Assembly: GCF_022898935.1 (NCBI RefSeq)
Contig: NZ_JALIRP010000002.1
Location: 186,001 to 250,000, forward strand
DNA from: Paenibacillus mangrovi
GTDB taxonomy: Bacteria; Bacillota; Bacilli; Paenibacillales; Paenibacillaceae
Direction: 5' to 3'
Length of the DNA stretch: 64,000 bases
The notes beneath the pieces are model-generated. The model did not search any database. It was not told where the DNA came from and saw nothing but the letters and a program-made list of their open reading frames with translations. A program made the position numbers and the translations under genes. Positions 1-64,000 of this stretch are shown piece after piece; position 1 is the stretch's first letter, and each line of letters starts with the position of its first letter.

Positions 1-874
1 CCAAATCGCGTTCAATATAGATATCGAGGAACGAAGATACACGTCCAAGCGACATCGCTGCGCCATTTTGTTCCTTGATGGCTGCCAGATAACCGAAGTA
101 GAGCCATTGGAATGCTTCTTTGGCGTTTTGAGCAGGTTTGGAAATATCATAACCGTGCATAGCTGCCATTTTCTTCAGCTCACCCAGCGCACGAATTTGC
201 TCGGATAGCTCTTCGCGCAGACGGATGACATCTTCATCAATGACGTCCACTTCAAGATTCATTAGTTCCTGTTTCTTCTCTTGAACCAGGAAGTCTATGC
301 CGTAAAGGGATACGCGGCGGTAGTCGCCAATGATCCGGCCGCGGCCGTAAGCATCAGGAAGACCGGTGATAATACCCGCTCTGCGTGCAGCCCGCATGTC
401 TGATGTATATGCATCGAATACGCCTTGGTTATGCGTTTTACGAATATCTGTAAAAATTTTGATTAATTCTTCAGGAAGCTCGAAGCCGTAAGCCTCGCAT
501 GCATCAATCATCATGCGAATGCCGCCGAATGGCTGGATGGAACGTTTGAACGGAGCGTCAGTTTGAACACCCACGATTTGTTCTTTGTCCTTGTCCAGAT
601 AACCAGGCTGATGGGAAGTAATGGTCGAAGGCGTATTTACATCAACATCCAGCACTCCGCCGTTTTCCCGTTCTTTTTTGGTAAGCTCGGATACGATCTT
701 CCAGAGCTCCGTGGTGTTGTTCGTAGGGCCTGCCAGGAAATCCTCGTTGCCTTGGTATGGACTGATATTGCTCTCGATAAAGTCATTTACGTTTACTGCT
801 TTCGTCCATTTTCCTTGCTTGAAACCTCTCCAGCCTGATTGCATGTTTTGAACATCTTTTTCTAGCACCGACAT
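1..874 (-). CDS. pflB: Formate C-acetyltransferase (pyruvate formate-lyase), N-terminal part; runs off the window edge
   Basis: The minus strand reads from an ATG at 874 to the window start as about 291 codons without a stop. It begins [15 protein letters not shown] and contains typical PFL stretches ([37 protein letters not shown]). The enzyme splits pyruvate and CoA non-oxidatively into acetyl-CoA and formate in the cytosol, using a glycyl radical. The radical glycine loop and the active-site cysteines lie in the missing C-terminal part. The start is supported by a GGAGG just upstream. The gene lies downstream of adhE on the same strand, and the 262-bp gap between them carries Fnr-type boxes, so anaerobic induction is inferred. 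The activase gene pflA may follow outside the window. Confidence 0.95.
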
Positions 875-969
875 CTGAATCCCTCCATATTTTTATTAGA
901 GATCATGAGCTTGAAGGAAATCCCATATCTCCTGAACCCGCATCATTCCGCCGTTTAGGGCTAAAACAT

Positions 970-985
970 TGTGACTTATTTCACA
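970..985 (-). promoter_or_regulatory. Fnr box upstream of pflB
   Basis: The site reads TGTGACTTATTTCACA on the plus strand, a perfect TGTGA-N6-TCACA palindrome matching the known Bacillus Fnr consensus. It lies about 95 bp before the pflB start. A weak -10-like AATGAT at 947-942 would put the box near -42, the usual activating position for Crp/Fnr proteins. The pflB start site itself is inferred. Confidence 0.8.
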
Positions 986-1075
986 TTAAAGTCTCTGTTT
1001 ACGCTTTATCTCTTTTCGCGTTATATGCGGTGTTCTTTCTTACAAGTTCAGTTTACTGTACTTTTCTGAAAATCA

Positions 1076-1114
1076 CTGTGACAAATATCACTTTTGAGGT
1101 GATATTTGTCACAG
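1076..1114. promoter_or_regulatory. Twin Fnr boxes arranged as a perfect 16-bp inverted repeat between adhE and pflB
   Basis: Two arms, CTGTGACAAATATCAC (1076-1091) and GTGATATTTGTCACAG (1099-1114), are exact reverse complements around a 7-nt loop. Each arm is also a TGTGA-N6-TCAC type Fnr site: 1077-1092 reads TGTGA-N6-TCACT and 1098-1113 reads GGTGA-N6-TCACA. The centres are 21 bp apart, two helical turns. The element starts 23 nt after the adhE stop, so it could also form an RNA hairpin at the adhE 3' end, but no good U-tract follows on the minus strand. It may be an upstream operator of pflB, an mRNA-stabilising hairpin, or both. Confidence 0.7.
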
Positions 1115-1136
1115 CAGCTATCATTTTATTTCCGGC

Positions 1137-3755
1137 TTAGTCCTCAAAACGTCCGTAGAAAGCATTCCGGTAAACATCTGCCAATTCAGTCACGAGCGGC
1201 AGCTTCGGATTGGCTGTTGTACATTGGTCTTCGAAGGCACGATCTGCCAAATAATCTACGCGAGCTTCAAAATCCTTAGCGTCGAAGCCCAGCTCCTGGA
1301 ACGACTCTTCGATTCCCAGCGCTTTATTCAGCTTGCGGATCGCCATAATCAGACTGTTCACGCCTTCTTCCGTAGTACGGGCAGGCAGACCTAGGATCCG
1401 TGCGATTTCCGCATAGCGTTCGTCAGCGACGAAATGCGAATATTTAGGGAACGAAGCGAATTTGGTTGGTTTCTTCGCATTGTAACGGATGACATGCGGC
1501 ATCAGAATGGCGTTGGTCCGGCCATGTGCCGTATGGTATTCCCCACCCCATTTATGCGCAAGGCTGTGGTTGATACCCAGGAACGCATTTGCGAATGCCA
1601 TGCCTGCCAGCGTCGAAGCATTGTGCATTTTCTCACGGGCAACCTTATCACCGGTCAGAGCCGACTTCTCAAGGTACTGGAATACCAGCTGAATCGCCTT
1701 GATAGCAAGCCCGTCTGTGTAATCACTCGCCATAACCGATACGTAAGCTTCAATCGCATGGGTCAATACGTCCATTCCTGTATCAGCTACCGCGGTTTTT
1801 GGCAGAGTATATACAAACTCTGGATCCACGATTGCCACATCCGGCGTTAATTCGTAATCCGCGAGCGGATACTTGGTATTACCATGATTTTTGTCCGTGA
1901 TAACAGCAAACGATGTTACTTCCGAGCCGGTACCAGATGTCGTTGGAATGGCAACAAATTTTGCCTTTTGACCCAGACGCGGATATTTGTAAATGCGTTT
2001 GCGGATATCCATGAACTTCTGCTTCAGGTTCTCGAAATCGGTATCCGGATATTCGTAGAACAGCCACATCGCTTTCGCGGCATCCATCGGCGAACCGCCG
2101 CCCAGAGCGATAATGCAGTCTGGCTGGAACCGGTTCATCATCTCTGTACCTCTGTCTACAGTCGTGGTCGACGGATCGGGTTCCACTTCCGAGAAGACTT
2201 CAATGACAACAGGTGTCTGGCGCTGACGAAGGTAATGCTCCACTCTTTCAACATAACCCAGCTTAACCATCATCGGATCCGTAATGATCGCCACACGGCT
2301 GATATCCGGCATTTTAGCCAAATACTGCGTCGATCCTTTTTCGAAGTAGATTTTGTCAGGTACTTTAAACCACTGCATATTCACGGTACGGCGGGCCACC
2401 CTTTTCACGTTGATGAGATTGACTGCTGTTACGTTCGACGACGTCGAATTTCGGCCGTACGATCCGCAGCCCAGCGTCAGCGACGGCAGGTTCGTGTTGT
2501 AGATGTCACCGATCGCCCCGTGCGTCGATGGCGAATTGACGATAATACGTCCTGTCTGCAAGCGGTCCGAGAATTTCGAAATGACTTCTTCGTTATGCGA
2601 ATGGATAACCGACGAGTGACCCATACCGCCAAAAGATACAACCTCAGCTGCACGCTCAATGCCTTCAGCCGCATTTTTCACTTTGTAGCAAGCCAGCACC
2701 GGACTAAGCTTTTCCGCCGACAGCGGGAACTTTGTGCCTACGCCTTCGATCTCAGCAACCAGAATTTTGGTGCCTGCAGGAACGCTGAAACCGCACATTT
2801 CTGCGATCTTAATCGCTGATTGACCAACGATGGCTGGGTTAACCGCGCATTTTACCGTATTGATGGCTCCCGCGGTCAGTTTGGCTGCTTCATCCTTGTT
2901 GACGAAATAACAGCCGTTCGCGATCATTTTCTTACGAACTTGGTCAAAAATAGGCTCCTCGATAATAACAGCCTGTTCCGACGCGCAGATCATGCCGTTG
3001 TCAAACGACTTCGACAGAATCAAATCTGTCACGGCCTGGTCAATATCCGCCGATTTCTCAATGAAGCATGGAACGTTACCTGGTCCTACGCCGAGTGCCG
3101 GTTTACCGCAGCTGTATGCCGCCCGTACCATACCCGAACCACCGGTAGCCAGAATCAGGGCCACATCCGAATGGTTCATCAGTGCATTGGTTTTGTCCAT
3201 GGTCGGCTCTTCGATCCATTGAATGCAATCTGCTGGAGCGCCATGCTTAACAGCCGCCTCTAGCAAAATCTTTGCTGCCTCTCTGCTGCATTGTTGCGCC
3301 GAAGGGTGGAAGCCAAAAATAATAGGATTTCGTGTTTTAATAGAGATCAGTGCTTTAAACATTGTTGTGGATGTCGGGTTGGTTACAGGTGTGATCCCCA
3401 TAATAATACCGACTGGTTCTGCAATTTTTTGGTAGCTTTCATATGGATTATCTTCAATAACGCCTACCGTTTTTTCATATTTGATACTGTGGTAAATATA
3501 CTCGGTAGAGAACATATTCTTCGTGATTTTGTCTTCGTAGACGCCTCTTCCGGTTTCTTCTACCGCGAGCTTTGCCAGGTGCATATGTTTGTCGAGTCCT
3601 GCTAGGGCCATAGCCTGAACGATGTCGTCGATTTGCTCCTGAGTCATCCCCATAAATTTCTCTTGTGCCTTATTTGCTTTGTTGATTAGGGTCTGGATGT
3701 AGTCTTCGGCTGACTGCTGTTTTTTATCGGCAACAATTTCATTTTTTACAGCCAT
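1137..3755 (-). CDS. adhE: Bifunctional acetaldehyde-CoA/alcohol dehydrogenase AdhE
   Basis: This 872-residue protein has the family's full length. The N-terminal half is a CoA-acylating aldehyde dehydrogenase with the catalytic Cys near residue 257 (DNGMICASEQ). The C-terminal half, from about residue 460, is an iron-dependent alcohol dehydrogenase with GGGSPMDAAK, SGTGSEVTSFAV and the metal-binding histidines in HSLAHKWGGEYH and AHGRTNAIL. It reduces acetyl-CoA to ethanol and regenerates NAD+ during anaerobic growth. The start at 3755 (MAVKNEI) is preferred over the ATG nine bases upstream, because the GAGAGG Shine-Dalgarno abuts the first ATG and is correctly spaced from the second. It lies between fnr (divergent) and pflB, and an Fnr box with a good -10 element precedes it. 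Confidence 0.96.
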   Translation of the reverse strand: MAVKNEIVADKKQQSAEDYIQTLINKANKAQEKFMGMTQEQIDDIVQAMALAGLDKHMHLAKLAVEETGRGVYEDKITKNMFSTEYIYHSIKYEKTVGVIEDNPYESYQKIAEPVGIIMGITPVTNPTSTTMFKALISIKTRNPIIFGFHPSAQQCSREAAKILLEAAVKHGAPADCIQWIEEPTMDKTNALMNHSDVALILATGGSGMVRAAYSCGKPALGVGPGNVPCFIEKSADIDQAVTDLILSKSFDNGMICASEQAVIIEEPIFDQVRKKMIANGCYFVNKDEAAKLTAGAINTVKCAVNPAIVGQSAIKIAEMCGFSVPAGTKILVAEIEGVGTKFPLSAEKLSPVLACYKVKNAAEGIERAAEVVSFGGMGHSSVIHSHNEEVISKFSDRLQTGRIIVNSPSTHGAIGDIYNTNLPSLTLGCGSYGRNSTSSNVTAVNLINVKRVARRTVNMQWFKVPDKIYFEKGSTQYLAKMPDISRVAIITDPMMVKLGYVERVEHYLRQRQTPVVIEVFSEVEPDPSTTTVDRGTEMMNRFQPDCIIALGGGSPMDAAKAMWLFYEYPDTDFENLKQKFMDIRKRIYKYPRLGQKAKFVAIPTTSGTGSEVTSFAVITDKNHGNTKYPLADYELTPDVAIVDPEFVYTLPKTAVADTGMDVLTHAIEAYVSVMASDYTDGLAIKAIQLVFQYLEKSALTGDKVAREKMHNASTLAGMAFANAFLGINHSLAHKWGGEYHTAHGRTNAILMPHVIRYNAKKPTKFASFPKYSHFVADERYAEIARILGLPARTTEEGVNSLIMAIRKLNKALGIEESFQELGFDAKDFEARVDYLADRAFEDQCTTANPKLPLVTELADVYRNAFYGRFED

Positions 3756-3798
3756 TTTTTTCATCCTCTCGGGTAAATTTTGGTTTTTCTCTCTCCTA

Positions 3799-3849
3799 CG
3801 ATTTGATCATAACACATCCTAAAAAATATTTAAAGTGAAAACTTTCACA
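3799..3849 (-). promoter_or_regulatory. adhE promoter with Fnr box near -42
   Basis: The box AGTGA-AAACTT-TCACA occupies 3834-3849. On the minus strand a -10 element TATGAT lies at 3811-3806, giving an inferred start near 3799 and placing the box centre at about -42. This is the class II activating geometry of Crp/Fnr proteins. No -35 hexamer is needed and none is evident. Confidence 0.75.
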
Positions 3850-3961
3850 AAGTTTGAGTACTTTCAATATTTATTTTCAAAACGCTTACATTTCCAAATT
3901 CTATTTTCTCATCCCCTTCTTTATGATTATGTAAATATATGAATATAGAAATTTAATCAAA

Positions 3962-3977
3962 AGTGAAATTTATCACA
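3962..3977 (+). promoter_or_regulatory. Fnr box in the adhE-fnr divergent region
   Basis: The sequence AGTGA-AATTTA-TCACA is a good Fnr palindrome. A TATAAT for fnr sits at 4038-4043, which puts this box about 80 bp upstream of the inferred fnr start. It is too far for class II activation but could serve autoregulation, or act as a second upstream site for adhE. The remainder of the 335-bp gap is AT-rich and includes an eight-C run at 4010-4017. Confidence 0.6.
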
Positions 3978-4090
3978 ATGTCGGAATTTCGACACTTTTC
4001 ATGGCTTTTCCCCCCCCAAAAACCAGGATTTTCAGGTTATAATTAATTTAAAATTTTATAAAAATTAAAGATACAAAGGGGATAACGAGT

Positions 4091-4807
4091 ATGAGTAACC
4101 AACTGGATGTTATCGAAGCCCGTGGAAATACAAGCTGTTTTTCGAGCCAAAATCTGGATCGCCTGATGGTCATCATGAAGGAACGTATCGTGCCTGAAGG
4201 TTCCCATCTGTTCTGGGAGGGTGATTTTTCCGACAAGCTGTTTTATGTGAAACGCGGTCGGATCAAATTGACCAAATCGACGGATGAAGGCAAAGAACTG
4301 ATTCTGTATATGTATCAATCGGGAGACATGGTTGGTCAGGCCGATCCATTTTTCAGCAGCAAACACAGCTTTACTGCAGAGGTGCTTGAGGAAAGCGAAA
4401 TCGGAGTGATCGATCAAAAGGATCTGGAAGTTCTGATCTGCCAGCACTGCGATTTTGCGATTGATTTCATGAAGTGGATGGGTATCCACCACCGTCTGAC
4501 GCAAACCAAATTCCGCGACCTGATGATGTACGGCAAGCCTGGCGCGCTCTGCTCGACTCTAATCCGACTCAGTAATACGTATGGCGAAAAACATGGAGAC
4601 ACGATCCTTATTCATAAAAAGATCACCCACACCGACCTCTCCAATATGATTGGAGCGACCCGCGAAAGCGTCAATCGCATGCTCAGCGATCTGCGCAAAA
4701 AGGACGCCGTGGAATACGAGAACGGGATGATTGTCATTAAAGATCTTGAGATGCTTCAAGATATCTGCCACTGTGAAATGTGCCCAAATGAAATTTGCCG
4801 AATCTAA
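4091..4807 (+). CDS. fnr: Oxygen-sensing transcription regulator Fnr (4Fe-4S)
   Basis: This 238-residue Crp/Fnr protein has a cyclic-nucleotide-binding-like beta-barrel (about 20-130), a long dimer helix, and a winged HTH (about 180-215, with TDLSNMIGATRESVNRML). The C-terminus carries cysteines at 226, 228, 231 and 236. The C228-x2-C231-x4-C236 spacing equals that of the B. subtilis Fnr cluster ligands Cys227/230/235. Asp143 in FRDLMM is the likely fourth ligand, equivalent to Asp141. The family activates anaerobic genes when its Fe-S cluster is intact. It is divergent from adhE, and matching boxes precede adhE, pflB and hmp in this window, so these are probable targets. Cys226 is an additional cysteine of unknown role. 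Confidence 0.93.
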   Translation: MSNQLDVIEARGNTSCFSSQNLDRLMVIMKERIVPEGSHLFWEGDFSDKLFYVKRGRIKLTKSTDEGKELILYMYQSGDMVGQADPFFSSKHSFTAEVLEESEIGVIDQKDLEVLICQHCDFAIDFMKWMGIHHRLTQTKFRDLMMYGKPGALCSTLIRLSNTYGEKHGDTILIHKKITHTDLSNMIGATRESVNRMLSDLRKKDAVEYENGMIVIKDLEMLQDICHCEMCPNEICRI

Positions 4808-4853
4808 ATGGATGCTTCTTGTCACCCTCCTCTCAATCACGTCACGATCACAA

Positions 4854-4895
4854 AACTTCCGTAACCAGCGTATGGTATTACGGAAGTTTTTTTTG
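4854..4895 (+). terminator. Terminator after fnr
   Basis: The arms AACTTCCGTAA (4854-4864) and TTACGGAAGTT (4878-4888) pair perfectly and run into a T-tract. Confidence 0.9.
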
Positions 4896-5088
4896 TGTGT
4901 AAATAGACCCAAACATTTCCTTTTCTGAATATTTTTCATTCTTTTTCTTATTCTACCCCTCAAAATACCTATTAATGTCACAAAAATTGCCAAAAACACT
5001 CATTATAAGGACTTAAGACCTATATATATTACGGATAAAAGAACCGAAAATGATCTTATAACACATACCCAAGTCGCATTTATATTAC

Positions 5089-5214
5089 GTAGTTCTTCCT
5101 GGATGACCTATTCAGGAATGGATTACTGCCATACTAAGAGGGTTAGTCTTCAGCCCATTAAGAACTACTTCTTCTCCAGCTCCCCGTGACATCGAAGGTC
5201 TGAAGTCTAATACC
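5089..5214 (+). ncRNA. Structured leader candidate before the secreted protein gene at 5278
   Basis: This lies in the 470-bp gap between fnr and the 5278 gene. Helix A pairs GTAGTTCTT (5089-5097) with AAGAACTAC (5160-5168) and can enclose a small hairpin, TTCCTG (5096-5101, sharing two bases with helix A) with CAGGAA (5113-5118). Helix B pairs GGTTAGTCTTCAGCCC (5141-5156) with the segment 5197-5214, 12-14 bp with two mismatches and a bulge. The 5' arm of B lies inside helix A and its 3' arm outside, so the two are either mutually exclusive or form a pseudoknot. No known riboswitch signature was recognised. The region 4896-5088 is AT-rich with no other structure seen. Confidence 0.45.
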
Positions 5215-5277
5215 CCCTATGCAAAAGGGCATAATGAATCATTCGCCTGAACAGGCCATTTAAGGAGTGTAATCTAT

Positions 5278-6189
5278 ATGGCAGCAACATGTATTAAACG
5301 TTTATGTTTCATCGTTATCATTTTCAGTATTATTGTGTCCGGTACCTTGCTTCCTTCACCTCACCAGGCCACAGCTCAAGGCTATTACCAAAAGGCCACA
5401 GCCCAAGGCTACCAAAAAGCCACATGGCTGTGGAAAACGGAACGGATCCGTACCAATCCGCAGGAAGTCCTGTCCTTCCTGAGACAAAATAATGTCAATC
5501 TGGTTTATCTTCAGATTAATATCGATATCCCGGTTTCATATTATAAAAGCTTTATCAAAGCCTCCAGCAAACTCGGAATTCAAGTACAGGCACTCGATGG
5601 TGCACCACGTTGGGGACTGGAATCGGAACGGTATAGAATCGACAACTTTTTGAGCTGGGTCAGAGCTTATCAAAAAGAGGCTGCAGCTTCGGAGAAATTC
5701 AGCGGCATCCATGTCGATATTGAGCCCCATTTGTTATCCCAGTGGAAAACCGATCAATCGGATGTCATCCGCCAGTGGCAGAGCAACGTACTTTATCTGA
5801 ATTCCGAAGCTGAAAAGCTACAGCTTCCTCTCTCGGCCGATATTCCGTTTTGGCTTAGCAATTACACCGCTGCGGACGGCAAAACGCCGCTCAGCCGCTT
5901 TATGATCAGCCAGTATGATTCCGTCACGATCATGTCTTACCGCGATTCGGCTGCAGCCATCAACAGCATCGCCAAAAAGGAGCTTGAGGAAGCTACTGCT
6001 CTTGGCAAACAGGCTCTTGCCGCTGTTGAAACCAAGCCAAGCAGCGAAGGCGATTTTCTCACGTTTTATGAGGAAGGCGCGGCCTATATGAACGAGCAGC
6101 TTGTTCAGCTTCACGAGCTGGCCAAAGTTAATCCGTCTTATAACGGGATCGCCATTCACGATTTTGACGGCTGGAAAGACTTGAATTGA
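5278..6189 (+). CDS. Secreted TIM-barrel-like protein, glycoside-hydrolase-like, unknown substrate
   Basis: This 303-residue protein has a signal peptide (KR, then a hydrophobic stretch, likely cleavage near ATAQ-GYYQ at residue 34). It follows an AAGGAG ribosome site. The mature domain starts at ATWLW and keeps strand-end motifs typical of a (beta/alpha)8 fold: VYLQINID, VQALDGAPRW, GIHVDIEPH, LSADIPFWL, VTIMSYRDS and GIAIHDFDGW. The acidic DIEP motif at the end of a barrel strand resembles hydrolase catalytic sites, but no named family is recognised. It is a full-length paralogue of the protein at 26475-27395, which sits in the polysaccharide cluster, so a role on a cell-surface glycan is inferred. 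Just after the signal peptide a short segment is duplicated (ATAQGYYQK / ATAQGYQK). It appears monocistronic. Confidence 0.8.
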   Translation: MAATCIKRLCFIVIIFSIIVSGTLLPSPHQATAQGYYQKATAQGYQKATWLWKTERIRTNPQEVLSFLRQNNVNLVYLQINIDIPVSYYKSFIKASSKLGIQVQALDGAPRWGLESERYRIDNFLSWVRAYQKEAAASEKFSGIHVDIEPHLLSQWKTDQSDVIRQWQSNVLYLNSEAEKLQLPLSADIPFWLSNYTAADGKTPLSRFMISQYDSVTIMSYRDSAAAINSIAKKELEEATALGKQALAAVETKPSSEGDFLTFYEEGAAYMNEQLVQLHELAKVNPSYNGIAIHDFDGWKDLN

Positions 6190-6192
6190 AAA

Positions 6193-6243
6193 AAGGGGTG
6201 TTCCTCAAGGTCAATCGACTTAAAGGACACCCCTTATTTTTTT
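6193..6243. terminator. Bidirectional terminator between convergent genes
   Basis: AAGGGGTGTTCCT (6193-6205) pairs with AGGACACCCCTT (6224-6235), with a T-run on one side and A-run on the other. It serves the 5278 gene on the plus strand and ylbL on the minus strand. Confidence 0.85.
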
Positions 6244-6247
6244 ACTG

Positions 6248-7276
6248 TTACTTTGGTTGAAGCTGCTTTAAATAATCCAGCGCTACCTGTATATTGCGGA
6301 CGGGTACAATTTTGATCTGATATTTTCTCTTCTTCGCTTCATCCAGAATATCTTTCGTATTGCTGTCATCAGACTTCACATCAGCCGGACAAAAGAAAAT
6401 GTCTACCTTGCCTTCATGAGCTGCAACGATTTTATCACGAATGCCTCCGATCTGGCCGACATTCCCTTCCTGGTCAATCGTCCCTGTTCCTGCAATCTGA
6501 TAACCTTTGGTTAGATCCTCCGGGAGCACCTGATTTAAGATTTCCAGCGAAAACATCAACCCTGCCGACGGTCCGCCGATATGGCTTGTTTCGATTTTGA
6601 CCTGCCGCGGCGGGTAAATGACATATTCGTCTTCCGGTTGAATGCCAAGTCCAACTTTCCCTTGATCGTTGATCACAGTCAGCTCAAACGTTCCCTGCTG
6701 CCGTTTTCCCTCATGAATAAATCCGATATTGACGGTATCGCCAGCCTTCTTGGCACTCAAATAGGTAATGACATCGGCTGATTTCGTCATCTCTTTACCA
6801 TCAATTTCGGTAATAATGTCACCTACGGCAATTTTACCCTTGGCTTTCGATACAGGGAGAACATTGGTAACGAAAACTCCCTTGTTCTGCACTGGCACCA
6901 CCTCTCCTGCGGCACGTAGACCTGCTACAATCGCATTTTGCTGGGATGTGGTCATCATATGTTTGAGCAGGAAATCATACTCATCCTGGCTTAAATTGCC
7001 GCTCACGCTTTGCTCCTTGCGAATCTGCGTATTCGGAGCCAGCCAGCCGTAGATCAAATAGTATAAATGCGTGGTTTTGATAGTAGTGACAGTCGTTAAA
7101 TAGAAATTCCCCTTCTCCGACTTCCCTCCGTTCTCCACGGTGACGACAGGCGATAGCGGTTCAACGTCGCCCGGCTGATACAAATAATATGGCATGGGGA
7201 TCATCAGGACGATCAAAAGAACTATAGCAATCCCCAAGCTCCAAATAACCTTATTCGTTTTTTTAGATAATCTCAC
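6248..7276 (-). CDS. ylbL: PDZ domain, Lon-like membrane-anchored serine protease (YlbL/SepM type)
   Basis: This 342-residue protein starts at a GTG. It has one N-terminal membrane segment (about 10-28), an extracytoplasmic PDZ domain (about 130-200) and a C-terminal Lon-type protease domain. The catalytic dyad is visible as Ser237 in HIGGPSAGLMF and Lys282 in GGIRDKIVAA. Family members (B. subtilis YlbL, streptococcal SepM) cut extracellular or membrane substrates; the substrate here is unknown. It is downstream of the IF-3-like gene on the same strand with a 105-bp gap. Confidence 0.9.
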   Translation of the reverse strand: MRLSKKTNKVIWSLGIAIVLLIVLMIPMPYYLYQPGDVEPLSPVVTVENGGKSEKGNFYLTTVTTIKTTHLYYLIYGWLAPNTQIRKEQSVSGNLSQDEYDFLLKHMMTTSQQNAIVAGLRAAGEVVPVQNKGVFVTNVLPVSKAKGKIAVGDIITEIDGKEMTKSADVITYLSAKKAGDTVNIGFIHEGKRQQGTFELTVINDQGKVGLGIQPEDEYVIYPPRQVKIETSHIGGPSAGLMFSLEILNQVLPEDLTKGYQIAGTGTIDQEGNVGQIGGIRDKIVAAHEGKVDIFFCPADVKSDDSNTKDILDEAKKRKYQIKIVPVRNIQVALDYLKQLQPK

Positions 7277-7332
7277 GATCGAACGATTCCTTCCTGGTTA
7301 TGTGGATTGATCAGCAAAATCGACTTTTTTCT

Positions 7333-7373
7333 AGGCTCAAAACTGAAATTAGTTCTTGATATTGAGCCTTTTT
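7333..7373 (+). terminator. Terminator-like hairpin oriented to the plus strand
   Basis: AGGCTCAA (7333-7340) pairs with TTGAGCCT (7362-7369), followed by T's only in the plus direction. Both flanking genes are on the minus strand, so its role is unclear. Confidence 0.45.
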
Positions 7374-7381
7374 CAACTCGA

Positions 7382-7858
7382 CTATTTTTTCGGATTCAGC
7401 TGCACTGCGGCTTGTTTTCCGCTAAGTTGAATACCCGTGGTCTTGCTGCCCTCGTGGCTCAAATCCTTCACCAGCCGCTCCAGCAGCTCCTTGGCAATCA
7501 CACCTTCCTTACCTTTGATACGGACGACAAAAAGAACGGCATCACCGGACCGCAGTATTTTCTCAGCCTGTCGCTGTTTGGTGTCATAATCATGATCCTC
7601 AATTTGAGGGGTCAGCCGGATTTCCTTGATCTTCATTTGACGCTCAGAGGCTTTGGCCTGCTGCTTTTCTTTCTTCGCATCTCCCGCTCCAATCAGCTTA
7701 CAAGGAGGTGGACTGCTCATAAGAGACGTGCATACCAGATCAACTTTTAATTTTTTGGCCATCTCAAGAGCCTCTGCAGTAGGCATAATACCGAGATCTT
7801 CACCATTTAGTCCTGTAAGCTCCACTTCAGATGCTTTGATTTTCTCATTCATAATCAT
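7382..7858 (-). CDS. Stand-alone IF-3 family protein (divergent translation initiation factor 3 paralogue)
   Basis: This 158-residue protein has the two-part IF-3 layout. The N-terminal domain (about 1-75) is divergent: INEKIKASEVELTGLNGEDLGI-like start, then AKKLKVDLVCTS. The C-terminal domain (about 80-158) begins KIKEIRLTPQIEDHDYDTK, the IF-3 signature region. True infC is normally followed by rpmI and rplT; here neither is present and the neighbours are a protease and a lipoprotein. An AGGAG lies 10 nt before the ATG. The C-terminal part lacks several basic residues usual in IF-3, so whether it binds 30S subunits is open. It is probably an additional paralogue and not the essential factor. 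Confidence 0.8.
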   Translation of the reverse strand: MIMNEKIKASEVELTGLNGEDLGIMPTAEALEMAKKLKVDLVCTSLMSSPPPCKLIGAGDAKKEKQQAKASERQMKIKEIRLTPQIEDHDYDTKQRQAEKILRSGDAVLFVVRIKGKEGVIAKELLERLVKDLSHEGSKTTGIQLSGKQAAVQLNPKK

Positions 7859-7966
7859 TTTTCATACACTCCTGTCCATCCATATTTTACAACGGGCAGA
7901 TCGCAGTTGAACATACCATAATGATATTGAGTCAGAATTGCAGTCCCCTAGAATTCTTTTTCTCAT

Positions 7967-8073
7967 AAAAAAGGCTGTCCTCCAGCACATAGGAAATCAA
8001 CGTGAATTATTTCACTTAAATTATCACAATTAGACATCTTTTTTTTCAATTTTTTCGCTTTTGGAGACAGTCC
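7967..8073 (-). terminator. Long-loop terminator after the lipoprotein gene
   Basis: On the minus strand GGACTGTCTCC (8073-8063) pairs with GGAGGACAGCC (7983-7973) with one mismatch, followed by six T's. The loop is about 79 nt, and within it a CGTGA-ATTATT-TCACT palindrome (8001-8016) resembles a weak Fnr site. Confidence 0.5.
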
Positions 8074-8086
8074 ATATCTTTCTGAA

Positions 8087-8800
8087 TTAGGTTCTTTCCA
8101 GTCGGATTTCAATCTCATCTTCGGGTGCAAGCTTCATATCCAGACCGTTTTCGGAAAGCTCCTTGCCGTTCACTTTTATGACCCATTTTTCAATCCCTTT
8201 TGGACTATAGCTCTTCACAGTATCAATGTACCTTTTGTTCATGGTCAGCTTGATGAAATCCATGCTCTGCAATATGGTGCGTACGCTCTCGTCGGCGGAA
8301 AAAGGGAGAATGTAAGTATGCGAAAGTCCCGGCTCGATCGTTCCGCCGTTCAGCTTAAGCACCGTATATTCTGGTTTAGGATCAGCTTTATCCAGCTTCT
8401 CATCTGCTCGTTCTATCGAAATCCCGATTTCATCATTTTCATGAAGAACCGTGTCCAGCTTGTCCTTTTCGAGTTTCTTCTTGTTTAGCTCAAGCCCCCA
8501 TTCAAATGAAGGAGAAAGCGACACTTGACTGATCGAATGGATGGAACCATCTTCTGCAAAGGTCACAATTCCGCTTTTTTTCAAACCTTCACGAATCGTC
8601 TCGCCCTGCTGCAAATGGGTTTCAAGATCCCGGATGATATCTGGAGAGAAAAAGTCATCTTTTTCAGAAATGATGATCGAAGAACCATCGCCTGCATATA
8701 CCTTGGATGAAGTCTCCTTGGATTTATCACCATTGCAGCCTGCAAGCAGGAGCGAGGCCGTTAAGATGAAAATAATTGCTGTACTTATTCCTTTCTCCAC
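8087..8800 (-). CDS. Lipoprotein of unknown function
   Basis: This 237-residue protein starts at a GTG preceded by AAGGTGG. It has a type II signal peptide ending in the lipobox LLAGC (Cys22), so it should be lipidated and held on the outer face of the membrane. The mature part is rich in Lys, Asp and Glu, with predicted beta strands (SSIIISEKDDF, YTVLKLNGG, WVIKVNGKELS, DEIEIRLERT). No domain family is recognised. It is flanked by terminators on both sides and appears monocistronic. Confidence 0.75.
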   Translation of the reverse strand: MEKGISTAIIFILTASLLLAGCNGDKSKETSSKVYAGDGSSIIISEKDDFFSPDIIRDLETHLQQGETIREGLKKSGIVTFAEDGSIHSISQVSLSPSFEWGLELNKKKLEKDKLDTVLHENDEIGISIERADEKLDKADPKPEYTVLKLNGGTIEPGLSHTYILPFSADESVRTILQSMDFIKLTMNKRYIDTVKSYSPKGIEKWVIKVNGKELSENGLDMKLAPEDEIEIRLERT

Positions 8801-8870
8801 CTTAACACCACCTTCTGTTATTCATTCCTTGCGCTAGCGCTATAAAACGTTTATATATGATTATTATAAA

Positions 8871-8903
8871 AAAATAGAGCTCTCACGCTGAGATCTCTAT
8901 TTT
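8871..8903. terminator. Terminator between two minus-strand genes
   Basis: AAAATAGAGCTCTCA (8871-8885) pairs with TGAGATCTCTATTTT (8889-8903) with a single mismatch and a 3-nt loop. It would end the 8958 gene. Confidence 0.8.
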
Positions 8904-8957
8904 AACATAAGCGCACAAGGCATTTCGACAGAGATAAGCGGATTTCGGCGAAAAATC

Positions 8958-9674
8958 TCAGTTAATGAGTGCTTGCATAAAAGTTCTGCTGCCGTCTGTG
9001 TTTTTAAGATAAGGTCCTAGTCCCAAAAAGTGGCTTCGATCCACATACACTCCCGTCATCCAGGTACCTTCGAGCACCTCGTCATCCAAATGCACGAGCA
9101 GCGGGGGAGCGGATATAAACTCTTGAAAAACGGGAATGCGCATATCATGCTTCTTGTAGGGTTTGCCGGACTGCTGAAAAGGGAGTGGACTTACATAGGT
9201 AGGAACGAAGTAGGTGGAGATGACGTTCATCTCCTCTTCATCATAAAAAGGGGTATCACCTAAAAAGGGATGGAACAGTGAAATTTCTTCGAACTGAGAC
9301 CAGATCAGAACCTGCAGGAGCATGCTCTGGAACCTGCCGTTATGGAATATATATTCGCGTTTATCGTGCTCTTCCTTCTCCCCGTCAGGTGTAAGGCTTT
9401 CTACGTAATGGCGCTCACTACCGATGCATTTCCATCCTGACGGGCTTTGAATCCACTTTTGAAATACAGGACTGCTGTTTTCTCCGCCTGCAGAAAGCGA
9501 CTCCTGAGCAGGCCTCAGGTAGGCCCAACACTTCCACATCGATTCCGGCAAATTGCGCATCAGCATTTCTATGGCTCTATCATAGATATTGCGCACTTTA
9601 ATAGAAGCGCTTTCAAGTTCATTGACATCCTCTTTGCCATACCTAATCTCTTGGGAAAGTATTCTTTTTCTCAT
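8958..9674 (-). CDS. Conserved-looking protein of unknown function
   Basis: The protein is 238 residues, soluble and without a signal peptide. It is rich in aromatic residues (SMWKCWAYLRP, FHPFLGDTPFYDEEE, HFLGLGPYLKN) and has no recognised motif. The start at 9674 (MRKRIL) is preferred because GGAGG is nine bases upstream; another ATG lies two codons before. Upstream on the minus strand a TATAAT lies near 9726-9721. It is flanked by terminators, so it is likely transcribed alone. Confidence 0.65.
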   Translation of the reverse strand: MRKRILSQEIRYGKEDVNELESASIKVRNIYDRAIEMLMRNLPESMWKCWAYLRPAQESLSAGGENSSPVFQKWIQSPSGWKCIGSERHYVESLTPDGEKEEHDKREYIFHNGRFQSMLLQVLIWSQFEEISLFHPFLGDTPFYDEEEMNVISTYFVPTYVSPLPFQQSGKPYKKHDMRIPVFQEFISAPPLLVHLDDEVLEGTWMTGVYVDRSHFLGLGPYLKNTDGSRTFMQALIN

Positions 9675-9823
9675 CGTCATCCGCCTCCTTAAGCGCCGAA
9701 AAGGCAGTTTTTTACCAATTATACTACAGAACCTGTGGTAAGGTGCAAGTCTATGCCTAAAATTAGCAAAGGCTCAGTTTCGGGCCGGGCTACAAAATAA
9801 AGTCCCTCCAAAGATTATTAAAC

Positions 9824-9855
9824 AAAAACCTTCCTCGCAAATACAAGGAAGGTTT
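9824..9855 (-). terminator. Terminator after the HxlR-family gene
   Basis: AAACCTTCCT (9826-9835) and AGGAAGGTTT (9846-9855) form a perfect stem; the A-run at 9824-9828 is the U-tract on the minus strand. Confidence 0.85.
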
Positions 9856-9881
9856 GTCGTTACAGCTGGTTTTTCAGGTGC

Positions 9882-10205
9882 CTATTCAATTTCACACCAA
9901 TGTTCCGCCCAATGTTGAACCTGTTCCATGACAGGCTGCAGCGCTTTGCCTTTTTCCGTCAATTCGTATTCAATCCGGACCGGTGTTTCAGGATACACAT
10001 GGCGTACCAAAATGCCTTCGGTCTCCAAATCCTTCATACGCTCGGACAGCATTTTATCGCTCATGGAAGGTATGATGTGGGATATATCCTTGAACCGTTT
10101 CGGTCCACTCATCAACGAGTAAATAATCAATCCGTTCCAACGCTTACCCAGAACGGAAAAAGCAGTTTCAAACCGCGGACACATACTGAAATCCTGACTG
10201 TTCAT
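9882..10205 (-). CDS. HxlR-family winged-helix transcription regulator
   Basis: This 107-residue protein shows the family pattern: MCPRFETAFSVLGKRWNGLIIY, then RFKDISHIIPSMSDKMLSERMKDLE, then a wing and EYELTEKGKAL. A conserved cysteine (Cys9) sits just before the first helix, as in redox- or electrophile-sensing members such as HypR and YodB. AAAGAGG gives a good ribosome site. No target gene is adjacent in a divergent arrangement. A short CTTA-ATG-TAAG palindrome upstream (about 10257-10267) could be an operator, but this is a guess. Confidence 0.9.
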   Translation of the reverse strand: MNSQDFSMCPRFETAFSVLGKRWNGLIIYSLMSGPKRFKDISHIIPSMSDKMLSERMKDLETEGILVRHVYPETPVRIEYELTEKGKALQPVMEQVQHWAEHWCEIE

Positions 10206-10340
10206 GATCTTTCACCTCTTTACAGGATCCATGTAAACAGTTATGTCTCATGAAAGCTTACATTAAGTTAGTTTGTTTCATTTTACCACATTTTAAGCCA
10301 AAAGAAAACTCACACACAGGAGATTGTCTGTGTAAACAGC

Positions 10341-10368
10341 AAAAAGCGGCAGTATTCACTGCCGCCAT
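10341..10368 (-). terminator. Terminator of the ThuA/sugar isomerase operon
   Basis: GCGGCAGT (10346-10353) and ACTGCCGC (10358-10365) form a stem with an ATTC loop. Five A's at 10341-10345 form the U-tract on the minus strand. Confidence 0.85.
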
Positions 10369-10393
10369 TTTGCTCAAGGTGCAAGCACCTTAT

Positions 10394-11125
10394 TTATACC
10401 TTGGGTACCTCTTTCAATGTTCTGACCGGCTTCATGTTGCCAAACTGAAGTGCATTTCCAGAAGCCGGGTATGCCCACTTGATACCATTGGCAATGACCT
10501 TGAGGATTTCAGGCTGGTAGTAAGTTGGATAGGTTTCATGTCCTGGACGGAAATAAAAGATTTTGCCCCGTCCACGGCGGAACGTACAGCCGCTTCTGAA
10601 GACTTCTCCGCCTTCAAAATTGCTGATGAAGACCAGTTCATCCGGCGCCGGGATATCAAAGTATTCCCCGTACATTTCTTCATGCTCAAGGATGATCTTC
10701 GCGTCAATACCTTCAGTAATCGGATGAGATGGATTCACGTTCCACAGAATTTCCTGTTCTCCCGCTTCACGCCATTTCAGATCGCAGGATGTGCCCATCA
10801 AGGCTTTAAACGGCTTGGAAAAATGTCCGGAGTGCAGGACGATCAGTCCCATCCCTTCGTGTACACGCTTGACAACCCGGGCCGTAATCTCGTCGCTGAC
10901 GCGGTCATGCGCCATATGACCCCACCAGACCAGCACATCCGCCTTATTCAGCACATCCTCTGTCAAGCCGTGCTCCGGCTGATCAAGCGTTGCGGTCGTA
11001 ATGGCAAATTCATTTGCCTCAAGACCTTCGGCCAGCGCCATATGAATGCCTTTCGGATACACAGCCTTCACTTCATCATGTATATTCTCATGGACGAATT
11101 CATTCCAGATGGTTACGTTAATCAA
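10394..11125 (-). CDS. ThuA-like domain protein
   Basis: This 243-residue protein has a glutamine-amidotransferase-like alpha/beta fold of the ThuA family. Typical stretches are [38 protein letters not shown] and [18 protein letters not shown]. It starts at a TTG after GGGGGAACC. In trehalose-using rhizobia ThuA acts with the oxidoreductase ThuB on 3-keto sugars. It is last in a four-gene operon with two isomerase-like proteins and a Gfo/Idh/MocA dehydrogenase, so a keto-sugar breakdown role is inferred; the sugar is unknown. Confidence 0.88.
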
Positions 11126-11137
11126 TTCTGGTTCCCC

Positions 11138-12106
11138 CTAGACCCACCACATGTCGCCAAGCGACTCTTCGATGAGTACTTGCTGTAAGTTAGATACGGC
11201 TTTCGAGAAGCCTTCTTCAATGGACATCAGACCGTCTTCATGTTCAATGCTGACTGCATAATCATAGCCGACCAGACGAAGCGCACTGATGATATCAGCC
11301 CATGTTTTCACGTCATGGCCATAACCCACGCTGCGGAACTGCCAAGCGCGATCCAGCATGTTGGTGTATGACTGCATATCGGTCAAACCGTAACGGTTGA
11401 CGTTAATCGGATCAATGACGGTATCCTTGGCATGGAAATGATGGATCGCGCCGGCGCGGCCCAAAATGTGGATCGCTTGAACCGGATCGATGCCCTGCCA
11501 CCACATATGGCTCGGATCCAGGTTGGCGCCAATCGCTTCCCCGGCAGCTTCGCGCAAGCGCAGCAGTGTTGCCGGCGTATGTACGGAAAAACCGCCATGC
11601 AGCTCGAGCCCGATTTTCACATGATGATCTGCAGCAAATTTAGCTTGTTCCGTCCAGTAAGGAATCACTTTGTTTTCCCACTGCCATGCCAAAATTTCCT
11701 GATAATCGTTCGGCCAAGGAGCTACAGGCCAGTTCGGATACTTCGCATTCTCATGGTCGCCTGGGCAGCCGGAGAAGGTATTAACCACCTCAACGCCCAG
11801 CTTCTCTGCCAGCTTCACGCTGTTCACGAAATCCTCATGATCCGCTTGTGCCAGATGTTTCTGTGGATGGAGTGGGTTACCGTGGCAGCTCAAAGCACTG
11901 ATCATCAGACCGCGAGATTCCACCGCATGTTTGAATTCTTTCAATTTAGCTTCATTTTCAAGCAGTTCTGCAGGATTGCAGTGAGCCTTGCCAGGATTGC
12001 CTCCCGTACCGATCTCAACTGCCTTCAGCCCTTTGGAAGCCACATAATCCAGTGCATCCTCCAGCTTGCGGTCACCAAACAATACCATAAATACGCCGAG
12101 TTTCAA
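11138..12106 (-). CDS. Sugar phosphate isomerase/epimerase family protein (xylose isomerase-like TIM barrel)
   Basis: The protein is 322 residues and starts at a TTG after AGGAGG. The barrel shows family motifs for a metal-binding site: GLKAVEIGTGG, ALSCHGNPLHP, GLELHGGFSVH, LDPSHMWWQG, HFHAKD and VSIEHED. These give Glu, His and Asp ligands for a divalent metal. Family enzymes isomerise or dehydrate sugars and inositols. It ends 13 bp before the ThuA-like gene and 72 bp separate it from the upstream dehydrogenase gene. A different isomerase-like protein is encoded at the head of the operon. Confidence 0.9.
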   Translation of the reverse strand: MKLGVFMVLFGDRKLEDALDYVASKGLKAVEIGTGGNPGKAHCNPAELLENEAKLKEFKHAVESRGLMISALSCHGNPLHPQKHLAQADHEDFVNSVKLAEKLGVEVVNTFSGCPGDHENAKYPNWPVAPWPNDYQEILAWQWENKVIPYWTEQAKFAADHHVKIGLELHGGFSVHTPATLLRLREAAGEAIGANLDPSHMWWQGIDPVQAIHILGRAGAIHHFHAKDTVIDPINVNRYGLTDMQSYTNMLDRAWQFRSVGYGHDVKTWADIISALRLVGYDYAVSIEHEDGLMSIEEGFSKAVSNLQQVLIEESLGDMWWV

Positions 12107-12178
12107 CGGAAATTCCTCCTTAGCTTGATTCAGATAATTGGTAAAGTGAATGATTCCTTATATCATTTTTCGGTAAGA

Positions 12179-13270
12179 TTACTCAAAATATACAGCTTTT
12201 CCGGTTTTGGAAGACTCATAGATGGCCTCGAGAATTTGCGTTACCACATAGGCCTGCTCCGGAGTGACTACTGGTTCCTTATCTTCCAGAATCGCTTCCA
12301 GCCACAATCTTTGCTCTCGGTCAGATTCATTTTCAGCCGAACCGGAGTAGAAGGCAACGCCGCCGGCGTTCAGGTCGATTTTGGTGTCGTACAAACGGCT
12401 CATTTTCTCGCCATTGATGCGCAGTCCGTCCTTCATATCCGCGCCGCCCTCAGTTCCCGCGAGGATCGTTTTGGCTTCGCCTGTTTCTACGACATTCAGT
12501 GCCCAGCTGGATTCAAGGATAATCGTTGCACCATTTTCCATCGTAATGAATCCGAATGCAGAATCTTCCACTTTGAACTGCTCCGGATCCCAAGGACCAA
12601 ATGCGTTGGCCGCATTCTCACGGTGTCCAAGCTTGTGGAACGTAGAGCCCAGTACGCTTTTCGGCTTGTAGTTATCCATCATCCACAGCGTCAAATCGAG
12701 TGCATGCGTGCCGATATCGATCAGCGGGCCTCCGCCTTGTTTTTCTTCATCCAAAAATACGCCCCATGTCGGAACCGCGCGGCGGCGGATCGCCAAAGCC
12801 TTGCCGAGATAGATGTCGCCAAGCTCTCCGGCTTCGCAAAGGTCTTTCAGGTACAGACTGTCATTGCGGTAGCGGTTTTGGTAACCGATGGTCAGCTTTT
12901 TGCCTGTACGTTTTGCAGCTTCCACCATCTCTTTCGCTTGGGCAGCTGTTTTAGCCATAGGCTTTTCGCACATAACATGCTTGCCGGCTTCCATCGATGC
13001 TACGGAGATTTCCGAGTGGGAATCATTTGGTGTACATACATGGATAACATCGATGCTTTTGTCTTTCAAAAGCTCAAGATAATCCGTGTACACTTTAGCA
13101 CCTTCGACACCAAATTCTTCAGCAGCTTTCTCTGCGCGTTCCTTGATGATATCGCAGAATGCCACCATTTCGGCTTTTGGCTGCTTGGCCAGACTTGGCA
13201 TATGCTTGCCGTTAGCGATTCCTCCACAGCCGATGATTCCAATTTTCAATGTTTGCTTCGAATTAGACAT
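12179..13270 (-). CDS. Gfo/Idh/MocA family oxidoreductase
   Basis: This 363-residue NAD(P)-dependent dehydrogenase has a Rossmann fold at the N-terminus (IGIIGCGGIANGKH), the family motif HVMCEKPMAKT and a C-terminal alpha/beta substrate domain (GGPLIDIGTHALDLTLWM, with the catalytic-type Asp and His). The start at 13270 (MSNSKQ) is chosen because GGAGG lies seven bases upstream; a longer reading frame has no such site. It overlaps the end of the preceding isomerase-like gene by 8 nt, indicating translational coupling. It probably oxidises a sugar or its 3-hydroxyl; the substrate is not evident. Confidence 0.92.
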   Translation of the reverse strand: MSNSKQTLKIGIIGCGGIANGKHMPSLAKQPKAEMVAFCDIIKERAEKAAEEFGVEGAKVYTDYLELLKDKSIDVIHVCTPNDSHSEISVASMEAGKHVMCEKPMAKTAAQAKEMVEAAKRTGKKLTIGYQNRYRNDSLYLKDLCEAGELGDIYLGKALAIRRRAVPTWGVFLDEEKQGGGPLIDIGTHALDLTLWMMDNYKPKSVLGSTFHKLGHRENAANAFGPWDPEQFKVEDSAFGFITMENGATIILESSWALNVVETGEAKTILAGTEGGADMKDGLRINGEKMSRLYDTKIDLNAGGVAFYSGSAENESDREQRLWLEAILEDKEPVVTPEQAYVVTQILEAIYESSKTGKAVYFE

Positions 13271-14030
13271 GTACAGGTCCTCCATTTTTAGCGTAATTTT
13301 TGATCCACTCCATACTTTTTGCAATGCTTTCAAGCGGCGGGCTCTGGCAGAAATCCTGCTCTACAACGATCCACTCTACTCCCGCTTTGTCCGCAGCTTC
13401 CGCAACGGCTTTCAAATCCACTTCACCTTGACCAAGCTCAACCGTCAGCGGCGAACCATCCTCTTGTCTGCGCACATCCTTCCAGTGAACAATAGGAAGG
13501 CGTCCGGCGTAAGCCTCTATATATTCAGCAGGATTGTATCCTGCGAAGTGTGCCCAGCAAGTGTCCAGCTCAACCTGGAGCAAATCTGCAGGTACGGCAT
13601 CATACATGGAGTCAAACACCGTTTTGCCGCCCATTTTTTCGGTGAATTCAAAGTCATGGTTGTGGTACAGCAGCGTTGCCTGCTGCTCTTGGCAGCGTTC
13701 ACCAATCGTCTTCAGATTCGCGAACACTTCATCCCATTTACGCTGGTCTTCGCCAAGGTAAGGGATGATCAGATTGGTGTTGCCAATTTCCTTGTTATAG
13801 GCTATTTCCTCATCCAGGGCATTCAGCATGCGGTCATACGGCGTATGTGTACCAAGTGCAACGAGACCGTATTGATCCAGCAATGCCTTAACTTCAGCTG
13901 CAGGGCGTCCGAAAAAGGTGAAAAATTCCACGCCCTGATACCCAAGTTCTGCTATTTTCTTCAACGTACCCTCAAAATCCTGCTCCGCTTGTTCGCGAAC
14001 GGTGTACAATTGCAAGCCCAGCTTCAACAT
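13263..14030 (-). CDS. Sugar phosphate isomerase/epimerase family protein
   Basis: This 255-residue TIM-barrel protein begins MLKLGLQLYTVRE after AGGAGTGAGG. It carries GYQGVEFFTFFGRPA, LGTHTPYDRM, LLYHNHDFEF, ELDTCWAHFAG, IVHWKDV and WIVVEQDF, matching metal-binding positions of the xylose isomerase-like superfamily. It is the first intact gene of the operon and overlaps the oxidoreductase gene by 8 nt. Together with the second isomerase-like protein and ThuA it suggests epimerisation or cleavage steps of a keto-sugar route. Confidence 0.9.
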   Translation of the reverse strand: MLKLGLQLYTVREQAEQDFEGTLKKIAELGYQGVEFFTFFGRPAAEVKALLDQYGLVALGTHTPYDRMLNALDEEIAYNKEIGNTNLIIPYLGEDQRKWDEVFANLKTIGERCQEQQATLLYHNHDFEFTEKMGGKTVFDSMYDAVPADLLQVELDTCWAHFAGYNPAEYIEAYAGRLPIVHWKDVRRQEDGSPLTVELGQGEVDLKAVAEAADKAGVEWIVVEQDFCQSPPLESIAKSMEWIKNYAKNGGPVHV

Positions 14031-14074
14031 GTTTGCCTCACTCCTGTTTTTTTGGATTGATGAAGAACGCTTTG

Positions 14075-14250
14075 TTATGTAGGATTTTGACATAGCAAAA
14101 CCCTTGTATAATGAATGCATGGTAGCATTTCATCCACAGTGAATGCGTTTGCAATCGCAAACTATTCCGCCCGTGCGCCAGCACGTTCAGCAATATATCT
14201 GCACCGATATTTCCACAACCGATACTACCAGCCTTCATTCTATTATTCAT
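14075..14250 (-). pseudogene. Remnant of a Gfo/Idh/MocA oxidoreductase gene
   Basis: An ATG at 14250 behind a strong GAGGGGGTG site opens a frame that starts MNNRMKAGSIGCGNIG, the Rossmann dinucleotide-binding start of this family. After about 28 codons the similarity stops. Further on, in other frames, fragments resembling later family motifs appear: FTVDEML (compare the usual TVDELL) and VLLCQNP (compare HVLCEKP). This fits a gene that has suffered internal deletions and frameshifts. It lies at the head of the sugar operon, directly before the intact isomerase-like gene, and may now act only as leader. Confidence 0.55.
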
Positions 14251-14419
14251 GCATCCACCCCCTCATGATGTTGAAAGGGGCTTCAACAATCTAGTACCAT
14301 GGTATTCCGAAATCATTTATATTAAAATGAAGAATATGATTAAAACATGAACAATCTGGTCATTATTTTTCAAAGAGCCGGATTTTGCATGTAATCACCA
14401 CTCTATAAGGAGTCATTTC

Positions 14420-15238
14420 ATGTCTACGCAGGATTCAGTACACATTTATACAGCAGGCTTCTCATTTCATCATAAACCTTTTTATATGACCGAAATGAAC
14501 GGTGTTAAAAATTATTTGATGCGACTTCAGACGGATGGAAGATGCCGGGCCCGCGTCGACGGCAAAATGGTTCAGATCGAGCCGGGGGATTTGCTTGTAT
14601 TTTCTCCGGACGAGCCTTATGAACTGAGAATTGAAGAGGAGCTAAACGCCCAGAACGAGCTTGCGGTCGAAAGCGGCGATTATCATATTTTTTTTGGGGG
14701 AACCTGGATTGATGAATGGTGGTCCAGACAGAAGCGCCCCACTCGCATCAAGGTCCCTTTGAACGAAACCATCCTGAGCCTGTTCAGGCAAATTGTCCTA
14801 GAGCAGCGTAAAATATCCAATCCGTTCCCGGAAATCTCGGGTTACTACATGCGGATTCTATGTTTGGAGACAGACCGCCTGCTGCGCGAGCATCCTTCTA
14901 CGACACCGAAGACATATTTGGCCTATCAGATTAAGCAATACATCGAAGAACATGCTTCCGTTTCTTTTAAGCTGGAGGATGTGGCCGCCAATGTCGGAAT
15001 CAGTGTTTCCCGTGCCGTTCACCTTTTTAAAGAAGCGTTCGGAACCAGCATCATGCAATATACGCTGGATGTCCGCCTGGAAATGGCGCGCGAACGGATT
15101 ATTTTTAGCCCGATGTCTCTTGAGAATATCGCCGAAACCTCAGGCTTCGCCAATTACACGTATTTCCACCGCGTATTTCGTTCCCGCTTCGGCAAATCCC
15201 CCAAGGAATTCCGTATCGCGAACAGGGAACAGATTTAA
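14420..15238 (+). CDS. AraC-family transcription regulator
   Basis: This 272-residue protein has an N-terminal cupin-like sensing domain (about 1-150; RARVDGKMVQIEPGDLLVFS is typical) and two C-terminal helix-turn-helix units (about 170-265; VAANVGISVSRAVHLFKEAFG and IAETSGFANYTYFHRVFRSRFG). It is divergent from the sugar operon across about 390 bp that contain the oxidoreductase remnant, so it probably controls that operon in response to a sugar ligand. AAGGAG precedes the ATG. Confidence 0.92.
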   Translation: MSTQDSVHIYTAGFSFHHKPFYMTEMNGVKNYLMRLQTDGRCRARVDGKMVQIEPGDLLVFSPDEPYELRIEEELNAQNELAVESGDYHIFFGGTWIDEWWSRQKRPTRIKVPLNETILSLFRQIVLEQRKISNPFPEISGYYMRILCLETDRLLREHPSTTPKTYLAYQIKQYIEEHASVSFKLEDVAANVGISVSRAVHLFKEAFGTSIMQYTLDVRLEMARERIIFSPMSLENIAETSGFANYTYFHRVFRSRFGKSPKEFRIANREQI

Positions 15239-15241
15239 ATG

Positions 15242-15277
15242 AAATGAAGCCGGGCTCAGATGAGCCCGGCTTCATTT
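15242..15277. terminator. Bidirectional terminator, 17-bp perfect stem
   Basis: AAATGAAGCCGGGCTCA (15242-15258) and TGAGCCCGGCTTCATTT (15261-15277) are exact complements. It separates the convergent AraC gene and the gene at 15284. Confidence 0.88.
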
Positions 15278-15283
15278 GCCTTT

Positions 15284-15604
15284 TCAACGGCTTTTCCCGG
15301 TTGCGTTTCTGTTCGAAATCGCCTCGGATACCACAAAAGCCAGATCCTCATTGCCAAAGAGGGACAGCACACCAAGAACTGTATCATCCGGGATCGGACC
15401 GGCCTCTTCCTTGGGTACCGTCAGTTCCAGTACACGCTGAAGCCGCTCGTTACTCTGCTGCTCTGGATAGGCCTGCATGTATAATTCTTCAGGATTCAAT
15501 CCTTCATTAACGCACCACTGGGCAAACACCAGGATCATCATGTCCTCGTCTTGGCGGTAGCTCTCCACGATGCCGTCTTCGATTGATTTGCGATTTTCAT
15601 CCAT
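15284..15604 (-). CDS. Small acidic protein of unknown function
   Basis: This 106-residue soluble protein follows an AAGGGG site. It is rich in Glu and Gln and predicted largely helical (DEDMMILVFAQWCVNEGL, ERLQRVLELTVPKEE). No signal peptide, membrane segment or known domain is seen. It lies 89 bp after the TerC-family gene on the same strand, with no terminator recognised in the gap. Confidence 0.65.
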   Translation of the reverse strand: MDENRKSIEDGIVESYRQDEDMMILVFAQWCVNEGLNPEELYMQAYPEQQSNERLQRVLELTVPKEEAGPIPDDTVLGVLSLFGNEDLAFVVSEAISNRNATGKSR

Positions 15605-15693
15605 TTTTCATTTCCCCTTTTAACTCGTGTCCGCGATCCTTGATCGATACACATTATACCTTTTTTAGGGGATAAACTGAATACAAGCCGGCT

Positions 15694-16386
15694 TTAGCTC
15701 ATGCCGACAGCCTGCCTTCTTGCCGCCTCGGCTTTCTTTTTCTTGGAACGGAGTCCAACCCATACCACAGCAGCCACTACAACCAGCTCAAACGCATATT
15801 TCACAAATGCATTCGTAAACAGTCCGTGAATGAATGGTTCTTCCACCAGCATTTTAGAAGCTGTCCAGGCAAGTACGGCGGATCCGAAAGTAATAACGAC
15901 AGGAAAACGTTCGGTCAATTTGATGATCATCGTGCTGCCCCACACCATGATCGGCACCGATATCGCAAGGCCGAAGATGACGAGAAGAAAGTCTCCATGA
16001 GCCGCACCGGCTACAGCCAGCACATTGTCGAGACCCATCATAGCGTCCGCAATAATAATGGTGCGGATGGCCGCCCAGATTTGATTGCCTGCCGAAATGT
16101 CATGCTTCTTCTCATCGATTAGAAGCTTGTAGGCGATCCATATCAGTGCAATCCCCCCGACCAGGCGCAATCCAGGGATCAAGAGCAGCTTAGCGACAAG
16201 CAGCGTCGCAATGACCCGTATGATCACCGCCCCAACGGTCCCCCACACGATGACCTTCTTCTGATCTTCTTTTCTCACGTTGCGCGCGGCAAGACCGATG
16301 ACGATGGCATTGTCTCCGGCCAATACCAGGTCGATGACGACAATAGACAGTAAGGCTGTCCAAAATTCCAAGGTCAACAATTCCAT
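15694..16386 (-). CDS. TerC-family membrane protein (YkoY/YjbE type), probable manganese exporter
   Basis: This 230-residue protein has about seven membrane segments. Two acidic membrane motifs typical of TerC proteins are present: IDLVLAGDNAIVIGLAA near the N-terminus and ADAMMGLDNVLAVAGAA near residue 120. B. subtilis relatives export Mn2+, which helps metallate secreted enzymes. A yybP-ykoY manganese riboswitch precedes the gene, which strongly supports the metal link. The C-terminus is a basic tail (RSKKKKAEAARRQ). Confidence 0.93.
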   Translation of the reverse strand: MELLTLEFWTALLSIVVIDLVLAGDNAIVIGLAARNVRKEDQKKVIVWGTVGAVIIRVIATLLVAKLLLIPGLRLVGGIALIWIAYKLLIDEKKHDISAGNQIWAAIRTIIIADAMMGLDNVLAVAGAAHGDFLLVIFGLAISVPIMVWGSTMIIKLTERFPVVITFGSAVLAWTASKMLVEEPFIHGLFTNAFVKYAFELVVVAAVVWVGLRSKKKKAEAARRQAVGMS

Positions 16387-16470
16387 TTTCCTTCCACCTC
16401 TCCTGTTTTCGGGACGTAGATAAATATCCCTTGATTAAAATGATTGCTATGATTAGTCCGCCGCAATAAT

Positions 16471-16511
16471 AAAAAGCGCCCCTTACCTTCATCAGGTAAT
16501 GGCGCTTTTTT
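16471..16511 (-). terminator. Second terminator in the TerC leader
   Basis: AAAAAGCGCC (16471-16480) pairs with GGCGCTTTTT (16501-16510); an inner CCTTACC/GGTAAT-G segment extends the stem. It lies between the riboswitch expression platform and the gene. Confidence 0.8.
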
Positions 16512-16518
16512 CCACCAA

Positions 16519-16640
16519 AAAAGACCTTTACCTAATGAAAATCAGGCAAAGGTCTCGCAAAACAACGTTACGTTGCCAATAAAGCCGGGGATGTGATCCC
16601 GTAATGACGACTTTATTGCATGAGCTACTCCCCTTTGGGA
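16519..16640 (-). promoter_or_regulatory. yybP-ykoY (Mn2+-sensing) riboswitch with terminator platform
   Basis: On the minus strand the leader contains AAAGGGGAGTAGCTC (about 16636-16622), AAAGTCGTCA, GGCTTTATTGGCAACG and GCGAGACCTTTGCC, the conserved landmarks of the yybP-ykoY aptamer. The 3' aptamer strand CCTTT that pairs with AAAGG is also the 5' arm of a terminator, AGACCTTTGCCT with AGGTAAAGGTCT (16556-16520), followed by six T's. The two folds are exclusive, as expected of an ON switch that reads through when Mn2+ binds. The plus-strand position places it 180-250 bp before the TerC gene. Confidence 0.92.
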
Positions 16641-16767
16641 ACTATTCACTTATTAACTGGTATCATTATAGCAATTATTTTCGGAAATTTCTATGGTTTT
16701 ATTTTTCAAATCTTCGTTTGGTATGATAAGCTTCAGATGCAACAAAGATAAATAAAGGGGAAACTGC

Positions 16768-17433
16768 ATGAATAAATGGCTGCTAGCCGCATTGTATTCG
16801 GCCGCTCTTGCGATTGCTTTGATTTACCGGAATGAGATTCTGGATTACATGCATCAGCATGGTTCCTTTCCCGTTCTGCTCGGAATGGCAACCCTGGTCG
16901 CTCTACTTCCGATTATTCCGTACAAGCTGGTGATTGCCGCTCTCGGTTATTCCTTCGGTACGGCCTGGGCTGCAGCCATCAGCTGGCTGGGTACCATGAT
17001 CGCTGCCACGATGGTATATGCACTCGTTAGATATGTTTTCCGGGAACAAGGGCGACAATATCTTGGTAGGTTTAAAACTCTGCATACCTTTACCTCTTGG
17101 GTGGAATCCCGCCCTTTTGCCAGCGTGATTGGCGGACGCCTGATCCCTGTCATTCCGCAGATGGCGGTAAATGTGTTCGCGGGTGTGGCTTCCATCCCCT
17201 TTTGGACCTATACGGCCGCTTCCGGCATCGGCAAGCTTCCGGGCATTTTTCTGTATTCTTTTTTGGGCGGCCAAGGTACCAGGCATCCGCTTGTTTCCGT
17301 GATCGCTGTATCCGGATATGTATTACTTTCGGGAGTGATGCTGCGCCTCTACCAGAAAACTGGACATTCACGCTCAAAAAGCCGTTTTCTTGGTTACACT
17401 ATGCGTATCGATTATAATGAGGAAGAAAAATAA
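16768..17433 (+). CDS. TVP38/TMEM64 (VTT domain) membrane protein
   Basis: This 221-residue protein has about five to six membrane segments. The VTT-domain landmarks are present: a re-entrant-like [20 protein letters not shown] stretch and [26 protein letters not shown]. The family includes DedA-related proteins thought to move lipids. It follows AAAGGGG and ends 17 nt before the msrAB start, so the two are likely co-transcribed. The specific role is unknown. Confidence 0.9.
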
Positions 17434-17450
17434 TGAAACGGAGTGATATC

Positions 17451-18419
17451 ATGAGCGATTTACAAGCGGTTCATCAGGAAAAGGCGATCTTTGCAGGCGG
17501 ATGCTTTTGGTGCATGGTAGCCCCGTTTGAAGAGCTGCCCGGTATTATCAAAGTCGAATCCGGTTATACAGGCGGCCATACCGAGAACCCTACCTACGAG
17601 GAAGTCTGCTCCCATACGACTGGACATGTCGAAGCCGTTCAGATTACGTACAACCCTGAGATTTTCCCATACGAAAAGCTGCTGGAGCTGTTCTGGCAGC
17701 AGATTGACCCTACGGATGAAGGCGGCCAGTTCTATGACCGCGGACACTCTTACCAGACGGCTATTTTCTACCATACGGAAGAGCAGCGAGTTCAAGCAGA
17801 AGCTTCTAAAGCCAAGCTTACGGAAAGCGGCCGCTTCAGTAGGCCCATCGTGACACCGATTCTGCCGGCGAAGCCTTTTTATGCAGCGGAAGAATATCAT
17901 CAGGATTACCACAAAAAGAATCCAGGTCATTACAAGCGCTATCGCAAAGGCTCCGGCCGGGATGCTTTTCTTGAAAAGGTATGGGCGCCTGAAAAAGATA
18001 AAGGTGAGCTGAAGCAGCGCCTAACCCCGATTCAATACGAGGTAACCCAAAATAATGCCACCGAGCCTCCTTTCCAGAATGAATTTTGGGATCATCATGG
18101 CGAAGGCATCTACGTGGATATCGTGACTGGAGAGCCATTATTCAGCTCGCGTGACAAATACGATTCCGGCTGCGGCTGGCCAAGTTTTACGCGTCCCATC
18201 CGTGATTACAGCATCAAGGAAAAAATGGACCTTAGCCACATGATGGTCCGTACTGAAGTCCGCAGCAAGAGCTCCGACTCGCATCTGGGGCATGTGTTCG
18301 ACGACGGTCCCGGACAGAACGGTCTCCGCTACTGCATCAACTCCGCCGCACTCCGGTTCGTTCCGAAGGAAGATCTGGATCAGCAGGGATACGGCGAGTA
18401 TAAGGTTTTGTTCGAGTAA
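17451..18419 (+). CDS. msrAB: Fused peptide methionine sulfoxide reductase MsrA/MsrB
   Basis: This 322-residue fusion repairs oxidised methionine in both stereoisomers. The MsrA part (about 1-160) has the catalytic cysteine in GGCFWCM (Cys18). The MsrB part (about 180-315) has [21 protein letters not shown] and the catalytic cysteine in [10 protein letters not shown]. The start at 17451 (MSDLQ) has GGAG seven bases upstream and is preferred to the ATG at 17433. That earlier ATG overlaps the stop of the VTT gene. No secretion signal is seen, so it acts in the cytosol. Confidence 0.95.
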
Positions 18420-18450
18420 AATATATGTAAAACCGATCCGATAAAAGTAA

Positions 18451-18498
18451 CAGCGGCGGACTAGGACGTGAAAAAAGTCTTAGACTGGCCGCTGTTTT
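18451..18498. terminator. Bidirectional terminator between msrAB and the methyltransferase gene
   Basis: CAGCGGC (18451-18457) pairs with GCCGCTG (18488-18494), with an inner CTAGGAC/GTCTTAG helix and a T-run after. Confidence 0.8.
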
Positions 18499-18503
18499 CT
18501 ATA

Positions 18504-19112
18504 TTATTTCTGTAATATGAATGCCTGAAAATGCGGCTGCCCATCTTGTAAGGGAATCGTATTAAAACTAATTTCTTTAAAATATTTTCCTACCAACGTT
18601 CTAATGGAATGATCAGAATATGAAGCGAAAAAACGTTTAGGATCACACCAATCATTTTCCCATATTCCCTCTGAATCGTTCCCACCATAAAGTCCCATAT
18701 AAAATAAAGCATCTGGTTTCATTATTCGTTTGATTTCTTGAAGTACATCACCTATTTCATTTTTTGGAACATGCAACAGACAGTTTAAGGCATATACAGC
18801 ATCAAATGTATTGTCAGCAAAATCTAAATTGTAAAAATCCATTTCATATGCTTGAAGTCCCTTTTCCTTGCAATAGCGTATCATCTCAGAGGACAAATCA
18901 ACGCTTGTTACCTCAATACCATTTTCCTTGAAGTAAAGACTATCAATACCTGTACCAGCACCAATTTCAAGTAGCTTTTTTTTATCCGATGATCGTAACT
19001 TAGACAGAAAATGTTCTCTCTCGACCAACTTCCACTCAGCTGGATTAGAATTTACTCTTCTATGCGAATCAATATCATATGATTTTGCAAGATTAGTTTT
19101 AGTTAATCCCAT
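18504..19112 (-). CDS. Class I SAM-dependent methyltransferase
   Basis: This 202-residue protein has the Rossmann-like methyltransferase motif I LLEIGAGTGIDSLYFKE (about 47-63), an acidic loop VTSVDLSSEM and motif IV-like AVYALNCLLHVP. The acceptor substrate is not evident. It overlaps the end of the upstream DinB-like gene by 10 nt, so the two are translated together. Both are much richer in A and T than the genes around them, which suggests acquisition by transfer. Confidence 0.88.
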   Translation of the reverse strand: MGLTKTNLAKSYDIDSHRRVNSNPAEWKLVEREHFLSKLRSSDKKKLLEIGAGTGIDSLYFKENGIEVTSVDLSSEMIRYCKEKGLQAYEMDFYNLDFADNTFDAVYALNCLLHVPKNEIGDVLQEIKRIMKPDALFYMGLYGGNDSEGIWENDWCDPKRFFASYSDHSIRTLVGKYFKEISFNTIPLQDGQPHFQAFILQK

Positions 19113-19606
19113 TTAAATTGCCCCTTCCTCATTTTAGCTATGTAAATGATTTGTCCAGTATGATAATGAACCTCTCTGAACATTGCCATCATAAGGTTAA
19201 GCGCTGTTGTCTCATTATTTACCTGGCTGTACGTAAGCGGTGGCAAATAAAGAAAGGGTTGGGACATCAATAAATGAGGATTGGAGTTCAGATGTTCAAG
19301 ATACTGAAGCATGATATCAAATGCATCCTTTGTATGTTTATAGGCCTCTTCTTTCGTCATCTTAAGTCCTCGTTCAAATTCCTTTTCCCGATCCCGTGTG
19401 TCTGGTATGTTAAATAGAATTGTTTCAACCCGCGAATGCACAGCACCTCTAATATGAGAAACTAAATTAGCAATACTGTTGCTTTCAGGGGCTGGATACC
19501 ATGTAATATCTTCTTCCGATACTTGTTCAATTGCTTTAAGAGTACCTCTTTGTTCCGATCTAAACTTGACCGACATACTTTGAATAAATTCGAAAGCTAT
19601 ATCCAC
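19103..19606 (-). CDS. DinB-like (YfiT-type) putative metal-dependent enzyme
   Basis: The protein is 167 residues from the GTG at 19606 (VDIAFEFIQ), chosen because AGGTGG lies just before it; an ATG five codons upstream is also possible. The four-helix DinB fold is suggested by SIANLVSHIRGAVHSRVE and FREVHYHTGQIIYIAK, which supply the usual metal-binding histidines. Family members include thiol-dependent transferases of the bacillithiol group. It pairs with the downstream methyltransferase, and both are AT-rich. Confidence 0.85.
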   Translation of the reverse strand: MDIAFEFIQSMSVKFRSEQRGTLKAIEQVSEEDITWYPAPESNSIANLVSHIRGAVHSRVETILFNIPDTRDREKEFERGLKMTKEEAYKHTKDAFDIMLQYLEHLNSNPHLLMSQPFLYLPPLTYSQVNNETTALNLMMAMFREVHYHTGQIIYIAKMRKGQFKWD

Positions 19607-19680
19607 AATTCCACCTCGCATTTCCTTATTTTGTATTTCTATATTACCGAATGTTTGTTCCTATGGCAAGATCCAACGCC

Positions 19681-19715
19681 AAAAAGCCTGAGGCTCATGA
19701 AACCCCCAGGCTTTT
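19681..19715 (-). terminator. Terminator after the MFS transporter gene
   Basis: AAAAAGCCTG (19681-19690) pairs with CAGGCTTTT (19707-19715); the A-run gives a U-tract on the minus strand. Confidence 0.8.
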
Positions 19716-19722
19716 GATTAGG

Positions 19723-21345
19723 TTACACAGATGGTGCGGTTGTTTTGGCTTTGTCTGGATGTGCCTGCGCCCCTGTTTCCGGCAGCTTGTTGGAAGTACG
19801 CAGCGGAATTTCACGCAGGAAGAAGGTCAGCACCAGCGCTACTGCCACAAGAGCCGCTCCTGACAGAAATACCGTCGTCAAGGAAGCACCCAGTGCGTCT
19901 TTCAGCATATCGATCATTTTCGTGAGAACATCCTGCACTTCTTTCGGCATCGTTTCCTGCAGCTCGTGAAGCTTCGGCTGGTCCAGCAGCATTTCCGGGT
20001 TTTGGAACGGCGCCAGTTGTTTGGCCAGCTCCGGATCTAACTTTTGCATATTAGCGCCTTCACCTGCGGCCATCGCACTTTTCATATGACTTGTGAGGCT
20101 TGTGGACATAATCGTACCCATGACTGCGATCCCTATGGTGCCGCCCAGATTACGGAACAACTGGGAGGATGCAGTGGCCACGCCAAGCTGATCCGGTCTG
20201 ACCGCATTTTGCACCGTCAGAGAGAATACCGGCATGCCGATTCCGAGGCCCAGGCCAAATACGATCATTGCCACGACGGCAAGCCAAATACTGTTCATAA
20301 CCGCCATAATCAGCATCCCTACGATCATGATCGGAATGCCCGCAAGCGCAAACCTTTTGTACTTGCCCGTTTTCGTAATCATTCGGCCGATAATCGTACT
20401 TACGATAACCATCGATATCGACATCGGCATGGTAACATAACCGGAATAGGTCGGTGATATGCCTTCAACGCCCTGTACGAAAAACGGCAGATAGATGAGA
20501 GCCCCCATCATTCCGGCGTTCATAATAAAACCGATGACATTTGAGATCGTCACAATGTCGTTGCGGAACAGCGACAAAGGAAGCACCGGGCTTTTAACGA
20601 CTCTCTCAACGAGTATAAACAAAATAAGGAACACTGCCGCACCACCGAACAGGCTCAGAATCTGCCAGGATCCCCATTCATATTTCGTACCGGCCCAGGA
20701 GAAACCGAGCAGCAGCGGTACGATGGTCATAGTTAGGAAAAGCGAGCCGAAGTAGTCAATCTTCTCGGACTTCTTACGCGGCACCTTGGGAAAAAGCATC
20801 ATAATCATAACAAACGCTACAACGCCCAGTGGAAGGAAAATCCAGAACAGCCACTTCCACTGCAGATTGTCGACCAGCCATCCGCCGAGCGTTGGACCAA
20901 GCACGCTGGAGAAACCAAAGACAGCCATCATGATTCCGGTCCACTTGCCTCTTTCGCGCGGGGAGAACAAATCGCCGACAGCGGTAAAGGCTGATGCCAT
21001 AATAATACCTGCACCGATCCCCTGTATCCCCCGGTACGTAATCAGCTGGAAAATGTCTTTGGAAGTACCGCTCAAAAATGCGCCGATGATAAAAAATACA
21101 ATACCCGCTAATATAAATGGCTTGCGGCCATAAATATCCGACAGTTTACCGACGAGAACCGTTGCAATCGTAGAACTGAGCATGTAAATGGTAATGACCC
21201 ACGTATAATAATCCATGCCACCGAGAATGGCGATGATGCGCGGCATAGCTGTGCTGACAATCGTCTGATTGATTGCGGAGAAGAACATGGCAGCAATGAT
21301 CGCAACCATGATCGTCACTTTTCTCTTTTGGGATAAATCCTCCAA
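19723..21345 (-). CDS. MFS drug efflux transporter, DHA2 (EmrB/QacA) type
   Basis: This 540-residue protein has about 14 membrane segments. Motif A is visible as GKLSDIYGRKPF (about 66-77) and motif C-like GPTLGGWLVD near residue 157. A large outside loop is predicted between the last two helices (MKSAMAAGEGANMQK to TKMIDMLKDALG). The family exports drugs and toxic organic compounds using the proton gradient. It is downstream of a MarR-family regulator gene on the same strand with a 43-bp gap, so the pair is probably an autoregulated efflux operon. Confidence 0.93.
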   Translation of the reverse strand: MEDLSQKRKVTIMVAIIAAMFFSAINQTIVSTAMPRIIAILGGMDYYTWVITIYMLSSTIATVLVGKLSDIYGRKPFILAGIVFFIIGAFLSGTSKDIFQLITYRGIQGIGAGIIMASAFTAVGDLFSPRERGKWTGIMMAVFGFSSVLGPTLGGWLVDNLQWKWLFWIFLPLGVVAFVMIMMLFPKVPRKKSEKIDYFGSLFLTMTIVPLLLGFSWAGTKYEWGSWQILSLFGGAAVFLILFILVERVVKSPVLPLSLFRNDIVTISNVIGFIMNAGMMGALIYLPFFVQGVEGISPTYSGYVTMPMSISMVIVSTIIGRMITKTGKYKRFALAGIPIMIVGMLIMAVMNSIWLAVVAMIVFGLGLGIGMPVFSLTVQNAVRPDQLGVATASSQLFRNLGGTIGIAVMGTIMSTSLTSHMKSAMAAGEGANMQKLDPELAKQLAPFQNPEMLLDQPKLHELQETMPKEVQDVLTKMIDMLKDALGASLTTVFLSGAALVAVALVLTFFLREIPLRTSNKLPETGAQAHPDKAKTTAPSV

Positions 21346-21388
21346 ACGTACTTCACTCCTTGTTTTGTGAATGGTTATTTTCTGAACG

Positions 21389-21817
21389 TTATGACTTATC
21401 TTGCTGCAGTCCGATCATCTTTTCACACAACTCGGTTACAATGAGCACTTCGTCAGGTTCAAGACGGGATAAATGCTCTCTGATGCGTTGGTCCCTTTTT
21501 TGGATGGCTTTGGCCAGAACCTCTTCCCCAAGCGGCGTTGCCTCCACTAAAATCACTCTCCGGTCTGCAGGATCCTGGGATCGTACGACAAACCCTGACT
21601 TTTCCAGGCGATCTACCATAACTGTAACAGCACTAGGCTTCACTTCCAGCCGATCTGCCACCTTCGACAGATTGCATTTACGCTCCGAATGAATGTAACC
21701 CAGCATAAATAATTGCGGTCCGGTTAAAAATTCCTGCATTTCCTTGCAGACATCTGTTTCCAGACTCCACCAGAATGATTTCACGGCAGCATATAGCCGA
21801 TTGGCCAGCGTTTCCAT
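21389..21817 (-). CDS. MarR-family transcription regulator
   Basis: This 142-residue winged-helix protein has CNLSKVADRLEVKPSAVTVM as recognition region and the wing motif DPADRRVILVEATPLGEE, which contains the conserved DxR. The start at 21817 (METLAN) is preferred because AGGGGG lies upstream. It likely represses itself and the efflux gene downstream until an inducer binds. A TATACT -10 element lies near 21851-21856. Confidence 0.92.
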   Translation of the reverse strand: METLANRLYAAVKSFWWSLETDVCKEMQEFLTGPQLFMLGYIHSERKCNLSKVADRLEVKPSAVTVMVDRLEKSGFVVRSQDPADRRVILVEATPLGEEVLAKAIQKRDQRIREHLSRLEPDEVLIVTELCEKMIGLQQDKS

Positions 21818-21994
21818 TCCCGATCCCCCTTCCTCGCCCAAATATGGTAAAGTATACTATTATTTCAATGGTTTAAATATTAAAATTATCAAGACCATAT
21901 GTCAACCCTGTTATATGAATTTTTTTCATTTTTTTACTTCAACTACATCCGGGGTAATCCAGCCAATCAAGAGCTCTTAGGGTCTGATGAGCAC

Positions 21995-22032
21995 AAAAAA
22001 AACCGCCTGATTCCAATCAGAATCAGGCGGTT
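21995..22032 (-). terminator. Terminator after the YitT-family gene
   Basis: AACCGCCTGATTC (22001-22013) pairs exactly with GAATCAGGCGGTT (22020-22032); an A-run at 21995-22002 gives the U-tract on the minus strand. Confidence 0.9.
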
Positions 22033-22037
22033 ATCTG

Positions 22038-22730
22038 TTAATGAGCACTCCGCACCGCATGAACGGGCTTGGAGGCGACTTTCTGGGATTGAGCCGGTTC
22101 GGGTATCGCGGTAACTCTCGCTTTTCCCTTACGGAATGATAATGTGAATGTGATGGTCTGCCCGGCAATGCCAACCGCCAAGATCGTAAACAAGGTTTCC
22201 TTCAGCGGCAGATAAAACAGGGACAGCAGCAGTACGGCAGCGTCCATTAGAATGAATACGGTACCTACCTTCAGTCCGCTCCAGCGGCTAATGAGCAGCG
22301 ATAAAATATCATCTCCGCCGGTAGCTCCCCCAAATCGGAGAACCAGTCCTGTGGCAAACCCTGTGACCAGTCCGGACAACAGCGCAGCCAGCAGCAGATT
22401 GTTGTGCAGGTCGATGACCAGCGATGAATGGCGTTCAATCAATTCGTAAAAGATAGAAAACGAAAAAGTCGCAAGCAGCGTATTCATCACGAAAGTACGG
22501 CCTTTCAAAAACATGGCGATCAGAATTACCGGTATGTCCAGAATCAGCATACTCAGCGCTGGATTCACTCCCAGCACGTACTTGCCAAGCAAAGACAAGC
22601 CTACGAATCCGCCCTCCAATAAATGATTTTGAAAATTGATGTGATAATACGCAAATGCCAGCAAAAAAGTTCCGAACAGCATAATAACGATTCGTGCAGT
22701 CTTAGAAATCAAATGGTCTTTCTTCCTCAT
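22038..22730 (-). CDS. YitT-family membrane protein
   Basis: This 230-residue protein has about five to six membrane segments (IVIMLFGTFLLAFAYYHI, LLLAALLSGLVTGFATGLVL, and others) and family motifs GGFVGLSLL and RFGGATGGDDILSLL. The C-terminal DUF2179 domain common in longer YitT proteins is absent, replaced by a short basic tail. Function is unknown; some relatives are linked to small-molecule transport. The ATG follows GAGGGAAC, and that site lies next to the foot of a long RNA-like hairpin (22742-22890). Confidence 0.85.
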   Translation of the reverse strand: MRKKDHLISKTARIVIMLFGTFLLAFAYYHINFQNHLLEGGFVGLSLLGKYVLGVNPALSMLILDIPVILIAMFLKGRTFVMNTLLATFSFSIFYELIERHSSLVIDLHNNLLLAALLSGLVTGFATGLVLRFGGATGGDDILSLLISRWSGLKVGTVFILMDAAVLLLSLFYLPLKETLFTILAVGIAGQTITFTLSFRKGKARVTAIPEPAQSQKVASKPVHAVRSAH

Positions 22731-22741
22731 ACAAGTTCCCT

Positions 22742-22890
22742 CTTATCGTGTAGGTTAGTCAGGGATGTGACAACCTCTTGCGACAAGCAGAAACCTGCAG
22801 AACCAAATCCTTCGCATCTTGAGCTTCCTTCTTTCGCAGAGTTTGTCTTACATCCTCGGTGTCCAAGTGACTGTACTCTACGATAGGAAG
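22742..22890 (-). ncRNA. 150-nt rod-like structured element in the YitT leader
   Basis: Nested complementary segments run along the element: 22742-22753 with 22878-22890, AGTCA 22757-22761 with TGACT 22868-22872, and GGATGT 22763-22768 with ACATCC 22850-22855. Further in, GACAA 22769-22773 pairs with TTGTC 22843-22847, and CTCTTGCG 22775-22782 with CGCAGAG 22835-22841. A GCAG-AAAC-CTGC hairpin sits near the tip. This is too regular for chance. It ends 11 nt before the YitT start, so on the minus strand it would be a 5' leader. A 6S-like RNA on either strand is an alternative. The rest of the 500-bp gap (22891-23138) is AT-rich apart from a small TTCG-loop hairpin near 22940-22955. Confidence 0.5.
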
Positions 22891-23138
22891 CTAAGTGTAA
22901 GAGAGATCATAACGTTTCCAAATCGTCCTTTGGGGATTGTTCCTTCGGGGACACATGGTATCCTGATCCTTTCTTTGTTTGTTTAATTTCTTCTTTATTA
23001 TAACATAATCCTTTGCTGAAATGGGCGGAAAACCAATATTTACATTTCAAAAAAACATAAAAAATTCTTAACCGTACAGCTTTTCTGTGAACCGCATCAT
23101 TGCCAAAATCCGCTTGTTCACATATTGTCTAACTTTAA

Positions 23139-23188
23139 TGTGATCGGAATCACAAGTATGCTGTTTCACCTTTTCTATACTGAATAAA
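23139..23188 (+). promoter_or_regulatory. hmp promoter with Fnr box at -41.5
   Basis: The box TGTGA-TCGGAA-TCACA (23139-23154) is a perfect match. A -10 element TATACT lies at 23176-23181, giving an inferred start at 23188 and a box centre at exactly -41.5, the class II activating position. Confidence 0.82.
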
Positions 23189-23230
23189 GAAAGAAAAATG
23201 AAGAATCCTACCGAGAAATGAGGAATTCAA

Positions 23231-24430
23231 ATGCTATCAAAAGAAACCATCGACATTATAAAATCAACGGTTCCTGTTCTGGAGATTCACGGTAAAACAA
23301 TCACTTCCACTTTTTATCAGATGATGTTCGAGAATCATCCTGAGCTGCTAAACATATTCAATCATGCGAATCAACGGGAAGGTAAGCAACCTGAAGCTCT
23401 GGCAAACACCGTATATGCGGCAGCCGCTAATATCGATCGTTTGGAGGACATTTTGCCTGTTGTCAAACAGATCGGTCAAAAGCACCGGGCGCTGAACATA
23501 CTGCCGGAGCAATATCCGATTGTCGGAGAGAACCTGCTGGGCGCGATCAAAAAGGTGCTGGGCGACGCCGCAACACCCGAAATTTTGGATGCCTGGGCGC
23601 AGGCTTACGCAGTAATCGCCGATGCCTTTATAGGTGTTGAAGCCGAAATGTATCGGGAAGCAGAAGACGCACCGGGCGGATGGCGCGGATTTCGTTCTTT
23701 CGTGGTTGAACGCAAGGTCAAAGAAAGCGACGTTATCACTTCCTTCTATTTGAAGCCACAGGACGGGGGCGCGATCTCAAGCTACATGCCGGGTCAATAC
23801 ATTACAGTACGGGTTCAACCGGAAAATGAATCTTATACCCATCTCCGTCATTACAGCTTGTCCGCTGCACCCGGCGGAAACCATTACCGGATATCGGTTA
23901 AGCGGGAAGATGCCGCACCTGGAAAGCCCGCTGGCATCGTATCGACCTATCTGCACAACTCAGTGAATGAAGGGGATGTGCTGGAGATCACCGCACCTGC
24001 CGGATCGTTCACACTGGATCAGGAGCAGACCATTCCACTCGTTCTGATCGGCGGCGGGGTAGGCCTGACTCCGATGATCAGCATGCTCGAAACCGTGCTG
24101 AAGGAGCAGCCTGAGCGTAAAGTAACCTATATTCATGCAGCCATCAATGAGGGATATCATGCGATGAGAGAGCATGTGGAACAGCTGGACGCGGAGCATG
24201 ATCAGTTAAAATCGTATGTGTGCTATGAAAAACCGCTTGGCCAGTGCAGCTGCCATAAATCCGGCTACATCGATCTTCCTTGGCTTCAAGAGGTTGTCAG
24301 CAAGGATTCCGATTTCTATTTCTGCGGTCCCGTTCCTTTCATGCGTGCCGTCAACCAAGCATTAAAAGAGTGGGGCGTGCCTGAAGAGCGGATCCATTAC
24401 GAATTCTTCGGACCTGCCGGAACACTGTAA
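23231..24430 (+). CDS. hmp: Flavohemoprotein, nitric oxide dioxygenase
   Basis: This 399-residue protein has the full three-domain layout. The globin domain (1-140) has proximal His85 and the haem-pocket residues Tyr29, Gln53 and Tyr95 at the same positions as E. coli Hmp. The FAD domain (about 150-265) has HLRHYSLSAAPG, and the NAD domain (about 268-399) has LIGGGVGLTPMISM and FYFCGPVPFM. It turns NO and O2 into nitrate using NADH. An Fnr box precedes it, so oxygen limitation should raise its expression. It stands alone between terminators. Confidence 0.96.
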   Translation: MLSKETIDIIKSTVPVLEIHGKTITSTFYQMMFENHPELLNIFNHANQREGKQPEALANTVYAAAANIDRLEDILPVVKQIGQKHRALNILPEQYPIVGENLLGAIKKVLGDAATPEILDAWAQAYAVIADAFIGVEAEMYREAEDAPGGWRGFRSFVVERKVKESDVITSFYLKPQDGGAISSYMPGQYITVRVQPENESYTHLRHYSLSAAPGGNHYRISVKREDAAPGKPAGIVSTYLHNSVNEGDVLEITAPAGSFTLDQEQTIPLVLIGGGVGLTPMISMLETVLKEQPERKVTYIHAAINEGYHAMREHVEQLDAEHDQLKSYVCYEKPLGQCSCHKSGYIDLPWLQEVVSKDSDFYFCGPVPFMRAVNQALKEWGVPEERIHYEFFGPAGTL

Positions 24431-24477
24431 GCCTGTAAGTTTCATCTAAAGGCTTGCCATCAGAAGCAACTTACACC

Positions 24478-24518
24478 AAAGGGATATTTGTCCGCCTAAA
24501 GGACAGATATCCCTTTTT
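24478..24518. terminator. Bidirectional terminator after hmp
   Basis: AAAGGGATATTTGTCC (24478-24493) pairs with GGACAGATATCCCTTT (24501-24516) with one mismatch, followed by T's. It also ends the minus-strand gene at 24526. Confidence 0.88.
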
Positions 24519-24525
24519 GATATGA

Positions 24526-24894
24526 TTACTCGCCCCATTTGAGAAACATGGCCAATTTGCAGCAGGGTTCATTTTGCACTTTCGGCTCTACCGTTATGCC
24601 AATCCCGGTGGGAGTGTATCCAGACTTAATCACAGCCGTCGTGCTGATTGATTTCATTAACCGATCGACTTCCTGCCTGTGTCCGGCTTGGGCGGCGGTC
24701 ATGACCCGAAAGGCAAACTCATGCTCGGACAGCTTGTTCAGGATGCGGTAGCCCTCTTCCATCAGCTTGTAGTAGTCTTGTAACGATTGGTTTAACGTGT
24801 CGGTTTGCACCGGCGGATATTCGCGGACCCAAGAATAATTAGGAACATAGGCGCTCGGAATCATATAATAGCCATAATACGGTGGGGAACTCAT
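24526..24894 (-). CDS. Protein of unknown function with Pro/Tyr-rich N-terminus
   Basis: This 122-residue protein follows an AAAGGAG site. The first 30 residues are rich in Tyr and Pro (SSPPYYGYYMIPSAYVPNY), like spore-coat or surface proteins. The rest is helical (LQDYYKLMEEGYRILNKL) and ends with a segment containing CC. No known domain is recognised. A coat-associated role is only a guess from composition. Confidence 0.65.
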   Translation of the reverse strand: MSSPPYYGYYMIPSAYVPNYSWVREYPPVQTDTLNQSLQDYYKLMEEGYRILNKLSEHEFAFRVMTAAQAGHRQEVDRLMKSISTTAVIKSGYTPTGIGITVEPKVQNEPCCKLAMFLKWGE

Positions 24895-24965
24895 CCGAGT
24901 TATCTCCTTTCTCTGTGTACAGATAACCCATTATATGTGCCCATATAGGCTTTTGTGATGCCCTT

Positions 24966-25352
24966 TTAAACGCTGCAGGCGAGCTCCACCTTAATCCGGT
25001 CCGGATCTTCAAAAAATACCGCATAATGCTCCGGTCCCCCAGCATAGGGATATTTGTCCTCATACAGAACGGATATCCCTTTTTGCTTGAGCGCAGCCGC
25101 CATCTCATTCACCTGTGCAGGGGATTTTGCATGAAACGCCAAATGATTGAGCCCGGTTGCCTTCCGGTGATACGCAGTATCCAAAAAACGCTCTTCCGTC
25201 TGTACAAATACCAGATAGGTTGGTCCAAATTTGAAGCTGAACCCTTGCTCCCATTCCTGAAAAATAACGTAGCCAAGCCCGGTGAGAAACCACTCCCAGA
25301 ACTCACGGCTACGCTTTAAATCCGATACGTTGATTTCGACATGATGCAGCAT
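24966..25352 (-). CDS. VOC-family (glyoxalase/bleomycin resistance-like) protein
   Basis: This 128-residue protein has the paired beta-alpha-beta-beta-beta fold: MLHHVEINVSDLKRSREFWE at the start, GLNHLAFHAKS in the middle and YAVFFEDPDRIKVEL at the end. His3 or His4, His near 73 and Glu near 123 are candidate metal ligands. Substrate unknown. Its ATG follows one base after the stop codon of the Crp/Fnr-like gene, so they form an operon. Confidence 0.88.
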   Translation of the reverse strand: MLHHVEINVSDLKRSREFWEWFLTGLGYVIFQEWEQGFSFKFGPTYLVFVQTEERFLDTAYHRKATGLNHLAFHAKSPAQVNEMAAALKQKGISVLYEDKYPYAGGPEHYAVFFEDPDRIKVELACSV

Positions 25353-25353
25353 C

Positions 25354-25851
25354 CTAATGCCCTCTCAGCAGACGGTTGATGGTCTCACGGCGTACGCCGA
25401 TCAGTTGTCCGATCTCTTCCTGGGTCAACAGATCGGTAAAATGAACGCCATGCGAATAATCGTCCAGCCATTCAGACAAAAGCTCAAGCCGCTCAGCCGG
25501 TGTTCCTACCGTCAGATGATCCAGCCTTTTCTGCATGAAACGGACCTTCTCCTGAAGCAGAAGCGCAATCTCAAGCGCCTTCTCCGGATTCTCGCGCACC
25601 TCACGGTACCATTCTTCAGCCGGAATTCTTTCGACTTCACTGCGCATGAGGGCAATCGCCGTTCCGTGGGTCTCCTTCGGGGTAATGAGCGAATGATGAG
25701 GCACCGTTTCTCCGGGATATAATATGTTAAAAAGCACCATATTTCCATTTTCATGAAGACGCGTGACTTTAAAAAGTCCGCTCTTGATTTGATACAAATA
25801 TTCGCCGCCGTCCCCCTGATGGAATAATACTTCCCCTTTATGCAAAATCAT
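25354..25851 (-). CDS. Compact Crp/Fnr-family regulator lacking the wing
   Basis: This 165-residue protein has a cyclic-nucleotide-binding-like barrel (HKGEVLFHQGDGGEYLYQIKSGLFKVTR) and a dimer helix. Its HTH ends directly after the recognition helix (LTQEEIGQLIGVRRETINRLLRGH). Typical family members are 200-240 residues and continue with a beta wing. No cysteine cluster is present, so it is not an oxygen sensor of the Fnr kind. It starts after GGGGGAAG and is divergent from the LexA-box gene at 26026. It is co-transcribed with the VOC gene. Whether the short form binds DNA normally is open. Confidence 0.85.
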   Translation of the reverse strand: MILHKGEVLFHQGDGGEYLYQIKSGLFKVTRLHENGNMVLFNILYPGETVPHHSLITPKETHGTAIALMRSEVERIPAEEWYREVRENPEKALEIALLLQEKVRFMQKRLDHLTVGTPAERLELLSEWLDDYSHGVHFTDLLTQEEIGQLIGVRRETINRLLRGH

Positions 25852-25986
25852 ATGTTATCTTCCCCCAATTCTTGATATAGCTTCTTCTAATTATGCTTCA
25901 ACCATTATATCAGAAAGATCAGGTATGATTTCCAGTGAATTGGTCTTGCCACCATGCATACTTTTGACGTAACATGAGTATAATTA

Positions 25987-25998
25987 GAACGTATGTTC
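25987..25998 (+). promoter_or_regulatory. LexA (SOS) box upstream of the unknown gene at 26026
   Basis: GAACGTATGTTC matches the Bacillota LexA operator GAAC-N4-GTTC perfectly and is fully palindromic. It lies between two TATAAT elements (25979-25984 and 26003-26008), where LexA would block transcription of the 26026 gene. Confidence 0.75.
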
Positions 25999-26025
25999 TC
26001 ATTATAATTTCAAGGAAGTGCTCCT

Positions 26026-26418
26026 ATGAAAGCATCATCCCTTCCTCCTGCCCCGGCCGAAGAAGACACCTTGCTGGTCAAAACCTATGTGCTGCATGTC
26101 ATCCTACTGGATGTTTTGGAACGGGATATCCGCACGATGGGTTCACTTGCCCTCAAGCTGCCCGATGTTTATATCCGCGGTCTTTCAGGAATACAAAACA
26201 AAGCCATGCGCCGGCTTACCGATATCCGGACAGACATGCGGTCCCGCGGCATTCGGGTATATGAGGAAAACCGGAGCACCAAAGGCGTAGAGGCCCTCTA
26301 TTTATGCCGGGGATATCAGCGGCGTTTTTTCATGCTGTGGTCGTATGTCAAAGCGGAGACCGCTTCTGAGCTCTGTACGTATTTGGGGATCAGCCTAATC
26401 GCAGATGATGGCAAGTGA
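26026..26418 (+). CDS. Protein of unknown function, probably SOS-regulated
   Basis: This 130-residue protein has no recognised domain. It is soluble, basic in its middle part (QNKAMRRLTDIRTDMRSRGIRVYEEN) and predicted helical with a short beta section. It ends in an aromatic helix (YQRRFFMLWSYVKAETASEL). AAGGAAG gives the ribosome site. A perfect LexA box 28 bp upstream suggests induction by DNA damage. It stands alone, divergent from the Crp/Fnr-VOC operon, and ends at a terminator. Confidence 0.75.
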   Translation: MKASSLPPAPAEEDTLLVKTYVLHVILLDVLERDIRTMGSLALKLPDVYIRGLSGIQNKAMRRLTDIRTDMRSRGIRVYEENRSTKGVEALYLCRGYQRRFFMLWSYVKAETASELCTYLGISLIADDGK

Positions 26419-26455
26419 AAAAGGCGTATCCTATAAGCTTCATAGAATACGCCTT
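26418..26455. terminator. Bidirectional terminator between convergent genes
   Basis: AAAAAGGCGTAT (26418-26429) pairs with ATACGCCTT (26447-26455). It starts at the last base of the upstream stop codon. Confidence 0.8.
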
Positions 26456-26474
26456 AATCTCTTTTGTCCTGATG

Positions 26475-27395
26475 TCAATTTCTCATGCTGCTCTGCTCCC
26501 GCTTCGGATCAGCCGAAGCGATCTTTTCCTGCCATGCTTCATAATGATGAACCGCCAGTCCCGCAAAGGAAGAGTGGGATTCGCTGAGCTGGTATACCTT
26601 CTCCATCTCTTCTTCCATCACCGGCAGGGGCTTGCCGAAAAAGCTCACATGTGATCCTTCCTCGGTGTGTCCGAGCTCCATGCCGATCCAGATGGATTTG
26701 TCGAGCTGATCGGCCTCATCCAGCATTCCCTTGGACAAGTCAAATATTTGCTGCCCGCTGTCACGATAGGACATGACGGCCAGGGCATCAAACCGGCCCA
26801 GCATCCAGCGGCTCAGAGTGCCGCTGCCGTCCTCCGCTCCGATTTTCCCGAGCCAGAACGGTACAGCGGCGCTCATGTATAGTCCGCCTCTTTGGCCCCT
26901 GTCCGTCCATTCCTCCATATTGCGGCTCCACTCGCTTACCACGCTGCTCTGGTCACGTTCCCAGCGTTTGAGTTGATATGGCTCCACATCAAGCTGAATA
27001 CCGGCAAAACGTTCTTCCGGCGAAGCTTTATCATTATAATCGAGAACCCAATCGATAAATTGATCCGCTTCCTTCCGGTGCTCCTCGTACGCCCACTGCG
27101 GACGGCCATCCAGGGCATGCACCGAAATATCTTCCTGATGGGCGGCGGCGATAAAACGCTTGTACTGCTGTACATCCACATCTTTTTGGATCTGAAGGAA
27201 AATGACACTGACTCCCTGCTCCTTACAGAAGTCCAGAATCTCTCCTGGGTTTTCAATTAATGAGGCGTCCCAGAGCCAAGTAGCTTTACCTTCTTCTACA
27301 GATGAAGATTTGAAAAGGAAGGGCAAGAGCAGCAAGCAGCAGACGACCAGGACCAGGCGAGGCTTCGCTTTTGCTTTTGCCAGTAATGCTCCCAT
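26475..27395 (-). CDS. Secreted or membrane-anchored TIM-barrel-like protein, paralogue of the 5278 gene
   Basis: This 306-residue protein has an N-terminal hydrophobic segment (LVLVVCCLLLLPFLF) and no clear cleavage site, so it may stay membrane-anchored. The domain from ATWLW on matches the protein at 5278 over its whole length: VHALDGRPQWAYE, GIQLDVEPYQL, MSAAVPFWL, LAVMSYRDS, GLAVHHYEAW. The acidic DVEP site after a barrel strand is conserved in both. It is last in the polysaccharide cluster, 19 bp after the nucleotide-sugar dehydrogenase gene. A role in trimming or modifying the exported glycan is inferred; no characterised family is recognised. Confidence 0.8.
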   Translation of the reverse strand: MGALLAKAKAKPRLVLVVCCLLLLPFLFKSSSVEEGKATWLWDASLIENPGEILDFCKEQGVSVIFLQIQKDVDVQQYKRFIAAAHQEDISVHALDGRPQWAYEEHRKEADQFIDWVLDYNDKASPEERFAGIQLDVEPYQLKRWERDQSSVVSEWSRNMEEWTDRGQRGGLYMSAAVPFWLGKIGAEDGSGTLSRWMLGRFDALAVMSYRDSGQQIFDLSKGMLDEADQLDKSIWIGMELGHTEEGSHVSFFGKPLPVMEEEMEKVYQLSESHSSFAGLAVHHYEAWQEKIASADPKREQSSMRN

Positions 27396-27414
27396 CCTCT
27401 TCCTCCTTTTTCTG

Positions 27415-28782
27415 TTATCCGATCAGAGCCATTTCTAGCTCCTGGAGATGCTGGACGGAATGTCCGATTTTATAAATATGCGGCTCGTTAAAGCTGCGGA
27501 ACGCATTGCGCGTATCCACGATCGGCACACCCAAGGATGCGATTTCACCGTAATCCAGTCCGCTGTGGTTGGTGATCAGAACGATGCAATCATAAGTCTT
27601 GAACTTCGCAAGGTCATACGCCACGCTGTGGACAGTTTCCCCATTCTTGTCACGGAAGCTGACGGCATACGGATCATAGTATTCCACGTTCGCGCCGCTT
27701 TCTTTGTACAGCTCATATACCTCGAGCCCCGGAGATTCCCGCAAATCGCTGATGTCCGGTTTATAGGCCATTCCGAGTACCAGAATGTTCGATTTTTTGA
27801 TTGACTTGGCGTATTCGTTCAGAATGGTAGAGGTTTTGCTGATGACATAATACGGCATATTGTCATTGGTCGATTGTGCTAGCTCGATAAATTTGCTGTA
27901 GAAGCGGAAGCCTTTGGCCTTCCAGGACAGATACATCGGATCAAGCGGGATGCAGTGCCCACCGATGCCCGGACCCGGATAGAACGGCATGAAGCCGAAC
28001 GGCTTCGTCGCAGCCGCATCAATAACCTCCCAAATATCGATTCCCATGCGGTCGCACATCATCGCCATTTCGTTGATAAACGCAATGTTGACGCTGCGGA
28101 AGGTGTTTTCAAGCAGCTTGGACATTTCTGCAACCTTCGGCGTTGAGACTGGCACAACCTTTTCCACATATTTCGAATAAAGGGCGGTGCCGAGAGTCAG
28201 GCAGGCTTCGGTGGTTCCCCCGATAACCTTAGGCGTATTGAATGTATTGAAGCGTGTATTGGACGGATCGACGCGTTCAGGGGAGAAGCAAAGGAAGAAA
28301 TCCTCGCCCACACGATAGCCAAGAGCTTCGAGTTTGTCCTGAATCAGCTCTTCGGTTGTTCCCGGATAGGTGGTGCTTTCCAGCGTAATGAGCAGCCCTT
28401 TTTTCATATGCAGCTTGATCTGATCGACCACACTGGTAATGTAGGACGTATCCGGATCCTGATTTTCGCTGAGCGGAGTCGGAACACAGATACTGAGTGC
28501 ATCAATGACCGAGATCATGCTGTAATCCGTCGTTGGCTTGAAGCGACCGGTTGCGACACATGCCTTCAGATCCTCTGAAGTGATATCGGAAATATACGAT
28601 TCCCCATGATAGATTTGCTCGATCTTGGACGGATCCACATCAATACCGATAACCGTGAAGCCTTGCTTGACCATCTCGACTGCCAGCGGAAGTCCGACAT
28701 AGCCTAAACCGACAACACCGAGTACAGCCTTTTTATCCTCAATTGCATTCAACAGTTGCTCATATTTCTGATTCAAGAGCAC
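27415..28782 (-). CDS. Nucleotide-sugar dehydrogenase (UDP-Glc / UDP-GlcNAc or UDP-ManNAc 6-dehydrogenase family)
   Basis: This 455-residue protein has an N-terminal NAD domain (VLGVVGLGYVGLPLAVEMV), a central helical domain and a C-terminal UDP-binding domain. The catalytic cysteine lies in PGPGIGGHCIPLDP. Family enzymes oxidise C6 of a UDP-hexose to the uronate in two NAD-dependent steps. The style of the sequence (FSPERVDPSN, KPFGFMPFYPGPG) is closer to the WbpA/WecC type acting on N-acetyl sugars, so UDP-GlcNAc is a likely substrate. The start is a GTG after GGAGG; a TTG two codons later is possible. It would supply precursor to the GT2 synthase in the cluster. Confidence 0.92.
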   Translation of the reverse strand: MLLNQKYEQLLNAIEDKKAVLGVVGLGYVGLPLAVEMVKQGFTVIGIDVDPSKIEQIYHGESYISDITSEDLKACVATGRFKPTTDYSMISVIDALSICVPTPLSENQDPDTSYITSVVDQIKLHMKKGLLITLESTTYPGTTEELIQDKLEALGYRVGEDFFLCFSPERVDPSNTRFNTFNTPKVIGGTTEACLTLGTALYSKYVEKVVPVSTPKVAEMSKLLENTFRSVNIAFINEMAMMCDRMGIDIWEVIDAAATKPFGFMPFYPGPGIGGHCIPLDPMYLSWKAKGFRFYSKFIELAQSTNDNMPYYVISKTSTILNEYAKSIKKSNILVLGMAYKPDISDLRESPGLEVYELYKESGANVEYYDPYAVSFRDKNGETVHSVAYDLAKFKTYDCIVLITNHSGLDYGEIASLGVPIVDTRNAFRSFNEPHIYKIGHSVQHLQELEMALIG

Positions 28783-28826
28783 TCAACCTCCGTAGATGTA
28801 ATTTTTTATGTTTAAAGCGTGATCTT

Positions 28827-29639
28827 TTAGTGAAAACACCGGTGTATTCTGGCATCCAGCTCAACCGGAGAAAATGGCTTGGTTACATAGTCGTTAACCC
28901 CGTTTTGGAAGCATTGACTGATCGTGCGTTCCACCCGCTGCTCGGTCAGCACGACGATTTTCGGCGTGTTCTCCACGGGCAGCTGCTTGATCTGGTGAAT
29001 GAATGGCAGTCCATCGATACCGTACAGATTCAGTTCTGTCAGTACGAGATCCGGCTCCCATTTTTCAATCAGCTCCAGAGCCGATGTACCGTCAAGCGCC
29101 TCAAGGGTCTCATAGCCCTGCATTTTCAGGCGGATGGTCAGAAACTCGCGGATGGCGTCATCGTTATCGACGATGAGAATACGTCCCGGCTCCTGTACGG
29201 CTTCTTCCTTAGTGAAAATATGAATATCGGATGATGTGCTGAGCCTTGTGGATTCGGCCATTTGCTTTAGGACTCCAGGGGTCGGATCTACCTGTCCTGG
29301 AAATACAGTCAGCGTAATCCGCGGGTCAACATTCTCCATGGTTTCCTGCAAATGCTGCTTCAGCAGCAGTGCCTGATAATGGGTCGCATCCAGTGTAAAT
29401 CCTGGCATCAGAATCGCAAGTGTCTGTGTGGAACTGTCTTTGAGCACCTCGAATTCCATTCCGGATTCATGCTGCAAAAAGTCACGTACCCGATTCTCCA
29501 ACTGTGGGGGATTACCGCTGCAAAATAAAAACATGATTCCGCAGAGCTCCCGGGTGGTCTCCTTGAAACGTTCTCCGAGATTTTGGTACACATCGGTTCT
29601 CTGTTCACGCTGCAAAGTTGCAGACTCCGGCATTATCAA
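28827..29639 (-). CDS. Two-domain protein with a C-terminal degenerate response-regulator receiver
   Basis: This 270-residue protein has an unrecognised N-terminal domain (about 1-145) with strands such as GIMFLFCSGNP and LAILMPGFT. A receiver domain (about 152-268) follows, with ILIVDNDDAIREFL, a conserved Thr232 and Lys254 in VTKPF. The usual phosphorylated Asp is Glu202 in VLTELNLYGIDG, and the second acid-pocket Asp is Asn159. Asp-to-Glu changes can mimic phosphorylation, so it may be locked active or act as a pure interaction module. There is no DNA-binding domain. It lies between synthase and dehydrogenase genes, pointing to post-translational control of polysaccharide synthesis. Confidence 0.85.
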   Translation of the reverse strand: MIMPESATLQREQRTDVYQNLGERFKETTRELCGIMFLFCSGNPPQLENRVRDFLQHESGMEFEVLKDSSTQTLAILMPGFTLDATHYQALLLKQHLQETMENVDPRITLTVFPGQVDPTPGVLKQMAESTRLSTSSDIHIFTKEEAVQEPGRILIVDNDDAIREFLTIRLKMQGYETLEALDGTSALELIEKWEPDLVLTELNLYGIDGLPFIHQIKQLPVENTPKIVVLTEQRVERTISQCFQNGVNDYVTKPFSPVELDARIHRCFH

Positions 29640-29693
29640 TTCCCACCTTTCAAAGATTTAATTGAACTTTTGATTCTAGCGAATCACGCCGAG

Positions 29694-31097
29694 TTAGGCA
29701 GTCTCGCTTTCTTCCTTCCAGCTTTGTCTTGTCATCGTACCCCAGGAATTGTTTTTCCGGAGGTATTGGATATGGCCCTGTACGCGCCACAAAACGCCTA
29801 GTTGATGGTATCCGACGAATTTGAGGGCCGAGAAGAGGAGCATTTTCCACAAATCGGAAATCTTCTTGTACCTGCGGAACGCAATCTCTTCCAGAATAAT
29901 GGCCGCTACACCCAGCAGATAACCACTCAGGAAGTTCAGAAGGATGAAAGTAAGCAGTATGCGCCAATGCGTCATATCCAAAAGCGTATATCCTATCAGA
30001 GCCAACAGGCCCGTGATTCTAAAATAAGGGTTTAATGTTTCAAACAAGACGTTGTAAGGCATCGTGATGAGGCCCATGATCTTGTATTTCGGGTTGAACA
30101 GCATCCCGCGGTTTTCGATCATGTTCTTCAGATTCCCGCGGCCCCAGCGCTTCCGTTGATTGGCGATGATATTATACGTGTCCGGCGCCTGCGTCCAGCA
30201 GACTGCCTCGGGACAAAATGCTACTTTATACGGAAGCTTGTGGCTGAGCATGTACCGGTGAAGCTTGATGATAATGTTCATGTCTTCTCCGGGATAACCG
30301 CCCCGGTAGCCGCCGACGGCAATCACGTAATCCTTGCGAAACAGCCCGAAGGCCCCGGACACGATGATGAGGCCGTTTATATGGCTCCAGCCGATCCGTC
30401 CACCGAGAAAAGCCTTTAAGTATTCGATGGACTGGAACATCGGCCATATTTTCCGCGGCAGCGAAATCTTTTTTACTGCCCCGTTTTCGATCAGGCAGCC
30501 GTTTGCGATGCGGACATCGCCGCCAATAGCCACCATTTCCTCCGGGTTCTCCATATACATGCGGGCCATCCGGATCAGTGCGTCCTTTTCCAGAAGAGAA
30601 TCCGCATCGATGGAGGAGATCAGCGGGTAATGCGAAAAGTTGATGCCAGCATTCAGCGAATCCGCTTTGCCTCCGTTTTCTTTATCTATAATAAACAGCT
30701 GTGGATAATCGGGATTATGGTATATACCTCTCACGGTTTCCGTGTCGATGGTCCCCCTGATTTCGGGATTCTGTATCTTCTCGAGCTTGAATTCCTTAAT
30801 CAGTACAGGGAGCGTTTTATCGCCTGAGCCATCATTGATGACGATAACTTCGTAAGTCGGATAATTCAGCGTCATCAGGCAGTACACATTTTCGATAATC
30901 GTCAGCTCTTCATTATAGGCTGGGACCAACAAGGATACCGGTGGCACCAGCTCAGAGCCGGAAAGCGTATTATAGCTGGAATACTTGGTTCTTCTGTAAA
31001 TCGTTGAAATGTTACGATACGATAGCGCCATAATCGTAAAATACAGAATGTTGACGATCATGACATAATAAACGGCTACCATGCCGTAGAAAAGCAA
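29694..31097 (-). CDS. Membrane GT2 polysaccharide synthase (processive-type glycosyltransferase)
   Basis: The protein is 467 residues. It has two N-terminal hydrophobic stretches at most, then a cytosolic GT-A domain with VPAYNEE, VINDGSGDKT, the metal-binding DAD (164-166), the acceptor ED (271-272) and the QRKRW motif (314-318). These are the landmarks of cellulose, hyaluronan and PNAG synthases. Three or four C-terminal membrane segments follow. It therefore probably builds and exports a beta-linked polymer. The start (TTG at 31097) is uncertain; a CTG eight codons upstream is better spaced from GGAGGGG. That ribosome site lies inside the end of the HEAT gene. Confidence 0.92.
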   Translation of the reverse strand: MLFYGMVAVYYVMIVNILYFTIMALSYRNISTIYRRTKYSSYNTLSGSELVPPVSLLVPAYNEELTIIENVYCLMTLNYPTYEVIVINDGSGDKTLPVLIKEFKLEKIQNPEIRGTIDTETVRGIYHNPDYPQLFIIDKENGGKADSLNAGINFSHYPLISSIDADSLLEKDALIRMARMYMENPEEMVAIGGDVRIANGCLIENGAVKKISLPRKIWPMFQSIEYLKAFLGGRIGWSHINGLIIVSGAFGLFRKDYVIAVGGYRGGYPGEDMNIIIKLHRYMLSHKLPYKVAFCPEAVCWTQAPDTYNIIANQRKRWGRGNLKNMIENRGMLFNPKYKIMGLITMPYNVLFETLNPYFRITGLLALIGYTLLDMTHWRILLTFILLNFLSGYLLGVAAIILEEIAFRRYKKISDLWKMLLFSALKFVGYHQLGVLWRVQGHIQYLRKNNSWGTMTRQSWKEESETA

Positions 31098-31104
31098 TGT
31101 CTCT

Positions 31105-32304
31105 CTAAGCAGTGTAATCCCCTCCTACCGCGGCTATGCCAGGCATCCGTTTGATCGGCTGCTGCTTCACTCCGAAATACCGGTCGTGAATCAGCCGCTT
31201 CTTGTTGTAGGCCACCATCTGTTCGATTGCGCTGTGCTCCTGCTTCTTTTCCATTACCAGCTCAATACGCTGCAGAGCAGCCTCACGCTGGATTCCCGCT
31301 CCGCTGAGCGCAGCCTGGCACAGTGCTTCAAATCCGGCTTCGCCCAGAGCTGCAAGGCTTTCGGCGCTGCTATGCCGCACTTTCCAGTTGGCATCTTGAA
31401 GGGCCTTGACCAGAAGCGGAATGCTGCCTGCAGCATGCAGCGGACCCAGCGCTTTGGCTGCAGCGGCCCGTACTTCCCAGTTTCGGTCGCTCATCAGCTG
31501 GACGATGGTCTCATCCTTAAGCGTAGGGTTGGAGCTGAGGTACAACTTGACGGCTTCGGCGCGGACATCCTTCTCCTCAGAGCCCACCAGTCTGCCCAGA
31601 ACCGGCATGACTTCGGGAACAGCCTGTCCCCACATCGCCACCAGTCCAACCTTGACGAGGGCCGGGTCCTGATCGTCAAGCAGCTTCATGAGAAGACCGC
31701 TCGTATCGAGGCCCGTTTCCAGCATAATGTCTGCGGCCAAATGATGGATCGGCTTGCCGTGGGACAATAGCGTCCGCAGCATTTCAATCACATCCTCAGG
31801 TCTCTGCGCGCTCTTGGCAATAGACCTCGCGATGATGATTAACAGCGAATTGTATTTGCCTTTTTGAAGCATTTGCAGCAGAGCCGGCACCGCTTCCCCG
31901 GCACGCATGCCCCCTAGGCGGTAAGCCGCGCCCAGCCTGCGGCCATAGCGAAAGCTTTTTAATGCCTTCAGATCTTCTTCCACCAACCCCGCATCCCTGC
32001 AGAGCTGTATCATCTTCGCGCGGTATTCACCCTTGAACTGCTCGATCCATTCCATGTATTTATCCTGGATCACTCTGCGTTCAAGCGGCTTCAGCTTGCC
32101 CGGTGGAAGCCGCAGCGCCTTTTCATCCTCAAGATGAGTCTGGATGTATACGAAGTAATCATGATGCTTTTGCTCATACATTTCTCTAAGCTGCTGTTCC
32201 TTGTTTTGCGATATTTTCATCAGGAACAAAAGAATAATTCCGAGGCCAATCAGTCCGAGGCATATAAAGATAAAAATATATGCGACGATCAAATGCGAGA
32301 ACAT
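31105..32304 (-). CDS. Membrane-anchored HEAT-repeat protein
   Basis: The protein is 399 residues from the ATG at 32304 (MFSHLIVAY), chosen because GGAGGGAGG precedes it. A single N-terminal membrane helix (about 5-28) is followed by a charged linker and about eight HEAT-like helical pairs. The repeats are clearest at NWEVRAAAAKALGPLHAAGSIP and NWKVRHSSAESLAALGEAGFEA. Such solenoids are protein-binding scaffolds. Between the hydrolase and synthase genes, it may hold the synthase complex together at the membrane. Its N-in/N-out topology cannot be settled here. Confidence 0.85.
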   Translation of the reverse strand: MFSHLIVAYIFIFICLGLIGLGIILLFLMKISQNKEQQLREMYEQKHHDYFVYIQTHLEDEKALRLPPGKLKPLERRVIQDKYMEWIEQFKGEYRAKMIQLCRDAGLVEEDLKALKSFRYGRRLGAAYRLGGMRAGEAVPALLQMLQKGKYNSLLIIIARSIAKSAQRPEDVIEMLRTLLSHGKPIHHLAADIMLETGLDTSGLLMKLLDDQDPALVKVGLVAMWGQAVPEVMPVLGRLVGSEEKDVRAEAVKLYLSSNPTLKDETIVQLMSDRNWEVRAAAAKALGPLHAAGSIPLLVKALQDANWKVRHSSAESLAALGEAGFEALCQAALSGAGIQREAALQRIELVMEKKQEHSAIEQMVAYNKKRLIHDRYFGVKQQPIKRMPGIAAVGGDYTA

Positions 32305-32415
32305 GGTTGCAGTTTCCTCCCTCCAGGATTTGGAATCATCCAATTTCTGTCGCTCTTTGGATTTCTGCCTAATCCTTCTTGTAAATTTTTCTCCTATCCT
32401 GTTTGTTTCGTTTAC

Positions 32416-34638
32416 CTATCTCTCATCTGGAAGCTGGTTATACATATCTTTCATCACGTAATAGCTTTGCTTCAGCTGCTCGCTGTACTGAACCGTATCC
32501 CAAGGCTTCCAGCTGTAAGGGACAATATCATTGATATCCATGGTATTTGCCGCCCCTCCTGGCCAGCTCACCTTGGTGCCGCTTTGTTCAACCAGCCAAG
32601 GAATCAACCGGATGCCGTCCGTTTTGACTGAGCTGAATGCGTGGCCTTCCTTCAGCGGGCTGTAATCGATAACCTGCAGAGAGCTCGGATCGGAAAAGCC
32701 CAGAAGCATCCACGGAATGCGCATCTCTATCTCATTACCGCTGTACTGCCAAGAAGTCGAAGAGTCGAACTGGGCCTTGCTGCGGTCCGTTGTCCCCCTT
32801 TTCAATGTTCCTATCGTTTCGTCGATAAATGGATGCGCAAAGCGCGTATCCGGCGGATTCATAAGCAGGCTGATCGCAAGCTTCCAAGGATGGAACGGGG
32901 TATCCTGTTCCTGTGTCGTCTCGGGCAGCATCCAGTATCCTTCCTTGCCGTACAGTCTCGTATGAAAATCATAGTCGGCTGCAATCTCTACCTGGGATTC
33001 CTCGTCCTTTCCGATTTCGATCAAAGCCTCAGGCGCTCCGCCCTCCAGCTTTTTGCCGGGAAGCTGCGCTGCGGATGGCTCGTTCCCGCCCGCAATCGTA
33101 TCGGCACCGATATACAGCTTTGATGTTTTCGGATCAAAATCTTTGTCCAGCCGGATTCCGAGGTACAGATATCCTTCATCATGCGTAATTCTCATATCCT
33201 GAATGCCCGGAACCTTACCCTGCCAGTACTTGACCTCATCCTGCGCCAGACTGTCCCAATCGTTCAGCTTGCCGTCGATCGTGAGCAGTTTTTCCTTGCC
33301 CGGAAGCATGCCGAGCACGCCAAACATTTTCTCGTTGGTCAGCACATTAATCCAGTACGCACGCCGGTCAGCAGGTATTTCAAACGGCATCGTGTTCCAT
33401 GTCTTCTTGAACCATTCATCCTGCCACATAAACAATATGGCTCCGGCATAGCCTTCGTCATAAATATCCCGGGTAAGCGATGCATCGATTTCACCTTGCT
33501 CCTGCTCGTTATGACCGCCCTGATCACGGCCGCCGGGCCCAAAGTGGGATACCCCTATCGAGGAAGGTACTCCATATTCGGTGACCATAATCGGCATGTC
33601 CTTGAACTTCGCTTTCAGTTGGTGCAGATAAGCTTTATAGGTATTGTAATTTCCCTGCTTATCCTTAATCGTCTGCAGCGTGGAATCCGTCCGGAAGAAA
33701 TCGGGATAATACGGGTAGACATGGTATGCGGCAAAATATCCGCCTTTCCAGCCCGTCGGCTGAACATGTCTGGCATCCACGCTTACCATATCTTCTTCAA
33801 ACAGCGGCTCGCCGGGATGACTGAGCACATCGGTGGTCACCCAGTTTGTAAAAGTTACGGGATGCTCCCATCCATACTGCTTCTCTTGCTGGGCCGTGTA
33901 GTCTAGCAGTCCCGCAAGCCAGTTTTCGAAAGGAGAAGCATCCTGGGTACCTGAGAAATATTGACCCTTATACACCGGAACATCGCTGTGCTTCTTATTG
34001 GTGTTCTTGACCATTTCCGGATCCCATTCGGTGCCCACATGCCATGCCATCAAATATTTACCCGCATTCGCCGTGTACTTTCCGCTCGAAGCCCCTTGCT
34101 TCGGCGGCACGGTGACATCACCGTATACAGCGGCTACCGCCTTCTGTATTTCTGCTTTAAATTGCTTGCTGATGTCCTCTGCATAGGCGTCCTTGCGCTC
34201 GATTAGTTCTTCCTCGGGGGACCATATGCCCTGCATAAAATACAAAGGATCGTCGCCTTTATCCTTGTTGTATTTCACAAGCGCTGAATAAAATACCGGC
34301 TGATGCACCGTGTACACACGGATAACGTTAGCCCCCATTTCATCGATCTGCTTGAACCAGCGCAGGTAATCCTCTTCGGTCGCCGGAAGCTCACCCGGAA
34401 AATAGCCGGGTACTGTCGCCCCCAAATTGACGCCTTTCACAAACATCTCCTTCCAGTTTCCGTCTTTGTCATATCGCATAAAACGGTCACCTTGGGTCTT
34501 AAATGTAAACTGGGTCCCATCTTGATCCTTGTATACCTTTACCGGAGAAGAGTTCACCGTTAAGCCGGCAGTGATTCCTCCGGCAATAAGAACGGCGGCT
34601 GCTGTGATCCAGATGAATAGTGTTCTACGATTGATCAT
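32416..34638 (-). CDS. Membrane-anchored glycoside hydrolase-like (GH-A clan) protein with C-terminal sugar-binding-like domain
   Basis: The protein is 740 residues. A signal anchor (about 7-27) precedes a TIM barrel of the GH2/GH5 style (about 40-440): FVKGVNLGATVPGYFPGE, ANVIRVYTVHQP, a proton-donor-like Glu in AWHVGTEWDPE and a nucleophile-like Glu in IMVTEYGVPSS. From about 460 a beta-rich module begins LTIDGKLNDWDSLAQDE and continues YLYLGIRLDKDF, resembling CBM9/DOMON domains. The start at 34638 (MINRRT) is chosen because GAGGTGAG precedes it. As first gene of the cluster it likely processes the exported polymer. The polymer is unknown. Confidence 0.85.
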   Translation of the reverse strand: MINRRTLFIWITAAAVLIAGGITAGLTVNSSPVKVYKDQDGTQFTFKTQGDRFMRYDKDGNWKEMFVKGVNLGATVPGYFPGELPATEEDYLRWFKQIDEMGANVIRVYTVHQPVFYSALVKYNKDKGDDPLYFMQGIWSPEEELIERKDAYAEDISKQFKAEIQKAVAAVYGDVTVPPKQGASSGKYTANAGKYLMAWHVGTEWDPEMVKNTNKKHSDVPVYKGQYFSGTQDASPFENWLAGLLDYTAQQEKQYGWEHPVTFTNWVTTDVLSHPGEPLFEEDMVSVDARHVQPTGWKGGYFAAYHVYPYYPDFFRTDSTLQTIKDKQGNYNTYKAYLHQLKAKFKDMPIMVTEYGVPSSIGVSHFGPGGRDQGGHNEQEQGEIDASLTRDIYDEGYAGAILFMWQDEWFKKTWNTMPFEIPADRRAYWINVLTNEKMFGVLGMLPGKEKLLTIDGKLNDWDSLAQDEVKYWQGKVPGIQDMRITHDEGYLYLGIRLDKDFDPKTSKLYIGADTIAGGNEPSAAQLPGKKLEGGAPEALIEIGKDEESQVEIAADYDFHTRLYGKEGYWMLPETTQEQDTPFHPWKLAISLLMNPPDTRFAHPFIDETIGTLKRGTTDRSKAQFDSSTSWQYSGNEIEMRIPWMLLGFSDPSSLQVIDYSPLKEGHAFSSVKTDGIRLIPWLVEQSGTKVSWPGGAANTMDINDIVPYSWKPWDTVQYSEQLKQSYYVMKDMYNQLPDER

Positions 34639-34803
34639 CGCCTGAAAGTTCTCACCTCTGGTTTGGCATGGGCCTTTTCCTTGGCCCGGCACTCTCGATT
34701 TTTGTCATAACTCAATTCTCAACTAAGATTACCAATCTGTAAACTAGGCTGCTGGAAGGAATTTTCAGAACCTGGCGACCTATCCCACCGCTGCCCGTAA
34801 CTA

Positions 34804-34890
34804 AAAAACGACAGTTGCCTTTTCTTCGGCACTGACGTCTGTAGGGACAACTAAACAGCGTGTTTCTTTCCTTGGCCGAAGCGGCAACTG
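34804..34890 (-). repeat. Imperfect inverted repeat with terminator-like end in the leader of the polysaccharide cluster
   Basis: CAGTTGCC (34812-34819) pairs with GGCAACTG (34883-34890), and TTCGGC (34825-34830) pairs with GCCGAA (34875-34880). On the minus strand the 3' arm is followed by TCG and six T's. It could be an attenuator about 165 nt before the hydrolase gene, or a MITE-like insertion. The surrounding 680-bp gap (34639-35318) holds no gene. Apart from this element and the uvrX promoter only AT-rich sequence is seen. Confidence 0.5.
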
Positions 34891-35234
34891 ATATGTATAC
34901 GTCGAAAAATTTCTAAAGTTGTGGTCGTTTTAACATCTTTATCCATAAAGATTACAAAATTGATACTATAGTCCGATGAAGAAACAGCAAAAAACCGCAC
35001 CACTACAGCATTTTCGGAAAACAGCATTTTTTTAAAAATAAGGACAGAGTCACGAACAGGACTTACGGTCCCAACCCGTTATCAAAATGGATATATATGG
35101 ATATAAATAGTATGACTATCCGGTTACTTTTGAGATGCTCACCAGGCGATATTCCCCATCTTTGTAACTAGGCATAATGGAGAAGGTTTACAAAAATCAA
35201 ATCTCCGGCACCCGCTCCTTGCAAATAATTCCGG

Positions 35235-35285
35235 TTGAAAATAGAATATTTCTCCGTTATTCTAATAAAATAAGAACACGTGTTC
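35235..35285 (+). promoter_or_regulatory. uvrX promoter with perfect LexA box
   Basis: TTGAAA (35235-35240) and TATTCT (35258-35263) are separated by 17 bp. A LexA operator GAACACGTGTTC lies at 35274-35285, just past the inferred start site, so LexA would block clearance. Confidence 0.88.
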
Positions 35286-35318
35286 CTGCTACTGTTCAAA
35301 TGATAAGGAGCGAGTCCC

Positions 35319-36563
35319 ATGGTCAAGAGCAAAAACCGTGTCATTATGCTGGCCGACTGCCAGTCCTTTTATGCCAGTGTCGAGAAAGTCGCCCATCCCG
35401 AATATGAGGGCAAGCCTTTAGTCGTATCCGGAGATCCGGCTCGGCGCTCAGGAATTATCCTCGCCGCCTGCCCGCTGGCCAAAAAGTACGGGGTCACGAC
35501 GGCCGAGCGCCTCGGTGAGGCGCTCCGCAAATGTCCGCATCTGATCGTCGTTCGCCCGCGGATGGCGGAATATATCCGCGTATCGCTGCATATTACGGAA
35601 ATTCTGCAGTCCTTTACCGACCTCGTGGAGCCCTACAGCATTGACGAGCAGCATCTGGATGTCACCGGAAGCCTCGCCTTGTTCGGAAGTCCCGATGAAA
35701 TCGCCCGCCGGATTCAGCACCGGGTCATGTATGAGACCGGCGTCTACGTACGGGTCGGCATCAGCGATTGCAAGGTGCTTAGCAAGATGGCCTGCGATAT
35801 CTATGCCAAGAAAAACAAGGATGGCATCTATACGCTGAAACGCGAGGAACTGGCGGACACCTTGTGGACCAAGCCGGTTCATGAAATGTTTATGGTCGGC
35901 TCGCGAATGACCCGGCATTTCTATAAGATGGGCATCCACAGCATCGGCGATTTGGCGAAGACGCCCCTGCCCCGCCTGACGGAGCGCTGGGGTGTTAACG
36001 GCGAAGTGCTGTGGCGCATCGCCCGCGGGATGGACTCATCCCCGGTTACGCCCCACAGCCAACTGCAGCAGCAGAAGGGCGTAGGCCATCAAATGACGCT
36101 TCCGCGCGACTATACGGACTGGAAAGAGCTCCGGGTCGTGCTGCTGGAGTTGTGCGAGCTGGTTGGCAGGCGCTGCCGGGAAAAGGGGCTGATGGGATTC
36201 GTTGTCAGCGTGGGCTGTCAGGGCGCAGATTTTGACCATCCGACAGGTTTTTCCAGGCAGATGAAGCTTTCCGATCCCACCAACATTACCGATGAAATTT
36301 ACGGTGCAGCTTGTCTTCTGTTCCGTAGGCACTGGAACGGTCTGCCGGTCCGCAAAATCGGCGTATCCTTATCCGACCTCAGCCCGGATTCCCTGGTCCA
36401 GCTGACCCTGTTCGGAAACCGCGACCGCAAACGGGATCTGGAACGGGCCACGGACGGCATCAAGCGCAAATTTGGCGAGACCGCCATTCTCCGCGCCTCC
36501 TCGCTCCAGGATTCCGGTCAGGCGCAGGAACGCTCTCTACGGATTGGAGGCCACTATAAATGA
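35319..36563 (+). CDS. uvrX: Y-family DNA polymerase (UvrX/YqjW, UmuC-like)
   Basis: This 414-residue polymerase has the catalytic acids in VIMLADCQSFYAS (Asp13) and in YSIDEQHLDV (Asp109, Glu110), a thumb with HhH-like motifs and a little-finger domain (about 230-360). It copies past damaged template bases. Compared with Pol IV the motif around the third acid reads SIDEQHLDV, typical of the UvrX group. AAGGAG lies nine bases before the ATG. It overlaps the YolD gene by 4 nt (ATGA) and is preceded by a LexA box. Confidence 0.93.
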   Translation: MVKSKNRVIMLADCQSFYASVEKVAHPEYEGKPLVVSGDPARRSGIILAACPLAKKYGVTTAERLGEALRKCPHLIVVRPRMAEYIRVSLHITEILQSFTDLVEPYSIDEQHLDVTGSLALFGSPDEIARRIQHRVMYETGVYVRVGISDCKVLSKMACDIYAKKNKDGIYTLKREELADTLWTKPVHEMFMVGSRMTRHFYKMGIHSIGDLAKTPLPRLTERWGVNGEVLWRIARGMDSSPVTPHSQLQQQKGVGHQMTLPRDYTDWKELRVVLLELCELVGRRCREKGLMGFVVSVGCQGADFDHPTGFSRQMKLSDPTNITDEIYGAACLLFRRHWNGLPVRKIGVSLSDLSPDSLVQLTLFGNRDRKRDLERATDGIKRKFGETAILRASSLQDSGQAQERSLRIGGHYK

Positions 36564-36910
36564 GTAAAAAACTGCAAGGCAACGGATTATTTGAGTCATC
36601 GCGGATGATGCTGCCCGAGCACCGGGAGGCCTATATCCAGCATCAGCAGCATCTGGTACACCGCACACCGCCGCTCATCGACCCGCAGGCAGAAGAAGAA
36701 ATGGCCCGGGTTATGGCTGCTGCTCTGTACACCGGCTCGGCGGTTACGATTACCTTGTTTGACGAGCCTGAAGATATTCGGCTTACGGGCCATGTACTCC
36801 GGATTGATGCGGCCCGGAGACAGATCCGCTTCGATGGTGATGAAGGAGAAGGTCCTGAGTGGATTCGTCTCGATCAAATCATCGGCGCAGTGGCGGAAAG
36901 CGGTATATAG
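36560..36910 (+). CDS. YolD-like protein
   Basis: This 116-residue protein has the family's layout: a flexible N-terminus with SRMMLPEH, then a small beta domain (VTITLFDEPEDIRLTGHVLRID). YolD genes regularly follow UvrX-type polymerases in Bacillota and may act as UmuD-like partners, though this is unproven. The ATG overlaps the polymerase stop, so translation is coupled. Confidence 0.88.
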   Translation: MSKKLQGNGLFESSRMMLPEHREAYIQHQQHLVHRTPPLIDPQAEEEMARVMAAALYTGSAVTITLFDEPEDIRLTGHVLRIDAARRQIRFDGDEGEGPEWIRLDQIIGAVAESGI

Positions 36911-36991
36911 CGGTACACTGGAAGAAATAAGGCTGCCATATCCGCCTTTGGAAGCAGAGACAGGCAGCCTAGCAAGGAGGGCTAATGCCGT

Positions 36992-37666
36992 ATGTGCGGA
37001 CGTTTTACGCTGATCGTATCTTTGGAAGAACTTATGCTGCGGTATGAGCTGGATCCCGGATATTCCGTACCCTATCACCACCCGCAGTATAATATTGCGC
37101 CGACGCAGATGGTTCTATCCATCATTCATGACGGAAGCCGTCTCCGGCTCGGAGAGCTCAAATGGGGATTGGTCCCTGCCTGGGCCAAGGACAGCAGTAT
37201 GGGCAGCCGCATGATTAATGCACGAAGCGAAACGCTGCTTGAGAAACCGGCCTATAGACTCCCCTTCGAACGAAAGAGATGCCTCATCCCTGCGGATGGA
37301 TTCTATGAATGGCAGAAGACAGAAGGCGGCAAACGCCCTTATCGGATCAAGCTAAAAAGCAGCGAACTGTTCAGCATGGCAGGTCTGTACGATATATGGG
37401 TGCAAGGTGACGGAAGCAAGCTTGCGACCTGCACCGTCATCACTACCCGTCCCAATTCGTTGATGGAGCCCATTCATGACCGCATGCCGGTCATTCTGCG
37501 TCCGGAGGACGAGCTCCGCTGGGTGCAGCGGGGAACCGCCAATACAGAGGAACTGCAGCAGCTCCTTATTCCTTTTCCGGCTGACGAAATGGAAGCCTAT
37601 CCGGTGAGCAGTACCGTGAATTCGGTTAAAAATGATTCTCCGCTTTGTATTGAAAAAAGCTTCTAA
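36992..37666 (+). CDS. SOS response-associated peptidase family protein (SRAP; YedK/HMCES)
   Basis: The protein is 224 residues. Cys2 (MCGRFTL), Asn76 (INARSE), Glu106 (ADGFYEWQK) and His162 (PIHDRMPVIL) are the residues that form and resolve the thiazolidine cross-link with abasic sites in single-stranded DNA. Because Met1 must be removed, the start at 36992 is fixed. AGGAGG precedes it. The gene is 81 bp after YolD with no terminator between, so it belongs to the LexA-controlled operon: a bypass polymerase plus an abasic-site shield. Confidence 0.95.
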   Translation: MCGRFTLIVSLEELMLRYELDPGYSVPYHHPQYNIAPTQMVLSIIHDGSRLRLGELKWGLVPAWAKDSSMGSRMINARSETLLEKPAYRLPFERKRCLIPADGFYEWQKTEGGKRPYRIKLKSSELFSMAGLYDIWVQGDGSKLATCTVITTRPNSLMEPIHDRMPVILRPEDELRWVQRGTANTEELQQLLIPFPADEMEAYPVSSTVNSVKNDSPLCIEKSF

Positions 37667-37692
37667 GCAGCGTGTGCACCTGAAAAACAACG

Positions 37693-37740
37693 AAAAATAC
37701 CGCTTGCCAGCCTTACATGAGGCCGCAAAGCGGTATTTTT
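37693..37740. terminator. Bidirectional terminator
   Basis: AAAAATACCGCTT (37693-37705) pairs with AAAGCGGTATTTTT (37727-37740) between convergent genes. Confidence 0.85.
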
Positions 37741-37749
37741 GCTGTCCAA

Positions 37750-38160
37750 TTATTCTACAATGATTTTGCCTACCATGTTGTCATGGCCGGCGCCACACAT
37801 CACAGAGCAATGGAATTCATGTGTTCCTGCTTTGTCAGCCGTAAATTCAGCGGAACCGTCTTTTTGCAGGTTTACTTTGAAATCAGGGATTTCGAAGCCA
37901 TGCGCACCCTCTTTATTCTGAAGCGTGATCTTAACTTTGTCGCCCTTTTTAACTTTGATTTCCGCAGGCGAAAACTGGAAGTTGGTCGCTGTGACTTTGA
38001 TATCCTGAGCCCCCCCGGCGGTTGTACCGCCCGTAGTTGTTCCGCCCGTAGTTGTTCCGCCCGTAGTTGTGCCGGGTGGGTTGCTAGTTGTCTTGCTGCC
38101 GCAAGCGCTGAGCGCAAATACCAACAGCATTGTTAACCCGAATGTCATCCATCTTTTCAT
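37750..38160 (-). CDS. Cupredoxin-domain lipoprotein with a CuA-like site
   Basis: The protein is 136 residues from the ATG at 38160 (MKRWMT), which follows GGAGG. The lipobox LSACGS gives Cys20 for lipid attachment. A Thr/Gly-rich linker made of TTGGT-type repeats follows, then a cupredoxin domain (about 55-136). That domain carries HCSVMCGAGHDNM, the CSxxCGxxHxxM ligand set of the CuA centre in cytochrome oxidase subunit II, plus a His in GAHGFEIP. It is probably an electron carrier or copper-delivery protein on the outer membrane face. It stands alone. Confidence 0.88.
   Translation of the reverse strand: MKRWMTFGLTMLLVFALSACGSKTTSNPPGTTTGGTTTGGTTTGGTTAGGAQDIKVTATNFQFSPAEIKVKKGDKVKITLQNKEGAHGFEIPDFKVNLQKDGSAEFTADKAGTHEFHCSVMCGAGHDNMVGKIIVE
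38021..38076. repeat. 15-bp tandem repeat coding for the lipoprotein linker
   Basis: The unit GTTGTTCCGCCCGTA occurs three times with one change (38021-38035, 38036-38050, 38051-38065), followed by a partial copy. It is in frame and encodes a Thr-Gly linker, so copy number can vary without frameshift. Confidence 0.85.
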
Positions 38161-38324
38161 GTGTAAGACCTCCAGTAAAATGATGATGAATTTGTAACAC
38201 GTATAACTCAAACCAGTTCGCATCATGTTATACTTCCTTGCACCTGTATTATTTTTGACCGGAAGAGGATGAACTATGCAGACCTAGCTTGTATGAGAAA
38301 ACCTACTTTCACAGAAGACAGAAA

Positions 38325-38370
38325 AAGACCCTTCAGAAAAATACCGTACTGGTATTCCTCAAAGGGTCTT
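38325..38370 (-). terminator. Terminator after the SpoVIF-like gene
   Basis: AAGACCCTT (38325-38333) pairs with AAGGGTCTT (38362-38370), with an inner ATACC/GGTAT helix. Confidence 0.75.
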
Positions 38371-38397
38371 ATTTTGTATGTTCTTATCCGCATCACT

Positions 38398-38685
38398 CTA
38401 ACGGAACATGCCCCAAAGCTTGATTAAATGTAATGTATTATTCGGATCAATCCGCTGAGCCACCACAAAACGAACGAGCTGCTGTTCTTCGGTTTGTGTT
38501 AACGGCTCCTTCAACACTCCCGCTGCCGATTTGACCAGGCGCTGAACCTTTGCCGGATCCTGCAGGTCCTTTTTATTGACACCATCGATGATGCCCATAA
38601 TCCGTTCTTTGGTCGTAGGATTTTTCATCTTTTTCTTGACCCTTGTTACTAAAGAAGGACTGATTCCATACTGCTGATAACCCAA
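38398..38685 (-). CDS. SpoVIF-like sporulation protein
   Basis: The protein is 95 residues from a TTG at 38685, which has GGAGG nine bases before it. A longer frame upstream has no such site and overlaps recG. The sequence has the stage VI sporulation protein F pattern: DLQDPAKVQRLVKSAAGVLKEP, then TQTEEQQLVRFVV and a hydrophobic end. In B. subtilis SpoVIF assists coat assembly. It follows recG by 65 bp on the same strand. The assignment rests on spacing and composition, so it is moderate. Confidence 0.65.
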   Translation of the reverse strand: MGYQQYGISPSLVTRVKKKMKNPTTKERIMGIIDGVNKKDLQDPAKVQRLVKSAAGVLKEPLTQTEEQQLVRFVVAQRIDPNNTLHLIKLWGMFR

Positions 38686-38750
38686 AACTTGGCACCTCCC
38701 GTCAAATTCCAATTCAACTAAGTATATGACGGGGTGCCTGTCCCAAGTGC

Positions 38751-40808
38751 CTAATCTACCAAATCTCCCTGGAAAATCTGCTCCTGCTGAAGATAATCCC
38801 GAAGGGCAGCATACGTTGGCGAAGTCCAAAATGCGCTGTCCCCCACCAGCTGCGATGCATCGTCACGCGCCTTCTCGAGTACGGCAAAATCGCTGACCAT
38901 GTCCGCCAGGCGAAATTCCGGCAGACCGCTTTGCTTCGTTCCGAAAAAATCTCCCGGGCCTCTAAGATCCAAATCCCGGCGCGAAACTTCGAAGCCGTCA
39001 TCCGTTTCCGTCATGACACTCATGCGCTCCTGTCCTACTTCAGACTTGGGATCGGCAATGAGCACACAATAGGAGGCATGCTTCCCGCGTCCTACCCGGC
39101 CGCGCAGCTGATGCAGCTGAGATAGGCCGAAACGATCTGCATCCATAATCACCATCAACGTCGCATTCGGCACATCCACACCGACTTCCACGACCGTAGT
39201 CGACACCAGCAGCTGTACTTCGTTTTCATTGAAGGCCCGCATAACCTCTTCCTTCTCGGCTGGTGTCATCCGTCCATGCAGCAAACCAACCTTGTATTTC
39301 GGAAAAGCCTGCTGCATCTGAATATGCAGATCAATCGCGTTCTGTACATCCAGCTTCTCCGATTCCTCGATCAGAGGACAGATCAGATAAGCCTGTCTGC
39401 CCTGATCAATCTCTTTGGAAATAAAACCGAGCACGCGGTCCATCATCTCATGCTTGACCCAGTAGGTCGTAATCGGAATTCGCCCTTTTGGACGTTCGGA
39501 CAACGTCGAGACATCCATATCCCCGAAAGCTGTAATCGCCAGCGTCCGCGGAATCGGCGTAGCCGTCATCGTCAGTACATCCGGGTTATATCCTTTCCGC
39601 CGCAGAATGCTCCGCTGATTAACACCGAACCGGTGCTGTTCATCCGTAACAACAAGACCCAACTGGCGGAAAAAAACATCCTCCTGGATCAAGGCATGGG
39701 TTCCGACTACAATGTCGATCATGCCCATTTGCAGAGAAGCCAGCAAATCTTTCCGCTTGCGCCCGGTGACGCTGCCTGTAAGCAGAGCGACAGAGATGCC
39801 AAACGGTTCAAACAGCTTCTGCAGAGAGCGCATATGCTGCTCGGCCAAAATTTCGGTTGGAACCATCAAAGCCCCCTGAAAACCGGACCGGACCGCACCA
39901 TACAAAGCAATGGCCGCAATGACGGTTTTGCCTGAACCCACATCGCCCTGCAGCAAACGGTTCATACAGTAAGGAGATCGCATATCATGCAAAATCTCCA
40001 GCTCTACTTTTTTCTGGGCATCCGTCAATTCAAAAGGTAGACTCCGGACAAACTCGCGCATGGTTTTATTGTCCACCGTGTGCACAATTCCGTCCATCCG
40101 GCTGCGGTTCAGTGCTCGGTAAGCCTGCATTTTCAGCTGGAACAGGAACAATTCCTCATAAACCATACGCTGACGCCCCTGCTGTCCTTCACGCGTATCG
40201 TTCGGTTGATGGATCGTTGTAATCGCCTGTTTGCGCGGCATAAAATGATATTTTTGCATCAGTGTCTGCGGTAAAATCTCGGGAATCATCTCCCCATATT
40301 GGGTGAGTGCCTGTCCCATCGTTTTGCGAATCCACGTCTGTGTGATCTTGCCCCCAATGGAATATACCGGCTGCAGTGTCCCGCTGCGCCAGGCTCCCTG
40401 GTCCGGAAATTCCGATTCGGATACCGTCAACTGCATGCGCCGCTGATCCCATTTGCCCACCAGTACGATTTCCCTGCCGCTTGTCAGCTGGTCACGTAGA
40501 AAATGACGGTTAAACCAGGTGGCCGTAAACATCCACTGATCAGCCATCATCTTGCAGGTTAATCTGGATTTCCGTCCATAACGCTGCAGTACGGGAACGC
40601 CCATAATTTTGGCCTGAATGGTAATTTTGTCCCCATCCTTCACCTCGCTGAGTGAGCGGAGACGGTAATCCTCGTAACGGAAAGGATAATACTCCAGCAA
40701 ATCTTTGACCGTAAAGATGCCAAAGGCGTGAAGCTCTCCCTCTTTGAGAGCACTCACGCCGCGCACCTGACGGATTGAGATTTGATCTAAACTAAGACTC
40801 ATTTCCAT
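38751..40808 (-). CDS. recG: ATP-dependent DNA helicase RecG
   Basis: This 685-residue protein has the family's full length. The wedge/OB domain (about 1-190) is followed by two helicase domains with Walker A GDVGSGKTVIA, the DEQH box VTDEQHRFG and motif VI QLRGRVGRG. The C-terminal TRG-like segment is present (DLDLRGPGDFFGTKQSG). It remodels stalled forks and Holliday junctions. It starts 8 bp after the DegV gene and is part of the fakA-degV-recG run. Confidence 0.96.
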   Translation of the reverse strand: MEMSLSLDQISIRQVRGVSALKEGELHAFGIFTVKDLLEYYPFRYEDYRLRSLSEVKDGDKITIQAKIMGVPVLQRYGRKSRLTCKMMADQWMFTATWFNRHFLRDQLTSGREIVLVGKWDQRRMQLTVSESEFPDQGAWRSGTLQPVYSIGGKITQTWIRKTMGQALTQYGEMIPEILPQTLMQKYHFMPRKQAITTIHQPNDTREGQQGRQRMVYEELFLFQLKMQAYRALNRSRMDGIVHTVDNKTMREFVRSLPFELTDAQKKVELEILHDMRSPYCMNRLLQGDVGSGKTVIAAIALYGAVRSGFQGALMVPTEILAEQHMRSLQKLFEPFGISVALLTGSVTGRKRKDLLASLQMGMIDIVVGTHALIQEDVFFRQLGLVVTDEQHRFGVNQRSILRRKGYNPDVLTMTATPIPRTLAITAFGDMDVSTLSERPKGRIPITTYWVKHEMMDRVLGFISKEIDQGRQAYLICPLIEESEKLDVQNAIDLHIQMQQAFPKYKVGLLHGRMTPAEKEEVMRAFNENEVQLLVSTTVVEVGVDVPNATLMVIMDADRFGLSQLHQLRGRVGRGKHASYCVLIADPKSEVGQERMSVMTETDDGFEVSRRDLDLRGPGDFFGTKQSGLPEFRLADMVSDFAVLEKARDDASQLVGDSAFWTSPTYAALRDYLQQEQIFQGDLVD

Positions 40809-40816
40809 CCCTCATT

Positions 40817-41674
40817 TTAAGTTGGCCATACAAATACGGCCAGTGTCCCGGGGCCGACATGGCTGCCGACAACCGGACCGATATTGGTGAGCACGACTTC
40901 CCCCAGATGATAATGCCGGGATAGCTCTTCAAGTACCGGGTCAGCTGTAGCCGGGTCTGCCGTATGACCTACTGCCACGTTAATGTTTTGAATCCCGCCC
41001 AGATCCTCTTGAAACCTTTCAATCATGCGGGCTATTGCTTTCTTGCGGCCTCTGACCTTTTCTACCGCATAAATGATGCCTTCTTCGTCGATGGACAGGA
41101 TTGGCTTGATATTAAGAAGGTTTCCGATAATTGCTGCCGCCTTGCCGATCCGCCCGCCTTTTTGCAAATATTCCAAGGTGTCGACGAGAAAATAAAGCTT
41201 GCGCTGCTGCCGCATCTGTTCCACGGATGAAACTATTTCATCCACGCTTTTGCCTTCCGCAGCGAGCCGGGCCGCATGGACTACCAGCAGGCCAAAACCG
41301 TAGGAGGCCGATTTAGAGTCCACCACCGTAATTTCCGGCGGGTCCTCCATCAGCGATTTGGCGAGGACTGCGGATTGATACGTGCCGCTTAGTCCCGACG
41401 AAATATGAATGGAAATGATCGGACTACCGGGATGCATGGTCATAATATTCTGATATACATGCATATAATCGGCAGGGGAAGCCTGCGACGTGGTAGGCAG
41501 CTGATCCGACTGGACAAGCCGTTTGTAGAACACCTCAGCTGAAATATCCACGCCGTCCTCGAAGGTCTCTTCACCAAACATCAGGCGAAGTGGTATGACA
41601 TGAATATCATATTTGCTGACCAGCTCTTCCGGTATGTCAGCGGTGCTGTCCGTCACAATGACCGCATGAGTCAT
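40817..41674 (-). CDS. DegV-family fatty-acid-binding protein
   Basis: This 285-residue protein has the DegV fold: VTDSTADIPEE at the N-terminus, QLPTTSQASPADY and ISIHISSGLSGTYQSA for the fatty-acid head group, and VVGSHVGPGTLAVF near the end. DegV (FakB) proteins hold the fatty acid while FakA phosphorylates it, and fakA is the adjacent upstream gene. A FakB role for this protein is therefore likely. Confidence 0.92.
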   Translation of the reverse strand: MTHAVIVTDSTADIPEELVSKYDIHVIPLRLMFGEETFEDGVDISAEVFYKRLVQSDQLPTTSQASPADYMHVYQNIMTMHPGSPIISIHISSGLSGTYQSAVLAKSLMEDPPEITVVDSKSASYGFGLLVVHAARLAAEGKSVDEIVSSVEQMRQQRKLYFLVDTLEYLQKGGRIGKAAAIIGNLLNIKPILSIDEEGIIYAVEKVRGRKKAIARMIERFQEDLGGIQNINVAVGHTADPATADPVLEELSRHYHLGEVVLTNIGPVVGSHVGPGTLAVFVWPT

Positions 41675-41715
41675 GCGAGTGGCCTCCTTTAACTTATTTC
41701 ACGATATAAATTGAA

Positions 41716-43521
41716 CTAGGACTCTACTGAGAAAATATAATAATACACCGGCTGGCCGCCTTGATGTATTTCCACTTCAGCGTTCGGATAATTCTCGGCT
41801 AGCCAATCCGCCAGTTCAGCCGTCATATCAGGCTGTGTTTCTTCACCGGCAAGGACGGTTACGATTTCATCTCCGCTCACAAGCATCTTGCTCAGAAGCT
41901 CCTGGCATGCACCCAAAAGCCCCTCAGCTGCCGTAACGATTTTCGAATTTTCAATACCGATATACTGGCCGGCTTTGATATCAAGATTGTCAATCTGGGT
42001 ATCCCGCACCGCATAGGTCACCTGTCCGGACTTGATTCGTGCAATAGCCTCCATCATATTGTTCGTATTGATATCCTCGGCATCCTCTTCGGAGAATGCG
42101 AAAGCAGCAGCAATTCCTTGAGGAATGCTCTTGCTCGGAATCACCGTCACACTGCGCTCGCCTTCAAGCAGCTCTGCAGCCTGCTGTGCAGCAAGCACAA
42201 TATTGGAATTGTTCGGCAGGATATAGATATGCTGTGCCGAGATCGATCCGATCGCGTTGACAAAATCCTCTGTGCTTGGATTCATGGTCTGTCCGCCGGA
42301 AAGCACGGCATCCACACCAAGACTTTTGAAAATGTCCGCAATGCCCTGACCGGAAGCTACCGCGATGAAACCATACGGTGCAAGTTCATCTGCCGGCGGC
42401 GTAGCCGGAGCCTGCTCCCGCGAATGCTCTACCGGATCAACCGGAATTTCCGCAAAAAGCTCAGGCATTGGCGCGATGTCCAGACCAGTCGTAAGCAGAT
42501 CCCGATGCTGTTCACGCATGTTCAATATATGAATCTGCGTGATTTCTCCATAACGGAGCGCGAGATTCAGCACCTCGCCCGGCGCCTTGGAGTGGACATG
42601 CACTTTGATCAGCTCATCATCGGCGATAATGATAATAGAGTCTCCATTAACAGATAACGCTTTTCTGAATTGATCCTCATCGAATTTCGCAGCAGGAGTG
42701 CCTCCAAGCTGACGATTAATGAAAAATTCCATGTCGTACAGAAATTCAATATCTTCTGTTTCAATTCTGGATTGAGCCAGCTCAGGCCGATCTGCAAAAG
42801 CAGGGACAGTGGAACCTACCACAGCCGCAGAAGCCGTATCCTGTTGATTCACGGGATATGCTTGTCTTGCAGCTGACTGAGATGAATACTCAGGCGATGA
42901 CTGCGCCCCTTGGAGAAACGAAAGGAAACCTTCGTAAATATAGACCAGTCCTTGTCCCCCTGAATCCACGACGCCCACCTGTTTTAATACAGGAAGCATA
43001 TCAGGTGTCTGGGAGAGCGTCTCCTGCGCCTTCAGGAGTACCTGCTCCATTAATTCCGTAATATCGTTTGTCCGACGAGCATAGAAAACCGCATGCTTGG
43101 CAGCCTCTTTTGCCACTGTCAAAATCGTACCTTCAACCGGCTTTACAACAGCTTTGTACGCAGCATCTACGCCTGTTTGCAGGGCGGCAGCAAACTGCAT
43201 TGCATTCAGCTCATTGTAAGGCGCAGCAAAACGACCGAACCCGCGAAACAGCTGGGATGTAATCACGCCGGAATTTCCGCGCGCGCCCATCAGCAGTCCT
43301 TTGGATAATACGCCAGCGCTGTGTCCAATCGATTCGGAGTTATTTCTTTTTAATTCAGTTACACCTGCATTCATCGTCAAGTTCATGTTCGTTCCGGTAT
43401 CGCCGTCCGGCACCGGAAATACATTTAAGGAATTGACATGCTCAGCATGCTGCTGCAGCTGCTCCGCTCCAGCCAAAACCATTGCGGTAAAATCTGCCCC
43501 ATTCAAAGAACGCTTACTCAA
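41716..43521 (-). CDS. fakA: Fatty acid kinase FakA (DhaL/DAK2 domain, YloV)
   Basis: This 601-residue protein has an N-terminal DhaL kinase domain (about 1-205; FPVPDGDTGTNM binds the Mg-ATP, GARGNSGVI). A middle domain follows, then a C-terminal DegV-like domain (about 320-601). With a FakB it phosphorylates fatty acids for phospholipid synthesis. The start is TTG with AGGGGA upstream. It is divergent from rpmB, and the yloU (Asp23) gene that precedes yloV in B. subtilis is absent here. Confidence 0.95.
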   Translation of the reverse strand: MSKRSLNGADFTAMVLAGAEQLQQHAEHVNSLNVFPVPDGDTGTNMNLTMNAGVTELKRNNSESIGHSAGVLSKGLLMGARGNSGVITSQLFRGFGRFAAPYNELNAMQFAAALQTGVDAAYKAVVKPVEGTILTVAKEAAKHAVFYARRTNDITELMEQVLLKAQETLSQTPDMLPVLKQVGVVDSGGQGLVYIYEGFLSFLQGAQSSPEYSSQSAARQAYPVNQQDTASAAVVGSTVPAFADRPELAQSRIETEDIEFLYDMEFFINRQLGGTPAAKFDEDQFRKALSVNGDSIIIIADDELIKVHVHSKAPGEVLNLALRYGEITQIHILNMREQHRDLLTTGLDIAPMPELFAEIPVDPVEHSREQAPATPPADELAPYGFIAVASGQGIADIFKSLGVDAVLSGGQTMNPSTEDFVNAIGSISAQHIYILPNNSNIVLAAQQAAELLEGERSVTVIPSKSIPQGIAAAFAFSEEDAEDINTNNMMEAIARIKSGQVTYAVRDTQIDNLDIKAGQYIGIENSKIVTAAEGLLGACQELLSKMLVSGDEIVTVLAGEETQPDMTAELADWLAENYPNAEVEIHQGGQPVYYYIFSVES

Positions 43522-43726
43522 TGATAAATCCCCTTCCTAGCTTGATCCCAAAACCATGGGCGTCCTTATACAAACGTAACATTCACGTTTTCGTTTCGCC
43601 ACTTGCGTTCTAAATCGTTATTTTGCATTTAAAATTATAGATATAGTTTAACACCCCATATTCAACCAGTATGGGCTATACATCATTGTACTATAAGAAG
43701 CATGAGAAATAAATGTTTTTGAGCGG

Positions 43727-43756
43727 TTGACGAAGCATTTTTTGCTGTGATATTAT
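43727..43756 (+). promoter_or_regulatory. rpmB promoter
   Basis: TTGACG (43727-43732) and TATTAT (43751-43756) with an 18-bp spacer precede rpmB by about 50 bp. Nothing else is seen in the fakA-rpmB gap. Confidence 0.75.
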
Positions 43757-43804
43757 ATACAAGTATTGTTTTATGCAGGTGTTTGGAACAAGGAGGTGTA
43801 ATCT

Positions 43805-43993
43805 ATGTCTCGCAAATGTTATGTAACTGGCAAGAAGCCAGGAAGCGGTAACCACGTATCCCACGCTAACAACCGTAACCGTCGTTCTTGGGGTGTGAAC
43901 GTGCAAAAAGTTCGTATTCTTGTTGACGGCAAACCAAAGCGCGTTTATGTGAGCACTCGTGCGCTCAAAGCTGGTAAAGTTACCCGCGTATAA
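43805..43993 (+). CDS. rpmB: 50S ribosomal protein L28
   Basis: This 62-residue basic protein begins [20 protein letters not shown] and is full length. Only one cysteine is present, so it is the zinc-free (C-minus) form. AAGGAGG lies before the ATG. It is transcribed alone and opposite to its neighbours, as in B. subtilis. Confidence 0.97.
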
Positions 43994-44054
43994 TTAGGAA
44001 AACTTGTATTGTTTTTCCTACAGAGTAGGAAGACCGCGTTTTACGTATATAAGC

Positions 44055-44089
44055 AAAAAGCACCTTGTTTACAGCAGGTGCTTTTTTTA
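44055..44089 (+). terminator. Terminator after rpmB
   Basis: AAAAAGCACCT (44055-44065) pairs with AGGTGCTTTTT (44076-44086), and T's continue. Confidence 0.92.
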
Positions 44090-44170
44090 ATGCCTTTGGC
44101 CCTATTCGGTATATTTCATGCCGCCTGCCTCAGAGGTTGTTTAGCATAAGCGGCATACCATAGGGAGTCT

Positions 44171-44251
44171 TCAGCTTTTATGAAATGTGTTTAAAATGGC
44201 TTTTACGAAGCCTCCCAAGAACTTTGGCAGCTTAAACGTATAAAATTTCAT
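44171..44251 (-). CDS. spoVM: Stage V sporulation protein M (SpoVM), 26 residues
   Basis: The minus strand from 44251 encodes a 26-residue peptide that starts MKFYTFKLPKFLGGFVKAIL and ends in HKS. It closely matches B. subtilis SpoVM, including Pro9, the Gly-Gly and the amphipathic helix that senses the curved forespore membrane. GGGGAGG lies upstream. SpoVM anchors SpoIVA for coat assembly and is a known substrate or inhibitor of FtsH. Position between rpmB and rpe is the same as in B. subtilis, minus thiN. Confidence 0.95.
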   Translation of the reverse strand: MKFYTFKLPKFLGGFVKAILNTFHKS

Positions 44252-44329
44252 ATTCCATTCCACCCTCCCCATCATTCTCATGTCATCGCGTATGGTATGC
44301 CCTGAGCTTAGTTTGCTGCAGAAACGGAC

Positions 44330-44365
44330 AAAAAAAGGTTACATGAGAACCCTGCTCATGTAACC
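44330..44365 (-). terminator. Terminator after rpe
   Basis: GGTTACATGAG (44337-44347) pairs exactly with CTCATGTAACC (44355-44365), with seven T's after it on the minus strand. It separates the rpe operon from spoVM. Confidence 0.92.
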
Positions 44366-44422
44366 AATGTATGCGCAAAATGCATGACCTATGACTCAGG
44401 CAGACGAGTGAGCCCGCCCAAT

Positions 44423-45085
44423 TTAATTGTTCTGAACACTACCCCGGATCGCCATGATCGCTGCCTCGCGATCCTTTTGTCCAAACACGGCGCTACCTGC
44501 AACCAGCACATCGGCACCTGCATCAGCCACCAATGGTGCCGTCTCGCTCGTAATCCCGCCGTCCACTTCGATATGAACATCAAAGAGCGAAGCCTCATTC
44601 AGCAACTGACGCACCTGACGCACTTTCTGAACGGTTCTAGGGATAAACTGCTGTCCACCGAAGCCCGGATTGACCGTCATGACAAGGACCAAATCCACGT
44701 CTTCAAGTACTTCCTGTATGATCGAAGCTGGGGTTCCAGGATTAATGGCGACCCCTGCCTTAATTCCATGCTCCTTGATCATATGAATGACACGGTGTAA
44801 ATGCGTGCAGGCTTCGGCATGAACGGTAATTACGTCGGCGCCAGCTTTGGCAAAATCAGCGATATATCGTTCCGGCTGCTCGATCATCAGATGAACGTCG
44901 AGAGGCAGGCTCGTATGCGGCTTAATGGCGCTGACGATAGCCGGTCCAAGTGTAATGTTAGGAACAAAATGCCCGTCCATGACATCCACGTGGATCCAGT
45001 CCGCTCCTCCCGCTTCCACGACCGCAACCTCCGGTCCCAATTGGGCAAAATCCGCTGACAATATCGATGGCGCTATTTTAATCAT
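44423..45085 (-). CDS. rpe: Ribulose-phosphate 3-epimerase
   Basis: This 220-residue TIM barrel has metal ligands visible in [26 protein letters not shown] and IEVDGGI. It interconverts ribulose 5-phosphate and xylulose 5-phosphate in the pentose phosphate pathway. It begins 6 bp after rsgA and closes the cluster; a terminator follows. The thiN gene usual after rpe in Bacillus is missing. Confidence 0.97.
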
Positions 45086-45091
45086 TTGTCG

Positions 45092-46009
45092 TTAATACCT
45101 CCGCTTTTTATCTTTCATTTCCGTTAAGAACAGCACATAATGCTCGTAGCGGCTCGCTGCTACTCTTCCTTCTTCCACTGCTTCTATGACTTTGCAGCCC
45201 GGTTCATGGGTATGACTGCATCCCCGGAATTTGCACTGGTCCGCATACGAAGCAAATTCCCTGAAACATGTGGACAGCTCCTCTACCCCAAGCTCCAGAA
45301 AATCAAGCTGGCTGAAGCCCGGCGTATCGGCTACAAATCCCCCTTGCTCAAGCTCAATCAGCTCCACATGGCGCGTCGTGTGTTTGCCGCGGCCGAGCCT
45401 CATGCTGATCGCGCTAGTCTCAAGTGCAAGGCCCGGAACTAGCCGATTCAGAAGGGATGACTTGCCTACACCGGATTGACCGGAAAAGACACTGATTTGG
45501 CCTTTCAATCTTTCCTTTAGCAGATCCGTTCCCAGCCCTAAGCGTGAGCTTGATACGATGACCTGGTAGCCGATTTTTTCATACAGTGCTTTTACCACAG
45601 CAGTTGGATCCTCAGCGCCCGGTTCATCCGGCAAAAGATCCTGCTTGGTCAGACAGATCACCGTATCCAGCCCCGAGTGCTCGATGTGGACCAAAAACTT
45701 GTCCAGGAGCTGCAAATTGAGATCGGGTTCACGGACCGAAAATACCAGAACAGCCAGGTCCACGTTGGCAACTGGAGGGCGGATCAGTTCGGAGCGGCGC
45801 GGCAGAATTTCATCCACCATGCCCTCCCCGTTCTCCGTATGGGAATAAAGAATATGATCCCCCACCAGTGGAGTCACGCCCTTTTTCTTAAAAATGCCGC
45901 GTGCTCTGCACTGGATGGCTTCCTCTCCTCCCGATGCCGCCATACCGTTTTCGAGCGGTTTGACGTAATAATATCCGCTTAACGCCTTCACGATCACTCC
46001 TTCAGGCAT
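45092..46009 (-). CDS. rsgA: Ribosome small subunit-dependent GTPase RsgA
   Basis: This 305-residue circularly permuted GTPase has an N-terminal OB fold, then G4 (CLTKQDLL), G1 (GQSGVGKSS, about 173-181), G3 (DTPG) and a zinc finger (CKFRGCSHTHEPGC). It helps late 30S maturation. It follows prkC with an 81-bp gap and precedes rpe. In Bacillus the equivalent CpgA is a PrkC substrate. Confidence 0.96.
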   Translation of the reverse strand: MPEGVIVKALSGYYYVKPLENGMAASGGEEAIQCRARGIFKKKGVTPLVGDHILYSHTENGEGMVDEILPRRSELIRPPVANVDLAVLVFSVREPDLNLQLLDKFLVHIEHSGLDTVICLTKQDLLPDEPGAEDPTAVVKALYEKIGYQVIVSSSRLGLGTDLLKERLKGQISVFSGQSGVGKSSLLNRLVPGLALETSAISMRLGRGKHTTRHVELIELEQGGFVADTPGFSQLDFLELGVEELSTCFREFASYADQCKFRGCSHTHEPGCKVIEAVEEGRVAASRYEHYVLFLTEMKDKKRRY

Positions 46010-46090
46010 ACATGAAAGGCCTCACTTTCTCCGACAGGTTCACAAGTTGAACGACTCGAACCTTTATTGGTGATGTTTGTATATTACAGT

Positions 46091-48241
46091 TTAGTTGTCC
46101 TTCTTCTTACCTTTTCCCGGGAAGTCATGCTTGTTCACTTTCCCATCCCCTGGGTTATCTATGCCGGTTGTCGCGCCATCTACGCCGTTTCCATCTCCGT
46201 TATAGTCCTGCATTCCCGGGTCACCGAAACTGTTATCCGGCAGAGTAGCAGCAGGCACCGTGCCGTTCTTGGCATCTTCATAGGTTACCGTGTAGGTATC
46301 GAAAATCTGCCCATCCCGTTTCACAGTTACGATCCCGTTCATAGTTGGAGACAACACCAGTTCTATAGGGAAGACCTGTGTCGAATTGATGGTCTTCGTA
46401 CCCCAGACTTTGGTTTGACCGCTGGTACGTGCATCACTGTATTCAATACTAATTTTACTGTTTTGCCCTTCGAACTCCGGGGCAACAGGCAGATTAAATG
46501 TGTATTTAAGTGAGTCAGACGGATATCCCGAGCTAATCGTCAAGACGATTTTATCTCCAGGATTCGCATCCATCCCGGGGTCATAAGGGAACTGCTTAAT
46601 GACTTTACCTCTCTCAACGGTATAGCTCGCTTCCTGCTCAATCGTCGGGTCAGTGGTGAACCCGTTCGCTCTCAGCTTCTGCACCGCCTTCTCCTGCGTC
46701 AAATCGATAAGGTTCGGCATCTTCACCTGCTTCGGACCCTTGCTGACTGTTAATGTAACCTGTGCCATATCGGGATCCTGCTCGGTGTTTGCACCCGGAT
46801 CCTGAGAAATGACCTTATTAACAGACTCATCGCTGAATTCCTCATTCTTTTTAATATTATTCTCTTTAAATCCTAGATCTTTCAAGGATCTTACAGCTTC
46901 CTCATAGGAAGAACCTCTGAGATCCGGCATTTTCTTGAGCGGTTTGGCTGCGCCAACGGAAAGCTGAATGATTGAGCCCTTCTTCACCACGGTGTCAGCA
47001 GGCTTGCTCTGCTCATAAACATAGCCTTCTTTTACATCCGGTTTGTATTCACGAATGACCTGCGGGTCTACTTCAAGGCCGAGGTCGCTAAGCTCTTTGC
47101 GGGCATCAGCTTCCGTCTTGTTGAGGACGCTTGGTACTGTCACATTCGGAACGACGAGCTTATGATTGACATACATTGCCAGCCCCGCCATCGCCAGAAG
47201 AAGCAGCAGCGTCAAACCGATCCACAGCGCAGGCTTTCCCCAAGTTTTTTTCGGCTTGGCCGCCGGCGCTGGACGATCATCCTGGTCCTCATCATGATCC
47301 GCAGGTGCCGGCCGTGATCTTACCGGGCTCGCCCCGATATGCTGAGGCTTAATCGCTGGAATGACGCGGGTGCGGTCCTCGTCATCGATATCGTTAAAAT
47401 CTATTTTCTTCTCATTTCTGCGCTCCGGCAGCAGACAGGTTTCCAGATCATGCAGCATTTCCTTTGCACTCTGGTACCGCTCCTGCGGATTTTTTCGCAT
47501 CGATTTGAGAATAATATTTTCCACGCTCTGGGGAATGAGAGGATTCACTTCACGTGGCTCCTCAAATTCCTCCTGAAGATGCTTCAGCGCCACACTGATC
47601 GGGCTTTCCCCAAGAAAAGGTAGGCGGGCTGTCAGCATTTGATACAATACAATACCAAGTGAATATAAATCCGATTTCTCGCCCGTCACGACACCCTTGG
47701 CATGCTCCGGGGAGAAATAATGTACAGAACCAATAACAGAACCCGTTTGGGTAATGGTCGTTGACGTAACGGCACGGGCGATCCCGAAATCCGTCACCTT
47801 TACTCTGCCATTGCGGCCAATCAGTATATTATGGGGCTTGATATCCCTGTGAATTATCTGATTATGGTGGGCATGATCCAGCGCATCGCATATTTGAGAC
47901 GCGATCCGCACCGCCTCATCAACTTGAAGAGGTGCCCGTTCTTTAATAATTTCGTTCAGATTATGTCCTTCGACATATTCCATCACGATGTAATGAATCT
48001 CATCTTCCTGCCCCACATCGTAAATGCTGACAACGTTCGGATGCGAAAGCGAAGCAGCCGACTGCGCCTCACGGCGGAAGCGGCGGATAAACTCCTCATC
48101 GTGCACAAACTGCTGACGTAGTACCTTGACAGCGACATTTCGGCCGAGCAGCAGATCATGAGCTTTGTAGACGAGAGCCATTCCGCCGCCACCAATTCGT
48201 TCTATAATTTCGTAACGGCCGCCCAATTCGTGTCCGATCAT
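46091..48241 (-). CDS. prkC: Serine/threonine protein kinase PrkC with PASTA repeats
   Basis: The protein is 716 residues. The Hanks-type kinase domain (about 8-270) has IGGGGMALVYKA, VAVKVL, IHRDIKPHN and VTDFGIARA. A cytosolic linker and one membrane segment (about 340-360) lead to three PASTA repeats outside (PNVTVPSVLNKTEA, KKMPDLRGSSYEEA, VKMPNLIDLTQEKA). An extra beta-rich domain and a Gly/Asp-rich tail follow. PASTA repeats bind muropeptides or lipid II. The start at 48241 is fixed by GGAG eight bases upstream and a 4-nt ATGA overlap with prpC. Confidence 0.96.
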   Translation of the reverse strand: MIGHELGGRYEIIERIGGGGMALVYKAHDLLLGRNVAVKVLRQQFVHDEEFIRRFRREAQSAASLSHPNVVSIYDVGQEDEIHYIVMEYVEGHNLNEIIKERAPLQVDEAVRIASQICDALDHAHHNQIIHRDIKPHNILIGRNGRVKVTDFGIARAVTSTTITQTGSVIGSVHYFSPEHAKGVVTGEKSDLYSLGIVLYQMLTARLPFLGESPISVALKHLQEEFEEPREVNPLIPQSVENIILKSMRKNPQERYQSAKEMLHDLETCLLPERRNEKKIDFNDIDDEDRTRVIPAIKPQHIGASPVRSRPAPADHDEDQDDRPAPAAKPKKTWGKPALWIGLTLLLLLAMAGLAMYVNHKLVVPNVTVPSVLNKTEADARKELSDLGLEVDPQVIREYKPDVKEGYVYEQSKPADTVVKKGSIIQLSVGAAKPLKKMPDLRGSSYEEAVRSLKDLGFKENNIKKNEEFSDESVNKVISQDPGANTEQDPDMAQVTLTVSKGPKQVKMPNLIDLTQEKAVQKLRANGFTTDPTIEQEASYTVERGKVIKQFPYDPGMDANPGDKIVLTISSGYPSDSLKYTFNLPVAPEFEGQNSKISIEYSDARTSGQTKVWGTKTINSTQVFPIELVLSPTMNGIVTVKRDGQIFDTYTVTYEDAKNGTVPAATLPDNSFGDPGMQDYNGDGNGVDGATTGIDNPGDGKVNKHDFPGKGKKKDN

Positions 48242-49014
48242 GAATCCCACTCCTTTATACTTTGCCCGGCGATTTCATCTTGAAGTTCAAACAGGGCGAC
48301 GGTAATGTTGTCATCGCCTCCGGCGAGAAGTGCCAGCTGCAGAAGTCGGTCCGCCCGTTCATCCAGCGGAACATCCTGCATTCCAGTTATTTGGGCAATA
48401 TGCTCGCCGCTAACCAGACTGCTGAGTCCATCGCTGCACAAAAGGAGTACTTCCCCGGCAGATAGTGTGACAGGATACAGATCGACAGCTACCTCGGGAT
48501 CGGTGCCCAAAGCGCGCATAATCACATTGCGGCGCGGATGGGTCTTCATCTCCTCATGGCTGATCTGACCGTTCTTAAACAGCTCATTGACAAGCGTATG
48601 GTCTTCCGTCAACTGAATGGCTTCACCATTCACAATTTTATATGCCCGGCTGTCTCCGATATGTCCGATAATGCCGGACAGATCCTGCAGCAGCAGCACT
48701 TCAACCGTCGTTCCCATGTTGTGATATTTTTCATTTTTGGATGCTTCACTGTAGATCACACTATTGGCATGCAGTATGGCATCACTCACAGCAGCACTCA
48801 GTCCTTCGGCAGACATGCCTTCTTCCAGTGTAGAAAGGTCAGCCGCAATCGTATCCACAGCAAGCATGCTCGCGGTATCACCGGCCTGATGGCCACCCAT
48901 ACCGTCAGCAACAATACCGATGGTATAGCCTTGCGGCAGTTGACCGATCCAAACTGAATCCTCGTTTACCGATCGAACCCGTCCGATATTACTGGCATGA
49001 ACTGTTTTGATCAA
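48238..49014 (-). CDS. prpC: PP2C-type protein phosphatase PrpC (Stp1)
   Basis: This 258-residue PPM phosphatase has metal-binding acids in VNEDSVW, GIVADGMGGHQAGD, GHIGDSRAY, LLCSDGLSSL and GDDNITV. It removes phosphates placed by PrkC. It starts at a TTG whose GAGGTGAG site overlaps the rlmN stop, and it overlaps prkC by 4 nt, so kinase and phosphatase are coupled. Confidence 0.96.
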   Translation of the reverse strand: MIKTVHASNIGRVRSVNEDSVWIGQLPQGYTIGIVADGMGGHQAGDTASMLAVDTIAADLSTLEEGMSAEGLSAAVSDAILHANSVIYSEASKNEKYHNMGTTVEVLLLQDLSGIIGHIGDSRAYKIVNGEAIQLTEDHTLVNELFKNGQISHEEMKTHPRRNVIMRALGTDPEVAVDLYPVTLSAGEVLLLCSDGLSSLVSGEHIAQITGMQDVPLDERADRLLQLALLAGGDDNITVALFELQDEIAGQSIKEWDS

Positions 49015-49021
49015 GCTTCTC

Positions 49022-50062
49022 TCACCTCAACTCCATATGCTTGGCACGCAGTTGCCCGCATGCAGCCGCGATATCGTGGCCTTGTTCACGACGAATCGTT
49101 ACATTTACGCCATTTTCTGCGAGCACTTTCTGAAACTTGAAAATATCATTGCGCGAGGTGCGAACGTATTTACGTTCAGGCACATAGTTTACCGGAATCA
49201 AATTGACATGGCAGAGCATGTCCTTCAGTACGGTAGCCAGCTCAAGCGCATGCTCCGGCTGGTCATTCACCCCGCCGATCAAGGCGTATTCAAAGGTGAT
49301 GCGGCGGCCCGTTTTAGCGAGATAGAAGCGCAGCGCCTCCATCACATCCTCAAAAGGATAGCGGCGGTTCACCGGCATCAGCTTGGAGCGCAGCATATCG
49401 TTCGGCGCATGAATGGAAATCGCCAGATTGATCTGGGTGTCCTCATTGGCGAACTTGTAAATATTCGGAACGATCCCGCTGGTGGATACGGTAATATGAC
49501 GCTGGCCGATGTTAAGGCCTTTTTCATGGATCATAATACGGAGGAACTTCATCGTAGCTTCATAGTTTTCGAATGGCTCACCGGAGCCCATGATAACAAT
49601 GCTGCTGACGCGTTCGTCCCTTTCATCCAAAATCTTTTGGGCCTGAACCACCTGTGCGACAATTTCACCAGCCGTCAGATTCCGTTTGAGCCCGCCCAGC
49701 GTCGAGGCGCAGAACGTACATCCGATGCGGCAGCCCACCTGCGTTGTTACGCAGATGCTGTTCCCGTAGTTATGCTTCATAATAACCGTCTCGATCGCAT
49801 GATCATCATGAAGACCGAAGAGGAACTTCACTGTTCCATCCTTCGATTCCATCTTGGTAATTTCTTTCAGGGTCACAAATTCGAACTGGTCTTCAAGCTT
49901 TTGGCGCAGTTCCTTGGACAAGTTGGTCATTTCCTGAAAATTACTCACTCTCTTTACATAAAGCCAGTCAAAAACTTGACCCGCCCGGAAAGAAGGCTCA
50001 CCATTTTCTTTTGCCCACTCCTGGAGATCATCCAGATTCAAATCATATATAAAAGGCTTCAT
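49022..50062 (-). CDS. rlmN: 23S rRNA (adenine2503-C2)/tRNA methyltransferase RlmN
   Basis: This 346-residue radical SAM enzyme has the cluster motif CRIGCTFC (CxxxCxxC) and the GSGEPFEN-type SAM-binding segment. A C-terminal cysteine lies in AACGQL for the methyl relay. The start at 50062 (MKPFIYD) has AGGTG seven bases upstream; a longer frame lacks it. The gene follows rsmB with 155 bp between. Confidence 0.96.
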
Positions 50063-50151
50063 TTTATCACACCTGTCTTTTATCATTCATATGCATATTG
50101 TTTCTCATTCTTCCTATTTTAACACAAATAAAAGTAGCGGTAAAAGAGAAA

Positions 50152-50177
50152 CCCCGCCAAAGCTATAGGCCCAGCGG
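50152..50177 (-). terminator. Weak terminator-like hairpin between rsmB and rlmN
   Basis: On the minus strand CCCGCT pairs with a GGCGGG segment, followed by an interrupted T-rich stretch. Partial read-through is likely. Confidence 0.4.
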
Positions 50178-50217
50178 GATCATATAAGCTGCATCATTCA
50201 TGTCTTATGACAATAGT

Positions 50218-51594
50218 TTAGGAGAATCTTTGGAGTCTGGCAATATAAAAACCATCGCTGTGATAATCCTGCGGCAGAATCTGAACGCCTACCCCCTCCG
50301 TCTTGGAATGCAGCTTACTCCATTCCTCGCCGGCATCCTCCGGAAGTCCAAATCCGGGATGTGTCTTCAGAAAATGCTGTACCGTTCCTTCATTCTCTTC
50401 TGAGTCGATGGTGCAGGTGCTGTATACCAGAATCCCGCCGACACGAAGCAGCGAAGAAACAGAATCCAGCAGCTCACGCTGGAGACTGGCAATTTCGCCG
50501 ATATCCCCGGCTGTTTTCGTCCATTTCAAGTCGGGCTTGCGCCGGATGACGCCAAGACCCGAACAGGGAGCATCAAGCAAAATCCGGTCGAATGAACCCG
50601 CAGGATACTTTTGAACCAGTTCCAGCGCGTTCCCCGTCACGGTATGGATGGTATCGAGACCCAATCTTTCGGCCTGCTCGCCGATTAGCTTCCGCTTATG
50701 CTCATGCAGATCATTAGCGATGATCTCGCCCTGATCCTTCATAAGCTCCGCTATATGGGCCGTTTTGCCGCCCGGAGCAGCGCAGCAGTCCAGTATCTTC
50801 ATGCCGGACGCCGGTCCGACGGCGCCTGCTACCAGCATGGAGCTCTCATCCTGTACCGAAATTTGCCCGTCACGGTACCAGTCCGATAGAGCCATATTGC
50901 CTCCGCTCAGCACCAGAATTCCCTCCGGCGAAAGTGAGGAAGGAACAGCATCGAGCCCTGCTTCTTTCATTTCGGCCAGCATCTCATCCCGGCTGATCAT
51001 TGTCGTGTTGACCCGGACGCTGACAGCAGGTGGCTCATTATTCGCCCGGCAGATCGCTTCTGCAACTGCTTCATCATATTGGCTGATCCAGCGTTCCACA
51101 AGCCACAGCGGATGGGAATGCTCAAGCGCAATCCGCTTAGCAGGCGAAAGATCCTCCGGAAGTACAAGCTGCTCCCGGTTTCTCAGTATGTTCCGCAGCA
51201 CTCCATTGACCATTCCAGATATTCCTTGATGTCCCCGGCGCTTTGCCAGATTAACCGCCTCGTTGACGACGGCATGTGGAGGAATCCGGTCCAGGTACAT
51301 CATTTGATACAAGCTGAGCCGCAGCAAACTCCGCACCCATGGCTGCAGCTTATTCAGTCCTTTGGCTACAAAACGTTCCAGAAAATAATCCAGTGTGTTA
51401 AGTCTGGCGACCGTGCCGTATACCAGCTCAGTCGCAAGCCCCGTATCTTCTCTGGACAGGGAAGCCCGCTGCAAAGCAGAATTCAGCTGCAAGTTGCTAT
51501 AGGCTCCTTCCTGTTCAACCCGTGTCAAAACATCCATGGCAAGTTCACGGGCCGATACCCGTGTCTTGCCGCCTTGACGGTTACCTCCGCTCAC
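50218..51594 (-). CDS. rsmB: 16S rRNA (cytosine967-C5)-methyltransferase RsmB
   Basis: The protein is 458 residues. An N-terminal NusB-like domain (about 1-140) is followed by the methyltransferase with LDCCAAPGGKTAHIAEL, the conserved LDAPCSGLGVIRR and the catalytic cysteine in YSTCTIDSEEN. The GTG start overlaps the fmt stop by 4 nt. Confidence 0.96.
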   Translation of the reverse strand: MSGGNRQGGKTRVSARELAMDVLTRVEQEGAYSNLQLNSALQRASLSREDTGLATELVYGTVARLNTLDYFLERFVAKGLNKLQPWVRSLLRLSLYQMMYLDRIPPHAVVNEAVNLAKRRGHQGISGMVNGVLRNILRNREQLVLPEDLSPAKRIALEHSHPLWLVERWISQYDEAVAEAICRANNEPPAVSVRVNTTMISRDEMLAEMKEAGLDAVPSSLSPEGILVLSGGNMALSDWYRDGQISVQDESSMLVAGAVGPASGMKILDCCAAPGGKTAHIAELMKDQGEIIANDLHEHKRKLIGEQAERLGLDTIHTVTGNALELVQKYPAGSFDRILLDAPCSGLGVIRRKPDLKWTKTAGDIGEIASLQRELLDSVSSLLRVGGILVYSTCTIDSEENEGTVQHFLKTHPGFGLPEDAGEEWSKLHSKTEGVGVQILPQDYHSDGFYIARLQRFS

Positions 51595-52523
51595 TCCAGC
51601 ACCATCCCTGCATGCATCGTGTTTCCACGGCCGAATTCAGCCGCTTCCATCTGCTTTTTGCCGCTTGGCTGAACACGGGTCAGCCAAATTGAAGTGTCAC
51701 CCGTTTTGACTTCAATTCCCTGGTCTGTAAGCTGAAGTACCGTTCCCGGTGCAGCTTCCTTGGAAGCTTTGTCCGATTTGCGAGTGGACCAGACCTTAAA
51801 CACCTCATCATTCCAGAGAGCAAAGGCACCCGAAAATGGCACCAGACCCCGGACTTGGTTATAAATATCACGGGTTGACGCGTTCCAATCGATCTTTTCA
51901 TCTTCACGCTTTAAGTTTGGCGAATAGGTGGCCTGCTGCTCGTCCTGCACCTCGGCCTCAAGCCGTCCGGATGCAAGGCGCGGCATTTGCTCTTTGAGCA
52001 GCGCAGCTCCGGCAATGCTGAGCTTTTCGAACATCGTGCCGGAGGTGTCCTCTTCATCAATCGCTACCTTGACCTTGGCGATCATGTCTCCGGTATCCAG
52101 CCCTTCAGCCATATACATCAGCGTGACTCCCGTCTCGCTCTCCCCATTGATGATGCAGCGTTGAATCGGTGCGCCGCCTCTGTATTTTGGAAGGAGAGAA
52201 CCATGAACATTTACACAGCCGTTAGCAGGCAATTCCAGGAGTGCCTTTGGAACGATCTGACCGTATGCAGCGGTCACGATCAAATCCGGCTTATAGGCTG
52301 CGATCTCCGCTACAGCTTCGGGACTGCGCATGCGCTGCGGTTGAAGAACGGGGATTCCATGCTCCAGAGCGACCTCTTTGACCGGAGTTGGCATCAATAT
52401 TTTTTTGCGTCCCTGAGGCCGGTCTGGCTGGGTTACGACCGCAACGACATTGTACCCTTCATCCAGAAGCATCCGCAGACTGGGGACAGCGAAAGCCGGT
52501 GTCCCCATGAATACGATATTCAT
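51591..52523 (-). CDS. fmt: Methionyl-tRNA formyltransferase
   Basis: The protein is 310 residues. The N-terminal Rossmann domain has the catalytic Asn/His/Asp region (CVNVHGSLLPKYRGGAPIQ and TGVTLMYMAEGLDTGDM). The C-terminal OB domain binds tRNA. It formylates initiator Met-tRNA. It starts 6 bp after def. Confidence 0.97.
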   Translation of the reverse strand: MNIVFMGTPAFAVPSLRMLLDEGYNVVAVVTQPDRPQGRKKILMPTPVKEVALEHGIPVLQPQRMRSPEAVAEIAAYKPDLIVTAAYGQIVPKALLELPANGCVNVHGSLLPKYRGGAPIQRCIINGESETGVTLMYMAEGLDTGDMIAKVKVAIDEEDTSGTMFEKLSIAGAALLKEQMPRLASGRLEAEVQDEQQATYSPNLKREDEKIDWNASTRDIYNQVRGLVPFSGAFALWNDEVFKVWSTRKSDKASKEAAPGTVLQLTDQGIEVKTGDTSIWLTRVQPSGKKQMEAAEFGRGNTMHAGMVLE

Positions 52524-52529
52524 GAAGCA

Positions 52530-53012
52530 TTACTCCCTTCCGGAACGTTCAGGCACGTAATCGTATACTTTTTCGGCAATGTCGGTAAACAGAACGCCAT
52601 CCAGATGATCGATCTCGTGCTGGAAGCAGCGGGACAACAGGCCGGTACCTGTAATGGTAACCTCTTTGCCGTTTTCATCCAGTCCCTTCACGGTAACCTT
52701 CTCTGCGCGGCGCACATCCCCATTGATTCCAGGAATACTGAGGCAGCCTTCAGGTCCGAACTGTTCCCCTTCCTTCTCAACGATTACCGGATTCACAAGT
52801 TTGATCAAGCCGTGATCGTCACCCACGTCCACAACGATCAGACGTTTCAGGATTCCGACCTGCGGAGCGGCAAGGCCGACGCCTTCCGCATCGTACATAG
52901 TTTCAGCCATGTCACTCAGCAGTTTCTTAACGTTGGGGGTAATCTCTTTTACTTCTTTTGCTGTTTTATGCAGTACTGCATCAGGTTCTTTTACGATAAT
53001 GCGGATTGCCAT
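52530..53012 (-). CDS. def: Peptide deformylase
   Basis: The protein is 160 residues from MAIRII at 53012, which follows AAGGTG. Metal ligands and catalytic Glu are seen as GVGLAAPQVG, EGCLSIPG (Cys) and QHEIDHLDG (HExxH). It removes formyl groups from new proteins, working in sequence with fmt, its downstream neighbour. Confidence 0.97.
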   Translation of the reverse strand: MAIRIIVKEPDAVLHKTAKEVKEITPNVKKLLSDMAETMYDAEGVGLAAPQVGILKRLIVVDVGDDHGLIKLVNPVIVEKEGEQFGPEGCLSIPGINGDVRRAEKVTVKGLDENGKEVTITGTGLLSRCFQHEIDHLDGVLFTDIAEKVYDYVPERSGRE

Positions 53013-53102
53013 GATGACACCTTCCTTATGGGTATTCATGTCAGGATTCCTACTTAATCCTCATGTATTTGGTTACTCCTTAGTTCATTTCATATGACGG
53101 GA

Positions 53103-55652
53103 TTACATAAGCATTTGCGGATCCACATCAATACTGATCTGAAGCTTTTGATTATGTGCCGTATCCTCAAGCTGTTCGGCCGCTTCCCGCACCAGCCCGA
53201 CGGCATCGATATTCCCACGCCATTTTACCATACATTGAAATCTGTATCTATTTTTTATCCGGGGAATGGGCGAAGCGACCGGTCCAAGAACGTCAAATGC
53301 GTCGGTCATAAGCCGGTCCAGGCTGCCAAACCAGCCGCGTTGTCTTGCTTTTCCTTGTAGCACGGACACCATATTTTCAGCCATGCGTACCAGCAGGGGA
53401 AGCTGCTCATGGGTCAGCGTGATCAGAATCAGACGACAGTAAGGCGGATAATGAAGATTGCGGCGATGCTTCAGCTCGTCCCGGACGAACGAATGATAAT
53501 CATGCCCGCTGGCATGGATGATCGAATAGTGATCCGGCGTGTAGGATTGGATCATGACCTCTCCCGGAAGCTGATGGCGTCCCGCACGCCCGGCGACCTG
53601 CGTCAAGAGCTGGAAGGTTTTCTCGCCTGCGCGAAAATCCGGCAGATTGAGGGCGGAATCGGCGGTAATGACACCAACGAGCGTCACGTCTGGGAAATCC
53701 AGTCCCTTCGCAACCATTTGCGTGCCGAGCAGCACATCCGCTTTCTTGTCGCGGAACTGCTTGAGCAGCTTTTCATGCGATCCTTTTTCCGTGGTTGTGT
53801 CCACATCCATACGAATGACACGGATGCCAGGAAATAGCTTGGCGAGCTCTTCTTCCACACGCTGCGTGCCTGTTCCGAAATACCGGATATGCTCGCTGCC
53901 GCAGTCCGGACATATGGATGGCGCCGGCTCGGCATAACCACAGTAGTGGCAGCGAAGATTATTCGATTTTTGATGATAAGTCAAGGAAATGTCGCATTCC
54001 GGACAGCCTGCCACGTAGCCGCAGCTCCGGCACATGACAAAGGTGGAGTATCCCCGCCGGTTCAAGAGCAGCACAATCTGCTCCTGCCGTTCCAGCCTAA
54101 CCTGAATCGCTTGATGCAGTGAGCGGCTGAACATGGAACGGTTGCCTTCCTTCAGCTCCTCCCGCATATCGATGATCTGTACGGCCGGAAGTTCGTTACC
54201 GAGTGCCCGGTGCTTCATTTCCAGCAGCATCGGCGCAAAGTCGTCATCCGATTGTGAACGGGCTGCATGATAACTCTCCAATGAAGGCGTCGCCGAGCCC
54301 AAAATAACGGCAGCCCCATGCTGCTGCGCCCGTTTGACCGTCACATCCCTCGCATGATATTTGGGACTTTCCTCCTGTTTGTAGGAGGTTTCATGCTCTT
54401 CATCCATGATGATGAGTCCGATCTGTTCGAACGGCGCATACACCGCGGAACGCGCACCGATCGCTACCTTCACTTTGCCTTCGCGGATCTTCCGCCACTC
54501 ATCATAGCGTTCTCCGCCTGATAAACGGCTGTGCATAACGGCAACCTGGTCCCCGAAACGGCCCTTAAACCGTTCCACCATCTGCGGCGTCAGCGAAATT
54601 TCCGGAACGAGAACAATGGCTTGACGCCCCTGCTCGATGCAGTGCTGGATGGTTTGTAGATAGATTTCCGTTTTGCCGCTGCCCGTTACGCCATGGAGAA
54701 GAAATGTGCCATGACGGTGGGCATCCAGTGTATCCCGAATACGATCGTAAGCCAGCTGCTGCTCATCATTCAACTGTAGCGGGGTCGAAGCCTTAAATCG
54801 GCGTCCCCTATACGGATCACGGAACACTTCCACATCCTCGACCTTGATCAATCCCTTGTCCGCAAGCCCCTTGACGGTAGCAGCCGACACCTGAAGCGAG
54901 GTCAGAATTTCTTTTAACGGTAGTGGCAGCAAATCCTTCATTTCGAGAATAAAATGCAGCACTTCCCTCTGACGCTGAGCCTTGGCTGGAAAATCATCAA
55001 GCGCCGCGATCACTTCATCTGCATCCACAGCCAAATCAACGGCCTTGAGCGTTTTCTTCTGGAGCTTGTCTTTAATGGACTGATTCTCCTGAAGTACTCC
55101 TGTACGAAGTAGGGACTTGATCGTATCTGCACTGTCCGGAAAAATACGGCTCAGCTGCTGGGCCGGGACTTCCCCTTTTTGCCTGACATATGCCATAATC
55201 GTTTGGGCTTCCTCCGTCGGCTCCCAAGGAATCCGTACCAGCGCTCCTGCGTATTCATCTTCTTCCTGCGTAGATTCCGATCCCTCGCCAAGCGAGATAT
55301 ACCGTTCAGCCTTTCCTTTCAAGGCAGTCGGAACCATCACTTGAAGGGCCGTAATATAGCGGCAAGCATATTTTAGGCTCATCCACTCAGCCAATTTGAC
55401 CAGCTCGGACGATAAAGGTGGAACAACGTCCAGCACTTCCTGTATCGCCTTCAGACGCATGCCGCCGGGGGAAGGCTCATCTTGCAGCCCTACCACAAAT
55501 CCTTGAACGGTTCTATGACCGAAAGGAACTCCGACCCTGCTGCCTATCTCGACCCATGCTCGCATGGATTCTGGGATAAGATAATCAAATGGACGGTCGG
55601 TATCCTTCACGGGAACATCGACGATGACTTTGGCCACTTGCGGCAGTACCAT
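53103..55652 (-). CDS. priA: Primosomal replication restart helicase PriA
   Basis: The protein is 849 residues. An N-terminal DNA-binding domain precedes the helicase with Walker A GVTGSGKTEIYL, the DEEH box IIMDEEHETSYKQ and a zinc-binding insert (CRSCGYVAGCPECD, CHYCGYAEPAPSICPDCG). It restarts replication at collapsed forks. The ATG at 55652 overlaps the coaBC stop by one base (TGATG). Confidence 0.96.
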   Translation of the reverse strand: MVLPQVAKVIVDVPVKDTDRPFDYLIPESMRAWVEIGSRVGVPFGHRTVQGFVVGLQDEPSPGGMRLKAIQEVLDVVPPLSSELVKLAEWMSLKYACRYITALQVMVPTALKGKAERYISLGEGSESTQEEDEYAGALVRIPWEPTEEAQTIMAYVRQKGEVPAQQLSRIFPDSADTIKSLLRTGVLQENQSIKDKLQKKTLKAVDLAVDADEVIAALDDFPAKAQRQREVLHFILEMKDLLPLPLKEILTSLQVSAATVKGLADKGLIKVEDVEVFRDPYRGRRFKASTPLQLNDEQQLAYDRIRDTLDAHRHGTFLLHGVTGSGKTEIYLQTIQHCIEQGRQAIVLVPEISLTPQMVERFKGRFGDQVAVMHSRLSGGERYDEWRKIREGKVKVAIGARSAVYAPFEQIGLIIMDEEHETSYKQEESPKYHARDVTVKRAQQHGAAVILGSATPSLESYHAARSQSDDDFAPMLLEMKHRALGNELPAVQIIDMREELKEGNRSMFSRSLHQAIQVRLERQEQIVLLLNRRGYSTFVMCRSCGYVAGCPECDISLTYHQKSNNLRCHYCGYAEPAPSICPDCGSEHIRYFGTGTQRVEEELAKLFPGIRVIRMDVDTTTEKGSHEKLLKQFRDKKADVLLGTQMVAKGLDFPDVTLVGVITADSALNLPDFRAGEKTFQLLTQVAGRAGRHQLPGEVMIQSYTPDHYSIIHASGHDYHSFVRDELKHRRNLHYPPYCRLILITLTHEQLPLLVRMAENMVSVLQGKARQRGWFGSLDRLMTDAFDVLGPVASPIPRIKNRYRFQCMVKWRGNIDAVGLVREAAEQLEDTAHNQKLQISIDVDPQMLM

Positions 55653-56872
55653 CAATTTACCGCTCCGTTCATGCGTTCCGCTGCGATGGTCAGCAGCCTC
55701 CGCGCGACTTCATCTTTGGACATGACAGGCATCTGCTCCACAAGACCCTTTGCGTCATACACCTGTACAATATTGGTATCCGAACGGAAGCCTGCTCCCT
55801 CGGCTGTCACATCATTGGCGACAATCAGGTCGCAATTTTTGCGAACCAGCTTATCCTTAGCGTAAACTTCCACATCATGAGTCTCGGCAGCAAAACCGAT
55901 CAGGAACTGGTTCGTTTTGTTTTTTCCGAGCTGCTCCAGGATATCCACCGTTTTGACGAGGTCAAGCGTCATCATATCGCCTTTCTTCTTGATCTTGCTG
56001 CTCGAGGTTTCGGCTGGACGGTAATCCGCTACTGCCGCTGCCTTGATAACCAGATCGCAGTCCTGCCAATGCTTCAGCACAGCCTGGTACATATCATCCG
56101 CAGATTGTACCGCCTCAGCATCGATCCCAGCCGGTGGAGCCGTATCGGTATGACCATGGATCAGGTACACCGCTGCGCCCATCTCTCGTGCAGCTTTGGC
56201 AATGGCAAAGCCCATTTTACCGGAGGAATCATTCGTAATATATCGCACAGGGTCGATCCGCTCGATGGTGCCCCCTGATGTGACCACAACTTTTTTCCCC
56301 TGCAAAAGCCCTGGTTTCACTTGTTCTTTGTCTGCAAAATAGCGTTCCACCACGGCCACAATGCTTTCAGGCTCTTCCATGCGTCCTTTGCCGACATAGC
56401 CGCAGGCCAGCAGTCCTTCGCCAGGCTCGATCATCATCACGCCACGCTGCTCCAATATTCTCATATTTTCCTGAACCGCTGGATGCCCATACATATGTAC
56501 ATTCATGGCTGGGGCAACCATAACCGGTGCCATCGTCGCGAGTAGTGTGGTGGACAGCATGTCATCAGCCAGGCCGTGGGCCATTTTGCCGATCATATTG
56601 GCTGTCGCCGGAGCGATCAGCACCAAATCAGCTGCATCTGCCAGACGGATATGGGAGACCACAGACGGATCTCTTTCATCAAAAGTGTCGCTGAACACCG
56701 CATTCTTGGACAGGCTTTGCAGCGTCAGCTCCGTAATGAACTGCTTGGCTGAGGACGTCATAATGACGTGTACATCCGCCCCTTTTTGGGTCAATTTACT
56801 GCAGAGACTGGCCGCTTTATATGCCGCAATCCCTCCGGTAACGCCAAGCACAATCGTTTTGCCGCTTAACAT
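55652..56872 (-). CDS. coaBC: Bifunctional phosphopantothenoylcysteine decarboxylase / phosphopantothenate-cysteine ligase
   Basis: This 406-residue fusion has CoaC at the N-terminus (LGVTGGIAAYKAA, the His in DPSVVSHIRLAD and PAMNVHMYGHP) and CoaB at the C-terminus (VVVTSGGTIERIDPVRYITN, KIKKKGD). It joins cysteine to phosphopantothenate and then decarboxylates it on the way to CoA. The start at 56872 follows AGAGGGG. A terminator hairpin ends about 30 nt before it. Confidence 0.96.
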   Translation of the reverse strand: MLSGKTIVLGVTGGIAAYKAASLCSKLTQKGADVHVIMTSSAKQFITELTLQSLSKNAVFSDTFDERDPSVVSHIRLADAADLVLIAPATANMIGKMAHGLADDMLSTTLLATMAPVMVAPAMNVHMYGHPAVQENMRILEQRGVMMIEPGEGLLACGYVGKGRMEEPESIVAVVERYFADKEQVKPGLLQGKKVVVTSGGTIERIDPVRYITNDSSGKMGFAIAKAAREMGAAVYLIHGHTDTAPPAGIDAEAVQSADDMYQAVLKHWQDCDLVIKAAAVADYRPAETSSSKIKKKGDMMTLDLVKTVDILEQLGKNKTNQFLIGFAAETHDVEVYAKDKLVRKNCDLIVANDVTAEGAGFRSDTNIVQVYDAKGLVEQMPVMSKDEVARRLLTIAAERMNGAVN

Positions 56873-56981
56873 CGAAATCCCCTCTTTCACCCAGAAATAG
56901 AGAAAAAAATACAACCTTGCGGTTGTATTCGTTATAGCGTCTATTGACGCTTAGACAAGAAGCAGACCGGCATGGACCCAT
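56817..56981 (-). other. Possible leader ORF overlapping the coaBC start
   Basis: An ATG at 56981 has an excellent AGGAGGAGG site (56996-56988). Its frame (54 codons, begins MGPCRSASCL) runs through the terminator hairpin and ends inside coaBC. A second ATG at 56973 encodes MPVCFLSKRQ, 10 residues, ending at 56941. Translation of either could change folding of the attenuator. It is a candidate only. Confidence 0.35.
56903..56951 (-). terminator. Terminator/attenuator directly before coaBC
   Basis: On the minus strand AATACAACC (56929-56921) and GGTTGTATT (56916-56908) form a 9-bp stem capped by a GCAA tetraloop, followed by seven T's. A preceding small hairpin AGCGTC/GACGCT occupies 56951-56936. 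There is no space for a promoter between it and coaBC, so read-through must be controlled. Confidence 0.75.
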
Positions 56982-57050
56982 GCTCGCCTCCTCCTGCGAT
57001 TATAGAATGGTTCAGCACCGCTGAAGCCTTATGATCCTATAATCCGTTAA

Positions 57051-57278
57051 TTAACGCTTCTTGATTTCGTCTTTCTCCGATGCAGGTTCAGAAACGATTA
57101 GAATAAGATCACCGTAGATTTCCTCAAGAGCCACACCCACGAATTTATGTGATTTCGGATGTTTGAGTACGGTTTTCTCTCCTTCACGCAGCTGTCTGGC
57201 ACGTCTTGAAGCAGCGACCACCAGCGAATATTTGCTGTCGACTTTATTCATCATTTCATCAATCGAAGGATACAACAT
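57051..57278 (-). CDS. rpoZ: RNA polymerase omega subunit
   Basis: This 75-residue protein matches omega: [32 protein letters not shown] and [13 protein letters not shown]. It stabilises the beta-prime subunit. It sits 45 bp after gmk, the usual pairing. Confidence 0.95.
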
Positions 57279-57323
57279 GTTACTGCCACCTCTTCTTATT
57301 CTAAAGTCTAAAAAAATCTCGTT

Positions 57324-57896
57324 CTATCGTTTCACCTTACAATGTTCGGCTACAATAATAGATTCTATTCGTTTACACGCGCAATCAATCTCGTCATTAA
57401 CGACACCGTAGTCATAATGCTCCATCAGACTGATTTCATCGACTGCAACCGACATACGGTGATCGATCGTTGCCTGATTTTCCGTACCGCGTCCTTGGAT
57501 ACGGTCCTTCAGCTCATCAAGTGATGGCGGCAGCAGGAAAATAAAGACTCCGCCAGGGAACTTTTCCTTTACCTGAAGCGCTCCCTGCACCTCAATTTCC
57601 AAAATAATATCCTTGCCGCTTTCGAGCGTCTTCTCCACGAAGTCACGCGGTGTTCCGTAATAGTTCCCCACGTATTCCGCATGCTCCAAAAGCTGATCGT
57701 TCTGAATCATATCCAGAAACTGCTCGCGGGTCTTGAAGAAATAATTCACTCCATCTTCCTCGCCAAGCCTTGGACTCCGCGTCGTCGCAGACACAGAATA
57801 CACGAGCTCCGAAAGTTTCCCTCTGAGTGCAGTACAGACGGTTCCTTTTCCGACCCCTGAAGGTCCGGACAATACAAACAATATTCCTTTTGACAT
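57324..57896 (-). CDS. gmk: Guanylate kinase
   Basis: This 190-residue kinase has the P-loop [32 protein letters not shown] for GMP and a lid region ([14 protein letters not shown]). It phosphorylates GMP to GDP. The start at 57896 follows GGGGAG; a longer frame overlaps remA and lacks such a site. Confidence 0.97.
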
Positions 57897-57912
57897 ATTA
57901 CTCCCCAACTCG

Positions 57913-58173
57913 TTATTCGTCATTATCGTCGTCTTTACTCGACAGACGGTGGGCTACCGTTTCCGGCTGCACCGCGGACAAGATGACATGATCGCTATCT
58001 GTAATGATCACGGCACGCGTCCGGCGTCCGTAGGTCGCATCGATCAGCATATGACGGTCTCTTGCTTCTTGAATGATTCGTTTAATGGGTGCTGATTCGG
58101 GGCTTACAATGGAAATGATTCGGTTAGCCGATACAATATTTCCGAAGCCGATGTTAATGAGTTTGATTGCCAT
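57913..58173 (-). CDS. remA: Extracellular matrix regulator RemA (DUF370)
   Basis: The protein is 86 residues from [12 protein letters not shown] at 58173. It carries the conserved [11 protein letters not shown] and [11 protein letters not shown] stretches. RemA is a DNA-binding activator of biofilm-matrix genes in B. subtilis. Its presence in the gmk-rpoZ run is conserved. It could act on the polysaccharide cluster in this window, but no site was identified. Confidence 0.94.
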
Positions 58174-58232
58174 AACCAGGTTTATCCCCCTATACATTTG
58201 ACTCTCGTCTGTTTTCTGTCGAAATTGCCGAT

Positions 58233-59129
58233 TTATTCTATATTGGCCAATTGTTCGCGAATTTTTTCCAGTTCCGCCTTCATTTCGACAACACGGTTTA
58301 CCAGAGTCAGATGATTGGCCTTCGATCCAATCGTATTGACTTCCCTGTTCATTTCCTGAATCAGAAAATCCAGCTTTCTTCCGACCGGTTCATCCGCACG
58401 CAGCAATCCCTTGCACTGCTCAAAATGGCTCTGCAGCCGTATCAGTTCTTCATCAATGTTGGAACGGTCTGCGAAAATAGCAATTTCCATGCCAAATTTA
58501 TGTTCATCAAAGGTAAACGAACCGTCATTAAGATCAGACAGCCTTTGTTTGAGCTTATTACGGTAGTCCTCGACTACTGTTGGTGCCAGCTGCAGCATCT
58601 CACCGTGCAGAACCTGAAGCTTGCTTAAACGCTGCTCTACGTCCGTAGCCAGATGCTTTCCTTCCAGGCTTCGCATGGCTGTAAGTCCTTCCAGCGCCTT
58701 ACGAAGGCCGCTTTCCAGAACAGTTCCCCATTCATCCAAATCGGATTCACTCGGTAAAGAGCTATGCTCGGGGGCGATCCAAACGCCGGGAAGAGACAAC
58801 AAATCCTTCACAGTCAGCTCGCCATCAAGACCATGCTTCTGCGAAAGATGCTGCGCCGCCTGCAAATACGTTTGTACGGCTCGCTCATTGAGCATGGCTT
58901 GTGGAGCATGCTCATCGCTCTCTTCCTTGTTAACGTAAACGTCAACCCGACCACGCTTCACATACTGCTGCACCGTTCTCCGCAAAGTGTCCTCGAAGCA
59001 TGTCCACTCACGCGGTAGACGAAGCACAACTTCGCAGTATCGGTGATTGACGGACTTCACTTCAAATACTACTTTATACCCTCCGTGCTGGAGGGCTGAT
59101 TGACCGTAACCGGTCATGCTAAAAGACAT
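58233..59129 (-). CDS. yloC: YicC/YloC-family endoribonuclease
   Basis: The protein is 298 residues from [13 protein letters not shown], chosen as the family's conserved start; the frame continues 27 codons upstream into poor sequence. It contains [15 protein letters not shown] and the C-terminal [22 protein letters not shown]. It lies immediately before remA, as in Bacillus. Relatives cut RNA. Confidence 0.93.
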
Positions 59130-59167
59130 CGGCACCACATCCATTACACTATTGTAATTGATTACGA

Positions 59168-61045
59168 TCAACGAAACAAGGGGGGCGATATCCGGCCGGA
59201 TCTGGCCCATACATGCTCAATAAGCTGCGCGCTCATTTCATAGAGCATAAACGGAGTCATCAGATAGATGCCGTTAAAATGGTCCATGGCCACGTCCAGG
59301 AGCTCTTTCGCGATCTGAACCCCCATGGCTCTGCCCTCTTCCCCTTCAAGCCCAGCCATCCGCCCGCGGACATCATCTGACAGCTGAATGCCCGGAACCT
59401 CGTTGTGTAAATACTCTGCATTTCTTCCGCTTGCCAGCGGCATAATTCCCATAAATATAGGGATGTCCAGGTGGCTTGTCGCCTCGCCTACAGCCCGGAT
59501 TAGCTCAGGATCGTACACAGGCTGGGTCATGATATAATCGGCCCCTGCGGCAATTTTACGCTCCAGGCGCGCCACCGCTTTGTGCAGATGTTTGCCGTGC
59601 GGGTTAAACGCCGCGCCTACCACGAATTTGGCTTTTTGTTTTAGCGGCTTGCCTGAAAAAGCAATGCCCTCATTTAGTTGCTTGATCATTCGTATAATCT
59701 CAAAAGAAGTCAGATCATATACCGAGCTTGACCCTGGAAGATCACCAAAGCGTGCCGGATCACCGGTTACGGCCAACACATGGTCGATGCCAAGCGCATC
59801 CAGCCCCATCATATGCGACTGCGTGCCGATCAAGTTCCGGTCACGGCAGGCAATATGAACCAGAGGTCTTAACCCTGTTTGAGCCTGAACCAGATGACCG
59901 AGCGCCATATTGCACATACGTGTCACGGCAAGGGAGTTGTCGGCCAGGGTAAGCGCATCCGCTCCGGCCTGCTTCAGTCTTTCGGCTCCCTGCATGAATT
60001 TGGCAATATCCAGATCGCGTGGAGGATCCAGCTCCACAATCACAGTGTGGCGCTGCTTAGCCAAATCCACCAGACTTGGTTCCCGCTGCTCCTGGCTTTC
60101 TTCTTCCAGCTGCAGATGTTCATGGATAACAAGTGGAGCTGCCTGTTCAGGAATAGGCTCATATACCACGGCCTGTGGTATGTAGCCTTCGAGCGCTTTG
60201 GCAATTGCCGCTATATGTGCTGGGGTGGTGCCGCAACAGCCGCCGATAATTCGGGAGCCCAGATCCGCAAATTTCAAGGCCATTTGACCAAAATACTCCG
60301 GACCGGCTCCGTAGTGGTATTCTCCGTCCACGTAATCGGCAACGCCCGCATTCGGATATACGGACATCGGAGCTGGAAGATGGCCCTCAAGAGTCTTCAT
60401 TGCACTCATGATCCCATTAGGACCTGTGCGGCAGTTGAAACCGATCACGTCGGCCCCCTCCTGCTGCATGATCCGGAAAGCCTCGGGCATGGTATAACCG
60501 TCCAGCGTTCTTGCTACGTCCTCAACTGCAAACTGGCAGATGACGGGAGAACTGGTCAAGCGTCGCGTGATAGACAAAGCGAGCGCAAGCTCCTCCACAT
60601 CATAAAAAGTTTCGAGCAGGATGCCATCCACACCCTCGCTTAACAACGCCCCAAGCTGCTGTTCAAAATACTTTTTAAGCTCAGTGGTGGATACATTCGT
60701 CCGCTTGCCGCCCCGGATTGAACCCACAGCTCCGACCACGTAACCGGTATCCCCGGCAGCTTCGCGAGCAATACGCACACCTGCCCGGTTAATCTCGCTA
60801 ACCTTGGACTCGAGCCCGTACTTGGACAGCTTGTCAAAGTTAGCAGAAAAGGTATTCGATTCAAGCACCTGTGCACCCGCTTCAATGTAACGGCGGTGAA
60901 CATCCCGGATGACATCCGGGGATACCAAGTTTAGTTCCTCATAGGAAATTCCTACTGGAAAACCCATCTGATATAAGAAGGTACCCATCGCTCCATCCCC
61001 GACTAGCACCTGAGTATCCAACACCTTGCGCAAATCCGGCTTCAT
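59168..61045 (-). CDS. Bifunctional homocysteine S-methyltransferase / methylenetetrahydrofolate reductase (YitJ type)
   Basis: The protein is 625 residues. The N-terminal methyltransferase domain (about 1-300) has zinc cysteines in VIGFNCRTGP and IIGGCCGTTPAH. The C-terminal MTHFR domain (about 340-625) has VIVELDPPRDLD and a flavin-type barrel (HVLAVTGDPARFGD, GADYIMTQPVYD). One protein thus reduces methylene-THF and may pass the methyl group to homocysteine. No SAM riboswitch or T-box is seen upstream, unlike B. subtilis yitJ. It lies 38 bp before yloC. Confidence 0.93.
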   Translation of the reverse strand: MKPDLRKVLDTQVLVGDGAMGTFLYQMGFPVGISYEELNLVSPDVIRDVHRRYIEAGAQVLESNTFSANFDKLSKYGLESKVSEINRAGVRIAREAAGDTGYVVGAVGSIRGGKRTNVSTTELKKYFEQQLGALLSEGVDGILLETFYDVEELALALSITRRLTSSPVICQFAVEDVARTLDGYTMPEAFRIMQQEGADVIGFNCRTGPNGIMSAMKTLEGHLPAPMSVYPNAGVADYVDGEYHYGAGPEYFGQMALKFADLGSRIIGGCCGTTPAHIAAIAKALEGYIPQAVVYEPIPEQAAPLVIHEHLQLEEESQEQREPSLVDLAKQRHTVIVELDPPRDLDIAKFMQGAERLKQAGADALTLADNSLAVTRMCNMALGHLVQAQTGLRPLVHIACRDRNLIGTQSHMMGLDALGIDHVLAVTGDPARFGDLPGSSSVYDLTSFEIIRMIKQLNEGIAFSGKPLKQKAKFVVGAAFNPHGKHLHKAVARLERKIAAGADYIMTQPVYDPELIRAVGEATSHLDIPIFMGIMPLASGRNAEYLHNEVPGIQLSDDVRGRMAGLEGEEGRAMGVQIAKELLDVAMDHFNGIYLMTPFMLYEMSAQLIEHVWARSGRISPPLFR

Positions 61046-61156
61046 TCCTATTCCCCCAACCTGACCGTAGTTTCATACTAATGTATCACAAAACCCTTTA
61101 TAATCCTACCTATTAGGACGGAATTAATAGAATTTTAGAAATAATCGTTCAGGGCC

Positions 61157-61187
61157 AAAAAAAGCCTGCCGATCTTGCCCGCAGGCT
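61157..61187 (-). terminator. Terminator after dapF
   Basis: AGCCTGC (61163-61169) pairs with GCAGGCT (61181-61187), and the A-run at 61157-61163 is the U-tract on the minus strand. Confidence 0.85.
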
Positions 61188-61228
61188 GGATCAGCAAGCT
61201 CTTTAATGAATCTCGGTCTCTTCAAAAT

Positions 61229-62065
61229 TTATAGCGCTACATTCCCGGTATATACAAACGCCGCAGGGCCTGTCATATAAACGCGATTATCCTGTTCATT
61301 CCATTGTATAAAGAGACTGCCGCCCTTCAGACGTACCTCTGCTTTACGGTCTGTTTTGCCATTCAGCACCGATGACACGAGCGTCGCGCATGCACCGGTG
61401 CCACAAGCAAACGTCGGGCCTGCTCCGCGCTCCCAAACGCGCATATCGATCGTCTGACGGTCCAAAACCGTCGCAAACTCGACATTCACTTTTTTTGGAA
61501 ACAAAGGATGTACCTCAAGCTTCGGCCCCCACGTATTTAGATCGAAGCTTACCGCATCATCCACATAAATCACGCAGTGAGGGTTGCCCATGGAAACCGC
61601 TGTAAATTGGAACGATGCTCCCTCTGCCTCAAGCGGAACGTCGACGACAGGCGTGGAATCAATCGTTGTTGGTATCTTCAGGCCTTCAAGCACCGGCTCG
61701 CCCATATCTACAGTGACCGCAGCTGCCTTTCCGTTATCCGTGTGAATGGAAACCTTCTGTACACCTGCCCCCAGCGTTTCGATCGTGATTTCTTCTCTTT
61801 GTACATAGCCGTGATCGTATACGTATTTGGCCACGCAGCGGATGGCATTTCCGCACTGTTCCGCTTCGCTTCCGTCCGAATTGATAATTCTCATTCGGTA
61901 GTCCGCTTGCTCGGAAGGGAGAATATACACCAGTCCGTCTGCACCTATGCCAAAATAACGGTCACACCATTTGACGGCAAGTTCCGCCACATGATCGGGA
62001 AGAGCCTGCTCGCCATATATCACAATAAAGTCATTGCCAAGACCATGCATTTTCGTAAATTCCAT
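61229..62065 (-). CDS. dapF: Diaminopimelate epimerase
   Basis: The protein is 278 residues. The two catalytic cysteines sit in EQCGNAIRC and TFACGTGACAT. It converts LL- to meso-diaminopimelate for lysine and peptidoglycan. It appears monocistronic between the ATPase and methyltransferase/MTHFR genes, with a terminator after it. Confidence 0.97.
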   Translation of the reverse strand: MEFTKMHGLGNDFIVIYGEQALPDHVAELAVKWCDRYFGIGADGLVYILPSEQADYRMRIINSDGSEAEQCGNAIRCVAKYVYDHGYVQREEITIETLGAGVQKVSIHTDNGKAAAVTVDMGEPVLEGLKIPTTIDSTPVVDVPLEAEGASFQFTAVSMGNPHCVIYVDDAVSFDLNTWGPKLEVHPLFPKKVNVEFATVLDRQTIDMRVWERGAGPTFACGTGACATLVSSVLNGKTDRKAEVRLKGGSLFIQWNEQDNRVYMTGPAAFVYTGNVAL

Positions 62066-62142
62066 TGGCTTTTGCCACTCCTTAGTTCTGCTTGTTTACT
62101 GATCACTAGCATATCGTAAGGATGGCTGAAAATGTATTAACT

Positions 62143-64000
62143 TTATGCCGGAATATTTGTACTTTTCGCCACGAAGCGTCCACCGCCGCCTTTGCGTTTT
62201 TGGCGTCTGCCGCCCCATACGCTACCGGCTCCCATCAAGAAGGTCGGAATGCCTGCAGCAACAATCGAAATCGCCCATTCGCGGAAGCCGAGCGGTACCG
62301 TCTTGAAAATAGGCTGCATCGCTTCAATGTACATCACGCCAAGCATCAATACGACGGAGGATAAAACGGCAAGAACTAAATATTTGTTCTGCAGCGGGTT
62401 ACGGTGGAAGATAGAGCGTGAGCTTCTGCAGTCAAACACATGGATAAGCTGGGCCAGTACTAAAGTGGCAAACGCCACGGACTGAGCTTTGGCGATTTGT
62501 GCTGCATTGCCCGGATCGGTTCTCAGCGTAAGCCAGAAGGCTCCGAGCGTACATAGTCCAATCAGAAAGCCGCGGCTGATGATTTTCCAGCCAAGCCGGC
62601 GGGCGAAGATGTTCTCTCTGGCCCCCCGCGGCTTATGCTCCATTAAATCCTTCTCCGGCTGGTCCACGCCCAGAGCCATGGCCGGCAAACCATCCGTCAC
62701 CAGGTTGACCCATAAGATCTGAATCGGGAGCAGCGGGAGCGGCAAAGCCATCATCATCGCGAAAAACATCGTTAATATTTCGCCCACATTCGATGCGAGT
62801 AGATAACGGATGAATTTGCGGATGTTCTCGTAAATGCTCCGGCCTTCCTCGATGGCGGCCACGATGGTAGAGAAGTTGTCATCGCTAAGCACCAGCGACG
62901 ATGCTTCCTTGGTTACATCCGTTCCAGTAATACCCATAGCAATCCCGATATCTGCGGCCTTAATGGCAGGCGCATCATTCACGCCGTCGCCGGTCATCGC
63001 GACCACATGCCCCTTGCGCTGAAGGGATTTCACGATGCGCAGCTTATGCTCCGGCGAGACGCGGGAATATACAAAGATATTATCCACCTTGGTATCCAGT
63101 TCATCGTCAGTGATCCGGTTCAGATCCTGACCGGATATCGCCACACCGCCGCGCGGCATGATGCCAAGCTGATGAGCAATCGCTTCTGCCGTCGTCCCGT
63201 GATCCCCTGTAATCATGACCGTTTTGATTCCGGCACGCCGGCATGTACTGATCGCATCACGGACCTCACGCCGCGGCGGATCGATCATTCCGGCCAAGCC
63301 GACGAATACGAGCTGGCTTTCCGCTTCCTTCTCATGACTTAGCGAATCATGGGCGCGGATATCCCGGTATGCTGTCCCCAGCACGCGCAGCGCCTCCGAA
63401 GCCATCTGCTCATTGGCTGCAAGCACTTTCTGCTTCAGCGTAGCGGTAAACGGAACTACATTTCCTTCCCATAAAATATATGTGCATTGATTCAAAAGCA
63501 CGTCCGGTGCTCCTTTGGTACACAGCAGCCTACCGCCTTGATGGCTGAGCACAACGGACATGAGCTTTCGTTCAGAATCAAATGGGAACTCTTGGTCGCG
63601 CTTGTACAGTCCCGTCAAAGAATCGGACGTCATACCCATCTTGGAGGACAGCGTAATGAGCGCTCCCTCGGTTGGATCCCCCTTGAGTCCCCATACGGGA
63701 GGACCTGCAGGTTCTTCCTTGCCCTTGCGTTTTCCCTTTGGCTCTACCGGCTGCATTTCAAAGATCTCGGCATTGTTGCAGAGTGCTCCGATTTGAAGCA
63801 AGCGGCGCAGCCCTTGATCATTTCGAATGTCGATCGACTTGCCCTTTTCCAAAATTTGACCTGTTGGTGCATACCCGTCTCCAGTAACCTCCAGAGTCCG
63901 GCCTCCGATCCACAGCCGGGTGACGGTCATTTTATTCTGAGTCAGGGTGCCGGTCTTGTCGGAGCAGATCACCGATGCACATCCAAGCGTCTCTACCGAA
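62143..64000 (-). CDS. yloB: Calcium-transporting P-type ATPase (YloB type), C-terminal part; runs off the window edge
   Basis: The frame is open to the window end, giving about 618 residues. It begins just before the phosphorylation site ICSDKTGTLTQ and continues with nucleotide-binding KGAPDVLL, MITGDHGTTAEAI and the hinge TGDGVNDAPAIKAADIGIAMG. The C-terminal membrane segments follow (VGEILTMFFAMMMALPLPLLPIQILWVNLVTD). PIIA-type Ca2+ or Mn2+ transport is inferred from the PIQILWVNLVTDGLPA motif. The tail is basic (GGRRQKRKGGGGR). The N-terminal domains are outside the window. Confidence 0.95.
   Translation of the reverse strand, partial: SVETLGCASVICSDKTGTLTQNKMTVTRLWIGGRTLEVTGDGYAPTGQILEKGKSIDIRNDQGLRRLLQIGALCNNAEIFEMQPVEPKGKRKGKEEPAGPPVWGLKGDPTEGALITLSSKMGMTSDSLTGLYKRDQEFPFDSERKLMSVVLSHQGGRLLCTKGAPDVLLNQCTYILWEGNVVPFTATLKQKVLAANEQMASEALRVLGTAYRDIRAHDSLSHEKEAESQLVFVGLAGMIDPPRREVRDAISTCRRAGIKTVMITGDHGTTAEAIAHQLGIMPRGGVAISGQDLNRITDDELDTKVDNIFVYSRVSPEHKLRIVKSLQRKGHVVAMTGDGVNDAPAIKAADIGIAMGITGTDVTKEASSLVLSDDNFSTIVAAIEEGRSIYENIRKFIRYLLASNVGEILTMFFAMMMALPLPLLPIQILWVNLVTDGLPAMALGVDQPEKDLMEHKPRGARENIFARRLGWKIISRGFLIGLCTLGAFWLTLRTDPGNAAQIAKAQSVAFATLVLAQLIHVFDCRSSRSIFHRNPLQNKYLVLAVLSSVVLMLGVMYIEAMQPIFKTVPLGFREWAISIVAAGIPTFLMGAGSVWGGRRQKRKGGGGRFVAKSTNIPA

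Follow-up and report, generated by a model that had tools for sequence, protein, structure and literature searches.

The window (the whole 64,000-nucleotide stretch of DNA analysed) carries on its minus strand, reading from 34638 down to 26475, six open reading frames in the order GH-HEAT-GT2-REC-UDH-TIM with a terminator-like hairpin at the end, so that the six genes placed on one strand by the first-pass annotation are all confirmed. The start codons given below were chosen, for all six, on the basis of orthologue alignments.

32416..34638, minus strand: GH, a putative clan GH-A glycoside hydrolase of 740 aa, exported and membrane-anchored, start at 34638
31105..32304, minus strand: HEAT, a single-span membrane protein, 399 aa, HEAT repeats probably cytosolic, ATG start at 32304
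31105..31126, minus strand: HEAT-GT2 junction, with AGGAGG (31126-31121) within the final HEAT codons, the GT2 CTG at 31112 and the HEAT stop at 31107-31105
29694..31112, minus strand: GT2, a processive family-2 polysaccharide synthase, probable CTG start at 31112 (alternative: TTG at 31097)
28827..29633, minus strand: REC, 268 aa, ATG start at 29633, an N-terminal domain that is possibly GGDEF-like without the motif plus a C-terminal pseudo-receiver
27415..28782, minus strand: UDH, a nucleotide-sugar 6-dehydrogenase, start at GTG 28782 or TTG 28776
26475..27395, minus strand: TIM, an exported TIM-barrel-like putative glycosidase, start at 27395
26421..26455, minus strand: intrinsic-terminator-like hairpin, a 16-pair stem and T-run directly past the last stop (that of TIM)

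The genes are closely packed, with gaps of 111 nt (GH-HEAT), 60 nt (GT2-REC), 44 or 50 nt (REC-UDH, depending on the UDH start) and 19 nt (UDH-TIM). The upper end of the 7-111 bp range originally reported is therefore correct, but the lower end applies only if GT2 starts at its TTG; with the likely CTG, which is found at the identical place in 15 of 23 orthologues (a GTG in one), HEAT and GT2 overlap by 8 nt, an arrangement suggesting translational coupling. For HEAT itself, ATG 32304 is preferred over the upstream TTG 32343, as most aligned orthologues begin at or near this Met. Signals outside the coding sequences are less informative: 14 terminator-like hairpins were found in the region where 8.5 would be expected, so that the one at 26421..26455 is distinguished only by its length and position, while the count of sigma-70-like promoters (9 found, 10.4 expected) says nothing either way. 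For a riboswitch or other RNA control element, Rfam models matched nothing in 34500-35400 at an E threshold as loose as 1, nor was there a match at gathering scores anywhere in the window.

Membership of GT2 in its Pfam family is confirmed, as the first-pass annotation had proposed, and the processive motifs DGS, DAD, GED and QRxRW are invariant, the residues D89, D164/D166, E271/D272, Q314 and R317/W318 being conserved in all 19 aligned rows. What marks out a synthase-dependent exopolysaccharide system, namely a processive GT2 with DxD, (T/G)ED and QxxRW, is present. Hydropathy gives clear spans only at residues 7-25 and 384-407. The poly-N-acetylglucosamine synthase PgaC/IcaA is a processive GT2 that uses UDP-GlcNAc, and its model (TIGR03937) is the best curated family for the present protein, albeit at 126.5 bits against a cut-off of 422.3; the XrtG-associated glycosyltransferase (TIGR03111) comes second (109.3 bits, cut-off 363.95), and cellulose synthase (TIGR03030) reaches just 38.7 of 699.1 bits. 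The six proteins differ from a PgaC/IcaA system in having no polysaccharide deacetylase or GHL13 domain by Pfam, and no XrtG model appears among their matches nor is a C-terminal sorting signal evident, although a weak, sub-threshold match within GH (see below) belongs to the same system as TIGR03111.

The Bacillus ydaJKLMN and cellulose bcs operons are also built around a GT2 synthase, and ydaJKLMN includes YdaK, whose GGDEF domain is degenerate; however, Pfam finds no BcsB, PilZ or GH8 among the six proteins here. GT2 also scores far below the PgaC and CelA cut-offs, in line with the earlier statement that the locus does not match the Bacillus ydaJKLMN, eps or ica layouts. A further comparison is with NfrBA-YbcH of E. 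coli, a locally c-di-GMP-controlled exopolysaccharide synthase with ManNAc among the keywords of its description (PMC8669469). The likeness is that a polymer made by a glycosyltransferase and secreted has its own local signalling partner, the difference that NfrB uses an MshEN c-di-GMP domain together with DgcJ, and neither a HEAT nor a receiver protein is mentioned in the abstract (PMC8669469).

As to whether the genes are conserved together, on which the first-pass annotation had staked its proposal, conservation was found both within the family and far beyond it. The full six-gene order recurs in 25 of 30 Paenibacillaceae loci (those fetched with wide flanks out of 45 matches, several being close relatives or near-duplicates of one another), and three of the other five have a related GH-GH-HEAT-GT2 form. 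A set of 80 named loci, chosen by GT2 alone, spans Bacillota, Bacteroidota, Proteobacteria, haloarchaea and further groups. GT2 has a HEAT gene directly next to it in 69 of them (by our own HEAT profile, scores down to 16 bits) and a receiver gene in its vicinity in 66 (any match to our own REC profile at E 1e-3, hybrid kinases included), and 60 have both. This profile count includes L194, L195 and L212, which are at contig starts, and L175, where GT2 is immediately preceded by a gene on the opposite strand and HEAT lies further away; all four are left out of a set of 76 genes (four of them being the stretches that precede GT2 in fused ORFs), of which 67, whether adjoining genes or fused N-termini, contain Pfam HEAT_2.

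The 11 loci with no profile-detected adjacent HEAT gene comprise four fusions, two contig ends, L175, three cases rescued by Pfam (L192, L210 and L220, two of them haloarchaeal, where HEAT_2 is found in the adjacent gene missed by our profile) and L208, in which the gene adjoining GT2 has no Pfam match; HEAT_2 is also present in haloarchaeal L206. In the fusions (L161, L199, L209 and L218) a HEAT or HEAT-like region is joined to the synthase itself, matching HEAT_2 at E 5e-6 or better in three and at 0.0023 in L209. REC is absent from 14 of the 80 loci, several of these at contig ends, and in L042-L045 the HEAT gene is shortened to about 250 aa, its C-terminal repeats missing.

In contrast, our HEAT model found no such neighbour for any of 21 other PgaC-like GT2s, these controls being TIGR03937 matches from the window's phylum only (1 of 24 passes the cut-off), with the longest ORF taken per flank in the nearest 1.5 kb or so; nor does HEAT appear in the listed part (25 of 52) of the Pfam families of their neighbours. 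These neighbours do comprise a Response_reg protein and three with GGDEF, so a receiver near GT2 is a less specific sign than HEAT. Because 25 of 30 loci share the gene order, the REC-HEAT-GT2 combination recurs across phyla and control GT2s are without HEAT, the association goes beyond chance. The REC-HEAT-GT2 core is older than the six-gene order and is a widespread unit, which means that the accessory set called unusual at first is so only by comparison with textbook systems.

Other genes accompany this core in relatives. In some, glmS, glmM or glmU lies beside it, although none is present in the window cluster itself, and TPR-YaiO beta-barrel genes occur near diderm relatives. A YaiO barrel was found in 12 of 92 selected neighbouring ORFs, a hand-chosen set in which 74 are the first gene upstream and 18 the second, most of these 18 having been flagged for REC beforehand, so that Response_reg in 57 of the 92 is not to be read as a rate; TIGR04390 scores above its cut-off in L160, and a YaiO gene lies downstream in L211. 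YaiO would be the outer-membrane exporter in the diderm members, and is not expected in the monoderm window.

REC was first described as a receiver-like protein without a DNA-binding domain. Both parts stand (Pfam Response_reg, 7e-24), but judged by its residues it is a pseudo-receiver, lacking those needed for phosphorylation, rather than an ordinary one. N159 at the Mg-site and E202 at the phospho-site (numbering of the 270-aa TTG form) align in register with D10 and D53 of PhoB, so that neither the acceptor Asp nor the intact acidic Mg pocket of a phosphorylatable response regulator is in place here. Among the receivers classed as type 1, 39 of 46 have Glu at the phospho-site and three keep the Mg-site Asp, against Asp in 73 of 91 and 72 of 91 others respectively, in a set that holds near-duplicates (e.g. 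L038, L144) and whose "other" class counts both receivers of two-receiver proteins. PhoB D10A/D53E (title of 2jb9) is constitutively active, and REC is changed at both of the same positions; however, the first is Ala in that mutant and Asn in REC, REC has no DNA-binding domain, and the likeness is one of sequence position only. For the N-terminal half, there is no Pfam GGDEF match and hhalign gives no significant one (P 0.093, probability 0.6%), though the order of strands and helices in the AF2 model (pLDDT 80.6) is compatible with GGDEF; each Foldseek or VIA row listed for this model is a chain with a receiver and aligns to that half, so the lack of a GGDEF match among them does not count against such a fold.

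It could still be that REC is a working two-component output, phosphorylated by another route or controlled through its N-terminal domain, and not locked. Seven of the 46 type-1 receivers do keep the phospho-site Asp, and the Thr/Ser and Lys positions are retained in 46 and 44 of them, but the Mg-binding Asp is gone from 43 of the 46, and from 45 of the 48 domains that have Glu at the phospho-site, which makes such a role unlikely.

Two further proteins are probably hydrolases acting outside the cell. GH has no Pfam match, and none to solved sequences at 0.1, but its AF2 model (pLDDT 82) aligns with GH157 (VIA Z 31.7, 313 aligned, rmsd 2.5) and with GH2 beta-glucuronidases and their relatives (Z about 27-29). 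All 18 aligned sequences share E204 and E354, the putative acid/base and nucleophile respectively. A modelled TIM barrel with two conserved Glu is what places it, as a putative hydrolase, in clan GH-A, and with its N-terminal hydrophobic segment this bears out the membrane-anchored GH-A-like enzyme proposed originally. The CBM9/DOMON-like module also proposed was not recovered: there is simply a beta-rich C-terminal region in the model and, at residues 453-511, a sub-threshold match to Firmicu-CTERM (TIGR04145, 22.5 of 50 bits). TIM, whose sole Pfam match is likewise sub-threshold (Erythro_esteras, 17.2 of 26.4 bits), has one match to solved sequences, 10yv_A (E 2.6e-33), an entry labelled putative GH97; D136, E138, Y210 and W288 are invariant in 10 aligned rows, and an N-terminal hydrophobic segment agrees with the secreted TIM-barrel-like protein first suggested.

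That these hydrolases are membrane-anchored, in a monoderm host and with a sugar-acid dehydrogenase adjoining a polymerising glycosyltransferase, would also suit a wall-bound, teichuronic-acid-like glycopolymer, with GH and TIM reshaping it or freeing it from the wall, rather than a released exopolysaccharide. This seems rather improbable, since Pfam finds no ligase, flippase, polymerase or lipid-linked glycosyltransferase among the six proteins, and a single processive GT2, together with the YaiO barrels of diderm relatives, fits direct secretion better.

The dehydrogenase bears on which sugar the polymer would contain. UDH is confirmed by Pfam and passes the subfamily cut-off of TIGR03026 (2.5e-126). 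Its best solved relatives are Cap5O (229 bits) and UDP-ManNAcA dehydrogenase (215.5 bits), while the best UDP-glucose dehydrogenase scores 139.5; among the more specific NCBIfam models ManNAc dehydrogenase equivalogs are best, yet below cut-off. By sequence, then, UDH appears nearest to the UDP-N-acetylhexosamine dehydrogenases. The uronate in the original proposal thus survives insofar as a sugar-acid dehydrogenase is confirmed, but glucuronate is a less likely identity for it than an N-acetylhexosaminuronate, and the glmS, glmM or glmU genes beside relatives, taken with this type of dehydrogenase, suggest an amino-sugar polymer. A hyaluronan- or heparosan-like GlcA-GlcNAc chain, the product of a single GT2 working with a UDP-glucose dehydrogenase, would likewise account for a GT2 occurring with an NDP-sugar dehydrogenase, for the weak profile match of GT2 to chondroitin synthase (58 bits) and for the glmU/glmS neighbours, which would provide GlcNAc; given the dehydrogenase scores just quoted, and the fact that NCBIfam ranks the relatives in the same order as do the solved structures, it must be thought quite doubtful.

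HEAT, described at first as a membrane HEAT-repeat protein, is indeed one (Pfam HEAT_2, 7e-20), with one N-terminal hydrophobic segment (residues 23-41 of the TTG form) that has a basic residue after it and no strong basic patch before. By the positive-inside rule its topology is probably N-out, C-in with the repeats inside the cell, so it should act there, on the synthase or the receiver. The HEAT-GT2 fusions and receiver neighbours favour a cytosolic complex. The first-pass picture of HEAT as a scaffold retaining polymer outside the cell, for which its membrane anchoring might speak, is very hard to sustain against both the predicted topology and the signs of a cytosolic complex.

Taken together, the evidence upholds an operon in which a GT2 synthase is accompanied by a sugar-acid dehydrogenase and exported hydrolases. 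It is reasonably probable that the operon encodes a REC-HEAT-GT2 type of synthase-dependent exopolysaccharide machine, whose polymer, regulation and binding partners are deduced as follows. Going by its family, UDH would oxidise a UDP-N-acetylhexosamine to the uronate; GT2 would polymerise the amino sugar and/or amino-uronate at the cytosolic face and extrude the chain through its membrane part. HEAT, with one span and cytosolic repeats, would dock on GT2 and connect it to REC, proximity of HEAT to GT2 being supported by the gene fusions and the coupled junction. In most relatives a phosphorylatable receiver in the REC slot would turn synthesis on by binding HEAT or GT2, while in the present clade REC may be a constitutive activator or a structural subunit, because the phosphorylation residues are missing and the two PhoB-locking positions changed, with control perhaps shifted to transcription or to the REC N-terminal domain. 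GH and TIM, anchored outside, would trim or free the chain.

A bolder proposal, made tentatively and with the balance tilted slightly against it, is that REC-HEAT-GT2 is an undescribed synthase family of bacteria and haloarchaea in which neither transcription nor c-di-GMP but a two-component receiver, working directly through a HEAT adaptor, switches polymerisation, and that several lineages, this one included, may have become locked on independently at the two PhoB-mutant positions.

Among synthase-dependent systems the best known are under c-di-GMP control; a receiver and repeat adaptor beside the synthase, across phyla, would let a sensor kinase act directly on the making of an extracellular polymer. 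Many bacteria and some archaea have the REC, HEAT and GT2 genes as neighbours, and no description of them as a system was found in the open-licence literature searched, passages of PMC12419801, PMC3826837 and PMC3130047 being unrelated to the set. The glm genes of relatives, with the dehydrogenase, restrict the candidate polymer to amino-sugar chemistry. Finally, the family amounts to a natural experiment on receivers, with phosphorylatable, stand-alone and apparently locked versions in one genetic slot.

The minus strand of the window between 34638 and 26475 holds six ORFs, given here in transcription order:

GH, minus strand, first: clan GH-A-like hydrolase, 740 aa
HEAT, minus strand, second, ATG at 32304: membrane HEAT-repeat protein, 399 aa from that ATG
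GT2, minus strand, third, start probably CTG 31112: family-2 polysaccharide synthase
REC, minus strand, fourth, ATG 29633: receiver-like protein, 268 aa from that ATG
UDH, minus strand, fifth: nucleotide-sugar 6-dehydrogenase, 455 aa
TIM, minus strand, sixth and last: TIM-barrel-like putative glycosidase, 306 aa
26455-26421, 3' of TIM: hairpin of 16 pairs with a T-run

Among the six proteins, Pfam names UDH, GT2, the HEAT repeats and the receiver half of REC; it assigns no family to GH and gives only a sub-threshold match for TIM. A single GT2 of this family is present in the host genome, and none of that genome's seven GGDEF-domain matches lies inside the cluster.

This gene content and order recur within the Paenibacillaceae. 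A search for the HEAT protein in 148 genomes of the family gave matches in 44, from 9 of 19 genera, and in 25 of the 30 regions fetched around the 45 matches (some being near-duplicates, with genes called as best-hit ORFs) the same-strand order GH-HEAT-GT2-REC-UDH-TIM was found, in some cases with an additional gene or TIM copy between UDH and TIM; at L046-L049 an extra TIM paralogue lies there in opposite orientation. TIM is located elsewhere in L051, while L055 lacks the upstream GH and, within the stretch read, TIM, a GH relative being present downstream. L056-L058 diverge from this layout: they read GH-GH-HEAT-GT2, REC and UDH are absent, and two of the three have a TIM gene upstream. A second GH paralogue of 1016-1062 aa after the first (L056:5429-8530, L057:5595-8783, L150:5809-8859) may be a pseudo-hydrolase, because the putative acid/base Glu is absent from both sequences aligned (L056 and L057). 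Within the window's own genus the operon has a patchy distribution, with a HEAT match in only 2 of 15 listed genomes. A gene next to the window operon, encoding 414 aa, also lies beside the operon, or one or two genes off, in two other genera (g7 and g18), which suggests that residence at this location is old.

For the wider family, named genomes were scanned with the GT2 alignment and the best 80 of at least 343 relatives retained, these loci being picked by GT2 alone. They include Bacillota (e.g. Paenibacillus, Brevibacillus, Clostridium), Bacteroidota (Flavobacterium, Chryseobacterium), Proteobacteria (Lysobacter, Acidithiobacillus), Geobacter, Geothrix, Bdellovibrio, MAGs (Gemmatimonadetes, Elusimicrobia, Spirochaetales and others) and haloarchaea such as Halorubrum. 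Among these best 80, a HEAT gene (custom profile) adjoins GT2 in 69, a receiver is near in 66 and both hold in 60, "near" meaning a receiver-profile match in the four nearest same-strand upstream genes or directly downstream. Since custom HEAT scores ran as low as 16 bits, Pfam served as a second, independent check: it found HEAT_2 in 67 of 76 GT2-adjacent genes or fused N-termini, in L192, L210 and L220 (all missed by the custom profile) and in haloarchaeal L206, with no match in the adjacent gene of L208. In L161, L199, L209 and L218 a single ORF of 949-980 aa spans the upstream region and GT2; Pfam finds HEAT_2 in the fused region with E no higher than 5e-6 in three, L209 reaches only 0.0023, and L199 and L218 exceed the gathering score. 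As individual cases, Halorubrum lipolyticum (L206) has REC-HEAT-GT2 with a GH relative nearby; L190, L191, L193 and L198 (Chryseobacterium, Sphingobacterium, Kaistella) carry GT2 within a protein of about 1140 aa having a C-terminal extension; and L105 has GH-REC-HEAT-GT2 near engB-like, lon-like and hemA-like genes, a context we take to be Exiguobacterium-like, GH being present in ten listed genomes of its genus.

As a control, 119 genomes of the phylum were searched with the PgaC model, giving 24 matches, of which one exceeded the model's cut-off. Three of these, the window's own among them, score above 500 bits to the custom GT2 profile, and all three have HEAT upstream; the custom HEAT profile found it beside none of the 21 scoring 58-110 bits. 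Among 52 Pfam families matched by 42 neighbours of control GT2s, the 25 listed include one Response_reg and three GGDEF proteins, and no HEAT family.

The HEAT-GT2 junction (31105-31126) has AGGAGG 8 nt before the CTG, within the final HEAT codons, and a GGAGG-type site stands immediately 5' of the CTG in most CTG loci. Of the 23 orthologues read, 15 have CTG at this same position and L037 has GTG; five (L046, L048, L049, L051, L055) have ATG one codon further on, and in L050 and L052 the GT2 N-terminus is longer. A ribosome site and start codon inside the end of HEAT imply that translation of the two genes would be coupled. In L042-L045 (genus g18) the HEAT gene is shortened to about 250 aa, with C-terminal repeats lost; L042 and L043 retain the junction.

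HEAT has one strong hydrophobic segment, at its N-terminus, and basic residues stand ahead of the N-terminal anchors of GH and TIM; read by the positive-inside rule, these should place the HEAT repeats inside the cell and GH and TIM outside. The processive-synthase motifs are invariant in GT2. The predicted GH structure is a clan GH-A barrel nearest GH157 (Z 31.7, 313 residues, rmsd 2.5), followed by GH2 beta-glucuronidases and a beta-galacturonidase (Z about 27-29); E204 and E354, invariant in 18/18 aligned sequences, are the putative catalytic residues. TIM matches solved structure 10yv, and its D136 and E138 are invariant in 10/10 aligned rows; 10yv, the only solved relative found, is labelled putative GH97.

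Among the best 80 of at least 343 loci, GH relatives occur in 14 (including Halorubrum, Geothrix, Thermodesulfovibrio, a Gemmatimonadetes MAG and a Sphaerochaeta MAG) and TIM relatives in 13. A TPR-YaiO outer-membrane barrel occurs close to the core among diderm relatives (12 of 92 chosen ORFs; also L160 and L211), and a sulfatase-fold protein accompanies the core in L211 and L164. GlmS, GlmM and GlmU lead to UDP-GlcNAc, and in five loci among window-type relatives matches above curated cut-offs were found for GlmS (L145, L055, L107), GlmU (L145, with a shorter GlmU-like protein in L055) and GlmM (L052, L054). The best solved relatives of UDH are Cap5O (a UDP-ManNAc dehydrogenase), a UDP-ManNAcA dehydrogenase and an NDP-GalNAcA dehydrogenase, with UDP-glucose enzymes behind. 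Together these neighbours and relatives make an amino-sugar or amino-uronate polymer the likeliest product.

The receiver is altered at its phosphorylation pocket. Of 46 window-type receivers, 39 carry Glu and 7 Asp at the phospho-acceptor position, and just 3 have Asp as the pocket's second acidic residue; among 91 receiver domains close to GT2 at other loci, 73 have Asp at the first of these positions and 72 at the second. The pocket Asp is lost in 45 of 48 domains with Glu at the phospho-acceptor and kept in 67 of 80 with Asp there. Residues 5-118 of the window receiver query align to PhoB 4-117 (equal spans, taken as ungapped), a register placing N159 at PhoB D10 and E202 at D53. The same two positions are changed in the solved PhoB mutant D10A/D53E (2jb9, "constitutively active" in its title), although the first is Ala there and Asn in REC. 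On a 140-row GT2 tree (LG+G4, short search, long branches present) Glu versus canonical receivers require at least six state changes, so the change probably arose more than once. For its N-terminal half, the REC model predicts beta-alpha-beta-beta-alpha-beta (block pLDDT 76-89, residues 31 to 140); L101 and L118 carry GGDEF domains at this slot, and we suspect a ruined GGDEF domain, although profile comparison with GGDEF was not significant. Fold searches with the REC model covered the receiver half.

Judged by model cut-offs and partner domains, the operon qualifies neither as a PgaC nor as a cellulose synthase nor as an XrtG-associated GT system. No paper on this gene set was found in the open-licence literature searched. 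The nearest characterised synthase found with its own signalling partner is E. coli NfrB, whose signalling is c-di-GMP-based (PMC8669469). GT2 would make and export a chain of amino-sugar or amino-uronate chemistry, in contact with HEAT and with a REC that would be constitutively activating, and the exported hydrolases would trim the polymer. The operon is consistent with an exopolysaccharide machine of the synthase-dependent kind, in which HEAT would be a cytosolic adaptor, here with a locked-looking receiver.
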